This document shows, one piece after another, positions 1-64,000 of a DNA stretch of 64,000 nt (positions are counted from its first letter, which is position 1; each line of letters starts with the position of its first letter). Both the position numbers and the translations under genes were made by a program. The notes beneath the pieces were generated by a model. That model was not told the DNA's origin. It ran no database searches and saw only the letters and a list, made by a program, of their open reading frames with translations. Source of the DNA: Pseudomonadota bacterium. GTDB lineage: Bacteria > Pseudomonadota > Gammaproteobacteria > Xanthomonadales > Rhodanobacteraceae. The stretch spans positions 1 through 64,000 of the forward strand of contig JAFEDX010000001.1 of NCBI GenBank assembly GCA_018241365.1. The letters run 5' to 3'.

Positions 1-1283
1 TTGGCGAAGCCTGGGACCAGGTCGCCGACCGGCTCACCGAAGAAGACTTCTATCGCCGCGAGCACCGGCTGATCTTCCGTGCCATCGGCGAACTCGCGAT
101 GGGCGGCAAACCCTGCGATGCGGTGACCTTGGGCGAGTGGTTCGAGCGTCACGGTGAAACCGCCAACATAGGCGGCGTCGCGTATCTTGCGGAACTCGCC
201 AACAACACGCCCAGCGCGGCCAACATCGCGGCCTACGCCGATATCGTCCGCGACAAGGCGGTGCTGCGCAAACTGATCGAAGCCGGTACCCAAATTGCCG
301 GCGACGGCTTCAACCCGGAAGGCCGCAACACCCCGGAGATCCTCGAAGCCGCCGAGCAGCGCGTGTTCAAGATCGCCGAGGCCGGTGCGCGCGGGCGCAA
401 GCAGGTGATTCCGGTACGGCAGTCGGTCAAGGAAGCCGTGGAGCTGCTGGCGCAACGCTACGCCAACCGCGGGCAGTTGAACGGCCTCACCACCGGCTTC
501 AAGGATCTCGACGACTTGACCAGCGGCATGCAGCGCCAGGATCTGGTGATCGTGGCCGGGCGGCCGTCGATGGGCAAGACCGCGTTCGCGCTCAACATTG
601 CCGAAGCGGTAGCGATGCGCGCCAAGCAGCCGGTGCTGGTGTTCTCGATGGAAATGTCGGCGTCGCAGCTGGCGTTCCGTTTGATTTCCTCGCTGGGCCG
701 CATCAACCAGAAGGATCTGCGTTCGGGCGAACTCGCCGAAGAGGAATGGCCGCGCGTCAGCCAGGCCGCGTCGCTGCTGTCGGAATCGAAAATCTTCATC
801 GACGACACGCCGGCGCTGTCGCCCGGCGAGCTGCGTTCGCGTGCGCGCCGCATGATGCGCGAGCACGGCCTCGGCCTGGTCGTGATCGACTACCTGCAGT
901 TGATGCAGGTGCCCGGCAACAAGGAGAACCGCGCGACCGAGATTTCCGAGATCTCGCGCAATCTCAAGGCCATGGCCAAGGAATTGGACGTGCCGGTGAT
1001 CGCGCTGTCGCAGTTGAACCGCGCGCTGGAACAGCGCAACGACAAGCGTCCGGTGATGAGTGACCTGCGCGAATCGGGCGCGATCGAACAGGACGCCGAC
1101 CTGATCCTGTTCATCTATCGCGACGAGGTTTACAACAAGGAATCCAGCCACAAGGGCATTGCCGAGATCATCATCGGCAAGCAGCGCAACGGCCCCATCG
1201 ACACCATCAAGCTGACCTTCCTCGGCCAGTACACCAAGTTCGAGAACTACGCGCCCGAGGCGTACATGGGTTCGATGGAGTGA
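1..1283 (+). CDS. dnaB: Replicative DNA helicase DnaB (5' truncated by window edge)
   Basis: Hexameric 5'-3' helicase that unwinds DNA at the replication fork and loads primase. The first complete codon is at 3, and the reading frame is open from the window edge, so only the first few dozen residues of the N-terminal domain are missing. The N-terminal helical domain reads GGVAYLAELANNTPSAANI. The RecA-like core has Walker A GRPSMGKT (about nt 558-581), EMS, the Walker B-like VVIDYLQLM and the DLRESGAIEQDAD loop. It ends normally at TGA 1281-1283, 4 bp before alr. dnaB next to alr is common in gammaproteobacteria. Family identity is certain. Confidence 0.97.
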   Translation, partial: GEAWDQVADRLTEEDFYRREHRLIFRAIGELAMGGKPCDAVTLGEWFERHGETANIGGVAYLAELANNTPSAANIAAYADIVRDKAVLRKLIEAGTQIAGDGFNPEGRNTPEILEAAEQRVFKIAEAGARGRKQVIPVRQSVKEAVELLAQRYANRGQLNGLTTGFKDLDDLTSGMQRQDLVIVAGRPSMGKTAFALNIAEAVAMRAKQPVLVFSMEMSASQLAFRLISSLGRINQKDLRSGELAEEEWPRVSQAASLLSESKIFIDDTPALSPGELRSRARRMMREHGLGLVVIDYLQLMQVPGNKENRATEISEISRNLKAMAKELDVPVIALSQLNRALEQRNDKRPVMSDLRESGAIEQDADLILFIYRDEVYNKESSHKGIAEIIIGKQRNGPIDTIKLTFLGQYTKFENYAPEAYMGSME

Positions 1284-1287
1284 GCGC

Positions 1288-2369
<1,082 letters not shown>

Positions 2370-2370
<1 letters not shown>

Positions 2371-3752
2371 TGGCCAAGGCGAAGACCGCTTATGTCTGCA
2401 GCGACTGCGGCGCGGAGTACCCGAAGTGGCAGGGCCAGTGCGAGGCCTGCGGCGCGTGGAACACCTTGTCGGCATTCGTGGTGCAACCGGCCGTGAAGGC
2501 TGCGGGCGCGGGCGGCGGACGCGAAATCGGTTACGCGGGCGCGGAAGCCTCGATGGTGCAGCCGCTCGCCAGCGTTGCGGGGGAAGTCGAACGGCGGCAC
2601 CTGATCCGCATCGGTGAATTGGATCGCGTGCTGGGCGGCGGCCTGGTGGAAGGCTCGGTGGTGCTGGTGGGCGGCGATCCCGGCATCGGCAAATCCACGC
2701 TGTTGCTGCAGACGCTGGCGGCGCTGGGTGACAGGCTTGCCGGCCTGTACGTCAGCGGCGAGGAATCGCTGGCGCAAATCGCGGCGCGCGGTCATCGGCT
2801 CGGGCTGGAGCTGGCGCCGCTCAAGGCGCTGGCGGAAACCTGCGTCGAACGCATCCTCGAACACGCGGTGGCGGAGAAACCACGCGTGCTGGTGATCGAT
2901 TCGATCCAGACGATCTGGACCGAAACCCTGCCGGCGGCGCCGGGCTCGGTGTCGCAGGTGCGCGAATCGGCGGCAAGGTTGGTACGTTTCGCCAAGCAGA
3001 CCGGCACGTCGGTGTTCCTCGTCGGCCACGTAACGAAGGAGGGCGGCATCGCCGGCCCGCGCGTGCTTGAACACATGGTCGATGCGGTGCTGTATTTCGA
3101 GGGTGAGGTAGGCTCGCGCTTCCGCGTGCTGCGCGCGTTCAAGAACCGCTTCGGTGCGGTCAATGAACTCGGCGTGTTCGCGATGGGCGACAAGGGCCTG
3201 CGCGAAGTACCGAATCCGTCGTCGATCTTCCTGACCGGGCATCAGGGGGCGACGCCCGGCAGCGCGGTGATGGTGACACGCGAGGGTACGCGCCCGCTGC
3301 TGGTCGAAGTGCAGGCGCTGGTGGACCAGTCCAACCTCGGCAATCCGCGCCGGGTGGCACTGGGGCTGGAACAGAACCGTCTCGCGATGCTGCTGGCGGT
3401 GCTGCATCGCCACGGCGGCGCTGCGGTGTTCGATCAGGACGTGTTCGTCAACGTGGTCGGCGGCATCCGCGTGCAGGAAACCGCGGCCGACCTGCCGGTA
3501 TTGCTGGCGGTGCTGTCGTCGTTCCGCGACCGCGCGCTGCCGGAAAAAACCGTGGCGTTTGGGGAAGTCGGCCTGTCCGGCGAAGTGCGGCCGGTGCCGA
3601 ACGGCGAGGAGCGCCTGAAGGAAGCCGCGCACCACGGGTTCAGGCGCGCGATCGTGCCGATGGCCAATGCGCCAAAGAAGTCGCAGCGTATCGGCGAGCT
3701 TGAAATCCTCGGCGTGGAGCGTCTGCGCGAAGCGATCGACGCCTGCGGCTGA
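2370..3752 (+). CDS. radA: DNA repair protein RadA
   Basis: RecA-like ATPase that helps process recombination intermediates and extends branch migration. 460 aa. The N-terminal zinc finger uses C10, C13, C24 and C27. Then come Walker A GGDPGIGKST, Walker B VLVIDSIQT and the RadA signature KNRFG, followed by a Lon-like C-terminal domain (QETAADLPVLLAVLSSFRDR). The frame is open upstream to 1818, but ATG 2370 places the zinc finger at residue 10 as in the family and overlaps the alr stop, so it is chosen. It ends 4 bp before the convergent GST gene. Confidence 0.97.
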
Positions 3753-3756
3753 CGAA

Positions 3757-4368
3757 TCAGGTCGGCGGCAACGCCAGGAATTCGGGCAACTGTTCCGTGC
3801 GCGCCGAGAAAGCGGCGAATGCCGGGTAGCCGCTTGTGGACGCGATCTCCGCGGCGACGATCTGCGTGAAGGTCCATGCGACGCCGACGCTGATGTCGGC
3901 CTGGGTTGGCTTGTCGCCGCACAGCCAACGATCTGCGGGCGCCGCGGCCAAGGCGGTGTCGAGCAGCGCACAGGCGTCGCGCAGTTGCCCCTGCACGCGT
4001 TGCTGCCACGCAGCATCCCGCAAGTCCGGTGCGCGTTTGAGCTCGTAAAAATGCTGCACGGCCTTTTCGCATACGACCAGTCCCAGGCCGATCCATCTCA
4101 AGGCATCACGGCGTGCGCCGGGTTCGGATGGCAGCAGGCTGTGCCCGGCCAGCGTCTCGGCGTAGTCGATGATCAATGAAGAATCGACCAGCACACAGCC
4201 ATCGTCGCAAATCAATGTGGGCGCCTTGACCAGCGGATTGATTGCACGGAACGCATCGAAATCGCGGAACACCGAAAGCGGGCGGTGCTCGAACGGGATG
4301 CCGAGCATGCGCAACGAAATCGCGGCGCGCCGCACGTAGGGGGAATCGAGCATGCCGATCAGTTGCAT
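3757..4368 (-). CDS. Glutathione S-transferase family protein
   Basis: 203 aa cytoplasmic thioredoxin-fold protein. The N-terminal MQLIGMLDSPYVRRAAISLRM carries the GST active-site serine/tyrosine region. VKAPTLICDDG gives the cis-Pro glutathione-binding turn, and DSSLIIDYAETL the ES-like glutathione contact. The C-terminal half is an all-helical GST domain with the N-cap-like TQADISVGVAW. It is the last gene of a tight reverse block, 10 bp after lpxH. Substrate cannot be inferred. The start ATG agrees with the family. Confidence 0.88.
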   Translation of the reverse strand: MQLIGMLDSPYVRRAAISLRMLGIPFEHRPLSVFRDFDAFRAINPLVKAPTLICDDGCVLVDSSLIIDYAETLAGHSLLPSEPGARRDALRWIGLGLVVCEKAVQHFYELKRAPDLRDAAWQQRVQGQLRDACALLDTALAAAPADRWLCGDKPTQADISVGVAWTFTQIVAAEIASTSGYPAFAAFSARTEQLPEFLALPPT

Positions 4369-4378
4369 GGTGCCTCCG

Positions 4379-5104
4379 TCAGTGGGGTGCCAGGCCGGCC
4401 AGCGCCGCGGTATCCCGATCCACCCGCAGCACCGAACCCTGCTCGTACCAATCGCCCAGCACGATGCGCTGCGCGGGCTTGCCGTCCAGCGTGAAATCGT
4501 GGATCGCGGGACGGTGGGTGTGTCCGTGGATCATCCGCGTGACGCCGGCGTCGCGAAGCGCGGATTCGACCGCGTGTGGGTTCACATCCATGATCGCCAT
4601 GTCGGTGTTGGACGTATGCGCGCGGCTGGCGTCGCGGGCTTGCGCCGCAAAAGCGCGGCGCTCGGCCAGCGGACGCACGAGGAACGCGGCCTGCCATGCG
4701 GGGTCACGCACTTGTTGGCGAAATGCCAGGTACGCGGAGTCGTCGGTGCACAGCACGTCGCCATGCAGGACCAGGGTTGGCGTGCCGTAGAGGTCGATGA
4801 CGGTGCCGTCGGCGAGGATCGTCATGCCGCAGCGCTGCGCGTAATCTTCGCCCAGCAGGAAATCGCGGTTGCCGGCAAGGTAGAACACCGGCACGCCGGC
4901 AGCGGCGACGCCGTGCAGCGCGCGCGCAATGCTCGCATTCAACGGCGCATCGTCGTCGTCACCGATGTAGGTCTCGAACAGGTCGCCCAATACGTACACG
5001 GCGTCGGCTGCGCGGGCTTCACCTGCGCAGAATTGTTCGAACGTGGCGACGATTTGCGGGCGTGCGTCGTCGAGGTGCAGGTCGGAGATGAAAAGCGTGG
5101 CCAC
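4379..5104 (-). CDS. lpxH: UDP-2,3-diacylglucosamine diphosphatase (LpxH)
   Basis: Peripheral inner-membrane Mn-dependent pyrophosphatase of lipid A synthesis; it hydrolyses UDP-2,3-diacylglucosamine to lipid X and UMP. 241 aa, full length. The calcineurin-like metal ligands are visible: D8 and H10 (FISDLHLD), D41 (GDLFE), N79 (AGNRDF), H114 (LHGD) and the C-terminal IHGHTH. It lies 4 bp downstream of a cyclophilin gene and 10 bp upstream of a GST gene, suggesting one transcript. The ppi-lpxH adjacency is also common in other gammaproteobacteria. Confidence 0.96.
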   Translation of the reverse strand: MATLFISDLHLDDARPQIVATFEQFCAGEARAADAVYVLGDLFETYIGDDDDAPLNASIARALHGVAAAGVPVFYLAGNRDFLLGEDYAQRCGMTILADGTVIDLYGTPTLVLHGDVLCTDDSAYLAFRQQVRDPAWQAAFLVRPLAERRAFAAQARDASRAHTSNTDMAIMDVNPHAVESALRDAGVTRMIHGHTHRPAIHDFTLDGKPAQRIVLGDWYEQGSVLRVDRDTAALAGLAPH

Positions 5105-5108
5105 CGGG

Positions 5109-5837
5109 TCAGTGTTTCGTACCGGGTTTCTTCTTCGCCGCCGGTGCCGAAGCCGGTACCTGTCCGGTCACGGGAGACACGGGTTCCGCCACCGGCTTGG
5201 CGGCTTCACCGATCAACTTCGCACTCTCGATCACCACCAGCGGGCGCGGCACGTCGCCGATGAACGGGCCTTGCGGGCCGGTCGGCAGGTTGTCGATCTT
5301 GTCCACCACGTCCATGCCCTTCACGACCTTGCCGAACACCGCGTAACCCCAGGTCATGCCGCTCTGGTTGCCGACGTAATCGAGACGCGGGTTGTCCACC
5401 ACGTTGACGAAGAACTGCGCGGTCGCGGAATCGGGGTCGGGACCGCGCGCGGCGGCCACGGTGCCGCGCAGGTTGGAAAGCCCATTGTTGGCTTCATCCG
5501 GAATCGGCGGCAGGGTGCGCTTGGGCCGCAGCTCGCGCGTGTACAGCCCGCCCTGGATGAGATAGCCGGGTATCACCCGGTGGAACACGGTGCCGTCGTA
5601 GAAACCGTCCTTCACGTATTGCAGGAAGTTGGCAACGGTCTTGGGTGACTTGTCGGGGAACAGCTCGATCACGATGTCGCCCATGGAGGTCTTGAGCTCC
5701 ACCTGCGGATGCGCGTTCGCCGCGGGCGCAGTCGCGGACGATGATGCCGGGGCCGGCGGTGCGGCCGACAGTGTAAAGGCCGTCAGCGCGAGCAGTGCAG
5801 CCGGCAGCAGGCGAAGCGAGCGGGTTTTCCAGGTCAT
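5109..5837 (-). CDS. Peptidylprolyl isomerase, cyclophilin type, exported
   Basis: Cis-trans prolyl isomerase. 242 aa from ATG 5837, which begins a classical signal peptide (MTWKTRSLRLLPAALLALTAFTLSAAP). An in-frame upstream ATG at 5999 would put 54 non-conserved residues before it and is rejected. The cyclophilin core has KTVANFLQYVKDGFYDGTVF, HRVIPGYLIQGG and DSATAQFFVNV. The C-terminal tail is Pro/Ala/Lys-rich (PASAPAAKKKPGTKH). A periplasmic location is likely from the signal. It heads the ppi-lpxH-GST block. Confidence 0.93.
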   Translation of the reverse strand: MTWKTRSLRLLPAALLALTAFTLSAAPPAPASSSATAPAANAHPQVELKTSMGDIVIELFPDKSPKTVANFLQYVKDGFYDGTVFHRVIPGYLIQGGLYTRELRPKRTLPPIPDEANNGLSNLRGTVAAARGPDPDSATAQFFVNVVDNPRLDYVGNQSGMTWGYAVFGKVVKGMDVVDKIDNLPTGPQGPFIGDVPRPLVVIESAKLIGEAAKPVAEPVSPVTGQVPASAPAAKKKPGTKH

Positions 5838-5907
5838 GGTGCGGTTCGGGCGCGGCGCGAAAGCAGCATGATACGTGAGCGCCTTGGCGCGCACACGCAG
5901 GCGGTCG

Positions 5908-7680
5908 TCATGGCTGGGTGCAGGCGGCGCCCGCGCAGGCGCCGAAGCGCAGCCCGGTCTGTGGCTGCGGTTTGGCCTGGAGTGAATTGCCGTTGCCATT
6001 GCCGCTGCCGTCTTCCTGGTACAGGTGCCGGCGGCGGATCTCCAGCACGATCGGGGTGATCTGGTCGATCCGCGAATCGATCTGGGCGCGGGTGTAGTAG
6101 TCGAGGTCGTTGCGCTTCAGCAGGCGGTGCAGCTGGTCGAGCGCGGCGACGGCCTGCCCGGACAGGAAGGTGGCGTCGGCGTAGGCGATCCCCGCGTGCA
6201 CTTCGTCGCCGGCGACGTGGCAGGCGTGGCCGTAGGTTGCGTACAACGAAGGTTCGGAATCGTCGTTGAGCAGCGGTTTCAGCAGGCCCTGCGCAGTCTT
6301 CGCGTCGGCCTTGGCGCCGCTGTCGAGCAGCGTGCGGCTGTAGCCCAGCACGATGGCCGGGTCGTTCGGCCACATGGTGTTCAACGACGCATAGCGCCTC
6401 AGCGCTTCGCTGCGCTGTCCGGCCAGGCGTTCCGCATCGGCGAGGCCCAGCGCGAGGGTCAGGCTGCCGGGGTCGGCGTCGGCGAGTTTCGCCATGATCG
6501 GCACGGCCTTGGCGGCCTCGTTCAGCTGCATCAGCGTCAGCGCGTAACCGTAGCGATTGGAGGCCGCGTCGGCGAACTTGCTGTCGTTGGCCATGTTGCG
6601 CGTGTAGTAATCGAGCACCGAGCGCGGATTGCTGGACGACAGCACGCGGATCCGCTCCCGGATCAGCTCGTATTGCAGTTCGGTGGGCGCACGCGTCGAA
6701 GTAGCGAAGGCCGATCCGTGCTTGACGAACGGCAACGGCAACATGCCCGGCACCGGCGGGTCGCTGGCGTTGCCGGATTGTCGCGACTGGATCTGTTGCT
6801 CCAGCACGCGCGCGCGGGCGCGCGCATCGGCGATGCGCACGCTGGTGACCGGGTGGTCCTGCAGGAAATCCGGAAGGTTGCCCGCGGCCATGCCGCCGTC
6901 GCCGCCGGGCCGCATGATCGCCTGCATGTGCGCGAACACTGTCGCCATGGCCTCGGGATTGAAGCCGGCCTTGGCCAGCGTGTCGATGCCGACGTGGTCG
7001 GCCTCCGATTCGTCCTTGCGGGTGAAGTCGATCTGGTGCTGCTGCATCATCGCCATCACCGAATAGAAGGCGCCGATGGCCGCATCGGTGGTCGGGTAGT
7101 CCGCGTAGTTGCCGTAACCGTAGCCATAGGGATTGGTGACCACCCCGCGGTTGTTCGAGTCGGCCTTGGACGCAGCCAGCGCCGCCGCGAATGCACCGAG
7201 CACGTACAGCGGCGTGGACTTTTTCTGGTCCTCCAGCGCGCGCTGCAAATGATGCTGGCTGATGTGCGCCAGTTCGTGCGCCATCACCGCCGCCAGTTCG
7301 TCCTGGCTTTCGGTCATCGTGAACATGTTCGAGAAGATGAACACGTAGCCGCCAAAAGTCGCGAAGGCGTTGATCTCGGGCACGTTCAACAGGGTGAACG
7401 TGTAGTGCTGGGTCGGATCGGCGCTGGCCGAAGCCAGCCGGTAGCCCAGCGCGTGCAGGTACTGGTCCACCTGCGGATCGTCCAGTACCAGGTGTGCCGC
7501 GCGCAGTTCGCGCATGAACTCGGCGCCGTATTGCGCGGCCTGTTGCGGGGACATCACCGTATCGGCGGCGCTGCCGAGGTTGGGCAGGCGCACGTCGGTC
7601 TGCTGCGCGACGGCCGGAAGTGACAGCGCAAGCGTCGCAGCGAGGGTCAGCAGGGCGCGGGGCCTGAACGGGTGCGGCAT
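5908..7680 (-). CDS. bepA: M48 family metalloprotease with TPR tail, BepA-like
   Basis: Periplasmic zinc metalloprotease/chaperone resembling BepA (YfgC), which checks outer-membrane protein and LptD assembly. 590 aa. A signal peptide (MPHPFRPRALLTLAATLALSLPAVAQQ) is followed by the zinc motif HELAH (H135, H139), with the third ligand expected in KDESEADHVGIDTLAKAG. The C-terminal half is helical and TPR-like (ALGLADAERLAGQRSEALRR). It is about 100 aa longer than E. coli BepA, because of an insert of Gly/Tyr/Asn-rich sequence near YGYGYGNYADY and a longer tail. It stands alone, divergent from grxC. Confidence 0.9.
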   Translation of the reverse strand: MPHPFRPRALLTLAATLALSLPAVAQQTDVRLPNLGSAADTVMSPQQAAQYGAEFMRELRAAHLVLDDPQVDQYLHALGYRLASASADPTQHYTFTLLNVPEINAFATFGGYVFIFSNMFTMTESQDELAAVMAHELAHISQHHLQRALEDQKKSTPLYVLGAFAAALAASKADSNNRGVVTNPYGYGYGNYADYPTTDAAIGAFYSVMAMMQQHQIDFTRKDESEADHVGIDTLAKAGFNPEAMATVFAHMQAIMRPGGDGGMAAGNLPDFLQDHPVTSVRIADARARARVLEQQIQSRQSGNASDPPVPGMLPLPFVKHGSAFATSTRAPTELQYELIRERIRVLSSSNPRSVLDYYTRNMANDSKFADAASNRYGYALTLMQLNEAAKAVPIMAKLADADPGSLTLALGLADAERLAGQRSEALRRYASLNTMWPNDPAIVLGYSRTLLDSGAKADAKTAQGLLKPLLNDDSEPSLYATYGHACHVAGDEVHAGIAYADATFLSGQAVAALDQLHRLLKRNDLDYYTRAQIDSRIDQITPIVLEIRRRHLYQEDGSGNGNGNSLQAKPQPQTGLRFGACAGAACTQP

Positions 7681-7863
7681 GATCGGCAGCTTGGGATCCG
7701 TGTGGGTTTGACCGGGCGGAAACCGATTGGTTCGAAGGCTAACAGGGTACCGGAAGGCTGCCGGCCGGCGTGGTGCGCGGCAACTTTCCGGAACCTGCCG
7801 CCATTCTCGGTTCCGGCATGTTCAGGGCCGGTAAAATGGCAGTATTCGAAAGTTCTTTCCGCC

Positions 7864-8124
7864 ATGGCCGACATCGAAATCTATTCCACCGCGGTGTGTC
7901 CCTACTGCATCGCCGCCAAGAACCTGCTGAAGTCGAAAGGCCTCGCGTGGCGCGAGCTGCGCATCGATACCGATCCGGCTGCCCGCGCCGCGATGCTGGA
8001 ACGTGCGCCGGGCGCGCGCACCGTGCCGCAGATCTTCATCAACGGCACCCATGTCGGCGGGTTCGACCAGCTCGCGGCGGCGGACCGCAGCGGGAAACTC
8101 GCGGAGCTGCTCGCGAGCGCCTGA
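7864..8124 (+). CDS. grxC: Glutaredoxin 3
   Basis: Small dithiol glutaredoxin, 86 aa, that reduces disulfides and deglutathionylates proteins with glutathione. The active site is CPYC in TAVCPYCIAAKNLL. TVPQIFINGTHVGGFDQL holds the cis-proline and glutathione-binding loop. The frame is open further upstream to 7672, but ATG 7864 is the family start and leaves a 180 bp intergenic region divergent from the metalloprotease. A hairpin with a T run follows at 8177-8212. Confidence 0.96.
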   Translation: MADIEIYSTAVCPYCIAAKNLLKSKGLAWRELRIDTDPAARAAMLERAPGARTVPQIFINGTHVGGFDQLAAADRSGKLAELLASA

Positions 8125-8176
8125 ACGGTTGGCCGCGCCGGCCGTCTCCGCGATAATTGCGTGTTTGTTTGCCCGT

Positions 8177-8212
8177 ACCGCCGTGTCCGATGCGTCTGAC
8201 GGCGCGGTTTTT
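8177..8212 (+). terminator. Rho-independent terminator after grxC
   Basis: ACCGCCGT (8177-8184) can pair with ACGGCGCGGT (8199-8208), with a 2-nt bulge and a 14-nt loop, and five T follow. It lies 53 bp after the grxC stop and before icd, so it probably ends the grxC transcript. Confidence 0.6.
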
Positions 8213-8329
8213 GTGAGAAGTCAGGCCATGGATGGCCGTTCTGGACCTGATCGTGTGTGTCGCATGCACCCGTCGGAAGGTCCGGCGAAGCGGCGATCAG
8301 GGATGATCGCAAAAGCAAGGAGATTGCGC

Positions 8330-9346
8330 GTGGCGAAAACGATTGCGGTGATCCGTGGCGACGGCATCGGCCCGGAAATCATGGATGCGACCCTGAAGGT
8401 GCTGGATGCGCTCGGCTGCGGCCTCGTTTACGAGTTCGTCGACGCCGGCATGGTGGCGCTGGAAAAACACGGCGAGCTGCTGCCGCAAGCCACGCTGGAT
8501 GCGATCGCCCGGCACGGCGTGGCGCTGAAGGGTCCGCTGACCACGCCGGTCGGCAAGGGTTTTTCATCCTTGAACGTGGCGCTGCGCCGGCATTTCGACC
8601 TGTACGCCAACGTGCGCCCGGCGATCAGTTTCCCGGGCACCAGGGCGCGTTACGAAAACATCGACATCATCACGGTGCGCGAGAACACCGAAGGCGCGTA
8701 CCTGCAGGAAGGCCAGACGCTGTCCGACGACGGTGAGGTCGCGCAGTCGCTGGTGCGCAACACCCGGCACGGCGCGTCGCGCATCGTCAAATACGCTTTC
8801 GACCTGGCGGTGCAGAAGGGCCGCAGGAAGGTCACGGTCGTGCACAAGGCCAACATCATCAAGACCGCATCGGGCCTGTTCCTCGACGTCGCGCGCGGGG
8901 TCGCGAAGGAGTATCCGCAGATCGAGTGCAACGAGATGATCGTGGACAACACCTGCATGCAGCTGGTGATGAATCCGTGGCAGTTCGACGTGATCGTCAC
9001 CACCAACTTGTTCGGCGACATCCTTTCTGACCTGTGCGCGGGCCTCGTCGGCGGGTTGGGCCTCGCGCCCGGCGCCAACATCGGCAGGGACGCCGCGATC
9101 TTCGAGGCCGTGCACGGTTCGGCGCCCGACATCGCCGGCAGGAACATCGCCAACCCCTGCGCGCTGTTGCTGGCCGCGGCCGAGATGCTGGATCACCTTG
9201 GCATGGTCGAGAAGGGCACGCGCATCCGCGATGCGATCCGCGCCACGCTGGAAGCCCACGACCGCGTCACGCCAGATCTCGGCGGCACCGGTACCACGGA
9301 AACCTTCGCCGACGCGTTGGTGGAACGGGTGTGGCAACGCAAATAA
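8330..9346 (+). CDS. NAD-dependent isocitrate dehydrogenase, short type
   Basis: Oxidative decarboxylation of isocitrate to 2-oxoglutarate in the TCA cycle. 338 aa, the length of the small isopropylmalate-dehydrogenase-like NAD-ICDH rather than the 415-aa NADP Icd of E. coli. Seen: AVIRGDGIGPEIMDATLKVL, TVRENTEGAYLQEG (phosphate-loop region), the VVHKANIIKTASGLFLDV lysine, NLFGDILSDLCAGLVGGLG and AVHGSAPDIAGRNIANPCA. GTG at 8330 is chosen because AAGGAG lies 7 nt upstream (8317-8322). ATG 8303 is in frame but would put that Shine-Dalgarno inside the gene. Homoisocitrate or isopropylmalate dehydrogenase are less likely alternatives. Confidence 0.9.
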   Translation: MAKTIAVIRGDGIGPEIMDATLKVLDALGCGLVYEFVDAGMVALEKHGELLPQATLDAIARHGVALKGPLTTPVGKGFSSLNVALRRHFDLYANVRPAISFPGTRARYENIDIITVRENTEGAYLQEGQTLSDDGEVAQSLVRNTRHGASRIVKYAFDLAVQKGRRKVTVVHKANIIKTASGLFLDVARGVAKEYPQIECNEMIVDNTCMQLVMNPWQFDVIVTTNLFGDILSDLCAGLVGGLGLAPGANIGRDAAIFEAVHGSAPDIAGRNIANPCALLLAAAEMLDHLGMVEKGTRIRDAIRATLEAHDRVTPDLGGTGTTETFADALVERVWQRK

Positions 9347-9378
9347 AATAGTGCCGTGGTGAACCACGGCACTATTTT
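9345..9378. terminator. Perfect 16-bp palindromic bidirectional terminator
   Basis: AAAATAGTGCCGTGGT (9345-9360) is the exact reverse complement of 9363-9378, with a 2-nt GA loop. It has A runs and T runs on both sides, so it can stop transcription from icd (forward) and from the convergent secreted-protein gene ending at 9393. The left arm begins inside the icd TAA stop codon. Confidence 0.9.
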
Positions 9379-9392
9379 GTATGCAAGCGCGG

Positions 9393-9968
9393 TCACGTGG
9401 TGCCCGGATACATTTTATTGATGCACGCGTTGTAGGCCTCAACTGCTTTGTTGTAATCATTGGTGGCCAGTAAACAGCCAAGTGATGTGCCCCCCGAGCA
9501 TGCCATGATGGCCGCATATCCTGCGTTGATCATGCTTTGAGCTTCGCTCGCGCACGGCCCACCAGCGGTCATTGGTGAGACGCTGTAGCGCACGGAGTAG
9601 TGTGCAATTCGCATCGCTTGAAGGGTGTTCAATCCATGCTCCGCGATGGCCACTACAGCTGGGTTTTTGTCAACGAATTTGGCCCCAGCTTCGAGATCGA
9701 TCATGGAGGTCGTCACCCCCCATTTGTCACGCTTGATCAGAGTGACATTGCTGCCTGACAACTGCATGTCGATCGTGGTCGCGACAACTCCATCTTGTAG
9801 AACGGCATGAATTGACCCGTCCGAATTGACTGTCACGGTTTGTTGCGTATTGGGTCCCAACGTGTCAGTCGAATGAGCTTCGCCAATTGCCACAGGCGCT
9901 TGAGCGTTGGCGATCGATACGGTCGCCAAACAAGTCATTGCGATAGCTGCAAGAAAGTTGGCTTTCAC
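9393..9968 (-). CDS. Hypothetical secreted protein, lower-GC orphan
   Basis: 191 aa of unknown function. It begins with a Sec signal peptide (MKANFLAAIAMTCLATVSIANA, cleavage probably after ANA). The mature part is mostly polar beta-type sequence (TVTVNSDGSIHAVLQDGVVATTIDM). The last 60 residues contain four Cys (CASEA, MACS, GCLL, NACI), likely two disulfides. Start is GTG 9968, preceded by GGGGAGGTG. Base composition is clearly AT-richer than its neighbours and codon choice is mixed (TTG, AAT, GAT frequent), suggesting acquisition. I recognise no domain. It is flanked by a strong terminator and an LpxO-like gene. Confidence 0.75.
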   Translation of the reverse strand: MKANFLAAIAMTCLATVSIANAQAPVAIGEAHSTDTLGPNTQQTVTVNSDGSIHAVLQDGVVATTIDMQLSGSNVTLIKRDKWGVTTSMIDLEAGAKFVDKNPAVVAIAEHGLNTLQAMRIAHYSVRYSVSPMTAGGPCASEAQSMINAGYAAIMACSGGTSLGCLLATNDYNKAVEAYNACINKMYPGTT

Positions 9969-10083
9969 TGTACACCTCCCCGGTGTGTCGATTGGTAGTC
10001 GTCTGTGCGCCGTGTCAGCCGATCTGGGCCACAGACAGTGGAAACCTATCAGGTTCTTGGAGGGGGGGCAATTTTGGGTCGCT

Positions 10084-11022
10084 TCAATGCAGCAACGGCC
10101 ACGGCGCCAGCAGCAGCACCCACAGCAGCACCACGCTGCCGGCGAGTTTCATCGTCTTGAACAGCGCACGATGCCGTTGTTTGAAACCGCGGCTGCGCTC
10201 GCGATTGCGGCGCAGCGCGGAGAACAGCCGGTTGACCGCACCGGTGGGTTCACTGGCCTCGTTGGGCGAAGCGGTGATCGCGCCCATGAAGTTGCTGACG
10301 TGGTGGTTGATCCACGCCATCGCGCGCGAGCGCAACGGGCGCTCGACGTCGCACATCAGGATCACGCGGGTGGTGTTGGTCTTGTTCTCGACCCAGTGCG
10401 CGCAGGTTTCGTCGAACACCACGTCCTCGCCGTCGCGCCAGAAGTAATCCTGGCCGTCCACCACGATGTGGCAGGCGTCGGAGTTGGGGGTCATCAAGCC
10501 GAGGTGATAGCGCAGCGAACCCGCGAACGGATCGCGGTGCGGGTTCAGCGTGGTACCTGGCGGCAGCAGCGCAAACATTGCGGCCTTGACGCCCGGGATG
10601 CGGTTCACCAGTTCCACGGTTTTCGGGCACAGTTTTTGCGCGGAAGGCAGTGGCTCGCCGTACCACTTCACGTAGAAGCGCTTCCAGCCGACCTTGAGGA
10701 AGGAACTGAAGCTGGCGTCGGTGTCCTTCAGCGCGTCGCGGATGTGGCCCTGGTCGGAAAGACCCGCGGCCTCGTCGCGGATCGCCTGCCAGTTGTCGCG
10801 CAACACATCCACTTCCCTGAAACGCTTGCGGTCGGGGAAAGCCACGGCGGGCACCGCCGAGAACGCGTACATCAGCAGGTTGTAGGGCGCAAACAGCGTC
10901 GCGTGGCTGGCGAGCTGCTTCTGCAGCTTCAGCCGCACGCGGCTGCGGAAATGCACGGCCAGCGCGCAGAGCAGGAACAACAGGATGATCGCGAGGATGG
11001 CGAGGCGGATGGCAAGCAGCAT
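10084..11022 (-). CDS. Aspartyl/asparaginyl beta-hydroxylase family, LpxO-like
   Basis: Fe(II)/2-oxoglutarate dioxygenase of the family that includes LpxO, which 2-hydroxylates a lipid A acyl chain. 312 aa. An N-terminal transmembrane helix (LAIRLAILAIILLFLLCALAV) anchors it, as in LpxO. Iron ligands are expected in LNPHRDPFAGSLRYHLGL (H..D) and FDETCAHWVEN (distal H). TRVILMCDVERPL supplies the 2-OG arginine. A second hydrophobic segment near the C-terminus (VVLLWVLLLAPWPLL) ends the protein. Lipid A is the likely substrate; a protein substrate cannot be excluded. Confidence 0.87.
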   Translation of the reverse strand: MLLAIRLAILAIILLFLLCALAVHFRSRVRLKLQKQLASHATLFAPYNLLMYAFSAVPAVAFPDRKRFREVDVLRDNWQAIRDEAAGLSDQGHIRDALKDTDASFSSFLKVGWKRFYVKWYGEPLPSAQKLCPKTVELVNRIPGVKAAMFALLPPGTTLNPHRDPFAGSLRYHLGLMTPNSDACHIVVDGQDYFWRDGEDVVFDETCAHWVENKTNTTRVILMCDVERPLRSRAMAWINHHVSNFMGAITASPNEASEPTGAVNRLFSALRRNRERSRGFKQRHRALFKTMKLAGSVVLLWVLLLAPWPLLH

Positions 11023-11064
11023 GATGCGTTGGCCCGAGGGAGCGCGGCCATTTTACCGCCGTGA

Positions 11065-11149
<85 letters not shown>

Positions 11150-11303
11150 AGGGTCTCGGCCGCGGCGCGTGGCGCCAGCGAGCCGCGTACGATAGCCGTT
11201 GCGTGGATCAACTGTCAACGTGAGGCGGGGTGACTTCCGACACCCCGAACGAAACGGTACCCGCAAAGTGCTAGTGTGTTGGTGTTCTGCGGAGGATTTG
11301 GTG

Positions 11304-11927
11304 ATGAAAAGGCAATTCGTGGTGGCGATGGCGGCGGGCCTGCTGGCGGCGCTGCTTGCGGTTCCCGGTCTGGCGGCCAACGAGCCGGCGGTGCTGGCGC
11401 CCGGCGCTGCAGCGCCGGACTTCACGGCGACGGCCAGCCTCGCGGGCAAGGATTTCACCTTCTCGCTGAAGCAGGCGTTGGCGAAAGGCCCGGTCGTGGT
11501 TTATTTCTATCCTGCGGCCTACACCGGCGGCTGTGACCTGGAAGCCCACACCTTCGCGACCGATGCGGACCAGTTTGCCAAGGCCGGCGCCAGCATCATC
11601 GGCGTGTCGGCGGATTCGATCGCGCGGCTCAACCGGTTTTCGTCCGATCCGAAATATTGCGCCGGCAAGTTCGCCGTGGCCTCCGACCCCGACGGCAAGA
11701 TCGCGGCTACGTACGGTCTTGCCATGAGCCCGCCGCAGAAGGGCGTGAACGACGTGAACGGCGATCCGGTCACCCACGGCTTCCTGCCGCGCACCACCTT
11801 CGTGCTGGATCGTGAAGGCAAGGTCGTCGCGCGGCTGTCGTCCAGGGACGATCACCTGACGCCCGACCAGCATGTGAAGCGCTCGCTGGCGATCGTCGAG
11901 AAGTTGCAGGCAAACAAGGCCCTGTAA
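11304..11927 (+). CDS. Exported peroxiredoxin (Bcp/AhpC-TSA family)
   Basis: Thiol peroxidase, 207 aa. The signal peptide MKRQFVVAMAAGLLAALLAVPGLA predicts a periplasmic enzyme. The core is thioredoxin-like: APGAAAPDFTATASLAGKDF, then VVYFYPAAYTGGCDLEAHTFA. The usual motif is P-x-x-x-T-x-x-C and here the peroxidatic Cys is in TGGC, with the Thr three residues before it as expected. KYCAGKFAVASDP holds a possible resolving Cys, and the catalytic Arg is in LPRTTFVLD. ATG 11304 has GGAGG 8 nt upstream (11291-11295). It follows tRNA-Leu, divergently. Confidence 0.92.
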   Translation: MKRQFVVAMAAGLLAALLAVPGLAANEPAVLAPGAAAPDFTATASLAGKDFTFSLKQALAKGPVVVYFYPAAYTGGCDLEAHTFATDADQFAKAGASIIGVSADSIARLNRFSSDPKYCAGKFAVASDPDGKIAATYGLAMSPPQKGVNDVNGDPVTHGFLPRTTFVLDREGKVVARLSSRDDHLTPDQHVKRSLAIVEKLQANKAL

Positions 11928-11982
11928 CCGGCACGCGCCCGCGCCGCTTGCTTTCGCGGCGCCGCTCCGCGACGCTGGCGCA

Positions 11983-14337
11983 ATGCCCCGAAACCAGCGT
12001 CCGCCATCCCGTCCCGCGCGCAAACCGCGCGCGGCCAACAAGCCGCGCAAGCAGTCCGGCAAGCCACCGAAGCAGGCAGCTCGCCCGCGCAAGCCGGTGG
12101 CGAAGAACCCGCGTGTGTACGAGCACGGCAAGGCGCACGGCGGCTTTGCCGACCCGCACGCCGAGCGCGAAGCGCAGCGCTACGCAAATCCGATCCCTAG
12201 CCGCGAGGCGATCCTGGAATTGTTGGCCGAGCGCGGCAGCCTGCTGCGCAACGATGACATCGCGGCGGCGCTGGGCATCGACGATGCGGAACGCCGCGAG
12301 GCGCTCGACAAGCGTTTGCGTGCGATGTTGCGCGACGGCCAGTTGCTGCAAAGCCGTCGCGGCGGCGTGGCGCCGGCGGAAAAGATCGGCCTGATCACCG
12401 GTACCGTGCTGGCCAACGCCGAAGGTTACGGGTTCCTGCGTCCCGACGAGGGCGGCGATGATTTGTACCTTTCGCCCGCGCAGATGCGCCAGGTGTTGCA
12501 CGGCGATCGCGTGCTGGCCTCGGTGGTCGGCATCGACCGCCGCGGGCGCCGGCAGGGTGCAATCCGCGAGGTGCTGGAACGGCGTGCGCCGCGGCTGGTC
12601 GGGCGCGTGGTCGAGGAGCACGGCGTGGTGGTGGTCGACCCGGACGACCGCCGCCTGCACCAGGACGTGTTGATCCCCCAGGACGCGCGCAACGGCGCAC
12701 GCGCGGGCCAGATCGTGGTCGCCGAGATCACCGAACCGCCGACGCTGCAACGCGGGCCGATCGGGCGCATCGTTTCGGTGCTGGGCGAACGCCTGGAGCC
12801 GTCGCTGATCGTCGAGATGGCGATCGAGAGCCACGGCTTGCCGCATGAATGGCCGGTCGAAGTGACGCGTGCAGCCGAAGCCATCGAGCCGCGGGTCATG
12901 CAATCCGAACATGCCGGACGCGTGGACCTGCGCGACGTGCCGCTGGTCACGATCGACGGCGCCGACGCGCGCGATTTCGACGATGCGGTGTACGCCGAAC
13001 CCGTCCGCGGCGGCGGCTTCAGGCTGCTGGTTGCGATCGCCGACGTGTCGCACTACGTGCAGCCGGAAACCGCGCTGGACGACGAAGCCTACGAGCGCGG
13101 CACCTCGGTGTATTTCCCGGGTTTCGTGGTGCCGATGCTGCCGGAAACCTTGTCCAACGGCATCTGCTCGCTGAACCCGGAGGTTGAGCGCCTGTGCATG
13201 GTTTGCGAAATGCGCGTCAGCGCAGCGGGCGAGGTGACGCGTTCGAAGTTCTTTCCAGGCCTGATGCGTTCGCACGCGCGCCTGACCTACGATGAAGTGT
13301 GGCGCGCGATTGGTGAACGCGACGCCGCGGCGCGGCGCGGGCTCGGCAAGCTGCTGCCGCACATCGACCACCTGCACGAGTTGTACCGGGCTTTCGACGC
13401 CGCGCGCAAACGACGCGGCACCATCGAATTCGAGACGGCCGAGGTCGAGTACCGGCTGGACGAGCACGGTGAAGTGGTGTCGCTGGGCGCGTACGCACGC
13501 AACGATGCGCACAAGCTGATCGAGGAATGCATGATCGCCGCCAACGTCGAGGCGGCGAAGTTCCTGGAGAGAAAGAAAATCCCGGCGCCGTTCCGCGTGC
13601 ACGCGCCGCCGCCGGCCGACAAGTACGAAGACCTGCTGGCGTTCCTGCGCGAATACAAGTTGAAGCTGCCACCAGGCAACGAGGTGCGGCCGCGTGATTT
13701 CGCCGCACTGCTGAAGCGCGTCGCCGATCGCAACGATGCCGACCTGTTCCGCACCGTGCTGCTGCGCGCGCAAAGCCTCGCTAGTTACCAGCCGGCCAAC
13801 CACGGACACTTTGGGTTGGCGCTGGAGGCCTACGCGCATTTCACCTCGCCGATCCGGCGCTACCCCGACCTGTTGGTGCATCGCGCGATCCGCTATGCGT
13901 TGTTGGGCGGCAAGCCCGCCGCGTACCTCTATACCGAAAGCAAGATGGCGACCATGGCTGCGCACTGCTCGCGCACCGAACGGCGCGCCGAGGAAGCCGA
14001 GCGCGACGTCGATGAACGCTACAAATGCGCGTGGATGGAACGACACGTCGGCGAGGACTTCGACGGTGTAGTGACCGGCGTCACCTCGTTCGGGCTGTTC
14101 GTCGAACTGGCCGAATCGAAGGTTTCGGGATTGGTGCACATCTCCCAGCTGCGCAACGACTACTACCATTTCGATGCGCGCCGGCACGAATTGCGCGGCG
14201 AGCGCACCGGCACGGTGTTCCGCCTTGGCGATGCGGTGCGCGTGAAGGTGCTGCGTGCCAGCATGGAGGACCGCAAGATCGATTTCCGGATGGTGAGCAA
14301 TGGCCCACCTTCGCGATCACCACGCGGTAAACGGTAG
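11983..14337 (+). CDS. rnr: Ribonuclease R
   Basis: Processive 3'-5' exoribonuclease that digests structured RNA in quality control. 784 aa. The Lys/Arg/Pro-rich N-terminal tail (residues 1-60) is followed by a winged-helix (REAILELLAERGSLLRNDDIAAAL) and cold-shock OB domains. The RNB catalytic domain contains TIDGADARDFDDAVYAE with the Mg-binding aspartates, and ISQ-type S1 sequence (GVTSFGLFVELAESKVSGLVH) ends the fold. The C-terminus is short and basic. The TAG stop (14335-14337) lies in a repeat element. rlmB follows 76 bp later, the usual rnr-rlmB pairing. Confidence 0.96.
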   Translation: MPRNQRPPSRPARKPRAANKPRKQSGKPPKQAARPRKPVAKNPRVYEHGKAHGGFADPHAEREAQRYANPIPSREAILELLAERGSLLRNDDIAAALGIDDAERREALDKRLRAMLRDGQLLQSRRGGVAPAEKIGLITGTVLANAEGYGFLRPDEGGDDLYLSPAQMRQVLHGDRVLASVVGIDRRGRRQGAIREVLERRAPRLVGRVVEEHGVVVVDPDDRRLHQDVLIPQDARNGARAGQIVVAEITEPPTLQRGPIGRIVSVLGERLEPSLIVEMAIESHGLPHEWPVEVTRAAEAIEPRVMQSEHAGRVDLRDVPLVTIDGADARDFDDAVYAEPVRGGGFRLLVAIADVSHYVQPETALDDEAYERGTSVYFPGFVVPMLPETLSNGICSLNPEVERLCMVCEMRVSAAGEVTRSKFFPGLMRSHARLTYDEVWRAIGERDAAARRGLGKLLPHIDHLHELYRAFDAARKRRGTIEFETAEVEYRLDEHGEVVSLGAYARNDAHKLIEECMIAANVEAAKFLERKKIPAPFRVHAPPPADKYEDLLAFLREYKLKLPPGNEVRPRDFAALLKRVADRNDADLFRTVLLRAQSLASYQPANHGHFGLALEAYAHFTSPIRRYPDLLVHRAIRYALLGGKPAAYLYTESKMATMAAHCSRTERRAEEAERDVDERYKCAWMERHVGEDFDGVVTGVTSFGLFVELAESKVSGLVHISQLRNDYYHFDARRHELRGERTGTVFRLGDAVRVKVLRASMEDRKIDFRMVSNGPPSRSPRGKR

Positions 14338-14381
14338 GAGCCTGCGGGCAGGCGAGCGGTCGCGGGCACGCCCGCTCCTAC
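14334..14381. repeat. REP-like palindromic element, GTAGGAG...CTCCTAC
   Basis: GTAGGAG (14334-14340) and CTCCTAC (14375-14381) are perfect inverted ends around a GC-rich core with further pairing (GCGGGC...GCCCGC). The same ends recur at 31594-31661, and one end alone at 52436. Such elements are common intergenic repeats in Xanthomonadales and Pseudomonas. This copy supplies the rnr stop codon. Confidence 0.75.
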
Positions 14382-14413
14382 AATGGATGTCCGAGGTCAC
14401 GTTTGGTCAACGC

Positions 14414-15154
14414 ATGAGCGAACACTGGATCGTCGGCATCAACCCGGTCGAAGGCGCGCTCGCCAACGATCCGTCGCGCGTGCGCGAAATCCTGGTCGAG
14501 CAGGGCGCGCACAATCCCCGGGTTGCCGAACTGGTGAACGAAGCGAAACGCCTCGGCGTGCGCGTGCACGCCCGTCCCCGCGCGATGCTGGACAAGGTTT
14601 CTGGCCACGCGCGCCATCAGGGTGTCGCCGCGAACTACGAAGTCCCGGTGGCAAAATCCGAGCATGACCTTGCCGATCTGCTGGATGCCGGTGACGGCTT
14701 GTTCCTGGTGCTGGACGGCGTCACCGATCCGCACAACCTCGGCGCCTGTCTGCGCAGCGCGGCGGCGGCCGGCGCCAGCGCGGTGATCGTGCCGAAGGAT
14801 CGCGCGGTCGGCATCACCCCGGTGGTGCGGCGCGCGTCAGCGGGCGCGGTGGACCGCGTGCCGCTGATCGAAGTCACCAATCTTGCGCGCAGCCTGCGCG
14901 AGATGAAGGACGCCGGCGTGTGGCTGACCGGGCTCGCGGGCGAGGCGGAAACCCCGCTGTACGACCTGGATCTCACCGGCAAGGCCGCGCTGGTGATGGG
15001 CGGCGAAGGCGAGGGCATGCGCCGGCTGACGCGCGAGGCCTGCGACCATCTCGCGCGCATTCCGATGCCGGGCGCGATGGAAAGCCTCAATGTCTCCGTG
15101 GCCACCGGCATCGCGTTGTTCGAAGCAGTGCGACAGAGGAGATGCAAGCCATGA
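14414..15154 (+). CDS. rlmB: 23S rRNA (guanosine-2'-O-)-methyltransferase RlmB
   Basis: SPOUT methyltransferase that methylates the ribose of G2251 in 23S rRNA. 246 aa. The N-terminal substrate-binding domain (WIVGINPVEGALAND, RVREILVEQGAHNPRV) is followed by the SpoU domain with LVLDGVTDPHNLGACLRSAAAAG, ALVMGGEGEGMRRLT and the C-terminal knot MPGAMESLNVSVATGIALFEAVR. ATG 14414 is the family start, and the longer open frame upstream is not conserved-looking. The TGA overlaps the next gene's ATG (ATGA at 15151-15154). Confidence 0.97.
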   Translation: MSEHWIVGINPVEGALANDPSRVREILVEQGAHNPRVAELVNEAKRLGVRVHARPRAMLDKVSGHARHQGVAANYEVPVAKSEHDLADLLDAGDGLFLVLDGVTDPHNLGACLRSAAAAGASAVIVPKDRAVGITPVVRRASAGAVDRVPLIEVTNLARSLREMKDAGVWLTGLAGEAETPLYDLDLTGKAALVMGGEGEGMRRLTREACDHLARIPMPGAMESLNVSVATGIALFEAVRQRRCKP

Positions 15155-15429
15155 ACCTCAGCATCACCATCGATTGGGCATTCGTCGCCGGCGTACTTGG
15201 CATGCTGCTGACGCTGCTGGCCTATTTCCTGTTGCAGGCGCAGAAGCTGCACGGCAACGGACTCGTGTACCAGTTGATGAATGCGCTGGGTGCGCTTGGC
15301 GTCGCGATCTCGCTGCTGTTCGGCCATCAGTTCAGCATGTCCAATCTGCCCGCGATCGTGCTGGAAGTGGCTTGGCTGGCCATCAGCATCTACGGCATCG
15401 TGGTGGCCCGCCGCGCCCGCGTGCAATAG
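15151..15429 (+). CDS. Small three-helix membrane protein, CBU_0592-like
   Basis: 92 aa with three predicted transmembrane helices (FVAGVLGMLLTLLAYFLLQ, YQLMNALGALGVAISLLFG, PAIVLEVAWLAISIYGIVV) and a basic C-terminus (ARRARVQ). The layout, with the YQLMNALGALG motif, resembles the small CBU_0592-type membrane domain, whose function is unknown. ATG 15151 overlaps the rlmB stop and has GAGGAG at 15136-15141. An earlier in-frame ATG at 15142 directly abuts that Shine-Dalgarno and is unlikely. Translational coupling to rlmB is probable. Confidence 0.8.
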   Translation: MNLSITIDWAFVAGVLGMLLTLLAYFLLQAQKLHGNGLVYQLMNALGALGVAISLLFGHQFSMSNLPAIVLEVAWLAISIYGIVVARRARVQ

Positions 15430-15433
15430 ACCA

Positions 15434-16090
15434 TCAGCGCCGCTTGCGCGCGGTCTTTTTTGCAGCGCCACGTTTGGCCTCGCGCGCTGCGTCGCGGTGC
15501 TGTTCGCGGAACGCCGAGGTGTAGGCCGCGATTTCCTTGCGCAGTTTGGGCGAAGCCTTCCCGAGCTTGCCGGCGCCGATCGCCTTTTCCATCCGCTGCA
15601 TCAGGTCCCAGTCGTGGTAGTCGCGATAGGGCTTCAGGTCAAGGTCCTTCGGCACCTTTTTCAGGCGCTCGTCACCGACGCTTTTCACGTACTTCTGCAT
15701 GAAGCGATCGTAGGCGTGCCACGAAATCCGTTCGGCGCGCACCGCGGCTTCTTCCGCACGGGTCGCGATCTGGTGCGCGTGCAGGTAGTGCAGGCCGAGC
15801 TGGTCGATCAGGGTCTTCTCGACTTCCTCGTGCATGATCAGGAAGCGGTCCACGTCGATGGTTCGGCCGCGGTACTTGAAGCTGAAGGGCAGGTGGCGAT
15901 CGATGTAGATGGTCTTGCCGTCCATGCTGTAGCCGGCGAGATAGGGAATGTCGTGGCTGCGGTCGAGTTTCTTTACCCGGCGCAGGATCGCGTCCAGCGC
16001 ACGGTCCAGCATCAGGCTGGAGACGAACCAGTTCGGGGTGTGCAGTTTCTGGTGCGGTGAATCAGGATGACAGGCGCGGTCGAAATGCAT
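15434..16090 (-). CDS. Uncharacterised protein with HEEVE motif
   Basis: 218 aa from ATG 16088-16090; a longer open frame to 16144 adds only a basic stretch. I do not recognise the family. Seen: no signal peptide or membrane helix; MDGKTIYIDRHLPFSFKYRGRTIDVDRFLIMHEEVEKTLI, in which HEEVE is metallopeptidase-like but lacks the HExxH second histidine; LHYLHAHQIATRAEEAAV, rich in His/Ala; and a strongly basic C-terminal tail (REAKRGAAKKTARKRR). The run IYIDR...HEEVE followed by H..AH could be a zinc site. It is convergent with the membrane protein gene (4 bp). Confidence 0.7.
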   Translation of the reverse strand: MHFDRACHPDSPHQKLHTPNWFVSSLMLDRALDAILRRVKKLDRSHDIPYLAGYSMDGKTIYIDRHLPFSFKYRGRTIDVDRFLIMHEEVEKTLIDQLGLHYLHAHQIATRAEEAAVRAERISWHAYDRFMQKYVKSVGDERLKKVPKDLDLKPYRDYHDWDLMQRMEKAIGAGKLGKASPKLRKEIAAYTSAFREQHRDAAREAKRGAAKKTARKRR

Positions 16091-16201
16091 GGCAGCGAGG
16101 CTCCGTATGGTGACCGCGCGCAGCATACGCCGCTTCCGTCGCAAGGGTCGGAGCCGTCCTCACCGACCGGTTATGCTGCGTGGGTTTCCGCACCGGCTTC
16201 C

Positions 16202-16537
16202 ATGGACAAACGCTACCAACGCATTTACGCCGCGATCGCGGCCATTCCGGCTGGGCGTGTCGCCAGTTACGGCCAGATCGCCGCGCGTGCGGGGCTGCCG
16301 GGTCGCGCGCGCCTGGTCGGCACGGCTCTGCGCGACACGCCGGATGGCCTGGGACTGCCGTGGTTCCGGGTGCTGCATGCCGACGGCACCATTGCGCTGC
16401 CGCGCGGCAGCCGCGGATTCCGCGAACAGACGAAACGTCTGCGCGCGGAAGGCGTGGATGTGCGCAACGGCCGCGTGCCGATGGCGGCATTCGGACTCGA
16501 TGCCGACCTGGACCGTGCCCTGTGGGGCCTCAACTGA
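16202..16537 (+). CDS. Alkyltransferase-like protein (ATL), DNA-binding MGMT homologue without catalytic Cys
   Basis: 111 aa, equal to the DNA-binding half of O6-alkylguanine alkyltransferase. It has AIPAGRVASYGQIAARAGLPGRARLVGTAL (helix-turn-helix with the arginine finger). The acceptor motif is PWFR, not PCHR: Trp54 replaces the alkyl-accepting Cys. ATL proteins (Atl1, E. coli YbaZ) bind O6-alkylguanine and pass it to nucleotide excision repair instead of repairing it. uvrA and uvrB lie elsewhere in this window. ATG 16202 places the fold correctly. It directly precedes the degenerate island. Confidence 0.9.
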   Translation: MDKRYQRIYAAIAAIPAGRVASYGQIAARAGLPGRARLVGTALRDTPDGLGLPWFRVLHADGTIALPRGSRGFREQTKRLRAEGVDVRNGRVPMAAFGLDADLDRALWGLN

Positions 16538-16543
16538 AAGGAA

Positions 16544-16558
16544 GTGGCGGCAAGGGCG
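16544..16558 (+). other. Possible att remnant matching the tRNA-Phe 3' end
   Basis: GTGGCGGCAAGGGCG here matches GTGGCCAAGGGCG at 18004-18016 (the 3' end of tRNA-Phe, same orientation) apart from two inserted bases. It sits exactly where the restriction gene fragment loses similarity. The sequences are seen; their role as an attachment-site duplication is inferred. Confidence 0.4.
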
Positions 16559-16836
16559 TCCTCGTCGTAGAACTTCGCCTGGATGGCGTGCAGCCCGCCC
16601 GTGGTGGTTTCAGCCACGAGGTCGATGCCGGCATCCGAGCCCACGTCACCCATACCGCGCTTGGCCGCTTCCTTGCGCCATTCCTCCCACAGCCACACGC
16701 TGCCCGCGTACAGGTCGCGGTAGTACGGCTCGTTCTGGAGGTGGGCCTTGACCAGCCGCTCGAAGTAGATGCCCTTCTCGCGCTCGCTGTGCGCGGTGGT
16801 GCGGAAAGTGTCGAGGAGATGCTGTAACGCGCTCAT
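16544..16836 (-). pseudogene. 5' remnant of a type ISP-like restriction-modification / DEAD-helicase gene
   Basis: From ATG 16836 (AGGGGA upstream) the reverse strand encodes a well-formed N-terminus: MSALQHLLDTFR, HSEREKGIYFERLVKAHL, VWLWEEWRKEAAKRG, and the Mrr-like nuclease start GIDLVAETTTGGLHAIQAKFYDED. This is the first ~90 residues of the very large (>1000 aa) single-chain ISP-type restriction enzymes. Similarity stops at about nt 16558, and the open frame then runs antisense into the ATL gene. More than 90% of the gene is missing, so it is a fragment. Nearby are higBA and an integrase remnant. Confidence 0.75.
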
Positions 16837-16986
16837 CGGTTCCCCTGTGGTGTCCCCGGCAGGCCCGCGGCGCTCAACAGGTCGCTGCTCCCGCCATGCG
16901 AACCAAGCGCTCCACGCAATACCCACCAAAGCGTCGAGTCTAACCTCGTTCGCAGGCGCGGGTGGCCGGTTCAGCAGCGTTTTGGG

Positions 16987-17295
16987 TCATGCGGCGGCCT
17001 TGTGGATCGCGCGCAGTTCGTCGGCCAGTTCGCGTTCGGCGTGCCACAAATCGTAGTCTTGCTGCATGCGCAGCCAAAGCGTTGCGCCGTTGCCCGCGAG
17101 CTTGCCCACGCGCAGCGCCATTTCCGGCGTGAAGCCCTTGCGCTCGGCCAGCAGATCGTGCAGGGTTTGCCGCGACACGCGCAGGCGGCGTGCGGTTTCC
17201 GCGACGCTCAAATTCAGCGCAGGCAGAACATCCTCGCGCAGGATCGCGCCGGGATGCGTTGGCGCGCGGTTTCGCTTGGTGGTGTGTTCAGTCAT
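16987..17295 (-). CDS. higA: HigA family antitoxin
   Basis: 102 aa XRE-type helix-turn-helix antitoxin. It has HPGAILREDVLPALNLSVAETARRLRVSRQTLHDLLAERKG (HTH) and LWLRMQQDYDLWHAE, both diagnostic of HigA. It binds and neutralises HigB and represses the operon. It is the second gene, 8 bp after higB, the toxin-first order typical of higBA. Start is ATG 17295; an upstream open frame to 17352 overlaps higB and is rejected. It has no stop or frameshift and appears intact inside an otherwise decayed island. Confidence 0.93.
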   Translation of the reverse strand: MTEHTTKRNRAPTHPGAILREDVLPALNLSVAETARRLRVSRQTLHDLLAERKGFTPEMALRVGKLAGNGATLWLRMQQDYDLWHAERELADELRAIHKAAA

Positions 17296-17303
17296 GGTTG
17301 GCC

Positions 17304-17582
17304 TCAGTGATACTGTTGCAAGTCCACGCGCAGCGCGTCGCCGTCGGCCCATTCAAACGTGATGCACCACGGCCCGTTCACGTGCAGGCTATAGCGCGTC
17401 GGCTTATGTCCCTTCAATGGATGAAAGTCGAAGCCGGGTACGCTCAGGTCGGCCAGTTCGCGCGCGACGTGCAGCGCGTCCAGTCGCCGCAGCGTGCGGC
17501 CTTGCAGGTCGGGCCGTACTTTCGCACTCTTGCCGGTGCGGAAGAGGTCGGCCAAGCCCTTGTGCCGGTAACTGCGGAACAT
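17304..17582 (-). CDS. higB: HigB family toxin (RelE-like ribosome-dependent mRNase)
   Basis: 92 aa, the standard HigB length. MFRSYRHKGLADLFRTGKSAKVRPDL at the start, LDALHVARELADLSVPGFDFHPLKGHKPTRYSLHVNGPW and ITFEWADGDALRVDLQQYH at the end are the family signature. HigB cleaves mRNA on the ribosome. ATG 17582 is preferred over in-frame ATG 17609 because it matches other HigB starts and because 17609 lies inside the operator. The predicted -10 ends only 5 nt upstream of this ATG, so the mRNA may be leaderless. Confidence 0.93.
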   Translation of the reverse strand: MFRSYRHKGLADLFRTGKSAKVRPDLQGRTLRRLDALHVARELADLSVPGFDFHPLKGHKPTRYSLHVNGPWCITFEWADGDALRVDLQQYH

Positions 17583-17587
17583 GCGGC

Positions 17588-17628
17588 ATTGTCCATGATC
17601 GCTTGACATGTGTCAAGCAATGCTTGAC
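17588..17628 (-). promoter_or_regulatory. higBA promoter and operator with three alternating half-sites
   Basis: The forward strand reads GCTTGACA (17601-17608), TG, TGTCAAGC (17611-17618), AA, TGCTTGAC (17621-17628): three copies of one half-site in alternating orientation. They form a perfect 8-2-8 palindrome and an overlapping palindrome. On the reverse strand the middle copy supplies a consensus -35 TTGACA (17611-17616). Seventeen bases later GACAAT (17588-17593) is a fair -10. HigA binding here would block RNA polymerase, which is conventional autoregulation. Confidence 0.8.
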
Positions 17629-17709
17629 TACCGCGCTTGGCGCTTGCGGATCGGCACAATCTTGCCGGGTGCCACGCGCAGCCCGTCCCATGGAAGGCGA
17701 AGACGGCCT

Positions 17710-17988
17710 GTGGAGCAGTGTTCGACCAAGGCATGGAAGCGGGTGTTGCAACGTGCGGGCATCGAGCAGACGTTTCGTTGGCACGATTTGAGGCACACGT
17801 GGGCCTCGTGGCACGTGCAAAATGGGACGCCGCTGCGCGAGCTCATGAAGCTCGGCGGTTGGGCAAGCTACGAGATGGTGTTGCGGTGTGCCCATCTCGC
17901 AGCGGACCATCTGCGCGGCGCCACGTGCCGGATCGATGGCACGTTTACGGCACACGCGCCACGGTTGCAGCTTGTGAAGCAGTCGTAA
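17710..17988 (+). pseudogene. 3' remnant of a phage-type tyrosine integrase, catalytic Tyr replaced by Cys
   Basis: Only the C-terminal catalytic end is recognisable: CSTKAWKRVLQRAGIEQTF, then RWHDLRHTWASWHVQNG with the H-x-x-R box, LRELMKLGGWASYEMVLR and CAHLAADHL. In related integrases this last block reads RYAHLA with the nucleophilic Tyr; here the codon is TGT (17887-17889), one base from TAT. The N-terminal two thirds, including the first catalytic Arg, are absent. The fragment ends 13 bp from the 3' end of tRNA-Phe, the usual place for such an integrase. Confidence 0.85.
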
Positions 17989-18001
17989 GTATCTGAAGGG
18001 A

Positions 18002-18077
<76 letters not shown>

Positions 18078-18201
18078 AGACCGGTCGCAACCGCACCGTG
18101 GCTCGCCTTGCGCGAGCGGCAATCACGAACCGCGTATTACACCGGCCGCGGCAGCGAGCGTCAAGCAGTTTCCTGCAGCCGGCATTCGCGCCCGCGCGGC
18201 A

Positions 18202-18627
18202 TCACACGAACCGGATCGGGTGCCCCGCACGATCGAACGCGGCGAACTCACCGACGCGTCCGTCGTGGATCGCGTTGACCATGAAGCGCAGCGGTTGCGA
18301 CGCTTCGTCACTGTTGGGGGCGATGCCGCCGCGCCCTTCGAGGCTGCCGATGAACACGATGTCCCAGGGCTGGCCGGTTTGTTCGGATTCGGCGACCAGT
18401 GCGGCGAAGCTGGCGATTTCCCCGGGCGCCTTGTCCACGCACAGACAGGGTTGCAGGTGGCCGCCTTCGCCGCGCGCGAAGCTTGCCTGCTGCGCGGCGG
18501 TGGCGTATTGGCCGAGCTGGCGTTCGGCGAATACGAACAGCAGGCGCTGCGGTTCCTCCTGCCGTCGTGCGGCCTGCAGCAATTGCTCGAAATCGTCCAG
18601 CGTCGCGGCGGTGGCCATGCCGATCAT
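18202..18627 (-). CDS. Conserved small protein of unknown function
   Basis: 141 aa, no signal peptide or membrane helix. Blocks: LDDFEQLLQAARRQEEPQRLLFVFAERQL, a FARGEGGHLQPCLCVDK segment, a SFAALVAESEQTGQPWDIVFIGSLEGRGG block, and FMVNAIHDGRVGEFAAFDRAG at the end. I recall a proteobacterial family of this shape sometimes labelled 'ribonucleotide reductase subunit alpha', but nothing here looks like a reductase and that name should not be carried over. Its ATG overlaps the stop of the AhpD-like gene (ATGA at 18624-18627), indicating coupled translation. Confidence 0.82.
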   Translation of the reverse strand: MIGMATAATLDDFEQLLQAARRQEEPQRLLFVFAERQLGQYATAAQQASFARGEGGHLQPCLCVDKAPGEIASFAALVAESEQTGQPWDIVFIGSLEGRGGIAPNSDEASQPLRFMVNAIHDGRVGEFAAFDRAGHPIRFV

Positions 18628-19094
18628 TTGCTCTTGGCGTATTGCCCCGGCTGGTAATGCCCGGGTTCGGAGCGGAACGGGATTGCGAGGCGGTTCCAGC
18701 CGTTGATCGCGATGATCGCGAAGGTCAGATCCACCAGTTCCTTCTCGCTGAAGTGTTTGCGCGCTTCGTTGTACAGCGCGTCGGATACGTCATTCTCCGA
18801 AATGCGGGTGAGCGCCTCGGTCCATGCCAGTGCCGCGCGTTCGCGATCGTTGTAGAAAGGCGATTCACGCCACGCGTTGAGCAGGTACAGCCGCTGCTCC
18901 GTCTCGCCGCCCGCGCGCGCATCCTTCGAGTGCATGTCGAGGCAGTACGCGCAGCCGTTGATCTGCGAGGCGCGCATCTTCACCAGTTCCAGCAGCTTGT
19001 GCTCGATGCCGGAATTCTCGACGTGGTCCTGCAGGGCGCGCATGGCCTTGAAGCCGCCGGGGGATGCCTGGGTGTAGTTGAGTCGTTGGGTCAT
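18624..19094 (-). CDS. Carboxymuconolactone decarboxylase / AhpD-like protein
   Basis: 156 aa alkylhydroperoxidase-D-type fold. GIEHKLLELVKMRASQINGCAYCLDMH holds the redox CxxC pair followed by the proton-relay His. ERAALAWTEALTRI and DLTFAIIAINGWNRLAIPFR complete the helical CMD domain. Such proteins are peroxidases or oxidoreductases with unknown natural reductants. ATG 19094 has AGAGGAAAT just upstream; an earlier in-frame ATG (19112) overlaps that Shine-Dalgarno. It lies 24 bp after a GST gene and overlaps the following small gene, so the three form an apparent operon. Confidence 0.9.
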   Translation of the reverse strand: MTQRLNYTQASPGGFKAMRALQDHVENSGIEHKLLELVKMRASQINGCAYCLDMHSKDARAGGETEQRLYLLNAWRESPFYNDRERAALAWTEALTRISENDVSDALYNEARKHFSEKELVDLTFAIIAINGWNRLAIPFRSEPGHYQPGQYAKSK

Positions 19095-19118
19095 CGTGAT
19101 TTCCTCTTGCATGGATTC

Positions 19119-19769
19119 TTATCCCCGCACGCCGCCGGGCTTGCACCCGGGATGCAGGCTGGCGCTCGCACTCGGCCGCGTGGCGATCCGCTCGAACCAC
19201 GGTGCAATGTTGCGCAAGGTTCGATCGAACGGCTGTTGCACCGAGGTGGCGAAGTCGAGCCAGATATAGAGCCAGATGTCGACGATGGTGAACCTGTCGC
19301 CGACGATGTAGGTGTGGCCGTCCAGCATGCGATCAAGCCAGGCGATCCGGTCCTGCGCGACGCGTTTCAGGCCTTCGGCGGCTTCCGGCGCGACCGGAAT
19401 GCGGCCCTGGAAGCGCGCCAGGCCTTCGGCGTAGTGATAGGCGTTGTGGATGTTCTCGGTGATGTTGAGTTCCGTGCGACGCTGCCACTGGCGCGTCTCG
19501 GCACGTTGTGCGGGCGTCGCTCCGATCAGCGGCGGGTCGGGATGCAACTCTTCAAGGAATTCCATGATCGCGACGGACTCGGCGATGCATGTGCCGTCGT
19601 CCAGCAGCAGCGCCGGCGTTTGCCCGGCCGGGTTGTGGGCAAGGTAGGGCGCCTGGCGATTCTCGCCCGTGAACACGTCCACCTGCCGCATCGGCAGCGT
19701 GAGGTTCTTTTCGACGAGGTACATCCTGAGCGCACGCGGCGCTGGACTCATTGCATCGAGCAGCAGCAA
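19119..19769 (-). CDS. Glutathione S-transferase family protein
   Basis: 216 aa. The thioredoxin half reads MLLLDAMSPAPRALRMYLVEKN (active-site Ser region), then HNPAGQTPALLLDDG (cis-Pro) and ESVAIMEFLEELHP (gamma-Glu binding). The C-terminal helical domain has GDRFTIVDIWLYIWLDF. The start at 19769 is TTG, needed to complete beta-strand 1 (LLLDA); the next in-frame ATG (19751) would cut it away. It heads the GST / AhpD-like / small-protein operon. The set suggests defence against organic peroxides or electrophiles, but the substrate is unknown. Confidence 0.87.
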   Translation of the reverse strand: MLLLDAMSPAPRALRMYLVEKNLTLPMRQVDVFTGENRQAPYLAHNPAGQTPALLLDDGTCIAESVAIMEFLEELHPDPPLIGATPAQRAETRQWQRRTELNITENIHNAYHYAEGLARFQGRIPVAPEAAEGLKRVAQDRIAWLDRMLDGHTYIVGDRFTIVDIWLYIWLDFATSVQQPFDRTLRNIAPWFERIATRPSASASLHPGCKPGGVRG

Positions 19770-19785
19770 GGCGGTGTCCCCGCGC

Positions 19786-20736
19786 TCAGTGGAACGGCAC
19801 GGGTTTGTCAGCCCCCGGCGCCGGATGCATGAAGAAATCGTGCAGGTACTTCTCGCCCTCGTCGTCGAAGATGGTCACGACGGTCTTGAGTTCCGGGTAT
19901 TGCTGGCGGATGCGCTGCGCCGCGATCAGGTGCGCGCCGGAACTCGGCCCGCAGAACAGTCCGCGGGTGCGCGCAAGTTTGCGCATTTCCGCGACGGCTT
20001 CGCTGCTGGCGACCGCAGTGGTGTCGCGCACCAGTTCGCGGTGGTGCGCAAAGATGCCGGGGACGAAACCGTCCGAGATGCCTTCGATCTGGTGCAGCGC
20101 GACTTCGCCGCACAGGATGGTGCGCGATTCCGACGGTTCCATCGCGAACAGCCGCACGTTGGGATTGACCTTGCGGAACGCCTGGCCTACGCCGATCAGG
20201 GTGCCGCCGGTGCCGACGCCGTGCACGAAGGCGTCGGGCACGCGGCCATCCGGCAGCTGGTTGAGGATTTCCGGCCCCAGCCATTCGCGGTTTTCCTCGA
20301 CGTTCCATTCCGATTCGAACTGGCCGGGGAAGAAGAAGCCGGGCTGCTTGCCGAGTTCGCGCGCGCGTTCCAGCGCGTCGTTGACGTGGAAGGTGCCGAC
20401 AAACAGCACCTCGGCGCCGAACGCGCGCGAAATCGCGACGCGCTCGCTGGACAGGCCTTCCGGCATCACCACGATCATCTTGTAGCCCTTGACCGCGGCC
20501 ACCATCGAGAACGCGTTGCCGGTGTTGCCGCTGGTGGCTTCGACGATGGTGTCGCCGGGTTTGAGTTGGCCTTCCTGTTCCGCGCGTTCGACGATGTACT
20601 TGGCGATGCGCGCCTTGATCGAACCGGACGGATTCAGGAACTCGCATTTGGCGAATACGCCGTTGATGTCCAGCAGCGGGGTGTCGCCGATCGCGTCGAG
20701 GATGTTGGAGGAAACGCCGGGGTAACGCAGGGGCAT
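19786..20736 (-). CDS. PLP-dependent cysteine synthase family protein
   Basis: 316 aa beta-family PLP enzyme similar to O-acetylserine sulfhydrylase / cystathionine beta-synthase catalytic domains. It has PSGSIKARIAKYIVERA with the Schiff-base Lys41, the EATSGNTGNAFSMVA substrate loop, and GVGTGGTLIGVGQAF binding PLP phosphate. The residue after the Lys is Ala where most family members have Asp (SIKDR), so substrate specificity may differ. The protein lacks a CBS domain. The downstream GST gene follows within 17 bp, so co-transcription is plausible. Confidence 0.88.
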   Translation of the reverse strand: MPLRYPGVSSNILDAIGDTPLLDINGVFAKCEFLNPSGSIKARIAKYIVERAEQEGQLKPGDTIVEATSGNTGNAFSMVAAVKGYKMIVVMPEGLSSERVAISRAFGAEVLFVGTFHVNDALERARELGKQPGFFFPGQFESEWNVEENREWLGPEILNQLPDGRVPDAFVHGVGTGGTLIGVGQAFRKVNPNVRLFAMEPSESRTILCGEVALHQIEGISDGFVPGIFAHHRELVRDTTAVASSEAVAEMRKLARTRGLFCGPSSGAHLIAAQRIRQQYPELKTVVTIFDDEGEKYLHDFFMHPAPGADKPVPFH

Positions 20737-20888
20737 GGTGGTGGCCGGGCTTGAAATGCTTCAGTCTCGCTGGATTTCTTGCATGTTACGCTGATCCAGG
20801 TCAGGCATCGGACGCTTGCCGCGCGTGGCGTAAGATTCCCGTGGCGTGCGCCGTGTGCGGATGCAGGCGTGCGCAGCCGGGAGCCGGG

Positions 20889-21926
20889 ATGTTCGCGTAC
20901 GGGAAATGGATGATCGTGGGATTGTTCGCCGTGGCCGGCTGCGCCAGTGCGGGCGACCCGCCGGCCGCGCCGCCACCCAGCGCAGACCAGATCGTCAACC
21001 AGTTCCAGAAGAATGGCGGCGTGTTTCCGGGGCGGCGCCGCAACCACGCCAAGGGCGTGTGCGTTTCCGGTTACTTCGACAGCAGCGGCGCGGCCGCGCG
21101 CTATTCGGTGGCGCAAGTCTTCGCGCCGGGTGAGCGCACGCCGGTGATCGGCCGCCTGTCGATTCCCGGGACCAATCCGTACGCGTGGGACGACGGCACG
21201 CCGATCCGCGGCATGGCGCTGGATTTCCTGCAGGCCGACGGCCAGCAATGGCGCACGGCGATGAATGCCGTCCCGTTTTTCCCAGTCGCCACACCGCAGC
21301 TCAATTACGAATTCCTGCAAGCGCAGCAACCGGTCGTTGCGACCGGCGAACCCGATCCGGAAAAGCTCGCTGCATTCTTCGCCACCCACCCGAAAGCCAA
21401 TGCGTTCCGGATCTGGGACCGGACTACCAAACCGTCCACGAGCTACGCGACCGTGCGCTACAACAGCCTCGATGCGTTTTATCTCGTGGATGCGCGTGGC
21501 CAGAGGCAGGCCGTACGCTGGAGCATGGCGCCGGAGGCTGCTGCCGAAGATCGCGCGGCCCCCACCAACGATCCTGATTTCCTCGCCGGGGATTTGCGCG
21601 CGCGCCTTGCGCATGCGCCGTTGCGATGGCGCCTGGTGGTCACGCTGGCCGCACCCGGCGATGCGATCGACGATGCGTCGGTCGCGTGGCCGGCGGATCG
21701 CCCGCAAGTCGATGCCGGCACCCTGGTGATCCTCGCCAGCCAGCCACAGCGCATCGGCGTGTGCCGCGACATCAGCTTCGATCCGCTGGTGCTGCCGCGC
21801 GGTATCGAACCGTCCGCCGATCCGCTGTTGCAGGATCGCGCCGCGACCTATGCGGAATCGCTGCGCCGGCGCCTGCAGGACCAGCGCAACGATGCGCCGG
21901 TACCGGCATCGGCCAGCCACCCGTAG
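20889..21926 (+). CDS. Catalase-related (SrpA-type) peroxidase, lipoprotein
   Basis: 345 aa, the short mono-domain heme catalase family. A lipoprotein signal (MFAYGKWMIVGLFAVAGC, lipobox VAGC) predicts a periplasmic membrane-anchored enzyme. GGVFPGRRRNHAKGVCVSGYF holds the distal heme His, and IPGTNPYAWDDGTPIRGMALDF and the ATVRYNSLDAFYLVD region follow family order. ATG 20889 begins the signal peptide; the open frame upstream to 20751 does not. It is divergent from the cysteine synthase, and convergent with the hydroxybutyrate dehydrogenase gene, so monocistronic. Confidence 0.9.
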   Translation: MFAYGKWMIVGLFAVAGCASAGDPPAAPPPSADQIVNQFQKNGGVFPGRRRNHAKGVCVSGYFDSSGAAARYSVAQVFAPGERTPVIGRLSIPGTNPYAWDDGTPIRGMALDFLQADGQQWRTAMNAVPFFPVATPQLNYEFLQAQQPVVATGEPDPEKLAAFFATHPKANAFRIWDRTTKPSTSYATVRYNSLDAFYLVDARGQRQAVRWSMAPEAAAEDRAAPTNDPDFLAGDLRARLAHAPLRWRLVVTLAAPGDAIDDASVAWPADRPQVDAGTLVILASQPQRIGVCRDISFDPLVLPRGIEPSADPLLQDRAATYAESLRRRLQDQRNDAPVPASASHP

Positions 21927-21956
21927 CGGCGCGTCCTGCCGCGTTGCGTGGTCACC

Positions 21957-22736
21957 TCACTGCATGAACCAGCCGTGGCTCGCCACCAGCGACTGGCCGG
22001 TCAGCGCGTTGCTCGGAAACGCGGCGAAGAACAATGCCACGTTGGCGATGTCGTCGAGCGTAGTGAATTCGCCATCGACGGTGTCCTTCAGCATCACCTT
22101 CTTGATGACTTCCTCTTCGCTGATGCCGAGGTCGCGCGCCTGTTCCGGGATCTGCTTTTCGACCAGCGGAGTGCGCACGAAGCCGGGGCAGATCACGTTG
22201 GCGCGCACGCCGTGTCTGGCGCCTTCCTTGGCCACCACTTTCGCCAAGCCGATCAAGCCGTGCTTGGCGGTGACGTAAGGCGCCTTCAGCACCGAGGCTT
22301 CCTTGGAGTGCACCGAGCCCATGTAGATCACGCTGCCGCTGCCTTGCTTGTACATGTGCGGCAGGCAAGCCCTGGTGGTGAGGAACGCGCCGTCGAGATG
22401 GATCGCGAGCAGCTTTTTCCACTCGGCCAGCGAGAATTGTTCCAGCGGGTGGATGATCTGGATGCCGGCGTTGCTGACCAGCACATCGACCTTGCCCCAG
22501 GCTTGCACGACTGCATTGACGCCAGCGTTGACCGCTGTTTCGTCGGTGACGTCCATCGCGACGCCCATGGCCTGTCCACCGGTTTGCTTCAACTCCGCGG
22601 CGGTGGCGTCGGCGGCCTGCTGGTTGAGGTCGGCGATAGCGACCTTCGCACCTTCCTTCGCATACAGCGTCGCGATGGCCTTGCCCAGCCCGCTGGCGGA
22701 ACCCGTGACGATGGCGACCTTGTCTTGCAGTTTCAT
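21957..22736 (-). CDS. 3-hydroxybutyrate dehydrogenase (SDR)
   Basis: NAD-dependent oxidation of D-3-hydroxybutyrate to acetoacetate. 259 aa classical short-chain dehydrogenase: [13 protein letters not shown] (nucleotide loop), SNAGIQ, catalytic [23 protein letters not shown] (Ser-Tyr-Lys), then the [26 protein letters not shown] region typical of BDH. ATG 22736 is the family start. It lies about 100 bp downstream of a patatin-like gene on the same strand. BDH with a patatin-type hydrolase suggests polyhydroxybutyrate turnover, which is inference from context. Confidence 0.9.
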
Positions 22737-22840
22737 GGTGTGCTCCCTGGCTCGAATGGAGAAACGAATCCGTCGCTGACGGGTTCGCGTCAATCTTCTA
22801 GGTTATCGCGTGCGGCATGGTGTGATCGAACCGGCAAGCT

Positions 22841-24067
22841 TCATGCGGGATCCCGGCCGGCCTTGCGCGGCGGCGTGTGCGGCGTCAGGTCGAGCACCGT
22901 GATGCTGCCGGGCTGGTGGCTGCGCGCGGCGCAGCGCGGATGTTCCAGACTGGTCTGCATGTCGGCAGCGCCTTTTTGCCAGCGCTCCAGCATCGACTGG
23001 CGCGAAAATTCGTAGTCCTTCGACTGGCTCTCGTGGTGGGCGCTGCGGTAGATGAGGTGCATGATGGTGAGTGCGCCCGGCGCACACAGGCCCGTCAAAC
23101 GCGCGAGGTCGGGGTCGCCGGCGAAGGAAGCGGGCAGCCTGGCCGCCAGCCGGCGCGCGGCTTCGCCGAGTTCGTGCAGGTGCCTGGCCCGGTCGGTGTT
23201 GAGGCGGGTGCGGCTGGAATAGCGGATGTCCTTCACCCGTTCGGCGACTTCGTTGAGGTTTTCGGGCAGGGGCCCGCGCGCGCTGAAAAGATCGACCTGC
23301 ACCACCAGCATGTCGTGCGCGGACTGTCGCTCCATGACGTACTGCAGCGGCGTGTTGGAGACAAGGCCGCCGTCCCAGTAATGCTCGCCGTCGATCTCGA
23401 CCGGCGGAAATCCGGGCGGCAGCGCGCCGCTGGCCATGATGTGGCGCGCATCGATGCGTCCGCAGTCACCGGGGCTGGCCGAGTCGAAGTAACGGTAGTT
23501 GCCGGTGGTGATGTCGACCGCGCCCACCGACAGCCGCACCTTGTGGCGCGCATTGCGGGTGTTGATGAGGTCGAAATCGATCAGGTCTTCGAGCGTTTGC
23601 TTCAGCGGCGCGGTGTCGTAGTAACTCAACGCGCCCGGCATCCCGGGCCACTGCAACGGCGCGGGCGGGACGCGCGGTTCGAAGAACCCCTCCACGCCAA
23701 AGGTCGCCGCCAGCGCTGCGCGCGTTTCGTTCGCGAGCTCCCGCGCTTCGCCCGTGGTCCCGGCCGGCAGCGTGAACCAGCGCAACCGCGAGGTCACCAG
23801 ATCCCAGAACTCGTGCAGGCGTTGCACCCGCCGCTCGGGCGGATTGCCGGCGATGATCGCGGCGTTGATCGCGCCGATCGACACCCCGGCGACCCAGTCG
23901 GGCCGCAGGCCGTGTGCGTCCATCTGCTCGTATACGCCGGCTTGGTAGGCGCCGAGCGCGCCGCCGCCCTGCAGCACCAGCGTGCAGGTTTCGCCGTGGG
24001 CGGATGGGTTCGTGATCGGATCCGGCTTTGATCTTGCGGATTTCCGGATAGCAGCAGATCTGGGCAC
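22841..24067 (-). CDS. Patatin-like phospholipase family protein
   Basis: 408 aa. Seen: LVLQGGGALGAYQAGVYEQM (oxyanion loop), GVSIGAINAAIIAG with the nucleophile in GxSxG, and YWDGGLVSNTPLQYVM with the DGG aspartate of the Ser-Asp dyad. The ~150-aa C-terminal extension (SSRTRLNTDRARHLHELGEAARRL, LTIMHLIYRSAHHESQSKDYEFS) is the domain found in patatins adjacent to hydroxybutyrate dehydrogenase. GTG 24067 is chosen because GGAAGGA precedes it; an in-frame ATG at 24235 would add 56 low-complexity residues. Lipid or PHB-granule hydrolase are both possible. Confidence 0.87.
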   Translation of the reverse strand: MPRSAAIRKSARSKPDPITNPSAHGETCTLVLQGGGALGAYQAGVYEQMDAHGLRPDWVAGVSIGAINAAIIAGNPPERRVQRLHEFWDLVTSRLRWFTLPAGTTGEARELANETRAALAATFGVEGFFEPRVPPAPLQWPGMPGALSYYDTAPLKQTLEDLIDFDLINTRNARHKVRLSVGAVDITTGNYRYFDSASPGDCGRIDARHIMASGALPPGFPPVEIDGEHYWDGGLVSNTPLQYVMERQSAHDMLVVQVDLFSARGPLPENLNEVAERVKDIRYSSRTRLNTDRARHLHELGEAARRLAARLPASFAGDPDLARLTGLCAPGALTIMHLIYRSAHHESQSKDYEFSRQSMLERWQKGAADMQTSLEHPRCAARSHQPGSITVLDLTPHTPPRKAGRDPA

Positions 24068-24289
24068 GGTGGCATTCCTTCCGTCGTGGTGCGGTTGACT
24101 TGGTTCAACGTTTGCGGCCGCGCGCCCCTCCGCGCATGGCCGTCGCGGTGTTGGACCGCCCCGCGCCTGCGTGGTTCCTGTGCGCGAAACCTGCGCCCGA
24201 TGCATTGCGTCGCCTGGAACTTCACGCATGCACAACGCACAGGTGGCGGCGACGCCACCACCCGTGCGTCGAACTCGGCAACGCGTCGC

Positions 24290-24718
24290 TTACCAGCTGT
24301 AGCTGCCCTTGGGTTTCTGCGTTGGCGTCGCTCCCAGCGCGGCAGCGGCCTTGGCGGCGTCCTGTTGCGCGCTGGAGAGGGAATCCGACTTCAATCCGCT
24401 TTGTGCGTCGGCCAATGCACTCTGCAGTTTGCCGTGCAGGGCCTGGTCGCTGGCGGAATCGGCGATTGCACCATCGCCCTGGTTCTGGCAGGGGTTGCCG
24501 GCCTTGGCATCGAAGCCCGTGCCCTTGGGGCCGACGAGGCAGTTGATCACGTGGTGCAGATGCGTGTGCGCTTCCGCGAGCGTCGTGGCGCTCTGCGCCA
24601 TCAGCGCATGTGCGTGGGCGGTGCTCACTTCGTTGCTGGCACTGCCTTGCGCGAACGCCGCGAATGAAAGACCGGTCGCGAGTGCGCCGGCGATACCCAT
24701 TGCCAGAAGCTTCTTCAT
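24290..24718 (-). CDS. Exported His-rich small protein of unknown function
   Basis: 142 aa, with signal peptide MKKLLAMGIAGALATGLSFAAFA. The mature protein begins with a His-rich helix (STAHAHALMAQSATTLAEAHTHLHHVINCLVG), then a loop KGTGFDAKAGNPCQNQGDGAI whose two Cys could form a disulfide, then an Ala-rich helix. The spaced histidines suggest metal or heme binding, but I recognise no family. It lies about 98 bp downstream of the multicopper oxidase gene on the same strand, so a shared role in periplasmic metal handling is possible. Tight AGAGAG Shine-Dalgarno upstream. Confidence 0.8.
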   Translation of the reverse strand: MKKLLAMGIAGALATGLSFAAFAQGSASNEVSTAHAHALMAQSATTLAEAHTHLHHVINCLVGPKGTGFDAKAGNPCQNQGDGAIADSASDQALHGKLQSALADAQSGLKSDSLSSAQQDAAKAAAALGATPTQKPKGSYSW

Positions 24719-24815
24719 TGCTCTCTCCGGTATGTCTGCCGTATTGCGGCCTTGCAGCGTACCGGCCGGAATGTAATCGGCGCGTGTAAGCAGGCGCGGC
24801 CGATTCAGTTTCCAG

Positions 24816-26303
24816 TCAAACGGTGTCGAACACTGCCATGAAGCCGAAGTCCATGTGCTGCTGCATGTGGCAGCAGAACACCGCGCGGCCCGGCTGGGCG
24901 GCGGTGAAATCGACCTCGGTGGTCTGGAATGGCGGCACCAGCACCACGTCCTTGATCACGCCCGCGATCGGATGGCCATGGATGCTGGTGAGTTCGAAGG
25001 AATGCCGCAGCAGGTGCAGGGGATGGATGTCGCCGCTGGCGTTGCGCAGGCGCAGGCGGTAACGCTTGCCGAATTGCAGCTTGCGCGTGACCGGCATGGT
25101 CTTCCAGTCGTACGGCACGCCGTTGATCGCGTACAGGTCGAAGCCGTCCGCCGCGCTCTGGCGCGCGGTGAACAGCATGTCGATCACTTCGTCGGGCGTC
25201 TGCAGCATGCGCGCCGGATCGGCGAACAGCCGGTAGTCCCACTTGAACGCGGGTGGCGCTTGCCATTGCGGTTCGCCGCTGGCGCCCGCGTACTCGACCA
25301 CGATGCCCATGCCGGCTTCGCGGTCGGCGTCGGCGGTGTCGCCCAGCACCCACACGCCGGGATGATCCATCTGCACGATCGCGGACACCCGCTCGGACGC
25401 GCCCAGCCACAGCACCGGCACCGTGGCTGGATGTGGCACCGGATTGCCGTCCAGTGCGACGACTTCGAACACGTGGCCGGGCAGGGCCAGGCTGCGGTTC
25501 TCGGTGGCACTGGCGTTGAGCACCTGCAGCAGCACGCGTTCGCCGCGCTTGACCCGGATCGGCTCGCCGTAGCCCAGCGACCTGCCGTTGATCGCGAACG
25601 CCCCGTACGCGAGTTCGTAGCCCGGCGGCACCTTGCCGGCGTTTGGATCGGCGTTGGCGGCGATGGTGACCAGCGGAATCTCCATGCCATCCGGTGCCAT
25701 GAACGGCGTGTCGTCGTCCATGCGCGTGAGATAGGGCTGGAATTCCTTGAGGGTCAGGAACACCTCGCGGTCGTGACGGCCGGGGTTGTGCGCAGGCTCG
25801 ATGAACACCGGCCCCACGAGGCCGCTGTAGAGCCCGCGCGAGAGATCGGCGCCCGCGCGCACGAGGCTGTGGTACATGCGCAGCCCGGATGGCCCGGGCG
25901 TGAACACTTCGCGCTTGTGGCCACGTGCCGGCACCGGCGGGGTGCCTTCTTCGTCGGCGCCATCCACGCTGGCGGGCAGATGCTGGCCGTGCCAGTTCAC
26001 CTGCTCGTCGTGATCAGTGTCGTTGAAGATGTCGAGGGTGACCGGCCGGCCCTCGCGGAAGCGCAGCAGCGGGCCCGGGAAATCGCCGTTGTACAACGTG
26101 GTCGAGATGAACTTTTCCGGCGCGAGCTCCAGGATTCCGGTGGCAATGCGCAGGCTGTAGTCAGCCTTGCCGCCCAGATCCGCCGCCGATGCCGCCGACG
26201 TGGCAGCGTGCGCCATTTGCGCGCCGAGGGCTTCCGCACCGGGAAACAGGCCCGCCGCGAGCGCGGTGAGGCTGGCGGTCTTCAGGAAATCGCGGCGATC
26301 CAT
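24816..26303 (-). CDS. Multicopper oxidase homologue with intact type 1 site and depleted trinuclear site
   Basis: 495 aa, three cupredoxin domains, exported by Tat (MDRRDFLKTASLTALAAGLFPG). The four copper motifs read NWHG (103-106), MYHSL (143-147), HPLHLLRH (427-434) and CCHMQQH (477-483). Canonical forms are HWHG, WYHSH, HPxHLHGH and HCHxxxH. Type 1 ligands H427, C478 and H483 remain, and Phe488 sits at the axial position. Each motif has lost one trinuclear histidine (N103, L147, L432, C477). The fold is otherwise well conserved, with LPGHVFEVVALDGNPV and DVVLVPPFQTTEVDF. It may be an electron-transfer or folding protein, not an oxidase. ATG 26303 begins the Tat signal. Confidence 0.88.
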   Translation of the reverse strand: MDRRDFLKTASLTALAAGLFPGAEALGAQMAHAATSAASAADLGGKADYSLRIATGILELAPEKFISTTLYNGDFPGPLLRFREGRPVTLDIFNDTDHDEQVNWHGQHLPASVDGADEEGTPPVPARGHKREVFTPGPSGLRMYHSLVRAGADLSRGLYSGLVGPVFIEPAHNPGRHDREVFLTLKEFQPYLTRMDDDTPFMAPDGMEIPLVTIAANADPNAGKVPPGYELAYGAFAINGRSLGYGEPIRVKRGERVLLQVLNASATENRSLALPGHVFEVVALDGNPVPHPATVPVLWLGASERVSAIVQMDHPGVWVLGDTADADREAGMGIVVEYAGASGEPQWQAPPAFKWDYRLFADPARMLQTPDEVIDMLFTARQSAADGFDLYAINGVPYDWKTMPVTRKLQFGKRYRLRLRNASGDIHPLHLLRHSFELTSIHGHPIAGVIKDVVLVPPFQTTEVDFTAAQPGRAVFCCHMQQHMDFGFMAVFDTV

Positions 26304-26328
26304 GGTCGACTCCGGCGGCAATGCAAAT

Positions 26329-26347
26329 GAGAATGATAAACGATTGC
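26329..26347 (-). promoter_or_regulatory. Fur-box-like sequence upstream of the multicopper oxidase gene
   Basis: GAGAATGATAAACGATTGC matches 13 of 19 positions of the GATAATGATAATCATTATC consensus. It lies 26 bp upstream of the oxidase start, within the 130 bp divergent region shared with the MpaB-like gene. It is weak on its own and could reflect chance AT-richness. Confidence 0.35.
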
Positions 26348-26433
26348 CGTCGGCAGCGGACACCACGGTATGCGGCCTTGGCGTAAGCACACTTGCGGGA
26401 GCCGCTGCACCGCAGACGGTGTTAAATGGCTTC

Positions 26434-27411
26434 ATGGATCACCCCACCGCACCGTTGCCTGCGTCGCGGCACGTCGAGCGCGCGCATCTGCCCGGCATCA
26501 AGCTGTTGCCGCCACCGCTGCGCGATCGCCTGCACCGCTGGGTTATCGACGCGCTGCGCCACGATGGCGCTGCGCCCGATTACGACCTCCCCGTCGGTGA
26601 TCCGGGCCTGTTCGGGCCGGACACCGTCACCTGGAAGATCCACGCTGATTTCCCGGCGATGATGGCCGGCGGCCTCGCCGCGCTGATGCTGCAGACCCTG
26701 CATCCGCTGGCGCTCGCCGGCGTGTGGGACCATTCGTCGTTCCGCACCGACATGCTGGGGCGCCTGCGCAACACCATCACGTTCGTGGCCCGCACCACCT
26801 ATGCGCCGCGCGCCGCCGCCGAGGCCGCGATCGAACGCGTCCGCGCGGTCCATCGCCACGTCCGCGGAAGCGTGCCCGATGGCCGCGCCTACAGCGCCGA
26901 GGATCCGCACCTGCTCACGTGGGTGCACTGCGCCGAGGCCAGGAGCTTCCTGCAGGGCTACCGGGCCTACTGCCACGCGCGGATCTCTACGCAGGCGCAG
27001 GATCGCTATCTCGCCGAATCGGCGTACGTGGCCGAAGCGCTCGGCGCGCGCGAGGTGCCGAAATCGCTTGCGGAACTGGAAGCGTTCTTCCGCGACGTGC
27101 GCCCCGAACTCGTCTGCGACGCGCGCACCCGTGAAGTGCTCGCCGCGCTGGACAGCGTCCGCCTGCCGATACCGTTGGCCGGGTTGGGCCGCGGCCTGTT
27201 CCTCGGTGCCGCCGCTAATTTATTGCCGTATTGGGCATTGGACATGCTCGACAGATCACCGATCGCGCGCCTGCGCGATCGCGCCGCGGCGCGCTCACTC
27301 AAGCTGATCGCGCCCAGCATCCGCGATGCGATGGCGGAAGGCGGGCTTGCCTGGCGTGCCTGCGTTCGTACCGGCTCCGATTACGCAAAACTGTTTCGAT
27401 GGGGCGGGTAG
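26434..27411 (+). CDS. Oxygenase MpaB family protein (DUF2236)
   Basis: 325 aa, largely alpha-helical. FGPDTVTWKIHADFPAMMAGGLAALMLQTLHPLALAGVWDHS is the conserved start of the MpaB/Lcp-like DUF2236 fold, which binds a b-type heme in rubber oxygenase Lcp. VHRHVRGSVPDGRAYSAEDPHLLTWVHCAEARSFLQGYRAYC holds the second conserved block, where histidines may ligate heme. ATG 26434 is the first plausible start. It is divergent from the multicopper oxidase homologue. The natural substrate is unknown for most members. Confidence 0.87.
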   Translation: MDHPTAPLPASRHVERAHLPGIKLLPPPLRDRLHRWVIDALRHDGAAPDYDLPVGDPGLFGPDTVTWKIHADFPAMMAGGLAALMLQTLHPLALAGVWDHSSFRTDMLGRLRNTITFVARTTYAPRAAAEAAIERVRAVHRHVRGSVPDGRAYSAEDPHLLTWVHCAEARSFLQGYRAYCHARISTQAQDRYLAESAYVAEALGAREVPKSLAELEAFFRDVRPELVCDARTREVLAALDSVRLPIPLAGLGRGLFLGAAANLLPYWALDMLDRSPIARLRDRAAARSLKLIAPSIRDAMAEGGLAWRACVRTGSDYAKLFRWGG

Positions 27412-27437
27412 GCGATAGAGAGTCGACAACGCTTGAG

Positions 27438-28460
27438 TTATGCGGAATTTGTATCGAGAGAACGAAAGATGTGATCACGATGATACTGCATGTAGCGATC
27501 ATGCATCACCGTGTAATCCGTTACGGCTGCGTCATCTTTGATACCCAAGAGATCTGCATCTACCTCGAATGCGGCTGCAATACGAATACGCCCGGCTTCA
27601 TTAAACGTAATCAAACCGATATCAAACGCAGCATCGTATGCTGCACTAAGGAGGATGCCGTTATATTTGTCTATGCGATCTTTATCTGAGCAAATAGCCC
27701 ATGGTTTAATATGGGAGGCTACGAGGAGGCTTCTTGCACCCGTAACCGCACATCGGTTATCGAAGAAAGCTCGTACTTCGTTCCGGAATTGTGCTTGTGT
27801 GACTCGGACCTCAATGAAACGCTTTTTTGTTGAGGGCGGTACATCGGTGCGCGCAAGGTAGGATGAGACACTCTCTACCTCGTCTCCACGCAACGCGGCA
27901 AGATAGGAGACAAGTGCATCGTATGACTGTACTTGTGCAGTTATGACGCTAACGGCATGCTCGTTCTCGGGCAGCTTGGCTATAGCTTCGATTCCGTTTC
28001 GCCTAAATTGGATCGCCTCCATGAGCGCGCCGATTTCGCCGTGACGGCGGGTTCGGAAGGATGCGTTACGGACCTTCCCTTCCATGTCCCGGTACGTAGA
28101 TTGCCAAACGTAGTACGTGTTCCCGCTTCGTTCTCGCTGGATGCTGCGATTTACGCCCAATATGCCGCTTGTGTTGTTCTTCGGGAGATGGGGGAGAATG
28201 AATGTACGTTCTGCCAGCAACTGCCCAAGCTCTTCATTGTGCTCTTCGAGGAAGCGATTGCGGTATTCCCTGGCGGCTGCGAGGGCTTTGTCGCTAGTTC
28301 CATAGATCGCGTCCGAGAAGAACTTCGAGTGATATTCACCTCGTCGCTGGAAACGAACCTGCCATCCGATTGTGAGGGACGCCGTCTCTGTGTTGATCGT
28401 CTCTACACGATTGATGTGTAGCAGATCTCTTGCCGTGCGTTCTTTCCTGGACAGTCGCAT
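27438..28460 (-). CDS. HNH endonuclease with two AP2-like DNA-binding repeats
   Basis: 340 aa. The C-terminus is a clear HNH_2-type nuclease: CAVTGARSLLVASHIKPWAIC (about 237-257) then DRIDKYNGILLSAAYDAAFD (about 261-280). Two AP2-like beta-sheet repeats lie before it. Residues ~30-70 read GWQVRFQRRGEYHSKFFSD then ALAAAREYRNRF; residues ~97-157 read TSGILGVNR, YYVWQSTYRDMEGKVRNASF and GALMEAIQFRRN. Such AP2-HNH proteins are homing-type or restriction-type nucleases. Composition is much more AT-rich than the flanks. No methylase or target gene is adjacent. Its Shine-Dalgarno is poor. Confidence 0.85.
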   Translation of the reverse strand: MRLSRKERTARDLLHINRVETINTETASLTIGWQVRFQRRGEYHSKFFSDAIYGTSDKALAAAREYRNRFLEEHNEELGQLLAERTFILPHLPKNNTSGILGVNRSIQRERSGNTYYVWQSTYRDMEGKVRNASFRTRRHGEIGALMEAIQFRRNGIEAIAKLPENEHAVSVITAQVQSYDALVSYLAALRGDEVESVSSYLARTDVPPSTKKRFIEVRVTQAQFRNEVRAFFDNRCAVTGARSLLVASHIKPWAICSDKDRIDKYNGILLSAAYDAAFDIGLITFNEAGRIRIAAAFEVDADLLGIKDDAAVTDYTVMHDRYMQYHRDHIFRSLDTNSA

Positions 28461-28486
28461 CGGTTCTTACGCATAACGTCTAGTAG

Positions 28487-28502
28487 ACCCCGTAAGCGGG
28501 GT
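28487..28502. repeat. Short hairpin between HNH and helicase genes
   Basis: ACCCCG (28487-28492) and CGGGGT (28497-28502) form a 6-bp stem with a 4-nt loop in the divergent region. There is no T run, so a terminator role is doubtful. It may mark the edge of the inserted AT-rich gene. Confidence 0.3.
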
Positions 28503-28588
28503 GTTGCATGGCATGTTCAGTGACCGGTTGGGCCCTGTCAACCCGCAAATCTTGCGCGGCGCCTCGCGTGATGGGCGATACTTGCAGG

Positions 28589-30511
28589 ATGACGCAAGCT
28601 GTCGATGACCATGCTGCATCTTCGCTGCTCGGCGCGGACGGGCCGTTTGCGCGCGAGGTGCCGAATTTCGCACCGCGCTTGACGCAGCAGCGGATGGCCG
28701 ACGCGGTGGCGGATGCCATCGACAGCCACGACGCGCTGGTGGTCGAGGCGGGTACCGGCACCGGCAAGACCTTCGCGTACCTCGTCCCCGCGTTGCTGTC
28801 GGACAAGCGGGTGATCGTGTCGACCGGCACCCGCAACCTGCAGGACCAGTTGTTCCACCGCGATCTGCCGCGGGTGCTGGGAATCCTCGGGGTGAAGAAG
28901 GACGTGGCGCTGCTGAAGGGCCGCGCCAATTACCTATGCAAGTACCGGCTGCAGCAGACGGTGGAATCCGGGCAGCTCCGTTCGCGCAAACAGGTGGACG
29001 AATTGCAGACGATCCGGGCGTGGGCCGCGCGTACGCGCACCGGCGACCGCGCCGAACTGGCCGCGGTGCCGGAAGGTTCGCCGCTGTGGCCGCGAGTCAC
29101 ATCCACGGCCGAGAATTGCCTTGGCACCGAGTGCCCGTTCTACGACGAGTGCTTCGTGTTCAAGGCGCGCCGGCGCGCGCAGGAGGCTGACATGGTGGTG
29201 GTGAACCATCACCTGCTGCTGTCCGACCTGGCACTGCGGCGCGAAGGTTTCGGCTCGATCCTGCCGGAGGCCGGCGCCTACATCCTCGATGAAGCGCACC
29301 AGTTGCCGGAACTCGCGGGACAGTATTTTTCGGTCGGGATCAGCGCGCGGCAGGTCACCGAACTCGCGGCCGACACGCTGGCCGAATGCGCGGGCCAGCC
29401 GGGCGCATTGGCTTCGCTGCAACCGGCACTGGACGGCGTGAACGACGCCGTGCGCAAGGCGCGGCTCGCGTTCGAGGCGCTGCCGAAACGCGGTGCGTTT
29501 GCGCAACTGGAAGCGGACGCCGGGGCGGCCGAAGCGTTGGAAGCGCTCGGGAATGCGCTGGACGACCTGGCCGGCGTGCTGGTCGGGCAGGCCGAGCGCT
29601 CGAAGGGCCTCGCCAGCGTGCACGCGCGTTGCGTGGTGCTGGACCAGCGCCTGCAACGGATCGCCGGCCGCGACGGCGAGGACGAAGTGCGCTGGTATGA
29701 AGTTTCCGAGCGCGGTTTCGAGCTGAGCTCGACGCCGCTGGATCTTGCACCGCAACTGCAAACCCTGCGCAATGCCACCGATGCGGCATGGATACATACT
29801 TCGGCGACGCTCTCGGTGGCCGGGCAGTTCGAGCATTTCACGCGCCAGATGGGGCTGGTCGATCCGGTGACGCTGGATCTCGGCAGCCCGTTCGACTACG
29901 CGCACCAGGCGCTGTGCTGGCTGCCGCAGGGACTGCCGGAACCGGCCGCGCGCGACTACACCCAGCGCGTGATCGAAACCGTGCGCCCGGTGCTGGAAGC
30001 GTCGAAGGGCCGCGCGTTCCTGTTGTTCACCTCGCATCGCGCGTTGAAGCTGGCGGCGGACTTGCTGACCGACGCACCGTGGCCGCTGTTCGTGCAGGGC
30101 ACCGCGCCGCGTCACCAGTTGCTCTCCGATTTTCGTGACTCGGGCAACGGCGTGCTGCTGGGCGCGGCGAGTTTCTGGGAAGGCGTGGATGTGGCGGGCG
30201 AGGCGCTGAGCGTCGTCGCGATCGACAAGCTGCCGTTTGCCTCGCCCGACGATCCGGTGCTACAGGCGCGCCTCGATGCGGTGCGCCGTGGCGGCGGCAA
30301 TCCGTTCCGCGACTGGCAGATCCCGGCCGCGGTGATCGCGCTGAAGCAGGGCGCGGGACGGCTGATCCGTGACGTGCACGACCGCGGCGTGCTGGTGCTG
30401 TGCGATCCGCGCCTGTGCGAGAAAGCCTACGGCAAACTCTTCCTTGCCAGCCTGCCACCGATACCGCGGACGCGTGGGTTGGCAGACGTGCAGGCATTTT
30501 TCGGAGAATGA
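28589..30511 (+). CDS. ATP-dependent DNA helicase, DinG/YoaA type
   Basis: Superfamily 2 iron-sulfur helicase, 640 aa. Walker A is EAGTGTGKTFAYLVPAL. Iron-sulfur cysteines are C in NYLCKYRL and the run NCLGTECPFYDEC, followed by EADMVVVNHHLLLSDL. DEAH box YILDEAHQLPE. C-terminal helicase motifs are LLFTSHRAL, GAASFWEGVDV and GAGRLIRDVHDRGVLVLCDPR. Length and cysteine spacing fit YoaA, which aids fork repair, better than DinG. ATG 28589 is used; ATG 28571 is an in-frame alternative. VOC and tsaB follow at 3 bp and by overlap. Confidence 0.93.
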   Translation: MTQAVDDHAASSLLGADGPFAREVPNFAPRLTQQRMADAVADAIDSHDALVVEAGTGTGKTFAYLVPALLSDKRVIVSTGTRNLQDQLFHRDLPRVLGILGVKKDVALLKGRANYLCKYRLQQTVESGQLRSRKQVDELQTIRAWAARTRTGDRAELAAVPEGSPLWPRVTSTAENCLGTECPFYDECFVFKARRRAQEADMVVVNHHLLLSDLALRREGFGSILPEAGAYILDEAHQLPELAGQYFSVGISARQVTELAADTLAECAGQPGALASLQPALDGVNDAVRKARLAFEALPKRGAFAQLEADAGAAEALEALGNALDDLAGVLVGQAERSKGLASVHARCVVLDQRLQRIAGRDGEDEVRWYEVSERGFELSSTPLDLAPQLQTLRNATDAAWIHTSATLSVAGQFEHFTRQMGLVDPVTLDLGSPFDYAHQALCWLPQGLPEPAARDYTQRVIETVRPVLEASKGRAFLLFTSHRALKLAADLLTDAPWPLFVQGTAPRHQLLSDFRDSGNGVLLGAASFWEGVDVAGEALSVVAIDKLPFASPDDPVLQARLDAVRRGGGNPFRDWQIPAAVIALKQGAGRLIRDVHDRGVLVLCDPRLCEKAYGKLFLASLPPIPRTRGLADVQAFFGE

Positions 30512-30514
30512 GTC

Positions 30515-30895
30515 ATGGCCAGGGTGATCGGTTTCGGCGGCATCTTTTTCAAATCGCGCGATCCCGGGGCGCTGCGCGATTGGTATGCGCAACACCTCGG
30601 CATCGCGATGAACGATTACGGCGCGAACTTCGCCGAAGATGCTTCGCGGCCGGGTTCCACCTTGTGGGCGCCGTTCGGGCAGGCAACGAACTATTTCGCG
30701 CCGAGCACGAGGGATTTCATGCTCAACTTCCGCGTGGACGACCTGGATGCATTGCTTGCCAGGTTGCGCACGGATGGCGTCGAGGTTGATCCGAACGTGC
30801 ACGAGGACGCGAACGGCCGCTTCGGCTGGATCATGGACCCGGAAGGCACGCGCATCGAACTGTGGCAGCCGCCGTCTGCGAAAATGCCCGCATGA
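30515..30895 (+). CDS. VOC family protein (glyoxalase-like)
   Basis: 126 aa vicinal-oxygen-chelate fold. It has GFGGIFFKSRDPGALRDWYAQHLGI, a FRVDDLDALLARLRTDGVEVDP strand-helix block, and FGWIMDPEGTRIELWQPP with the C-terminal metal-ligand Glu. The two beta-alpha-beta-beta-beta repeats are complete. Substrate unknown; family members include glyoxalase I, dioxygenases and antibiotic-binding proteins. It starts 3 bp after the helicase stop, and its TGA overlaps tsaB (ATGA, 30892-30895). Confidence 0.88.
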   Translation: MARVIGFGGIFFKSRDPGALRDWYAQHLGIAMNDYGANFAEDASRPGSTLWAPFGQATNYFAPSTRDFMLNFRVDDLDALLARLRTDGVEVDPNVHEDANGRFGWIMDPEGTRIELWQPPSAKMPA

Positions 30896-31587
30896 ACCTG
30901 CTCGCCATCGAAACCGCCACGGAAGCCTGCTCGGTCGCGCTGCTGCACGGCGAGGCTTTGATCGATCGCAGCGAACTCGCGCCACGCCGGCACGCGGAGC
31001 TGGTGTTGCCGATGGCGGAAGATCTGCTGGCGGAAGCCGGCATCACGCGCAGGCAGCTGGACGGGATCGCGGTCGGGCGCGGACCGGGTGCGTTCACCGG
31101 CGTGCGGCTGGCGATTTCCGTCGCACAGGGCCTGGCCTTGGCGCTGGATCTTCCGGTGGTGCCGGTGTCGTCGCTGGCGGCGCTGGCAATGCAGGCACCG
31201 AAAAACGATGCGGCGATCCTGGCTGCGATCGACGCGCGCCGCGGGGAAATCTACGCCGGCACGTTTCGTTTTGCAGCGGACGGGTTGGTGGAGGCGTTGG
31301 GCGGCGAGCACGTGCTCGCGGCATCTGCAGTGATCCTGCCGGAAGCTGAAGGCTGGAACGTGCTGGGCACCGGCTGGAGTGCTTACGGCGATGCGATCCG
31401 TGAACGTCTGCCGGTACTGCCGCGGTGGGCCGATGGCAACCGTTATCCGCAGGCCTGCGATGTTGCACGGCTCGCCGCGCCGCTGTTCGCGGCTGGCAGG
31501 GGGGTGGCGCCTGAACTGGCCTTGCCGGTGTATTTGCGCGACAAGGTGGCGTTGACGCTGGAAGAACAGCGTGATGCCCGCGCCTAG
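30892..31587 (+). CDS. tsaB: tRNA threonylcarbamoyladenosine biosynthesis protein TsaB
   Basis: Non-catalytic partner of TsaD in the complex that makes t6A37 in tRNAs reading ANN codons. 231 aa ASKHA-fold protein. It has MNLLAIETATEACSVALLHG, HAELVLPMAEDLLAEAG, GIAVGRGPGAFTGVRLAISVAQGLALA (signature) and AAIDARRGEIYAG. ATG 30892 overlaps the VOC stop. The partner gene tsaE lies at 45769 in this window. A REP-like element follows immediately. Confidence 0.96.
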   Translation: MNLLAIETATEACSVALLHGEALIDRSELAPRRHAELVLPMAEDLLAEAGITRRQLDGIAVGRGPGAFTGVRLAISVAQGLALALDLPVVPVSSLAALAMQAPKNDAAILAAIDARRGEIYAGTFRFAADGLVEALGGEHVLAASAVILPEAEGWNVLGTGWSAYGDAIRERLPVLPRWADGNRYPQACDVARLAAPLFAAGRGVAPELALPVYLRDKVALTLEEQRDARA

Positions 31588-31593
31588 CTTCTT

Positions 31594-31661
31594 GTAGGAG
31601 GCCCGGAAGGGCCGACCGGCGTTGCGAATGCCGCCACGGTCGCGGCTCCCACCGCTCCTAC
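31594..31661. repeat. REP-like palindromic element, GTAGGAG...CTCCTAC
   Basis: Same terminal inverted repeat as at 14334: GTAGGAG at 31594-31600 and CTCCTAC at 31655-31661. The core is 20 bp longer and pairs internally (GGCCCGGAAGGGCC, CGGCGTTGCGAATGCCG). It sits between the convergent tsaB and thioesterase genes. Confidence 0.7.
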
Positions 31662-32218
31662 ACGGAGCAGATTTCACGGATGGCGCCGGGAAGGGGTACC
31701 GATGCACCGGTAGTCGGATCCACCCACACCATCACTACGTTGCCGTCGGCATAGACTCGGCCGTGGTCGTCGCGATCGACGATGCGGTTGCCGAGGGTCA
31801 TCGAGGAATTGCCCAGACGTTCACAGCTCAGCAGCACGTCGATTTCGGCGGGCCATTCGATCGGTTTGCGGTAGTGCAGTTCCACCGCCGCCATCACCGG
31901 CATCGCATGTTCGGTGAACCATTCGCCGGGAACGTTGCGCAGCCACTGCAGGCGTGCCTCCTCGAGGTAGGTCAGGTACGAGGAATTGTTGACGTGGTTG
32001 AAGGCGTCAAGGTCACGCCAGCGGACGTGCACGGGAATGGCTGCCAATGCGTGCGATGCCGACGCAACGCCTGATGCAGCGCTCGCCGGTGATGGCACGG
32101 CTTTCGCGGTGGTGGTTTCAGGCGCCGGTGTCTGCTGCGAGCGTTTGCGCGGTGCGCGATTGTGCGGTTTTTTCTTGCCATCGGCCATGGTGCCGTGTCC
32201 ATCCTGTTTGCGCGTCAT
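31658..32218 (-). CDS. Acyl-CoA thioesterase, hotdog fold (4HBT)
   Basis: 186 aa. Residues 60-186 form a YbgC/4HBT-type hotdog domain: [31 protein letters not shown] carries the conserved Asp and the His-Val-Asn-Asn signature. [31 protein letters not shown] and [15 protein letters not shown] follow. The first ~55 residues are a Lys/Pro/Ala/Thr-rich disordered tail. ATG 32218 overlaps the uvrA stop (ATGA), suggesting coupling; in-frame ATG 32188 (MADGKKK) has a slightly better leader and is a real alternative. Its 3' end touches the REP-like element. Confidence 0.88.
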
Positions 32219-35079
32219 GCGCTCTTGCGCTTCTTCTGCGTTTTCGGCGCAGCCGCGGCCAGCACCGGCGCCAGGAACTGCCCGGTGTACGACCCCTTGG
32301 TCGCGACGATGTCCTCCGGTGTGCCGGTGGCGATGATGCGGCCGCCGCCTGCGCCGCCTTCGGGACCGAGGTCGATGACCCAGTCGGCGGTCTTGATCAC
32401 GTCGAGGTTGTGCTCGATCACGACCACCGTGCTGCCACCATCCACCAACCTATGCAACACCTTCAACAGTTGCTCGATGTCGAAGAAGTGCAGGCCGGTG
32501 GTGGGTTCGTCGAGGATGTACAAGGTGTTGCCGGTATCGCGGCGCGAGAGCTCTTTCGACAATTTCACGCGTTGCGCCTCGCCGCCCGACAGCGTGGTCG
32601 CGCTCTGGCCCAGCTTGATGTAGCCGAGGCCCACGTCCATCAGCGTTTCCAGCTTGCGCGCGATCTGCGGCACCGGCGCGAACACTTCCAGCGCCTGCTC
32701 GACCGTCATGTCGAGCACGTCGGCGATGGTGTAGCCCTTGTAGAGGATCTCCAATGTTTCGCGGTTGTAGCGCTTGCCGTGGCAGACATCGCAGGACACG
32801 TACACGTCCGGCAGGAAGTGCATCTCGACTTTTATCAGTCCGTCGCCTTCGCAGGCTTCGCAGCGGCCGCCCTTGACGTTGAAGCTGAAACGCCCGGCCT
32901 GGTAGCCACGCGCGCGGGATTCCGGCACCTGCGCGAACAGTTCGCGCAACGGCGTGAACACGCCGGTGTACGTCGCAGGATTGGAACGCGGCGTGCGGCC
33001 GATCGGCGACTGGTCGATATCCAGCACCTTGTCGAACAGGTCGAGCTTTTCGATCGATTCGTACGGCGCGGGCTGTGCCGAAGCGCCGTTCAATTCGACC
33101 GCAGCGATCCGGAACAAGGTGTCGTTGATCAGCGTGGACTTGCCCGAGCCCGACACGCCGGTGATGCAGGTGAACAGGCCTGCCGGGATTTCCAGATCGA
33201 CGTGCTGCAGGTTGTTGCCATGCGCGCCTTTCAGCTTCAGCACGCGCTTGGGATCGGGCTGGCGGCGGATTTGCGGTACGTCGATCGTGCGTTTGCCGGA
33301 CAGGTATTGCCCGGTCAATGAGCGTGGCGCCTGCATCAAGTCTGCGACGGTGCCCTGCGCGATCACCTCGCCGCCGTGCACGCCTGCGCCCGGGCCGATG
33401 TCCACGATGCGGTCGGCGCGACGGATTGCGTCCTCGTCGTGCTCGACCACGATCACGGTGTTGCCGAGGTCGCGCAGGCGCGTCAGCGTGCCCAGCAGGC
33501 GCTCATTGTCGCGCTGGTGCAGGCCGATCGAGGGTTCGTCCAGCACGTACATCACGCCCACCAGTCCCGCGCCGATCTGCGACGCCAGGCGGATGCGCTG
33601 GGCTTCGCCGCCCGACAGCGAATCGGCCTTGCGGTCGAGCGTAAGGTAGTCGAGGCCGACGTCGATGAGAAAACGCAGGCGCTCGCGGATCTCCTTGATG
33701 ATGCGTTCGGCGATCTCGCCGCGCCAACCTGCGAGTTGCAGGCCGTCAACGAACGTGCGCGCATCGCTGATCGCGAGTGCCGACAGCGACGGCAGGTTTT
33801 TCTCGCCCACGAACACGTTGCGCGCGGACAGGTTCAGGCGCTCGCCGTGGCATTCGGTGCACGGACGCTCGCTGATGAAGCGCGCCAGTTCCTCGCGCAC
33901 CATGTTGGAATCGGTTTCGCGATAGCGACGTTCGAGGTTCGGGATGATGCCTTCGAAGCGGTGCTTGCGCGTGACCGCACCGCCGGCGTTGGCGGGGGTG
34001 TATTTGAACGCGATCGTTTCGTCGCCCGAGCCATTCAGCACCGCATCGCGCGTGGCCTTCGGCAGTTTGTTCCACGGTGTTTCGGGGTCGAAGCCGTAAT
34101 GCTTCGCCAGCGACTGGATCATCTGCCAGTAGTACGGGTTGCGGCGGTCCCAACTGCGGACCGCGCCTTCGGCCAATGAGCGTTCCGGGTGCGCGACCAC
34201 GCGCGCGGGATCGAAGAATTGCGTGACGCCCAGGCCGTCGCAGGTCGGGCAGGCGCCGACCGGCGAGTTGAACGAGAACAGCCGCGGCTCCAGCTCCGGC
34301 AGCGAGTAGTCGCACATCGGACAGGAATAGCGCGACGAGAACAGTTGCTCAGGTGCCTTGGCGTCGTCGAGATCGACCAGGATCGCCAGGCCTTCGCCGA
34401 GGCGCAGCGCGGTTTCGAACGATTCGGCCAGGCGCTGCTTCAAATCCGCGCGCGGGCGGAAGCGGTCGATCACCGCTTCGATGGTGTGCTTGATGCGCAG
34501 GCCCAGCGCCGGCACCGCGTCGAGGTCGTACACCGTGCCATCGACGCGCGCGCGTACGAAACCTTGCGCACGCAATTGCTCGAACACCTGCACGTGCTCA
34601 CCCTTGCGCTCGCGGATCACCGGCGCCAGCAGCATGTAGCGCTTGTCTTCGGGCAGCGCGAGGGTCTGGTCCACCATCTGGCTCACCGTCTGCGCCGCCA
34701 GCGGGATGCCGTGGGTGGGGCAGCGTGGCGTGCCCACGCGCGCGTACAGCAGGCGCAGGTAGTCGTGGATTTCGGTGATCGTGCCGACCGTCGAACGCGG
34801 ATTGTGCGAGGTCGATTTCTGCTCGATGGAAATGGCCGGCGACAGGCCTTCGATGTGATCGACGTCGGGCTTTTCCATCATCGACAGGAATTGCCGCGCA
34901 TACGACGACAGCGACTCGACATAGCGCCGCTGGCCCTCGGCGTACAGGGTGTCGAACGCCAGCGAGGACTTGCCCGAACCCGACAGGCCGGTGATCACGA
35001 TCAACTGGTCGCGCGGCAGGTCGAGGTCGATGTTCTTGAGGTTGTGGGTGCGGGCACCGCGGATGCGGATCGTGTCCAT
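32215..35079 (-). CDS. uvrA: Excinuclease ABC subunit A
   Basis: Damage-recognition ATPase of nucleotide excision repair. 954 aa, full length. It has two ABC modules with Walker [23 protein letters not shown] and [19 protein letters not shown]. Both ABC signatures are present ([18 protein letters not shown] and [17 protein letters not shown]), as are the zinc modules CPMCDY...CPTCDG and CEACEGDG...[12 protein letters not shown] 35079 gives the standard [19 protein letters not shown] start; the frame is open upstream to 35196 but unlike the family. uvrB is at 50370 in the same window, on the other strand. Confidence 0.98.
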
Positions 35080-35374
35080 GGGGGAAGCGCGCAGCAAAGT
35101 TCCTACTATAACAACGCGGGTCTGTCGCAAAGATTGGGACGGACGCTGCGCCTGCAAGGGGTGAGCGCCATGGGGCATGGGTCGGCGGACCGACATGCCG
35201 CGGTTGCGGCGGGCCGGATCATCGTTGACGCGTGAGTCAGGCGGTGTCGCGACGGATTGCGCCGCTGTCCTGCGCCGGTGCGGGTATCATGGACAACGCG
35301 CCAGTCGGGCACCGGCTTGCCGCGTTCTCGCGGGACCGGCAGCCGCAGGCAGAAGATTCCTCGATCCCGCAAGC

Positions 35375-36526
35375 ATGTTTCCCATCCAACAAATCTGGCT
35401 CCACATGGTCGACTGGGTCAGCGCCCATGCCGTCATGCCGGTGCTGGATGCGCTGCATCTCGAAGGGCTCTCCGGCGATCCGCACGACATCGCCGCGGCG
35501 CTGCTGATCGCGGCGGCGCAGATCGCGATCATCGGGTTCCTGTTCCGGCCGCTGGAAACCTTCTGGCCGGCCGAAAAGTGGACCGATCGCAAGCTCACGC
35601 TGCCCGATCGCAACTACACCTTGATGATGCTGCTCGGGATCTTCCCGTTGTTCACCTATCTGGTGCTGACACCGTTCAGCCATCTGTTCGGCGGCGCCGA
35701 TCCAGCCGTGTCGAGCACCGGCTCGCCGATCGCGCTGACTGCGTGGGTGCCGTGGTTCAACGATCACCCGTACCTGCTGTTCGGGGTGTATTACCTCGTC
35801 TACGACTTCGTGTACTACTGGATGCATCGCACCCAGCACTGGTTGCCTTGGTGGTGGGCGCTGCACAGCTACCACCACAGCACGCGCCAGATGAGCTGCT
35901 GGACCAATGACCGGGGCACCCTGGTGGATGGCTTCATCCAGTCGATGATCCTGGCCGTGGTCGGCCTGGTGATGGGCGTGGACCCGGACGAATTTGCGTG
36001 GCTGATGCTGATCGGCGAGCTGGTGCAGAACCTGTCCCACACGAATACCCGCCTGGGCTTCGGGCGTATCTTCAACCACCTCGTGGTCGACCCGAAATTC
36101 CACCGCTTGCACCACATGCTGGTCGATCCCGACCGCCCGAAGCTGCACAACTGCAACTTCGGGCAGGCGCTGTCGATCTGGGATGTGGTCTTCGGAACCG
36201 CCTTGTACGGGGAGCCGCCGCGTCCGACTGGAGTAGGTGATCCGGTGATCGATGCCGACAACAGTTTCGGTCTGGTCGGCCAGCACCTCAACGCACTCAA
36301 GCGCTTCTGGGCCACCGTGCGCCGCCCGGAGGGCTGGTGGCCCGGCGAGGTGGCATTCGATCCCGTGACCCTGCGCCCGATCCGGGTCGCGGATGTCGAC
36401 CTCCATCACCTGGTGCGGCACGTACAAGACCCGGCGCCACCGGTATCGGGCGCTGCCGACGCCGGTCATGCACCGCGGTTGCCGGAGCCGCTTGCCGTCG
36501 GGCAACCCTCGGCTGGCGCGGGCTGA
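35375..36526 (+). CDS. Sterol desaturase / fatty acid hydroxylase family protein
   Basis: 383 aa integral-membrane di-iron enzyme. Hydrophobic segments cover residues ~35-60, 85-105 and 130-150. The eight-histidine pattern is present: HRTQH, then HSYHH, NLSHTN and FHRLHHM. These proteins hydroxylate or desaturate lipids or sterols using O2. The Pro/Ala-rich C-terminal tail after ~350 lacks domain features. ATG 35375 starts the membrane region; the upstream open frame is discarded. The substrate is unknown; hydroxylated lipids or hopanoid/carotenoid-like compounds are possible. Divergent from uvrA (295 bp between). Confidence 0.88.
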   Translation: MFPIQQIWLHMVDWVSAHAVMPVLDALHLEGLSGDPHDIAAALLIAAAQIAIIGFLFRPLETFWPAEKWTDRKLTLPDRNYTLMMLLGIFPLFTYLVLTPFSHLFGGADPAVSSTGSPIALTAWVPWFNDHPYLLFGVYYLVYDFVYYWMHRTQHWLPWWWALHSYHHSTRQMSCWTNDRGTLVDGFIQSMILAVVGLVMGVDPDEFAWLMLIGELVQNLSHTNTRLGFGRIFNHLVVDPKFHRLHHMLVDPDRPKLHNCNFGQALSIWDVVFGTALYGEPPRPTGVGDPVIDADNSFGLVGQHLNALKRFWATVRRPEGWWPGEVAFDPVTLRPIRVADVDLHHLVRHVQDPAPPVSGAADAGHAPRLPEPLAVGQPSAGAG

Positions 36527-36579
36527 CGCAGCGCACCAGCGAGCGCCGCTGGTCGGTTCCCGGCAGCTTTGACGACCGC

Positions 36580-36609
36580 TTGCCGTGCTGCCGCAGGGTC
36601 AGTTAGAAT
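36580..36609 (+). promoter_or_regulatory. Sigma-70-like promoter upstream of rplU
   Basis: TTGCCG (36580-36585) and TAGAAT (36604-36609) are separated by 18 bp. They lie 70 bp upstream of rplU, as expected for a ribosomal protein operon with a leader. This is pattern evidence only. Confidence 0.5.
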
Positions 36610-36678
36610 TGTCGGTTCGTGTGCGCCCATGCGTGCACGATCGACCCAGAATAACGACAGAACCCGAGAGCCGAAACC

Positions 36679-38456
<1,778 letters not shown>

Positions 38457-38482
38457 TATGCGCCGGAACTCGCTTGCTGGAA

Positions 38483-38622
38483 TCCCTCGCCCCTCGGGAG
38501 AGGGTGGCGCGTCAGCGCCGGGTGAGGGTTCGGTGCCCTGACTGCTCCCGTCGCGCCACGAGTCCCCAATCGCGCGCAGATTCGTACCCTCACCCCAACC
38601 CCTCTCCCGGGGGCAGAGGGGC
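38483..38622. repeat. Intergenic repeat with inverted GGGAGAGGGT / ACCCTCACCCC arms
   Basis: The left copy (38483-38532) contains CTCGGGAGAGGGT followed by GGGTGAGGGT. The right copy (38586-38622) carries the reverse-complementary ACCCTCACCCCAACCCCTCTCCC. This CCCTCACCCCAACCCCTCTCCCGG family of repeats is widespread in proteobacterial intergenic DNA. It fills the gap between obgE and the convergent rpsT terminator, with about 50 bp between the arms. Confidence 0.75.
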
Positions 38623-38624
38623 GA

Positions 38625-38653
38625 TAAAAAAGCCGGCTGGCGCCGGCTTTTTC
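38625..38653 (-). terminator. Rho-independent terminator of rpsT
   Basis: GCCGGC (38632-38637) and GCCGGC (38642-38647) form a stem with a TGGC loop, flanked by A6 at 38626-38631 (T6 on the rpsT strand). It lies 22 bp past the rpsT stop. T5 on the other side makes it potentially bidirectional. Confidence 0.85.
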
Positions 38654-38674
38654 AGGAGCAACGAGAGACTGCGC

Positions 38675-38938
38675 TCAGGCCAACGCCTTGATGTGCGCGG
38701 TGAGGCGACTCTTGTGGCGGGCGGCCTTGTTCTTGTGGATCAGGCCACGGCTGGAGTAACGGTCGAGCACCGGCTCGGCGGCCTTGTAGGCGGCTTCGGC
38801 GCCAGCCTTGTCCTTGGCCTCGATGGCTTTGAGCACCTTGCGGATCGACGAGCGCAGCATCGAACGCTGGCTGGCATTGCGCATGTTGCGCACTTCGGCC
38901 TGGCGGGCGCGCTTCTTGGCGGACTGGATGTTGGCCAC
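38675..38938 (-). CDS. rpsT: 30S ribosomal protein S20
   Basis: 87 aa, the E. coli length. It has [39 protein letters not shown] and [24 protein letters not shown]. Start is GTG 38938 with GGAG 7 nt upstream; the longer reverse frame to 39055 has no plausible start. It binds 16S rRNA early in 30S assembly. It is divergent from murJ (101 bp between), the common rpsT / murJ neighbourhood. Confidence 0.98.
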
Positions 38939-39039
38939 GGGGTGACTCCGGACGAATGGGGCGAAAGAAAGCCAGCAAGTATCGTGGGAATCGCTTCTGC
39001 AGTCAATCATTTCCGGGGGCGAGCGCCGGGGGCCGGGCG

Positions 39040-40677
39040 ATGAGCCAATCCCCATCCGTGGCGCCGAAATCCGCCAGCCTGCTGCGCGGGGTGTTCTCGT
39101 TCAGCAGCATGACCATGATCTCGCGCGTGCTGGGACTCGCGCGCGACATCTCGATCACCCATGTGTTCGGGGTCGGCGCGGCCACCGATGCGTTCGTGAT
39201 CGCCTTCCGCATTCCGAATTTCATGCGCCGGCTGTTCGCGGAAGGCTCGTTCTCGACCGCCTTCGTGCCAGTGTTCACCGAGGTCAAGGAAACCGGCAGC
39301 CATGCCGAGCTGAAGGAGCTGACCGCGCGCGTGGCCGGCACCCTGGGCGGGGTGTTGCTGGTGGTGGTCGCACTGGGCCTGGTTTTCGCGCCACAGGTCG
39401 CGACCGGCTTCGCGCCAGGCGAGCTGTCCGATCCGCACAAGTTCGACCTGACCACCAGGCTGCTGCGGCTGACCTTCCCGTACCTGCTGTTTGTTTCCCT
39501 GACGGCATTGTGCGGCGGCGTACTGAACAGTTTCCGCCAGTTCGCGTTGCCGGCACTGGCGCCGGTGATCCTGAACCTGTGCCTGATCGCGGGCGCGTTG
39601 TGGTTGTCGAAATACCTAGCGGTGCCGATCGAGGCGCTGGGTTGGGCGGTGTTGGCGGCGGGAATCCTGCAGCTGCTGTTCCTGTTGCCGGCGATCCGCA
39701 AGCTGGACCTGCTGGCACTGCCGCGTTGGGGCTGGCATCACCCGCAGGTGCGCAAGATCCTGCGCCTGATGGTGCCGACCCTGTTCGGTTCGTCGGTGGC
39801 GCAGATCAACCTGCTGCTCGACACCATCGTTGCCTCGCTGCTGATAACCGGTTCGCAGACATGGTTGTACCAGGCGACCCGTTTCCTCGAACTGCCGCTG
39901 GGCGTGTTCGGCGTTGCGCTCGGAACCGTGATCCTGCCGGCGTTGTCGCGCCATCACGTCACCGCGGATCGCGACGGATTCTCGCGTTCACTGGACTGGG
40001 GACTGCGTGCCACGCTGCTGATTGCGCTGCCGGCGATGTGCGGGTTGCTGTTGCTGGCCGAACCCGCGGTTGCCGCCGCCTTCCAGAACGGCAACTTCAC
40101 CGCGTTCGACAGCCACATGACCGCGATCGCGATCATTGGCATGGCCTGTGGTGTGCCGGCGATCGCATTGACGCGCACGCTGCTGCCCGCGTTCTATTCG
40201 CGGCAGGACACCAGGACGCCGGTGCGCGCGGGCGTGATCGCGCTGGTCGTCAACATGCTGGCGAATTTCGCCTTGATCGCGCTGCTGTTCGAGTTGTGGG
40301 CACCGGCAGGATTGAAGCAATTGCCCTGGCTGGAAGGCATCGCGCGTGTGCCGGGTCTGCACCTCGGCATGGCGATCGCGAGTTCGGTGTCCAATTACCT
40401 GCAGTTCGCGCTGCTGTGGCGGTATCTCAAGCGTTCCGGGGTGTACCAGCGCCAGCCGGGCTGGGGCATGCATTGGCTGCGCATGGGTCTGGCCTGCGCA
40501 GCGCTGGTGGTCGTGGTTGCGATCGGCCTGTGGTTCTGGCCATGGCAGCAGTGGACCCACGAACCCATCGTCACCCGCATCTGGAAGCTGCTGGCGCTGG
40601 TGTGCGCGGGCGGCTTGGCTTATGTCGTGGTGCTGTTCGCCAGCGGATTCCGCATGTGTGACCTCAGGGGCGGATGA
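39040..40677 (+). CDS. murJ: Lipid II flippase MurJ
   Basis: MOP-family inner-membrane protein that flips lipid II to the periplasm. 545 aa with about 14 hydrophobic helices. The N-terminal [32 protein letters not shown] and [24 protein letters not shown] are the MurJ signature with its essential arginines; later [20 protein letters not shown] and [16 protein letters not shown] match. ATG 39040 gives the family start. Here panB follows, whereas in many relatives ribF does, so the locus has been rearranged. Confidence 0.96.
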
Positions 40678-40782
40678 GGTGATCATCCTTGGCCCGACTT
40701 CCACGCAACAGGCGCTGCGATCGATGCGGTTGGCGGCAAACCGTGGAGCGGCGATAATGCCGGATTGATCCGGAGCGCCTGC

Positions 40783-41613
40783 ATGTACGTCCAACCCGCC
40801 GACGCACCCCAACGCAAACCCGTGACGGTTCCCGGCCTGCGCGCGATGAAGGCGCGCGGCGAGAAGATCGCGGTGCTGACCTGCTACGACGCCAGCTTCG
40901 CCGCGCAAATGGAGTCGGTCGGCATGGACGTTGCGCTGGTCGGCGATTCGCTGGGCATGGTGGTGCAGGGTCAGTCCAGCACGCTGCCGGTGACGCTCGA
41001 CGACATGGTCTATCACACGCGGCTGGCGGCGCGTGGTCTGGCCGCGACGCTGCTGATTGCCGACCTGCCGTTCATGCAGTACCGCGATCCCGCCACCGCG
41101 CTGTCCGCTTCGACGCGGCTGATGGCCGAGGGCGGGGCCGCGATGGTGAAACTGGAAGGCGGCGCGCCCTGGGTGTGCGAGGTCATCGCCGCGTTGGTCG
41201 AACGCGAGGTGCCGGTATGCGCACACCTCGGGCTGACGCCGCAATCGGTGCACAAGCTGGGCGGTTACCGGATGCAGGGCAAGACCGAAGAGGCCGCGGC
41301 GCGCCTGCGCGGGCACGCCCACGCCGTGACGGAAGCAGGCGCCGAACTGCTGGTGCTGGAATCGATGCCCGCCGCCTTGGCGGGCGAAATCACCCGCGAC
41401 CTGCCGATCCCCACCATCGGCATCGGCGCGGGCGCCGATTGCGATGGCCAGGTGCTGGTCTGCTACGACATGCTGGGCATCACGCCCGGCCACCGGCCGA
41501 AGTTCAGCAAGGATTTCCTGGCCGGGCGGGGTTCGGTGCGCGAGGCTTTCGCGGCCTACGTGGAAGACGTGCGCGCCGGGCGCTTCCCCGGCCCCGAACA
41601 GATCGCGCGCTGA
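40783..41613 (+). CDS. panB: 3-methyl-2-oxobutanoate hydroxymethyltransferase
   Basis: First step of pantothenate synthesis: 2-oxoisovalerate + methylene-THF to ketopantoate. 276 aa TIM barrel: KIAVLTCYDASFAAQ, LVGDSLGMVVQG, MAEGGAAMVKLEGG, HLGLTPQSVHKLGGYRMQG and the Glu in LVLESMPAAL. ATG 40783 is used. The stop overlaps panC (TGATG at 41611-41615), so panB and panC are coupled. Confidence 0.97.
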   Translation: MYVQPADAPQRKPVTVPGLRAMKARGEKIAVLTCYDASFAAQMESVGMDVALVGDSLGMVVQGQSSTLPVTLDDMVYHTRLAARGLAATLLIADLPFMQYRDPATALSASTRLMAEGGAAMVKLEGGAPWVCEVIAALVEREVPVCAHLGLTPQSVHKLGGYRMQGKTEEAAARLRGHAHAVTEAGAELLVLESMPAALAGEITRDLPIPTIGIGAGADCDGQVLVCYDMLGITPGHRPKFSKDFLAGRGSVREAFAAYVEDVRAGRFPGPEQIAR

Positions 41614-42458
41614 TGCGCACGGTCGCCGACCTGCGTTCACTGCGCGCCGCGGTGCAGGCGTGGCGCAAGGACGGCCAGCGGATCGGTTTCGTGCCGACCA
41701 TGGGCAACCTGCACGCGGGGCACTTTGCGCTGGTCGAACTGGCGCACCGCCATGCCGACCGCGTGGTGGCCAGCGTGTTCGTCAATCCCACCCAGTTCGG
41801 GCCAAACGAGGATTACACGCGCTATCCGCGCACCCTGGCCGAGGACAGCGTCGGCCTGGTCGAGCACCAATGCGACCTGCTGTTCGTGCCGAGCGTCGAG
41901 ACGATGTATCCCGGCGGCCCGGCACACGCGCTGAGCATCCACGTGCCGGAGGTTGGCGACACGCTGGAAGGCGCGCACCGCCCCGGCCACTTCGATGGCG
42001 TCGCCACGGTGGTGGCCAAGCTGCTGGTGATGGTCGAGCCGGACTTCGCGGTGTTCGGCGCCAAGGATTGGCAGCAGACGCTGGTGGTGCGACGGCTGGT
42101 GCAGGAACTGGCGCTGCCGCTGGACATCATGCTTGGCACTATCGTGCGCGAGGAAGATGGCCTCGCACTGTCTTCGCGCAACCGCTACCTCGATGCCGCA
42201 CAGCGTGCGCGTGCGCCGCAGTTGCACGCCACCTTGCAGTGGATGCGCGAATCCTTCATGGAAGGCCACGCGCGCGCCGCGGTCGAAGGCGCGGCGATGC
42301 GCCGGCTGGAACGTGCGGGATTCATTCCCGACTATGCTGCGGTGCGTCGCGCCGACGATCTGGCCATCCCGGCCGACGCCGAGCGGACCGGGTTGCTGGC
42401 GCTGGTCGCGGCGCGCCTGGGCGAGACGCGGCTGATCGACAACCTCTCGTTTGATTGA
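41613..42458 (+). CDS. panC: Pantothenate synthetase
   Basis: ATP-dependent condensation of pantoate with beta-alanine. 281 aa. It has [19 protein letters not shown] (nucleotide-binding with HxGH), [19 protein letters not shown], the [19 protein letters not shown] substrate loop, and [12 protein letters not shown] (KMSKS-like). Its ATG overlaps the panB TGA. The long upstream frame to 41175 is antisense-type shadow of panB. panD follows after a 95 bp gap. Confidence 0.98.
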
Positions 42459-42553
42459 CTGCTTGCCGGCGCACGGGCTTGTGCAGTGCAGCAAATCCGG
42501 CGTTCAGCGCGTATAATGCGGGGACTCGGCAATCTGGATGCCGGAGGTTTCCC

Positions 42554-42940
42554 ATGCAATTCAACATGCTCAAAGGCAAGATCCATCGTGCGACCGTGAC
42601 CCACGCGGAACTGCACTACGAAGGGTCGATCGCGATCGATGGCGACCTGCTGGACGCCGCCGGCATCCGCCAGTACGAGCAGATCCATGCGTGGAACGTC
42701 AACAATGGCGAGCGCTTCGTCACCTACGCGCTGCGCGCCGAGGAAGGTTCAGGCATCATTTCGGTGAACGGCAGCGCCGCGCATCGCGCGCAGCCGGGCG
42801 ACCTCGTGATCATCGCCGCGTTCGTATCGCTGACGGCTGCCGAGGCCGAGGTGCACAAGCCGCAGCTTGTGTACGTCGATGCCGCCAACCGCATCGCGCG
42901 CACCAACACCTCGATCCCGAAACAGATGGCGGCCGCCTGA
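42554..42940 (+). CDS. panD: Aspartate 1-decarboxylase proenzyme
   Basis: Pyruvoyl enzyme that makes beta-alanine for PanC. 128 aa. [25 protein letters not shown] contains the self-cleavage Gly-Ser (HYEGS), with Ser becoming the pyruvoyl group. [36 protein letters not shown] is the double-psi barrel core. GGAGG at 42543-42547 precedes ATG 42554. The panB-panC-panD order completes the pantothenate branch here. Confidence 0.98.
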
Positions 42941-42945
42941 CCGGG

Positions 42946-43122
42946 TCAGGACTGGTCGACATCCGCTTCGGGATGCCGTTGCCGCCACGCGGCCAGCCGT
43001 TCCTCGTAATCCTCCATCTGGTCGGCGTACACGTCCAGCACGCAGCAATCGCAGCCGCTGTCGCAGCAGTCACCCGGCAGGGGTTTTTCGGGTGGCTGGG
43101 GTTTCGGGTCCGGATCGTTCAT
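42946..43122 (-). CDS. Small oxidoreductase-like protein, Cys-rich
   Basis: 58 aa. Core: LPGDCCDSGCDCCVLDVYADQMEDYEERLAAW, matching the short 'oxidoreductase-like' domain (two Cys clusters then VxDxYxxxL) also found fused to cytochrome-b5 reductases and in eukaryotic mitochondrial proteins. The five cysteines suggest a metal or iron-sulfur site, which is inferred. Two adjacent ATGs (43125 and 43122) exist; the second is better spaced from TTGAGG. It follows queG by about 70 bp on the same strand. The function is unknown. Confidence 0.78.
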   Translation of the reverse strand: MNDPDPKPQPPEKPLPGDCCDSGCDCCVLDVYADQMEDYEERLAAWRQRHPEADVDQS

Positions 43123-43192
43123 CATCCTCAAGCGTACCGCGTTGACGCGGCGTACGTCGCAACTTGGTGACCAGGGAGGCCGGATACGCGGT

Positions 43193-44293
43193 TCATGACC
43201 TTGCTTCCCTGATGGCATGTTGTGCCAAGGCCCACGCCACGTGCTCGCGCACCAGCAATGAAGGGTCATCGGCGCGGGCGGCAAGTGCGGCCATGACCGC
43301 AGGCGTGTGCGGGGCGTTGCCCAGCGCGGTGGCGACGTTGCGCATGAAACCCGCGTAGCCGGCGCGGCGGATCGGCATGCCTTCGGTCTTGCGCAGGAAC
43401 ACGTCTTCGGTCCACGCGAACAGCTCGAGCAGTTTCGCGCCGTCGAGTCCGTGGCGGGGCGCGAAGTCTTCTTCGTGGGTGGGTTGGGCGAACTTGTTCC
43501 ACGGGCACACCAGCTGGCAGTCGTCGCAGCCGAATACGCGGTTGCCGATCAGCGGGCGCAGGTCTTCGGGAATTGCGTCGTGCGATTCGATCGTGAGGTA
43601 GGCGATGCAGCGGCGCGCGTCGAGTTGCTGCGGCCCGGTGATCGCCTGCGTCGGGCACACGTCGATGCATTTGCTGCAGGTGCCGCAGTAGTCCTTGACA
43701 GGGGCGTCGATCGGCAGCGGCAGGTTGGTGTACAGCTCGCCGAGGAAGAACCACGAACCCGCGTCACGGTCGAGCAGCAGGGTGTGCTTGCCGATCCAGC
43801 CCAGCCCCGCCTTGCGCGCCAGCGCCTTTTCCATGACCGGAGCCGAGTCGCAGAACGGGCGCCAATGGAACGGGCCGATCTCGGCCTCGATCCGCAGCGC
43901 GAGTCTCTTCAGCCGGTTGCGCATCAGCTTGTGGTAGTCGCGCCCCAGCGCGTAGCGCGCGATGTAGGCGCGCTCGCCGTCGCCGAGCGTGTGCCAGGCG
44001 GCGCGCGCCGGGATGCCCTTGGGGAAATAATCCATGCGCGCGGTGATCACCCGCACGGTGCCGGGGATCAATTCCCCGGGACGCGTGCGCTTGCTGCCGT
44101 GTTCGGCGAGATAGGCCATCGTGCCGTTGCGACCTTCGCGCAGGTACTGCTGGAGGCGCACCTCGTCTTCGGCAAGGTCGGTATCGGCGATGCCCACTTT
44201 CGCAAAACCGAGCTCCACGCCCCACGTCTTGATCCGCCGTGCCAGCACGGCATGGTCGATGCCCGTGTGGACGGCCTCACGACTGTCATTCAT
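43193..44293 (-). CDS. queG: Epoxyqueuosine reductase
   Basis: Cobalamin- and Fe4S4-dependent last step of queuosine synthesis in tRNA. 366 aa. It has GVELGFAKVGIADTDL, RVITARMDYFPKGIPA, HTLLLDRDAGSWFFLGELYTNL, the cluster motif CGTCSKCIDVCPTQAI, and GCDDCQLVCPWNKFA. The C-terminal HEAT-like PHTPAVMAALAARADDPSLLVREHVAWALAQH is present. Start codons of queG and the divergent nnr gene lie only 22 bp apart. Confidence 0.97.
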   Translation of the reverse strand: MNDSREAVHTGIDHAVLARRIKTWGVELGFAKVGIADTDLAEDEVRLQQYLREGRNGTMAYLAEHGSKRTRPGELIPGTVRVITARMDYFPKGIPARAAWHTLGDGERAYIARYALGRDYHKLMRNRLKRLALRIEAEIGPFHWRPFCDSAPVMEKALARKAGLGWIGKHTLLLDRDAGSWFFLGELYTNLPLPIDAPVKDYCGTCSKCIDVCPTQAITGPQQLDARRCIAYLTIESHDAIPEDLRPLIGNRVFGCDDCQLVCPWNKFAQPTHEEDFAPRHGLDGAKLLELFAWTEDVFLRKTEGMPIRRAGYAGFMRNVATALGNAPHTPAVMAALAARADDPSLLVREHVAWALAQHAIREARS

Positions 44294-44315
44294 GCGACCA
44301 TTGTAGGATCACGCG

Positions 44316-45788
44316 ATGGCGCATCCTGACCCGCAAACCGCGCTTTTCACCACCGCGCAGGTGCGTGCGCTCGATCGCGCCGCGATCGACGGTGGCATTC
44401 CCGGCATCCAGTTGATGGAGCGTGCGGCGCATGCCGCTTTCGAACTGCTGCGTCAGCGCTGGCCGCAAGCGCGCAATGTGGGTGTGCTTTGCGGGCCCGG
44501 CAACAATGGCGGCGACGGGTTCCTGCTGGCGGCGCTGGCGCGCGCCGCAGGCTTGCAGGCGCAGGGCGTGGTCGTTGCCGAACATTCCACCGGCGATGCG
44601 GCGCTGGCGCGTGACCGCTTCCTGCGTGAGGGCGGCGCGGTGTCGCCAGCCACGGTCTTGCCGGATGCTGACGTGTATGTCGATGCGCTGTTCGGCTCGG
44701 GTCTCAATCGTGCGCCCGTGGGCGCAGCCGCAGACCTGATCAAGGCGTTGAATGCGCAGCAGCAACCGGTGCTGGCGCTGGACGTGCCGAGTGGGCTGGA
44801 TTCGGATACCGGCGTCGCGTTCGAGCCCTGCGTGCGCGCGTCAGCCACGATCTGCTTCGTTGGCTGGAAGCGTGGCCTGTTCACCGGGCGAGGTTCGGAT
44901 CAATGCGGTGAACGCACGCTCGCGACGCTGGACATCCCCGACGGAGTGTTTGCAGCGCAATTGCCCGATGCGGCGCTATTGGTGCCGCAAGCATTGCCGC
45001 CGCGCCCGCGTGCCAGCCACAAGGGTCGCAACGGACACGTGTTGGCGATCGGCGGCGACCTTGGCGCGGGCGGCGCGGTGCGGATGTGCGGCGAGGCCGC
45101 GGCGCGCGTCGGTGCAGGTCTGGTCAGCATTGCCACGCGTGAGGCCAACGTTGGCGCGATCCTCGCGGCGCGCCCGGAGCTGATGCCGCATGGCGTGCAC
45201 GTGCCGCGCAATCTCGAACCGCTGCTGACACGCGCGACGGTGCTGGCATTGGGACCAGGTCTGGGTCAGGACGATTGGGGCAAGGGTTTGTGGCAGGCGG
45301 CGCTGGACGCCGGCAAGCCGACGGTTCTGGATGCCGACGGCTTGAACCTGCTGGCGGCAACTCCGCGTGCGCTGCCGGGGCAGAGCGTGCTGACCCCGCA
45401 CCCTGGGGAAGCCTCGCGCCTGCTGGGGCGCTCCGTCGGCGACGTCGAGTCCGACCGTTTTTCCGCTGCGCGCACGCTTGCACAAAAATATCGCGCCGTC
45501 GTGGTGTTGAAGGGTGCGGGGTCGCTGATTGCCGATCCGGACGGACGGGTCGCGGTGTGCCCGTGGGGCAATCCCGGCATGGCCAGCGGCGGCATGGGCG
45601 ATGTGCTCACGGGCGTGATCGCAGGCCTGGTTGCCCAGGGCCAGGGCGCGTGGGAGGCCGCGTGTCTTGGCGTCGGTCTGCATGCCCGCGCCGGCGACCT
45701 CGCTGCCCGCGCCGGAGAACGCGGCTTGCTGGCTTCGGACCTTTTCCCGTACTTGCGAGCACTGGTGAATGGCCGTGTCGGAACCTGA
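44316..45788 (+). CDS. nnr: Bifunctional NAD(P)H-hydrate repair enzyme Nnr
   Basis: Repairs damaged NAD(P)HX. The N-terminal half epimerises it (GVLCGPGNNGGDGFLLAALARAAG, VDALFGSGLNRAPVG). The C-terminal half is the ADP/ATP-dependent dehydratase (GRNGHVLAIGGDLGAGGAVRM, VLDADGLNLLA, SVLTPHPGEASRLLG, WGNPGMASGGMGDVLTGVIAGL). 490 aa, full length. ATG 44316 has TAGGATCACGCG before it. The 3' end overlaps tsaE by 20 bp, the common nnr-tsaE-amidase order. Confidence 0.97.
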   Translation: MAHPDPQTALFTTAQVRALDRAAIDGGIPGIQLMERAAHAAFELLRQRWPQARNVGVLCGPGNNGGDGFLLAALARAAGLQAQGVVVAEHSTGDAALARDRFLREGGAVSPATVLPDADVYVDALFGSGLNRAPVGAAADLIKALNAQQQPVLALDVPSGLDSDTGVAFEPCVRASATICFVGWKRGLFTGRGSDQCGERTLATLDIPDGVFAAQLPDAALLVPQALPPRPRASHKGRNGHVLAIGGDLGAGGAVRMCGEAAARVGAGLVSIATREANVGAILAARPELMPHGVHVPRNLEPLLTRATVLALGPGLGQDDWGKGLWQAALDAGKPTVLDADGLNLLAATPRALPGQSVLTPHPGEASRLLGRSVGDVESDRFSAARTLAQKYRAVVVLKGAGSLIADPDGRVAVCPWGNPGMASGGMGDVLTGVIAGLVAQGQGAWEAACLGVGLHARAGDLAARAGERGLLASDLFPYLRALVNGRVGT

Positions 45789-46266
45789 GCGAACCCTGGC
45801 GGTGAACCTGCCGGATGAAGCCGCAACAACGGCATTGGCGCAGCGGCTGGCGCCGGCACTGCTGGAAGGCGGTGTCGTGTACCTGCGCGGCGAACTTGGG
45901 GCGGGCAAGACCACGTTTGCACGGGCGCTGCTGCGGGGGTTGGGCGTGGGTGAGCGCGTCAAGAGCCCGACCTACAGCTTGCTGGAGCGCTATGCGGTGA
46001 ACGGGCGCGACGCGTTCCACCTCGATCTGTACCGCATCGCCGATGCGGGCGAGCTGGAATGGCTGGGCCTGGATGAACTGGATTCGCCCGGCGCCATCGT
46101 GCTGGTCGAATGGCCCGAGCGTGGCCGTGGCGCGCTGCCGGCGGCGGACCTTGAAGTGGTGCTGGAGCACGCCGGCACGGGGCGGCGCGGTTATCTGACG
46201 ACCGCGTCCACACGGGCACGTGCGTGGTTTGCAGGCGTTGGCACGGCGCCCAAGGCGGCTGGCTAA
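45769..46266 (+). CDS. tsaE: tRNA threonylcarbamoyladenosine biosynthesis protein TsaE
   Basis: P-loop ATPase that drives the TsaB/TsaD t6A complex. 165 aa. Walker A is LRGELGAGKTTFARALLRGLG. KSPTYSLLERYAVNGRDAFHLDLYRIAD and GAIVLVEWPERG are the family blocks. ATG 45769 lies within the end of nnr, so translation is coupled. tsaB is at 30892. Confidence 0.96.
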   Translation: MAVSEPERTLAVNLPDEAATTALAQRLAPALLEGGVVYLRGELGAGKTTFARALLRGLGVGERVKSPTYSLLERYAVNGRDAFHLDLYRIADAGELEWLGLDELDSPGAIVLVEWPERGRGALPAADLEVVLEHAGTGRRGYLTTASTRARAWFAGVGTAPKAAG

Positions 46267-46378
46267 CATCGACTTGGCGCAGTTTCCTTAGCTTGCATCG
46301 ACAAAACTGCTGCAGCTAGCGGATAACAAAGGAGAAATAGCTTGCAATCCGGCGTGGCTTGCGGTTGAATTCGCGACC

Positions 46379-47875
46379 ATGAGGGGGACAATCCGCCCAT
46401 TGCTGTCGGTCATGGTCTGGATTTGCGGCGCACTGGCGTGTCTCGCGGCCGTCGCGGCGCCGCCCGCAACCGCGAACAGCAAGGTGACCGCAGTGCGCAT
46501 CTGGGGCGGCCCGGATTCCACGCGCGTGATCTTCGAACTGTCCGGTCCCGTGGATTATGCCCTGTTCCAGCTGGCCAAGCCCGACCGGGTGGTGCTTGAT
46601 CTCGACAACGGCGCGTTCGGCAAGAACGTGGTCGCCCAGCCCGGCAAGGGCGTGGTCAAGGACATGCGCATCGGCCACTACCAGGGCAAGGCGCGGGTCG
46701 TGCTCGATCTCGATGGCCCGGCGCATCCCAAGAGCTTCCTGCTGACCCCCGCGGGCCAATACGGTTACCGGCTGGTGGTGGACCTCGGCACGCCCAGCGA
46801 CAAGCCGTCGAAAATCGTGCGCACCATCGACGACGACGTCGCGCAGGGCAAGCCACGTCCGGTGGTGATCGCCGTCGATGCCGGCCATGGCGGCGACGAT
46901 CCCGGTGCGCGCGGGCAGGGTGGCACCCTGGAAAAGAACGTCACGCTGGAAATCGCCAAGGATCTGGCCAAGCTGATCGACGCGCAGCCCGGAATGCAGG
47001 CAGTGTTGACCCGCAAGGGCGATTATTTCGTGCCGCTGGAGAAACGCTTCCAGATCGCGCGCGAACACAAGGCCGACCTGTTCGTCTCGATCCACGCGAA
47101 CTCCTGCCCGGATTACTGCGATGCGCGGGGCGCGTCGGTGTGGGTGCTGTCCACCCACGGCAAGCAGAGCGAGGCCGGGCGCTGGCTGGCCAAGAGCGAA
47201 AACGCGTCCGACCTGATCGGCGGCGTGTCGCTGGACGACAAGGGCCACATGCTGGCGTCGGTGCTGCTGGACCTTTCGCAAGGCGCCAGCATGCACGCTG
47301 CGCACGAGGTGGGCGGCGACATCCTGACGGCGCTGGGCAAGATCGGACCGCTCTACCGCAACACGGTGCAGGGTGCCAATTTCGTGGTGCTGCGTTCGCC
47401 CGACGTGCCTTCTATCCTGGTCGAAACCGCGTTCATCAGCAATCGCGCGGACGAGCGCAGGCTCGGCAGCAGCAAGGATCGCGAGCAACTGGCCCAGGCC
47501 GTCCTGACCGGCGTGCGCCAATACTTCGAGACCACGCCGCCGCCCGGAACCTGGTTCGCGCAGCAGCGCAACAAGCGCCTGAACCTGACCCCCGACACGG
47601 GCACCCGGATCGCTGCTGCCGACTCCAAGACGAGCACAGTCGCACCTCCGGACGCGCCGGTGTCCGCGCCGATCGTGGTGGCGTCCGCCAAGAAGGCGGC
47701 GCGCGGCGACAATGACGTCCAGGACATGCACAAGGTCACGCGCGGCGAGACCTTGTCCGGGATCGCCCAGCAATACGGCGTCAGCATGAGTGCGTTGCGC
47801 TCGCTCAACTCCGGCAAGATACCGTCCAGCGGGATGGTGCAGACCGGGCAGGTGCTGTTGATCCCGAGTTCTTGA
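46379..47875 (+). CDS. N-acetylmuramoyl-L-alanine amidase with AMIN and LysM domains
   Basis: Periplasmic zinc amidase of daughter-cell separation (AmiB/AmiC type). 498 aa. The signal peptide is residues ~1-30 (MRGTIRPLLSVMVWICGALACLAAV). The AMIN domain (VTAVRIWGGPDSTRVIFELSG through GYRLVVDLG) localises it to the septum. Amidase_3 has zinc ligands in AVDAGHGGDDPG, TLEKNVTLEIA and SIHANS, and the catalytic Glu in LVETAFISN. A single LysM domain (MHKVTRGETLSGIAQQYGVS) ends the protein. Full-length, no lesions. Confidence 0.94.
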   Translation: MRGTIRPLLSVMVWICGALACLAAVAAPPATANSKVTAVRIWGGPDSTRVIFELSGPVDYALFQLAKPDRVVLDLDNGAFGKNVVAQPGKGVVKDMRIGHYQGKARVVLDLDGPAHPKSFLLTPAGQYGYRLVVDLGTPSDKPSKIVRTIDDDVAQGKPRPVVIAVDAGHGGDDPGARGQGGTLEKNVTLEIAKDLAKLIDAQPGMQAVLTRKGDYFVPLEKRFQIAREHKADLFVSIHANSCPDYCDARGASVWVLSTHGKQSEAGRWLAKSENASDLIGGVSLDDKGHMLASVLLDLSQGASMHAAHEVGGDILTALGKIGPLYRNTVQGANFVVLRSPDVPSILVETAFISNRADERRLGSSKDREQLAQAVLTGVRQYFETTPPPGTWFAQQRNKRLNLTPDTGTRIAAADSKTSTVAPPDAPVSAPIVVASAKKAARGDNDVQDMHKVTRGETLSGIAQQYGVSMSALRSLNSGKIPSSGMVQTGQVLLIPSS

Positions 47876-47937
47876 GCGCGTGCCGTGTGTTCCGCTTTGA
47901 CAGTCGGCCTGAGCGACCCGATAATGTGCGGCTCGCT

Positions 47938-48011
47938 GCCCGAATAGCTCAGCTGGTTAGAGCACTAGACTGTTAATCTGGGGGTCCTTGGTTCGAGTCC
48001 AAGTTCGGGCG
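47938..48011 (+). tRNA. tRNA-Asn (GTT)
   Basis: Acceptor GCCCGAA/TTCGGGC, D-arm GCTCAGCTGGTTAGAGC, anticodon arm CTAGA-CTGTTAA-TCTGG (anticodon GTT) and T-arm CCTTGG-TTCGAGT-CCAAG. CCA is not encoded: the discriminator G48011 is followed by CAT. This differs from the tRNA-Leu and tRNA-Phe genes here, both with encoded CCA. Confidence 0.95.
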
Positions 48012-48020
48012 CATCCACAC

Positions 48021-48052
48021 GAGGCCGACGTTTCCACGTCGGCCTTCTTGTT
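48021..48052 (+). terminator. Terminator after tRNA-Asn
   Basis: GGCCGACGT (48023-48031) is the exact reverse complement of ACGTCGGCC (48036-48044), with a TTCC loop and a following TTCTTGTTT tract. It lies 10 nt past the tRNA. Confidence 0.85.
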
Positions 48053-48133
48053 TCCCGCTTTCGTTGACGTCACGTAGACACGGTTTTCTTGCATACTCCC
48101 GGACTTCGTTTCCCGTGATGGAGTACAGGCAAG

Positions 48134-49621
48134 GTGACCGCAATCGCGCAGGCGTCGGCAGGCATCAGCGGCATGGCGGTGTACCTGCCGCCGTACCGGG
48201 TCGATCTCGAGCAATGGTCAAGCTGGACCGGCAACGATGGCGCGAAGACGCGCGCGGTGGTCGGCCACGCGTTCCGCATGGCGGGGCCGGACCAGAACGT
48301 CTACACGCTCGCCGCCAATGCGGTGCTGCGCCTGATCGACCAGTACGACATTGATCCGTGCCACATCGGCTACCTGGCGCTGGGCACGGAATCCAGCATC
48401 GACAATGCCGCCGGCGCGGTCATCGTCCGCGGGCTGGTGGACCAGGCGTTGCAGGCCGAAGGCAAGCCGGCGCTGGCGCGCGATTGCGAGGTGCCGGAGT
48501 TCAAGCACGCCTGCCTCGGCGGCGTGTATGCACTGAAAGGTGGTCTGCGTTATCTCGCCTGCGATGGCCATGGCCGGCAGGCCATTGTGGTCAGCTCCGA
48601 CATTGCGGAATACGCACGCGGCAGCAGCGGTGAGCCGACCCAGGGCGCCGGTGCGGTCGCCATGTTGCTGGAAGCGTCGCCGCGGCTGCTGGAATTTGAT
48701 CTCGCGGCGAGCGGCAGCGCATCGGACTATCGCGGGCTGGATTTCCGCAAGCCATTCCTGCGCTTTGCCGGACAGACGCCGGGACGGCATGGCCACCTGA
48801 ACGACTTGCCGGTGTTCAACGGCAAGTATTCGACCGACTGCTACACCGAAGCGACGCTGCGCGCGTTGGATGCAATGTTCGCGCGGCGCGGCGGAGCGCG
48901 CAGCGCCTGTTTGCGCGACTGTGCAGCGGTGTTCATGCATCGCCCGTATCACCACATGCCGCGCAACGCATGGGCCCTGGCCTACCTCGCCGCGCTGGCA
49001 CGCGATGCCGCCGGCGACCCGGCGGCTGCGATCGAGTGGACAACATATTGCGACGCGGCTGGAGTGGCGCCGGAGGACGCTGCACGCGAGCTGTCTGCGA
49101 GCCCCCCCGCGAGTGACGCGGGTGCGTTGCCGCCGTCGGCGTATCCGAAGGCGACGGCGGTGTTGAAGGCGTTCCGTGCGGGCGGTGCGTACCGGGAAAT
49201 CGTGGACGACAAATTGCGGCTCGGAGCGGCGGCCACGATGGAGCTTGGGAATCTTTACACCGCCGCGTTGCCTGCATGGCTGGCGGCCGGGCTGGAAGAT
49301 GCTGCCGCCCACGACATCACGCTGGATGGCCGCGAGCTGCTGGTGCTCGGTTACGGCAGTGGCGACGCCGCCGAGGCGCTTCCGGCGCGCGTTGTCCCCG
49401 GGTGGCGCGAGGCCGCGCGGGCGATCCGCTTCCGCGATGCGCTGGCAGGCGTCGTGGATCTCGAGCGTGCCCAGTACGAATCCCTGCACGACACGGGGAT
49501 GCTGGATGGCGCGCAAATGCCGGCGCCATCGGGTCTCGCCATCGACCATGTCGGTACGCACGACGACAGCGCGTTCCAGGATTTCGGCATCGCGTACTAT
49601 CGGTATTGCGGACGTCCGTGA
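48134..49621 (+). CDS. Hydroxymethylglutaryl-CoA synthase family protein
   Basis: 495 aa thiolase-fold enzyme. Blocks: GMAVYLPPYRVDLEQWS at the start, LALGTESSIDNAAGAV (catalytic Glu region), VPEFKHACLGGVYALKGGL (catalytic Cys acylated by acetyl-CoA), FMHRPYHHMPRNAWALAYL (catalytic His), and GNLYTAALPAWLAAGLED. HMG-CoA synthases serve the mevalonate pathway, ketogenesis or beta-branching; no other mevalonate or polyketide gene is in the window, so its role is open. Start is GTG 48134 and the protein is intact. It is flanked by tRNA-Asn and a pseudopilin gene. Confidence 0.88.
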   Translation: MTAIAQASAGISGMAVYLPPYRVDLEQWSSWTGNDGAKTRAVVGHAFRMAGPDQNVYTLAANAVLRLIDQYDIDPCHIGYLALGTESSIDNAAGAVIVRGLVDQALQAEGKPALARDCEVPEFKHACLGGVYALKGGLRYLACDGHGRQAIVVSSDIAEYARGSSGEPTQGAGAVAMLLEASPRLLEFDLAASGSASDYRGLDFRKPFLRFAGQTPGRHGHLNDLPVFNGKYSTDCYTEATLRALDAMFARRGGARSACLRDCAAVFMHRPYHHMPRNAWALAYLAALARDAAGDPAAAIEWTTYCDAAGVAPEDAARELSASPPASDAGALPPSAYPKATAVLKAFRAGGAYREIVDDKLRLGAAATMELGNLYTAALPAWLAAGLEDAAAHDITLDGRELLVLGYGSGDAAEALPARVVPGWREAARAIRFRDALAGVVDLERAQYESLHDTGMLDGAQMPAPSGLAIDHVGTHDDSAFQDFGIAYYRYCGRP

Positions 49622-49688
49622 CGCGTGGCCTGGCGACGCGCCTGATTGCGTGCTCGCTGTCGGCTTTCACGCCGGGCGCGTCGAGTTG

Positions 49689-50243
49689 CTATTGCTGAAA
49701 CCCCGCGAGGCAGGCTTGCAGATGCGCCGCGTCCGGACTGTCAATGCGGACACGCCCCGAATTCGCCACGACCACCGACTTTCCGTTGCGGTCGCGCGTG
49801 TGGCAAACCGTGAAGGTCACGTTGCTGCCGCCCGCGCTGCCGCTGGGCTGGAAGGCGAGCTGTCCGCGACCCGCGCTGGTGATCATGCGGGTGCCGGCGG
49901 GCAGTGCGCCGATCGTCGCCAGGGCTTGAACGCCGGTATCCGGCTGACCGTCGTGGTCCGCATCGTTGGCAACGATCCATCCGTATTGCCAATCGTCGCC
50001 CTTGAGGCAGCGACGCCCGTCGCGGCTCGGGCAAACCAGTACGCGCGTGTTGTGCATCACGGCGGTGGTGCGCGCGTGCCGCAGCGAGTCGGCGATCGAC
50101 GCTTCCGCGCCGCTTGCGTGGCTGCGCGCGATCAGGCTGCCCATGGCGGGTGCGCCGATCATCAGGGTGATCGCTGCGATCGCCAACACGATCAGCAACT
50201 CGGTCAGGGTGAAACCGTCCATTGCAGCGTGGCGTGTGCGCAT
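49689..50243 (-). CDS. GspH/FimT family pseudopilin
   Basis: 184 aa. The prepilin N-terminus is GFTLTELLIVLAIAAITLMIGAP, cut after Gly in MDGFTL; the short leader is MRTRHAAMDG. The globular part has RHARTTAVMHNTRVLVCPSRDGRRCLKGDDWQYGWIVANDAD, a GspH/FimT signature with a disulfide pair. ATG 50243 has GGAGA 5 nt upstream; longer starts (50255, 50336) are less likely. Minor pseudopilin of a type II secretion or type IV pilus system, but no partner genes are present here. Divergent from uvrB. Confidence 0.88.
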   Translation of the reverse strand: MRTRHAAMDGFTLTELLIVLAIAAITLMIGAPAMGSLIARSHASGAEASIADSLRHARTTAVMHNTRVLVCPSRDGRRCLKGDDWQYGWIVANDADHDGQPDTGVQALATIGALPAGTRMITSAGRGQLAFQPSGSAGGSNVTFTVCHTRDRNGKSVVVANSGRVRIDSPDAAHLQACLAGFQQ

Positions 50244-50327
50244 GACCGTCTCCATCGGGATGGGGACAGTCTGCAACCCGCGTGTGCCGCGGGGCAGCGG
50301 CATCCTGCGCCTGCTTGCGTCGGACAA

Positions 50328-50363
50328 TGCTGACACGGGATGTCAGCATCGCAAACGTATAAT
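50328..50363 (+). promoter_or_regulatory. uvrB promoter with -10 TATAAT and an overlapping palindrome
   Basis: A perfect TATAAT lies at 50358-50363, 6 nt before the uvrB ATG. Upstream, TGCTGACA (50328-50335) and TGTCAGCA (50341-50348) are an exact 8-5-8 inverted repeat over the -35 region. The palindrome resembles a repressor site and could be a damage-responsive operator, but it is not the classical E. coli LexA box. Confidence 0.6.
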
Positions 50364-50369
50364 GTCGGG

Positions 50370-52439
50370 ATGGATGCAAGCCGCACCACGCAGCAAGACA
50401 GCGAGCGCTTCGAACTGGTTGCGCCTTACCGGCCGGCGGGCGACCAGCCGCAGGCGATCGCGAAGCTGATCGAAGGCTTCAACGCGGGTTTGGCCGCGCA
50501 GACGCTGCTGGGCGTCACCGGCTCTGGCAAGACCTTCACCATCGCCAACGTGGTGCAGGCGGTACAGCGGCCGACGCTGGTGCTGGCCCCCAACAAGACC
50601 CTCGCCGCGCAGTTGTACGGCGAATTCAAGCAGTTCTTCCCGCACAACGCGGTCGAGTACTTCGTCAGCTACTACGACTATTACCAGCCGGAAGCCTACG
50701 TGCCGTCGTCCGACACGTACATCGAGAAGGACGCCTCGATCAACGACCACATCGAACAGATGCGCCTCGCTGCGACCAAGGCGCTGTTGTCGCGGCGCGA
50801 CGCGCTGATCGTCGGCACCGTATCCGCGATCTACGGTCTGGGCGACCCGGAAGACTATTTGTCGCTGCGGTTGATCCTCTCGATCGGTGATCGCGTGGAC
50901 CAGCGCGCGCTGCTGCGGCAGTTGACCGAACTGCAATACACCCGCAACGAGATGGAGCTGCGCCGCGGCACCTATCGCGTGCGTGGCGAAAGCCTCGATA
51001 TCTTCCCCGCGGAAAATGAAACCGAGGCACTGCGCATCGAGATGTTCGACGGCGAGGTCGAAAAGATTTCGATGTTCGATCCGCTGACCGGTGACACGCT
51101 GCGCAAACTGCCGCGCTGCGTGGTGTATCCCGCCACGCACTACGCCTCGACCCGCGAAAGCGTGTTGAACGCCATCGATACCATCAAGGAAGAACTGAAG
51201 GAGCGGCTGGAAGTGCTGCGTGGCGCGGGCAAGCTGCTGGAGGCGCAGCGGCTGGAACAGCGCACCCTGTACGACATGGAGATGATGCACGAGGTGGGTT
51301 ACTGCCAGGGCATCGAGAATTATTCGCGGCACCTCACGCGCCGCGCACCGGGCGAGCCGCCGCCCACGCTGTTCGATTACCTGCCGTCCGATGCGCTGCT
51401 GGTGGTCGATGAATCGCACGTCACCATTCCGCAGCTCGGCGCGATGTACAAGGGCGACCGCTCGCGCAAGGAAACCCTGGTCGAATTCGGCTTCCGCTTG
51501 CCGAGCGCGCTCGACAACCGGCCGCTGAAATTCGAGGAATGGGAGCAGCGCGAGCCGCGCACCATTTTCGTTTCGGCCACGCCGCGCGACTACGAGCTCA
51601 AGAAATCCGGCGGCAGCGTGGTCGAACTGGTGGTGCGCCCGACCGGGCTGGTCGATCCGGAAGTCGAAGTGCGCCCGGTGCGTTCGCAGGTCGACGACGT
51701 GCTGGGCGAAATCCACGCGCGGGTGAAACTGGGCGACCGCGTGCTCATCACCACCCTGACCAAGCGCATGGCCGAGAACCTCACCGAGTTCCTTGCCGAG
51801 CAGGACGTGCGCGTGCGGTATCTGCATTCCGACATCGAAACCGTCGAGCGCGTGGAAATCATCCGCGACCTGCGGCTCGGCAAGTTCGACGTGCTGGTCG
51901 GGATCAACCTGCTGCGCGAAGGGCTGGACATGCCGGAGGTGTCGCTGGTCGCGATCCTCGACGCCGACAAGGAAGGTTACCTGCGTTCGACCGGCTCGCT
52001 GATCCAGACCATTGGCCGCGCCGCGCGCAACGTGCGCGGCAAGGCGATCCTGTATGCCGACACGATCACCCACTCGATGCAGGCGGCGATCGACGAAACC
52101 GACCGCCGCCGCGCCAAGCAGGTCGAATACAACCGCGAGCACGGCATCACGCCCAGGTCCATCGTGCGCGAGATCGCCGACGTGATGGAGGGCGCGCGCG
52201 AGGAACCGGTGGCACGCGGGCGCGGACGAAAGCGCGCGGGGATGGCGCCATCCCTGGCGAAGAGCTCCGTGGCCGAGGATGCCGCCGATTATTCAGCGCT
52301 CGATGCGCACGCCGCCGGCGTGTTGATCAGGAAGCTGGAGGCCGAGATGTACAAGCGCGCGCAGGATCTCGAGTTCGAGGAGGCCGCGCGCCTGCGCGAC
52401 GAAATCCACCGAGTGCGCGAGCAGGCGTTGCTATCGTAG
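50370..52439 (+). CDS. uvrB: Excinuclease ABC subunit B
   Basis: DEAD-type helicase-like protein that verifies damage and loads UvrC. 689 aa. Walker A is [15 protein letters not shown]. The beta-hairpin is [26 protein letters not shown]. The [24 protein letters not shown] and [18 protein letters not shown] blocks follow, and the C-terminal UVR motif is [27 protein letters not shown] 50370 is the only start that fits the family, since the next Met is far inside. With the -10 box 6 nt upstream the mRNA may be leaderless. TAG stop falls in a GTAGGAG repeat end. Confidence 0.97.
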
Positions 52440-52442
52440 GAG
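52436..52442 (+). repeat. Single GTAGGAG repeat end at the uvrB stop
   Basis: GTAGGAG followed by CCTGCGTGCGGG repeats the left end of the 14334 element, but no CTCCTAC partner occurs within 150 bp. It is a half element or remnant that supplies the uvrB TAG. Confidence 0.5.
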
Positions 52443-52493
52443 CCTGCGTGCGGGAGATGAGATTCGGGTCCTCGCTTCAGCGTGAGCCACGCC

Positions 52494-53243
52494 ATGTCTG
52501 ACATTCGTGTGATCGGCAGCTACATCTCGCCCTACGTGCGCAAGGTGCTGGTGTTCCTCGAAACCAAGGGCATCGCCTACGAGATCGATCCGATCGCGCC
52601 ATTCGCCGGCAACGAGGCATTCGCGCGCCTGAGCCCATTGAAGCGCGTGCCGGTGCTGCTCGACGGCGGGCTGGTGCTGAACGACTCCTCGGTGATTTGC
52701 CAATATCTGGAAGACAAGTTTCCCGAGCCGTCGTTGTATCCGCGCGACATCGCACAACGTGCGCGGGCGCGCTGGATCGAGGAATTCGCCGATACGCGGC
52801 TTGCCGACGGCCTGATCTGGCGATTGTTCTACGAACGCTCGATCAAGAAGCGCACCACCGGACGGGAAGCCGACGAGGCTGTGGTGCGGCAGGCACGCGA
52901 AGTCGATATTCCTGCAGCGCTGGATTATCTGGAAACGCAGATGGTCGCGGACGGCTTCATGTTCGGTGAAGCTTCGATTGCCGATATCAGCATTGCCTGC
53001 TATTTCCGCACAGCGCAATTCGTCCGCTACGAAATCGATGCGGCACGCTGGCCGCGCACCGCGGCCTTGCTGGATCGCACATGGGCGTTGCCGGCGTTCC
53101 GCAAGCTGGCGCGTTTCGAGGATTGTTCGCTGCGGGTGCCGCTTGCTGAACAGCGCGGCGCCTTGCGCGCGGCAGGCGCAAGCTTGACCGATGTGACTCT
53201 GGGAACCGGCCCGCTGCGGCCGGTTGCGGTGCGTACGACGTGA
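52494..53243 (+). CDS. Glutathione S-transferase family protein
   Basis: 249 aa. IRVIGSYISPYVRKVLVFLETKGIAYE is the thioredoxin half with the Ser active-site area. LSPLKRVPVLLDGGLVLNDSSVICQYLEDKFPEPSLYP is the GSH-binding part. The C-terminal helical domain ends in VPLAEQRGALRAAGASLTD. The start is ATG 52494, 51 bp after uvrB; an in-frame GTG at 52482 is a possible alternative. The unusually long C-terminal tail is unremarkable in composition. It is one of three GST genes in this window, with no evident common partner. Confidence 0.87.
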   Translation: MSDIRVIGSYISPYVRKVLVFLETKGIAYEIDPIAPFAGNEAFARLSPLKRVPVLLDGGLVLNDSSVICQYLEDKFPEPSLYPRDIAQRARARWIEEFADTRLADGLIWRLFYERSIKKRTTGREADEAVVRQAREVDIPAALDYLETQMVADGFMFGEASIADISIACYFRTAQFVRYEIDAARWPRTAALLDRTWALPAFRKLARFEDCSLRVPLAEQRGALRAAGASLTDVTLGTGPLRPVAVRTT

Positions 53244-53362
53244 ACGACTGGCAGCAGTCCGGCGTGTCGGTCTGCACCGCCACGGCCGTCGCTGCGTCGC
53301 GGGGGCGGTGGACGCGCAACGCGCAGTGACGCCGCCGATCATGTCGGCGCATGTACGCCGGG

Positions 53363-54427
53363 TCATGCCTCGCGAGGGGATTCCGCGCGGGGGACTTCCT
53401 GCCACAGGCTGGAACGTCGCACGATCAGCTTCATGGGCAGCATCCGGCTTGCCACGGGTTCGTTGTGGATCAGGCGCAACAGGCTGTCCACCAGCATTTC
53501 GCCGGCGCGTCGGGTGTCCTGTTGCACCGTGGTCAGCGGCGGGTTGACGTAGCTGGCCATCGGGATGTCGTCGAAACCGGCCACGGCCACTTCGAATGGC
53601 ACGTCAATCCCGTGCTCGGACAGCGCGCCGATGGCGCCGATCGCGATCAGGTCGCTGGCGGCGAAGATGGCGTCGAAGGGTTCGGCGCGTGCCATCAGGG
53701 TTTTCAGCGCCAGTCGCCCCGAGCTCTGCGAGCTTTCCGCGTCCACCTGCAGCGCGTCGTCCGGCACGATCCCGCGCGTGCGCAGGGCCTGCAGGTGCCC
53801 ACGGTAGCGTTCCTGGAATTCCGGAAAATGCCGTGAGGCATCGCCAAGGAAGGCGATGCGACGACAGCCCTGGTCGAGCAAATGTTCGGTGGCGGCACGG
53901 CCGCCGCTGAAGTTGTCGCAGCCGATGGTAATGCAGGGCTGGTCCGGCCTGACCGCCCCCCAGCTGACCAGTCTGGTGCCCTTGGCGCGCAGCTTTTCCA
54001 GCCGGCTGGCGTGGGTGAGGTAGTCGCCGTAGCCGAGCAGGATGATGCCGTCGGCCTTCTTGCTTTCGGCGAAGTCCGCATGCCAGTCGCGCCCCAGTTC
54101 CTGGAAGGAAATCAGCAGATCGTAGCCCTGTCGCGCGCAGGCTTGGGTGATCGAACCCAGCATCGACAGGAAGAACGGGTTGATGTGCGAGTCGTCGGGC
54201 GTCGGGTCATCGAAGAACAGCAGGGCGAGCGTGCCGGCAAGCTTGCTGCGCAGGTTGGAGGCGTTCTTGTCGACCGTGTAGTTCAGCGTGGTCGCCGCGG
54301 CTTCGACGCGGCGGCGGGTGTCCTCGCTGACCGAGGGGTCGCCGCGCAGCGCGCGCGACACCGTCGCCTGGGAGACCCCGGCCAGCTCGGCAATGTCGAA
54401 CGACGTGATGCGTTTCTTGCTGTGCAC
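53363..54427 (-). CDS. LacI family transcriptional regulator
   Basis: 354 aa. The helix-turn-helix is SFDIAELAGVSQATVSRALRGDPSVSEDTRRRVEAAA; the hinge helix and periplasmic-binding-protein-like sugar domain follow (TLALLFFDDPTPDDSHINPFFL; DNFSGGRAATEHLLDQGCRRIAFLG; VAGFDDIPMASYVNPPLTTVQQD). Start is GTG 54427, since no ATG precedes the HTH; AGGGG lies 10 nt upstream. The frame runs on to 55123 only as antisense. It closes the alpha-glucan locus and is the natural regulator of its operators at 57707 and 57817. Confidence 0.95.
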   Translation of the reverse strand: MHSKKRITSFDIAELAGVSQATVSRALRGDPSVSEDTRRRVEAAATTLNYTVDKNASNLRSKLAGTLALLFFDDPTPDDSHINPFFLSMLGSITQACARQGYDLLISFQELGRDWHADFAESKKADGIILLGYGDYLTHASRLEKLRAKGTRLVSWGAVRPDQPCITIGCDNFSGGRAATEHLLDQGCRRIAFLGDASRHFPEFQERYRGHLQALRTRGIVPDDALQVDAESSQSSGRLALKTLMARAEPFDAIFAASDLIAIGAIGALSEHGIDVPFEVAVAGFDDIPMASYVNPPLTTVQQDTRRAGEMLVDSLLRLIHNEPVASRMLPMKLIVRRSSLWQEVPRAESPREA

Positions 54428-54513
54428 GCGAAAACGGCCCCTGGAACCTGCAACCCTGCGGTCGCAAGTACCGATGCTAGCCAAATTCGGGTCGCGTTGC
54501 CGGGCGACAATGC

Positions 54514-55938
54514 TCACCCGGGCATGTCCTCCAGCTCCACGCCGCGGGTTTCGCGCACGCAGCGCCACACGAACACCAGCGAGATTGCGGCGAACGCCGC
54601 GTAGACGCCGTAGGCGAACGGCAGGCTGAACTGGGCCATTGGCGGGAAGCTGCTGGTGATCGCGAAGTTCGCCAGCCATTGCGCGGCGGCGGCGACCGCC
54701 AGCGCCTTCGCGCGAATCCGGTTGGGGAACATCTCGCCCAGCAGCACCCACACCACCGGGCCCCAGCTCACGCCGAAGAAGACCACATAGAGGTTGGCCG
54801 CCACCAGCGCGATCGGGCCCCACGGGTTGGGCAGGATCAGGGCCGCGCCCGCGCCGGACGCCTGTGCGAAACACACGGCCATCAGCGCCAGCGTGACGGC
54901 CATGCCCGCCGAGCCGACCAGCAGCAGCGGTTTGCGGCCGACGCGATCCACCAGCGCGATCGCCACCAGCGTCACCAGCACGTTGATGACCGAGGTGACG
55001 ACGGTGATCGTGAAGGCGTTGGATTCGTCGAACCCGACCGAATGCCACAACATGGTCGAGTAATAGAAGATCACGTTGATGCCGACGAACTGCTGGAACA
55101 TCGACAGCAGGATGCCGACCCACACGATGGGCAGCAGGCCGCCGGCGCCACCCGCCAGGTCACGCCAGCGCGGTTTGTGCTCGCGCCGCAGGCTGTTCTC
55201 GATGTCGAACAGTTTTCGCTGCAACGCAGGTTCGTCGTCGAGCGCCAGCACCTTGCGCAGCACCGCCGAGGCATCCGTGATGCGACCCTGCGCAACCAGG
55301 TGGCGCGGCGATTCCGGCACCATCAGCGCGAGCCCGCCGTACACCAGCGCCGGGATCACGCCGACCATGAACATCCAGCGCCATGCGCCCAGGCCCAGCC
55401 ACAGCGATTGGCTGGCGCCGCCGGCCGACGCGGCGAGCCAGGCGTCGCTCAGCAGCGCGACGAAGATTCCCAGCACGATGGCCAGTTGCTGCATCGAGCC
55501 CAGTCGCCCGCGGATCCACGCCGGCGAAATTTCGGCGATGTAGGCCGGCGCGACCACCGAGGCCACGCCGACGCCGATGCCGCCCACCAGGCGCCACACG
55601 ATCAGCCATGTGACCGAGCCCGCCAGGCCGGCGCCGATCGCGCTGGCACCCAGGAGCAGCGCCGCGACCTGCATCGTGCGCACGCGTCCGAAGCGGTCCG
55701 CGAGCCGACCTGCGTACCACGCGCCCAGCGCGGAGCCGAGCAGCGCACAGGAAACGGCAAAACCGGTCCAGCCGGCGCTCAATCCGAAGCTGGCGCGCAA
55801 GGCGTCCACCGCACCGTTGATCACCGCCGTATCGAAGCCGAACAGGAATCCGCCCAATGCCGCGGCGGCGGCGATCAGGATCACGCGCAGGCTGGCGCGG
55901 CGCGAAGCCTCATCAAGCGTGGTCGCGGGGTTGTTCAT
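54514..55938 (-). CDS. MFS sugar/H+ symporter (sugar porter family)
   Basis: 474 aa, 12 transmembrane helices. Signature motifs: GFLFGFDTAVINGA in TM1, AGRLADRFGR (loop 2-3), VPAYIAEISPAWIRGRLGS (PESPR-type region before) and VPESPRHLVAQGR, QQFVGINVIFYY in TM7, DRVGRKPLLLVGS and the final EDMPG. This is the XylE/GlcP type. ATG 55938 overlaps the glucosidase stop (ATGA at 55935-55938), so the two are coupled. Likely imports maltose/glucose-like sugars released by the extracellular amylase. Confidence 0.94.
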   Translation of the reverse strand: MNNPATTLDEASRRASLRVILIAAAAALGGFLFGFDTAVINGAVDALRASFGLSAGWTGFAVSCALLGSALGAWYAGRLADRFGRVRTMQVAALLLGASAIGAGLAGSVTWLIVWRLVGGIGVGVASVVAPAYIAEISPAWIRGRLGSMQQLAIVLGIFVALLSDAWLAASAGGASQSLWLGLGAWRWMFMVGVIPALVYGGLALMVPESPRHLVAQGRITDASAVLRKVLALDDEPALQRKLFDIENSLRREHKPRWRDLAGGAGGLLPIVWVGILLSMFQQFVGINVIFYYSTMLWHSVGFDESNAFTITVVTSVINVLVTLVAIALVDRVGRKPLLLVGSAGMAVTLALMAVCFAQASGAGAALILPNPWGPIALVAANLYVVFFGVSWGPVVWVLLGEMFPNRIRAKALAVAAAAQWLANFAITSSFPPMAQFSLPFAYGVYAAFAAISLVFVWRCVRETRGVELEDMPG

Positions 55939-57605
55939 GGCGCGGCCCTGGCGGGATCGGATTGGCGCGTGGCAACTGGCTGCTCTGCAGTTTCCAGCGA
56001 CGCGAATACCGCGCCGTAACCGGGCAGTTTCAGATGGTTGTCCTCCAGATTCCCTGCGTGCAGGCCATGCCCGTGCAACGTGCGTGCGGCGCCGTGCAGG
56101 GGCAGTGGCGACACCACCTCGGAGTGGGACAGGTTGAAGGCCACCAGCAGGGTTTCTTCGGCGGTCTGGCGGATGAACGCCAGGATCGGTTCCGGCGTAT
56201 CCAGGAACCGGATGCTGCCGGTGCACAGCGCCGGGTGTTGCCGGCGCCAGCGCATGAACTCGCGGAACCCCTGCAGCGGCGACGCGGGGTCGGATTGCTG
56301 CCGTGTCACGGCCAGCGCAAGGTGCTCAGGCGGCACCGGCAACCACGGTTTGCCGGTGGTGAATCCGCCGTGCGGTTCGCTGTTCCACGGCATCGGCGTG
56401 CGACAGCCGTCGCGACCCTTGAACTGCGGCCAGAACGCGATGCCGTAGGGATCGCGCAAGGCTTCGTACGGTACTTCGGCCTCGGTCAGGCCGAGTTCCT
56501 CGCCCTGGTAGATGCACACGGAACCGCGCAGCGAGCACAACATGGCGGTCAGCAGGTTGGCCAGTGGCGCGGCCGGATGGCCGCCACCCCAGCGTGACAG
56601 AACGCGTTCGACGTCGTGGTTGGAAAGCGCCCAGCATGGCCAGCCTTCGGTCATCCTGGCTTCCTGCGCGCGTACGGTGTCGCGGATGTAACCCGCGCTG
56701 AAATCGTCGGTCAGCAGTTCGAAGCTGTAGCCCATGTGCAGGCGGTGGCCGCTGGTGTACTCGGCGAGCGTCGCGAGCGAGTCTTCGGACGCTATTTCGC
56801 CCAGCGCGACCACGTCCGGATAGCGGTCGAGCAATGCGCGCAGGTCTTCCAGGAACGCCAAGTTCTCCGGACGGGTGTTGTTGTAGAGGTGGTACTGGTA
56901 GGCGTAGGGATTGTCGGGACTGAAGCCGCGCCCGGTACGCTCGCTGACGGGCTTGGCCGGGTTGTCGCGCAGCGCGGCATCGTGGAAGCAGAAGTTGATC
57001 GAATCCAGCCGGAAACCGTCTACGCCGCGGTCCAGCCAGAAGCGCAGGTTGTCGAGCGCCGCAGCGCGGACTTCGGGGTTGTGGAAGTTCAGATCCGGCT
57101 GTTCGGTCAGGAAGTTGTGCAGGTAGTACTGCTGGCGCCGTGGTTCCCACTGCCAGGCGGGACCGCCGAAAATCGACAGCCAGTTGTTGGGCGCGGTGCC
57201 GTCTTCGCGCGGATCGGCCCACACGTACCAATCGGATTTCGGGTTGTCGCGGCTCTCGCGGCTTGCGAGGAACCACGCGTGCTCGGCCGAGGTGTGGCTC
57301 AAGACCTGGTCGATCATCACCTTGAGGCCCAGCGCGTGGGCCTTGGCCAGCAGCCGGTCGAAATCCGCCAGCGTGCCGAACAGCGGATCGACCGCGCGGT
57401 TGTCGGCGATGTCGTAGCCGAAGTCGGCCATCGGCGACTTGAAGAACGGCGCGATCCAGACCGCATCGACGCCGAGGCTGGCGACGTAGTCGAGCCGCTC
57501 GATGATGCCCGGCAGGTCGCCCACGCCGTCGCCATCGGTGTCGAGGAAGCTGCGCGGGTAGATCTGGTAGATGACGGCACCGCGCCACCACTGGACATCG
57601 GACAT
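55935..57605 (-). CDS. Alpha-glucosidase, GH13 family
   Basis: Cytoplasmic exo-acting alpha-1,4-glucosidase. 556 aa, no signal peptide. The (beta/alpha)8 motifs are DAVWIAPFFKSPMADFGYD, DQVLSHTSAEHAWF (region I-like), VDGFRLDSINF with the nucleophile Asp, VALGEIAS with the acid Glu, and WALSNHDVERVLSRW with the third Asp. The pattern fits GH13 subfamily 23 alpha-glucosidases of proteobacteria. Start ATG 57605 overlies MSDVQWWRGAVIYQIYPRSF, the family start. It heads the reverse operon glucosidase-transporter-lacI. Confidence 0.95.
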   Translation of the reverse strand: MSDVQWWRGAVIYQIYPRSFLDTDGDGVGDLPGIIERLDYVASLGVDAVWIAPFFKSPMADFGYDIADNRAVDPLFGTLADFDRLLAKAHALGLKVMIDQVLSHTSAEHAWFLASRESRDNPKSDWYVWADPREDGTAPNNWLSIFGGPAWQWEPRRQQYYLHNFLTEQPDLNFHNPEVRAAALDNLRFWLDRGVDGFRLDSINFCFHDAALRDNPAKPVSERTGRGFSPDNPYAYQYHLYNNTRPENLAFLEDLRALLDRYPDVVALGEIASEDSLATLAEYTSGHRLHMGYSFELLTDDFSAGYIRDTVRAQEARMTEGWPCWALSNHDVERVLSRWGGGHPAAPLANLLTAMLCSLRGSVCIYQGEELGLTEAEVPYEALRDPYGIAFWPQFKGRDGCRTPMPWNSEPHGGFTTGKPWLPVPPEHLALAVTRQQSDPASPLQGFREFMRWRRQHPALCTGSIRFLDTPEPILAFIRQTAEETLLVAFNLSHSEVVSPLPLHGAARTLHGHGLHAGNLEDNHLKLPGYGAVFASLETAEQPVATRQSDPARAAP

Positions 57606-57706
57606 GCTGGTTGGATCCCTTGTGCGTGATGCGCGCCACGCGACCTGCGCGGGCGGCCGCGAACGGTGTCCAGAGTAAACGCAGGGTTCCGTATCCCCGA
57701 CGGACG

Positions 57707-57720
57707 TGCATACGTATTCA
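57707..57720. promoter_or_regulatory. LacI-type operator 1
   Basis: TGCATACGTATTCA, near-palindromic around a central CG (consensus TGAATACGTATTCA), typical of LacI-family targets. It lies 102 bp upstream of the glucosidase start. Confidence 0.7.
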
Positions 57721-57816
57721 TGGATGCTGCGCCTGCGTCAGGTTGCCGTGCGTGTTGGCTGCACTCTGCCGTGCAATCGGATGCTGCGATGCAATATCCG
57801 TGCAGTCGTCGCAGCA

Positions 57817-57830
57817 TGAATACGTATACA
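57817..57830. promoter_or_regulatory. LacI-type operator 2
   Basis: TGAATACGTATACA, the same sequence as operator 1 with different flanking changes, centred 110 bp away (about 10.5 helical turns). Two correctly phased operators could allow repression by looping. Confidence 0.7.
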
Positions 57831-57942
57831 CACAGCATCCGGTACGAAAAACCCATGCCTACCATGCAAACACGTCTCGCGCATAGCGCGTGGATCGGCC
57901 GCGCAACCACACAACGACAGTTACCAGCTGGGGAACGACACC

Positions 57943-60810
57943 ATGCAACTGAAACGCAATGTGCTGACATTGGCGATGCTCTCCGCGGGCATCGGGCTTG
58001 CCACCTGCGCCAACATCGCTTTCGCCGCCAGCGCGCCATCCGGTGCCGCACAAGGCACGGCGCAACCGCAGACCCAACCGGCTGCGACCGGGCAGGACAG
58101 CGGTCAGGCGCAGCAGCAAGAGCAGAAGGAGAAGGCCAAGAAGCAGGAGCAGAAGAAGGAAACGGTCCAGCTCGAGGCGATCAACGTCCACGGCTACGCC
58201 GGAAGCGTGCAGAATTCGACCGCGATCAAGCGCAATTCCGACGAGATCGTCGAGGCGGTTTCGGCCGAGCAGATCGGCAAGCTGCCCGGCACCAGCATTG
58301 CCGACGCACTGGGACGCCTGCCCGGCCTGGCGGTGCAGACGCTGAGTGGCCGCCCGCAGGTGCTCACCATCCACGGGCTCGGCCCCGACTTCAGCACCGC
58401 ACTGGTCAACGGCCGCGAGCAGGTCAGCACATCGAACAACCGCGACGTGCAGTACGACCAGTACCCGGCCAGCTGGTTCAACAACGTGGTGGTGTACATG
58501 TCGCCCAGCGCCGGCCTGATCGGTCAGGGCCTGTCCGGCACCGTGGACATGCGCACGATCCGCCCGCTGGAACAGGAGCACGAGATCGCTGCGGTGAATG
58601 CGCGTTATGTATGGGACAGCCTGTCCACCCTGTCGCCCGGGCAGGGCGTCAGCGATCACGGCTATTCGGTCAACGGCGTGTACGTGAACCAGTTCGCCGA
58701 CCACACCTTTGGCGTGACCCTGGGCGTGGACCTGGAATCCAATCCGGCGCAGATCGAACACCAGGCGCCGTGGGGCTATCCCAACGATGCGAATGGCGAC
58801 CTGGTGATCGGCGGTTCCAAGAATTACGGTATTTCCGATCAACTGAGGCGTACCGGCCTGCTCGCAACCCTGCAGTACAAGCCGACCGACAACTTCACCA
58901 GCACCCTCGACCTCACCTGGGACAATTTCCGCGAAACGCAGCAGGCCAAGGGCATGGAGCTGCCGCTGTTCTGGAGCAATGCCCAACTGCAGCCGGGCGG
59001 CAACGTGCAGAACGGTTTCGTGCAGAGCGGCACCTACGACGACGTGGCCGCGGTGGTGCGCAACGACTACAACAAGACCCGCGCCAAGGTCTGGAACATC
59101 GGCTGGAACAACAAGATGAGGTTCAGCGATGGCTGGTCGGCGGAACTGGACGCCAGTTATTCGCGCGCCGATCGCCAGGACATCCTGCTGGAGAGCTACA
59201 CGGGCACCGGCTACAACAAGACCGGCCCGCTCGACACCATCAACTTCAATGAACTCAACAACGGCTTGTTGTATGTCCACACCGCGCAGAATTACACCCA
59301 GGGCCTGGTGCTGACCGATCCGCAGGGTTGGGGCAGCGGCAACAATCCGCCGGTGGTGCAGGCCGGCTTCATCAACGCGCCGCACACCAACGATTACCTC
59401 GCGCGGCTGCGCCTGGCCGTCGAACACGACTTCATGAACGGTCCGTTCTCGAGCGTGAAGTTCGGCGTCGATCGCGCCACCCGCAACAAGAACTACAACA
59501 TCGACCAGGATTTCATCGTGCTGCCGAATGGCGCGCAGACTGCGCCAATCCCGACCAACGGAGTGGGCGATCCGCTGGCGTGGATGGGCATCGGCCCGCA
59601 GGTGATCTACAACCCGCTCGATTTCCTTGCCAACGGCACCTATGCGCTGTTCCCGACGGCGCTGTCGTCGATCGGCGTGCCGCCCAACTGGACGGTGCGC
59701 GAGCTCGACACCACGCCCTTCGCGCAGTTCAACATCGACACCTCGCTCGGCAACGTGCCGGTGCGTGGCAACATCGGCGTGCAGGTGGCGCACACCAATG
59801 AATCGTCGGACGGCCAGCGTGTCGCGGCTGGCACCAGCAACACCGGCTCCTCGGTGGTGACGCTGGTACCGGTGTCCGGCGGCACGAAGTACACCCGCTG
59901 GCTGCCCAGCGCGAACCTGGTGTTCGGCTTCACCGACAGCACCGACCTGCGCGTGGGCGTGGCGCGGGTGCTGGCGCGTCCGCGCATGGACCAGATGAGC
60001 GCCAGCCTGTCGATTGGCGGCAACATCACGCATCTGCAATCGACCGACCCGAACACGTCGTACTTCAGCGCGTCGGGCGGCAATCCGCGCCTGCTGCCGA
60101 CCATGGCCACCAACGTCAACATCAGCCTCGAGCATTATTTCGCGCAGAACCAGGGGTACATGGCGCTGTCCACGTATTACCTGAAGCTGTCCGACTTCAT
60201 CAATCCCAGCGCGGCGTTCCTGTACAACTTCGCCCCGTTCGTCGGTGCCTTCCTGTCGCCGACGCAGCAGCAGCAGCTCGGCACCACCTACGGCATCGTG
60301 TCCGGCCCGACCAACGACGGCCATGGCAACGTGAAGGGCTTGCAGGGCACGATCAGCCTGCCGCTCAACCTGCTAACGCCGGTGCTGGATGGCTTCGGCG
60401 TGATCCTCACCGGCGACAGGACCAACAGCTCGGTGGTGTACGCGGGCAACCCGCAGGCGATCACGGTGCCCGGACTGTCGAAGTGGGTGGCCAACGGCAC
60501 GCTGTACTACCAGCGCAACGGCTTCGAGGCGCGCGTCAGCGACAGCTATCGCACCAGCTTCCTCGGCGAGGTGCAGGGCATCAGCGCCACCCGCATCTTG
60601 CAGACCATCAAGGGCGGCAGCATCTATGACGCGCAGGTCAGCTACACGCTCCAGGACGGGCGATTCAAGGGCCTGACATTCCTGTTGCAGGGCTCCAACC
60701 TGACCAACAAGAATTTCATCACCTACCAGAACGGTGATCCACGCCAGGTACTGACCTGGGAGGAATACGGGCGTCGCTACGAGCTCGGCGTTTCCTACAA
60801 GTTCCGGTGA
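57943..60810 (+). CDS. TonB-dependent receptor for (malto-)oligosaccharides
   Basis: Outer-membrane beta-barrel, 955 aa. The signal peptide is residues ~1-28 (MQLKRNVLTLAMLSAGIGLATCANIAF). A Gln/Lys/Glu-rich linker precedes the plug (EAVSAEQIGKLPGTSIADALGRLPGLAVQTLSGRP, VLTIHGLGPDFSTALVNGRE), then the 22-strand barrel with the aromatic C-terminal strand ending GVSYKFR. The plug and barrel style matches CUT-locus receptors of Xanthomonas and Caulobacter. ATG 57943 opens the signal. Its neighbours (glucosidase, transporter, halogenase-like protein, amylase) point to alpha-glucans as substrate. Confidence 0.93.
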   Translation: MQLKRNVLTLAMLSAGIGLATCANIAFAASAPSGAAQGTAQPQTQPAATGQDSGQAQQQEQKEKAKKQEQKKETVQLEAINVHGYAGSVQNSTAIKRNSDEIVEAVSAEQIGKLPGTSIADALGRLPGLAVQTLSGRPQVLTIHGLGPDFSTALVNGREQVSTSNNRDVQYDQYPASWFNNVVVYMSPSAGLIGQGLSGTVDMRTIRPLEQEHEIAAVNARYVWDSLSTLSPGQGVSDHGYSVNGVYVNQFADHTFGVTLGVDLESNPAQIEHQAPWGYPNDANGDLVIGGSKNYGISDQLRRTGLLATLQYKPTDNFTSTLDLTWDNFRETQQAKGMELPLFWSNAQLQPGGNVQNGFVQSGTYDDVAAVVRNDYNKTRAKVWNIGWNNKMRFSDGWSAELDASYSRADRQDILLESYTGTGYNKTGPLDTINFNELNNGLLYVHTAQNYTQGLVLTDPQGWGSGNNPPVVQAGFINAPHTNDYLARLRLAVEHDFMNGPFSSVKFGVDRATRNKNYNIDQDFIVLPNGAQTAPIPTNGVGDPLAWMGIGPQVIYNPLDFLANGTYALFPTALSSIGVPPNWTVRELDTTPFAQFNIDTSLGNVPVRGNIGVQVAHTNESSDGQRVAAGTSNTGSSVVTLVPVSGGTKYTRWLPSANLVFGFTDSTDLRVGVARVLARPRMDQMSASLSIGGNITHLQSTDPNTSYFSASGGNPRLLPTMATNVNISLEHYFAQNQGYMALSTYYLKLSDFINPSAAFLYNFAPFVGAFLSPTQQQQLGTTYGIVSGPTNDGHGNVKGLQGTISLPLNLLTPVLDGFGVILTGDRTNSSVVYAGNPQAITVPGLSKWVANGTLYYQRNGFEARVSDSYRTSFLGEVQGISATRILQTIKGGSIYDAQVSYTLQDGRFKGLTFLLQGSNLTNKNFITYQNGDPRQVLTWEEYGRRYELGVSYKFR

Positions 60811-60819
60811 GGCATGGGC

Positions 60820-60862
60820 GCGGCGCGTGCTTCGTTGACCAGCAACAACGAGGCCGCGCCGC
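60820..60862 (+). repeat. Two-part intergenic hairpin between receptor and halogenase-like genes
   Basis: CGGCGCG (60821-60827) pairs with CGCGCCG (60855-60861) and, inside it, TCGTTG (60832-60837) with CAACGA (60846-60851). There is no T run. It may stabilise receptor mRNA or reduce read-through to the downstream genes. Confidence 0.5.
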
Positions 60863-60926
60863 AGCCTGTCGCAGCGCGGCGCGGCGTGATGGTTGAACGC
60901 GGATGTTTCAGGTGTACGCTCCCCGG

Positions 60927-62483
60927 ATGAATGATTCCGCGATCCGGCGCGTGGTGATCGTCGGCGGCGGTACCGCTGGCTGGGTGACAGCGGCGTTGCT
61001 GGCCCGCGCGCTGGGACGGCAATGCGAAATCGCGCTGGTCGAGTCCGCCGAAATCGGCACGGTCGGCGTCGGCGAGGCGACCATCCCGCAGATCCTGCAC
61101 ATCAACGGTTTCCTCGGCATCGACGAGGATGACCTGATCCGCTTCACCCACGGCACATACAAGCTGGGCGTGCAGCTCAACGGCTTCGGCCGCCTGGGTG
61201 ACTCCTACCTGCACGCGTTCGGCGACGTGGGGCTGCCGCTGGGCCTGTTGCCGTTCCACCACTACTGGTTGCGGGCCCGCGCGCGGGGCGACACGCATTC
61301 GTTGTGGGACTACTCATTGAACGCTGCAGCCGCGGCGGAGAATCGCTTCGCGCGCCTCGACCGCGTGCCGAACAGCCCGCTCGGCGGCATCCGCTACGCC
61401 TACCAGTTCGATGCCGCGCGTTATGCGCAGTACCTGCGCGAGCGCATTTCCGCCGGTGCGGTCCAACGCATCGAAGGCAAGGTCGTTGAGGTGAAGCAGC
61501 GCGGCGAGGATGGCTTTGTCGAATCGCTGAAGCTCGCGAACGGTGAAGACGTTGCGGGCGACTTTTTCATCGACTGCTCGGGATTTCGCGGGTTGCTGAT
61601 CGAAGGCGCGTTGAAGACGGGTTACGAGAACTGGCAGCACTGGTTGCCCTGCGATCGCGCGCTTGCCGTCGCGAGCACACGCAGCACGCCGATGCGGCCC
61701 TACACGCAGGCTTTCGCGCGCACAGCCGGCTGGCAATGGCGGATCGCGTTGCAGCATCGCACCGGCAACGGCCACGTTTACAGCAGCCGTTTCATCAGCG
61801 ACGACGAGGCCGCCGCGCAGTTGCTGGCGAATCTCGAAGGCGAGCCGCTGGAAGATCCACGGCCTTTGCGCTTCGTCACCGGCATGCGCAAGCTGGCGTG
61901 GAACCGCAATTGCCTCGCGCTTGGCCTCGCCGCCGGTTTCATGGAGCCGCTGGAATCGACCAGCATCCACCTGGTGCAGTCGGGCGTCGCGCGTTTCCTC
62001 GGCATGTTCCCCGACCGCCATTGCGATCCGCTGCTGGTGGCTGAATACAACCGCCAGACGCGTTTCGAATACGAACACGTGCGCGATTTCCTGATCCTGC
62101 ACTACAAGGCCACCGAACGCGACGACACGCCGTTCTGGCGGCAGTGCGGGGCGATGGCAGTGCCCGAATCGCTGGCGCGACGCATCGAGTTGTTCCGCCG
62201 CACCGGGTTGATTTTCCGCGAGGCCGACGAGTTGTTCACGGAACAGGGGTGGCTCCAGGTGCTGCTCGGGCAACACATCGAGCCCGCGCATTACCACCCG
62301 CTGGCCGACGAGCTGGAGGAACCGAAATTGCAGGGCTTCCTGTCCGACATCCGCACGCTGGTGGGTCGCACGAACGCAAGATTGCCAAGCCACGACGACT
62401 ACGTGGCACGCATGGGCGTGTCGGAGTCGCCCGGCATGCCTGCGACGTCGCGCCAGGATCAACTTGCTCGGAATCCCTCATGA
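60927..62483 (+). CDS. Tryptophan halogenase-family flavoprotein
   Basis: 518 aa. It has a Rossmann start VVIVGGGTAGWVTAALLARALG, then IGTVGVGEATIPQILHINGFLG, GTYKLGVQLNGFGR with the Lys that fits the catalytic-lysine position of Trp halogenases, and TAGWQWRIALQHRTGNGHVYSS, the GWxWxI motif. GLAAGFMEPLESTSIHLVQSGV completes the FAD fold. In Xanthomonas and Caulobacter such proteins sit with sugar TonB receptors and are not known halogenases; a redox step on a glycan-linked compound is only a guess. The stop overlaps the amylase ATG (ATGA at 62480-62483). Confidence 0.9.
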   Translation: MNDSAIRRVVIVGGGTAGWVTAALLARALGRQCEIALVESAEIGTVGVGEATIPQILHINGFLGIDEDDLIRFTHGTYKLGVQLNGFGRLGDSYLHAFGDVGLPLGLLPFHHYWLRARARGDTHSLWDYSLNAAAAAENRFARLDRVPNSPLGGIRYAYQFDAARYAQYLRERISAGAVQRIEGKVVEVKQRGEDGFVESLKLANGEDVAGDFFIDCSGFRGLLIEGALKTGYENWQHWLPCDRALAVASTRSTPMRPYTQAFARTAGWQWRIALQHRTGNGHVYSSRFISDDEAAAQLLANLEGEPLEDPRPLRFVTGMRKLAWNRNCLALGLAAGFMEPLESTSIHLVQSGVARFLGMFPDRHCDPLLVAEYNRQTRFEYEHVRDFLILHYKATERDDTPFWRQCGAMAVPESLARRIELFRRTGLIFREADELFTEQGWLQVLLGQHIEPAHYHPLADELEEPKLQGFLSDIRTLVGRTNARLPSHDDYVARMGVSESPGMPATSRQDQLARNPS

Positions 62484-64000
62484 GGAAACTCGCGTTCGGC
62501 GTCGCCACATTGTTGCTTGCGCTGTCGATCGCGATGGTCGGTTGTGCCGCGGCATCGCCGGCCAACGCGGCGCAAGCCGCCGGCAATGCGAAGCCATCAT
62601 CGGGCGTGTGGTACGAAATCTTCGTGCGCAGCTGGTACGACAGCAACGGCGACGGCATCGGCGACTTGAATGGCGTCACCGCCAAGCTCGATTACCTGCA
62701 AAAGCTGGGTGTCAGCGGCATCTGGCTGATGCCGATCAATCCGTCGCCGAGTTACCACGGCTACGACGTCACCGATTACGAAGCCGTCAATCCACAATAC
62801 GGTACGCTCGCGGATTTTCGCCGGCTCGTGAGTGCGGCCCACGCGCGCGGCATCCGGGTCATCATCGACATGGTGGCCAACCACAGCAGTGACGAGAACC
62901 CGTGGTTTGTTTCCGCGCTCGATCCGAAGAGTCCATACCGCGACTGGTACACCTGGGCCGGCAAGACCACCGACGTTGACACGCCCAATTCGTTCGGCGG
63001 CGCTGCCTGGCATCGCGCAAAGGACGGGCAGTATTACCTCAGCATTTTCGACCCGGCGATGCCCGACCTCAACTACGACAATCCGGCCGTGCGCAGGAAG
63101 ATGATCGACATCGGCCAGTTCTGGCTGAAGCAGGGCGCGGACGGATTCCGGCTCGATGCCGCGCGGCACATTTACGTCAACCTCCCTTCCGATGTCGGCA
63201 ATCCCGCATCCATTGCCAAGAACATCGCGTGGTGGGACGAGTACCGCAAAGGGCTCGACGCGGTCAATCCGCACGCCTACCTCGTCGGCGAGGTGACGCG
63301 CGACGAGGCGGCCGACCTCGCGCCATACCTTAAGCCGCTCGATGCGGCGTTCGATTTTCCGGTCGCGAAGCGGCTGATCGAGGCAGTGAAGGCCGAGCGC
63401 AACCTCGATCTTGCGCGCACCTTGGCGCAAACCTACGTGACCTACGACAAGGTTGCCAGCGACGCCATGCAAAAGGACGCGCCATTCCTGTCCAACCACG
63501 ACCAGGAACGCGTCATGAGCCAGCTCGGCGGCGACCCCGAACACATGCGCGTGGCCGCCGCGCTGCTGATGACCTTGCCCGGCGAGCCGTACATCTACTA
63601 CGGCGAAGAGCTCGGCATGCGCGGCGAGAAACCCGACCCCGACCTGCGCACGCCGATGCGCTGGGATCGGGCCCTCGATGCGCGTGGCGAGACGACGTGG
63701 CATGCGACGTCGCCGGCCAACGGCGGGCCGATTTCAGTTGCGGCACAGCAGGACGATCCGCATTCCCTGCTCAACTGGTACCGCATGCTGATCCACTGGC
63801 GCATTGAAATACCCGCGCTGCGCGAAGGCGGCTTCGCCGTGTATCCGCAAGCGAACGACCAGCTGGTGGCGTGGCAGCGTACAGATGGCGCGGGCACGGT
63901 GCTGGTGGTGCACAACCTGTCCGGCACCGCGCAGATCCTCCCGCTGCCCGCAGACCGCTTCCACAAGCTGCTGCGGCACAGCCGTTCCGACACCTCGGTT
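62480..64000 (+). CDS. Alpha-amylase family GH13 lipoprotein (3' truncated by window edge)
   Basis: At least 507 aa; no stop before the window ends. Lipoprotein signal MRKLAFGVATLLLALSIAMVGC places it in the envelope. The catalytic barrel is complete: VWYEIFVRSWYDSNGDGIGDLNGV, region I VIIDMVANHSSDENPWF, nucleophile in GADGFRLDAARH, acid in AYLVGEVTRDE and Asp in FLSNHDQERVMSQLGGD. EPYIYYGEELGM and a C-terminal beta-domain follow. It starts by ATGA overlap with the halogenase-like gene. It should act on starch-derived oligosaccharides before import. Confidence 0.93.
   Translation, partial: MRKLAFGVATLLLALSIAMVGCAAASPANAAQAAGNAKPSSGVWYEIFVRSWYDSNGDGIGDLNGVTAKLDYLQKLGVSGIWLMPINPSPSYHGYDVTDYEAVNPQYGTLADFRRLVSAAHARGIRVIIDMVANHSSDENPWFVSALDPKSPYRDWYTWAGKTTDVDTPNSFGGAAWHRAKDGQYYLSIFDPAMPDLNYDNPAVRRKMIDIGQFWLKQGADGFRLDAARHIYVNLPSDVGNPASIAKNIAWWDEYRKGLDAVNPHAYLVGEVTRDEAADLAPYLKPLDAAFDFPVAKRLIEAVKAERNLDLARTLAQTYVTYDKVASDAMQKDAPFLSNHDQERVMSQLGGDPEHMRVAAALLMTLPGEPYIYYGEELGMRGEKPDPDLRTPMRWDRALDARGETTWHATSPANGGPISVAAQQDDPHSLLNWYRMLIHWRIEIPALREGGFAVYPQANDQLVAWQRTDGAGTVLVVHNLSGTAQILPLPADRFHKLLRHSRSDTSV

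Follow-up and report, generated by a model that had tools for sequence, protein, structure and literature searches.

The locus analyzed here raises the question of what a multicopper oxidase (MCO) homologue could still do when half of the histidines that normally hold its trinuclear copper cluster have been replaced, and whether such a loss is real in the first place. The window, i.e., the whole stretch of 64,000 nucleotides from a member of the Rhodanobacteraceae, encodes a protein of this kind, with the following features.

24816..26303, (-) strand: coding sequence of the variant three-domain MCO homologue, 495 aa (translation, Pfam, Foldseek)
26199..26303 (extent approximate), (-) strand: predicted N-terminal Tat-type signal, MDRRDFLKTASLTALAAG... 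(sequence)
25986..25997, (-) strand: motif 1, NWHG (residues 103-106); T2 ligand histidine lost to N103, T3 ligand H105 present (translation, alignment, CueO ligand sets of PMC6155172)
25863..25877, (-) strand: motif 2, MYHSL (residues 143-147); T3 ligand H145 present, T3 ligand histidine of the other copper lost to L147 (translation, alignment)
25002..25025, (-) strand: motif 3, HPLHLLRH (residues 427-434); T1 ligand H427 and T2 ligand H430 present, T3 ligand histidine lost to L432 (translation, alignment)
24855..24875, (-) strand: motif 4, CCHMQQH (residues 477-483); T3 ligand histidine lost to C477, T1 ligands C478 and H483 and T3 ligand H479 present (translation, alignment)

Translation confirmed the four motif readings and the residue numbers (N103, L147, L432, C477, H427, C478, and H483) given in a first-pass annotation of this DNA, as well as its statement that the gene carries no stop or frameshift; the frame is open over all 495 aa. 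The product starts with the twin-arginine sequence MDRRDFLK, of which MDRRDFL is kept in relatives, and contains the three Cu-oxidase cupredoxin domains of the three-domain MCO superfamily (Pfam Cu-oxidase_3, Cu-oxidase, and Cu-oxidase_2, all above cut-off); the best 50 Foldseek matches of a structure model of moderate quality (pLDDT 66) were exclusively MCOs and laccases. Profile scores lie far below the family cut-offs for CopA (113.8 vs. 479) and CueO (72 vs. 525). The T1 ligands H427, C478, and H483, correctly described before as kept, do not vary between the window protein and 29 intact relatives, nor do D114 and D485, and F488 is the same residue as in the intact relatives; from known motif spacing, we take D114 to be the equivalent of CueO D112 and F488 to occupy the axial position. 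Four of the eight histidines of the trinuclear cluster are replaced.

Two ways in which this loss could be illusory had been named at the outset, namely a misread sequence and motifs that shift onto intact histidines, and a comparison with other MCOs had been proposed. Intact relatives within the genus (75-79% identity) carry HWHG (HFHG in L024), FYHTH, HPLHLHRH, and HCHMQxH; relatives as distant as 47-48% identity have the same ligands, and the same histidines are also intact in three relatives from Acidobacteria. In each case, the odd residue of the variant falls on a column where all 29 intact members have histidine, and the motifs align ungapped to relatives that are 75-80% identical; no shift to other histidines is therefore possible. 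While the relatives compared first, all intact, suggested a loss in a single strain, a family-wide search identified a second altered protein, L016 (G107:C6:113206-114690), in another species of the genus. L016 is 80% identical to the window protein, and its motifs (NWHG, MYHSL, HPLHFLRH, and CCHMQQH) show the same four ligand losses; all 29 other aligned family members are intact. Sequencing error or frameshift can thus be ruled out, because a second, independent genome carries the same four changes. That genome (G107) also encodes an intact paralogue, L049. The four changes hence occur in more than one species and mark a variant clade, as had been predicted, of which two species were found.

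Departures from conservation are concentrated at the cluster. Of 158 columns without variation among the 29 intact rows, nine are changed in the window protein, four of them belonging to the eight cluster histidines (hypergeometric p about 3e-4), and five are altered in both variants, i.e., the four ligands and column 475, which lies two residues from C477. The pattern CCHxxxHMD[FY] matched only the window protein and L016 in 233 family genomes, with no third variant member, and in a sample of 398 genomes of the order, in which G107 was not included, a T1-plus-CCH pattern yielded only chance-level matches besides the window. No intact MCO copy was found in the window genome, the assembly of which is 96% complete.

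With regard to the age of the variant, the two proteins differ by a dS of about 0.75, and their dN/dS is 0.17, while intact pairs average 0.20; relative to uvrA, dS is 1.18 for the variant pair, and intact pairs have 1.22 +/- 0.15. (In G166 and G107, the uvrA matches L088 and L092 contain one TAG and one TAA although the frame is open over nearly its full length, which may be an artifact of the alignment ends.) Because the dN/dS is low and the uvrA-relative dS matches that of intact pairs, the altered site has persisted since roughly the time at which the two species separated, and the protein has been kept functional under purifying selection. These values and the four losses shared by two species bear out the initial view that the changes are not random decay. 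Seven states are common to both variants and absent from the 29 intact rows (N103, M143, L147, L432, A474, V475, and C477), each of them within or next to a copper motif. Support for the variant clade, which comprises only two sequences, is 100/98, dropping to 76/33 once the motif columns are removed; a single origin is thus likely but not certain, and the rest of the protein hardly sets the clade apart. Gene conversion of motif blocks between the variants was considered and rejected as far as long tracts are concerned, since sliding identity revealed no long near-identical tract.

In CueO, the T2 copper is bound by H101 and H446. Of the two T3 coppers, Cu3 has the ligands H143, H448, and H499 and Cu2 the ligands H103, H141, and H501 (PMC6155172), and the T2 pair of Fet3p, H81 and H416, is in line with the CueO H101/H446 assignment (PMC4203857). 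In CueO numbering, the variant has lost H143 (L147), H448 (L432), H499 (C477), and H101 (N103) and has kept H103 (H105), H141 (H145), H501 (H479), and H446 (H430). Because the equivalents of all Cu3 ligands are replaced and those of all Cu2 ligands are present, nothing is left of one T3 site, while the other is complete; these sites correspond to T3 alpha and T3 beta, respectively, in Fet3p (PMC4203857). The variant is thus missing one entire T3 site along with one of the two T2 ligands, with the other T3 site and the T1 site complete. The earlier description of one lost ligand per motif holds insofar as the four losses fall one in each motif, but a sharper pattern is the removal of an entire T3 site and half of the T2 site; random loss of four of the eight cluster histidines would also produce such a combination, a full T3 set and one T2 ligand, in 4 of 70 cases. 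In native CueO carrying the G304K mutation, Cu3 is weakly occupied, at about 20% (PMC6155172), and the Cu3 site can therefore be nearly empty in a folded MCO.

We consider the chances to be about even that the variant is a redox protein with a T1 copper and a single mononuclear copper, unable to reduce O2 to water. In such a protein, T1 would take up electrons and pass them over the kept Cys478-His479 bond to a mononuclear His3 copper where a T3 copper used to be (H105, H145, and H479), while the place of the lost copper would be filled by two leucines (L147 and L432) with a cysteine (C477) beside them. Four-electron reduction of O2 should not occur, because a full trinuclear cluster is needed for it, and the earlier claim that O2 reduction at a trinuclear site is lost should hold with four of the eight cluster histidines replaced. 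Its companion claim, that the protein is a blue-copper carrier without trinuclear O2 chemistry, agrees with the intact T1 ligands but would go too far in leaving an electron carrier only, as a complete His3 T3 site remains. A second mononuclear copper site probably survives, because this three-histidine T3 site is intact, and the protein thus need not be a blue-copper carrier only. Copper in the remnant site is something that we infer, because the three T3 histidines still present are conserved no more strongly than the protein is on average.

The surroundings of the gene were compared between genomes, with two further features of the window being relevant.

24290..24718, (-) strand: small exported protein, 142 aa, downstream neighbor of the MCO gene (synteny)
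26323..26341, (+) strand: conserved upstream element, Fur-box-like, GCAAATGAGAATGATAAAC, 20-38 bases before the MCO start

The window variant occupies a locus where several congeners carry an intact MCO. The exported neighbor, which has 7 His in 142 aa, including a HAHA...HTHLHH stretch, and no Pfam or NCBIfam match, had been proposed as a His-rich partner of the variant. This proposal did not survive comparison; the neighbor is not a variant-specific partner, because it also adjoins intact MCOs (in L064-L068, L001, and L002), and in G107 it lies beside the intact copy (locus C24), with the variant copy elsewhere (C6). It is part of the ancestral locus, not of the variant. The Fur-box-like element matches the consensus at 13 of 19 positions, a score equaled in 0.5% of shuffles, and is found at the same position upstream of most intact orthologues in the genus and, in weaker form, before L016; it suggests iron-linked regulation of the MCO family. 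The element also overlaps a TATCAT/TATAAT -10-like sequence.

Among known proteins, the closest are the intact MCOs of the Rhodanobacteraceae (L002, L004, and L006/L049; 75-79% identity in the genus), which share the Tat start, T1 site, and axial Phe with the variant, and the locus with the window copy, but have all eight cluster histidines. MCOs of the CueO/CopA type are likewise Tat-exported and built of three cupredoxin domains, with T1 in domain 3 and the cluster at the interface of domains 1 and 3; they differ from the variant, in which a complete T3 site and a T2 ligand are gone. No natural MCO with such a loss pattern was found in the literature searched, which covered subscription papers in small part.

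Other readings of the ligand losses differ mainly in what becomes of the remnant cluster. If only T1 were loaded, the protein would shuttle or store electrons or copper, with the remnant T3 site empty or structural. The invariance of the T1 ligands and of F488 fits this, and loss of half the cluster ligands may destabilize metal binding there; however, a full T3 ligand set and one T2 ligand are present in both species, and a site free of constraint would be expected to drift over a dS of about 0.75, which makes this a rather unlikely explanation, if one to be taken seriously. A more radical departure would be a pseudoenzyme heading toward a structural role, for which copper is no longer needed. 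SufI, insect MCORP, and plant SKU5 are MCO relatives without T1 (PMC2661564, PMC4203857), and they show that ligands can be lost and the fold kept; SufI/FtsP, MCORP, and SKU5 have, however, lost T1 and nearly all T3 ligands, whereas the variant has T1 and one T3 set complete, with 7 of 11 ligand residues in all. The loss of T1 and retention of at most two cluster histidines that define a SufI/FtsP-type pseudoenzyme are not seen here, four cluster histidines being present, and the dN/dS of the variant is as low as that of intact relatives; we regard a structural fate as improbable. The cluster could conversely have been rebuilt with Cys477 and Asn103 as new ligands, still holding two or three metals. 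Both residues are identical in the two variants and have side chains that could bind metal, but the other two replacements are leucines, unable to bind, and Cys is shorter than the lost His imidazole; this is the least probable of the readings that we considered.

A last alternative, a nitrite- or NO-reacting copper enzyme, takes its appeal from the surroundings of L016. In G107, genes for a cytochrome c, a NorB-like COX1 protein, a 2OG-oxygenase, and the variant MCO follow each other on one strand (L062 15204-19894, on G107:C6), COX1/NorB-type and cytochrome c domains were found in the cluster, and the variant MCO starts about 95 bases past the 2OG-oxygenase gene; an operon ending with the variant is possible. 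The window genome has two 2OG-oxygenase copies (L126 on G000:C124, and one on G000:C137), one of them about 1 kb from NorCB, and the recurrence of an extra copy near the NorB-like gene in G107 hints at an oxygenase-Nor association. Nor-type genes are present in both variant genomes, but the window variant does not lie in such a cluster, and the NorB-like gene is, within the genus, restricted to G107. A role as the missing nitrite reductase was rejected, as both genomes already carry a NirK-type protein and there is no gap to fill; the one in the window genome (L074 1018-3048, G000:C200) has 676 aa and combines a membrane-like N-terminal part with a cytochrome c at the C-terminus. The NirK profile (TIGR02376) scored the variant at 31.3 bits vs. 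a cut-off of 296.3, and the catalytic Asp and the T1-domain ligands kept by NirK (HxxDxH and HC) are absent from the variant, which has HPLHLL and CCH. Nitrite or NO chemistry is thus quite improbable, only slightly less so than a rebuilt cluster.

NirK is nevertheless instructive as a comparison for the preferred reading, a T1 copper with one mononuclear copper. It keeps T1 and one His3 copper, with H100, H135, and H306 as the ligands in AcNiR (PMC5571812), and, if the remnant site is loaded, the variant would resemble it in having these two coppers joined by a Cys-His pair. However, NirK is a two-domain trimer, whereas the variant has three domains. The two also differ in the T1 domain, where NirK retains the His at +5 and the one preceding Cys (HxxDxH and HC) and the variant the His at +3 and the one following Cys (HxxHxL and CCH). 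The window genome's own NirK-type protein, with HSIDLH and YHCG, is the complement of the HPLHLL and CCH of the variant in this respect. The variant would accordingly be pictured as a two-copper redox protein of NirK-like architecture that has kept the opposite ligand set in the T1 domain. As a tentative proposal, which we hold possible but by no means probable, a natural MCO may have become an enzyme with T1 and one mononuclear copper, having given up exactly one T3 copper together with half of the T2 site, which would amount to a NirK-like architecture of independent origin with complementary ligands and a reaction other than that of O2 to water. Whatever that reaction, the function of the variant is probably not the conversion of oxygen into water.

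The ligand-deficient MCO relatives of which we found descriptions have lost T1 and taken on structural roles; the variant keeps T1 and one complete T3 site. It represents a natural, selected, and stable counterpart of the copper-depleted mutants used to study cluster function, for which the intact paralogue in G107 provides a matched control within the same genome, and it may serve as a model of the route from trinuclear oxidases to mononuclear copper reductases.
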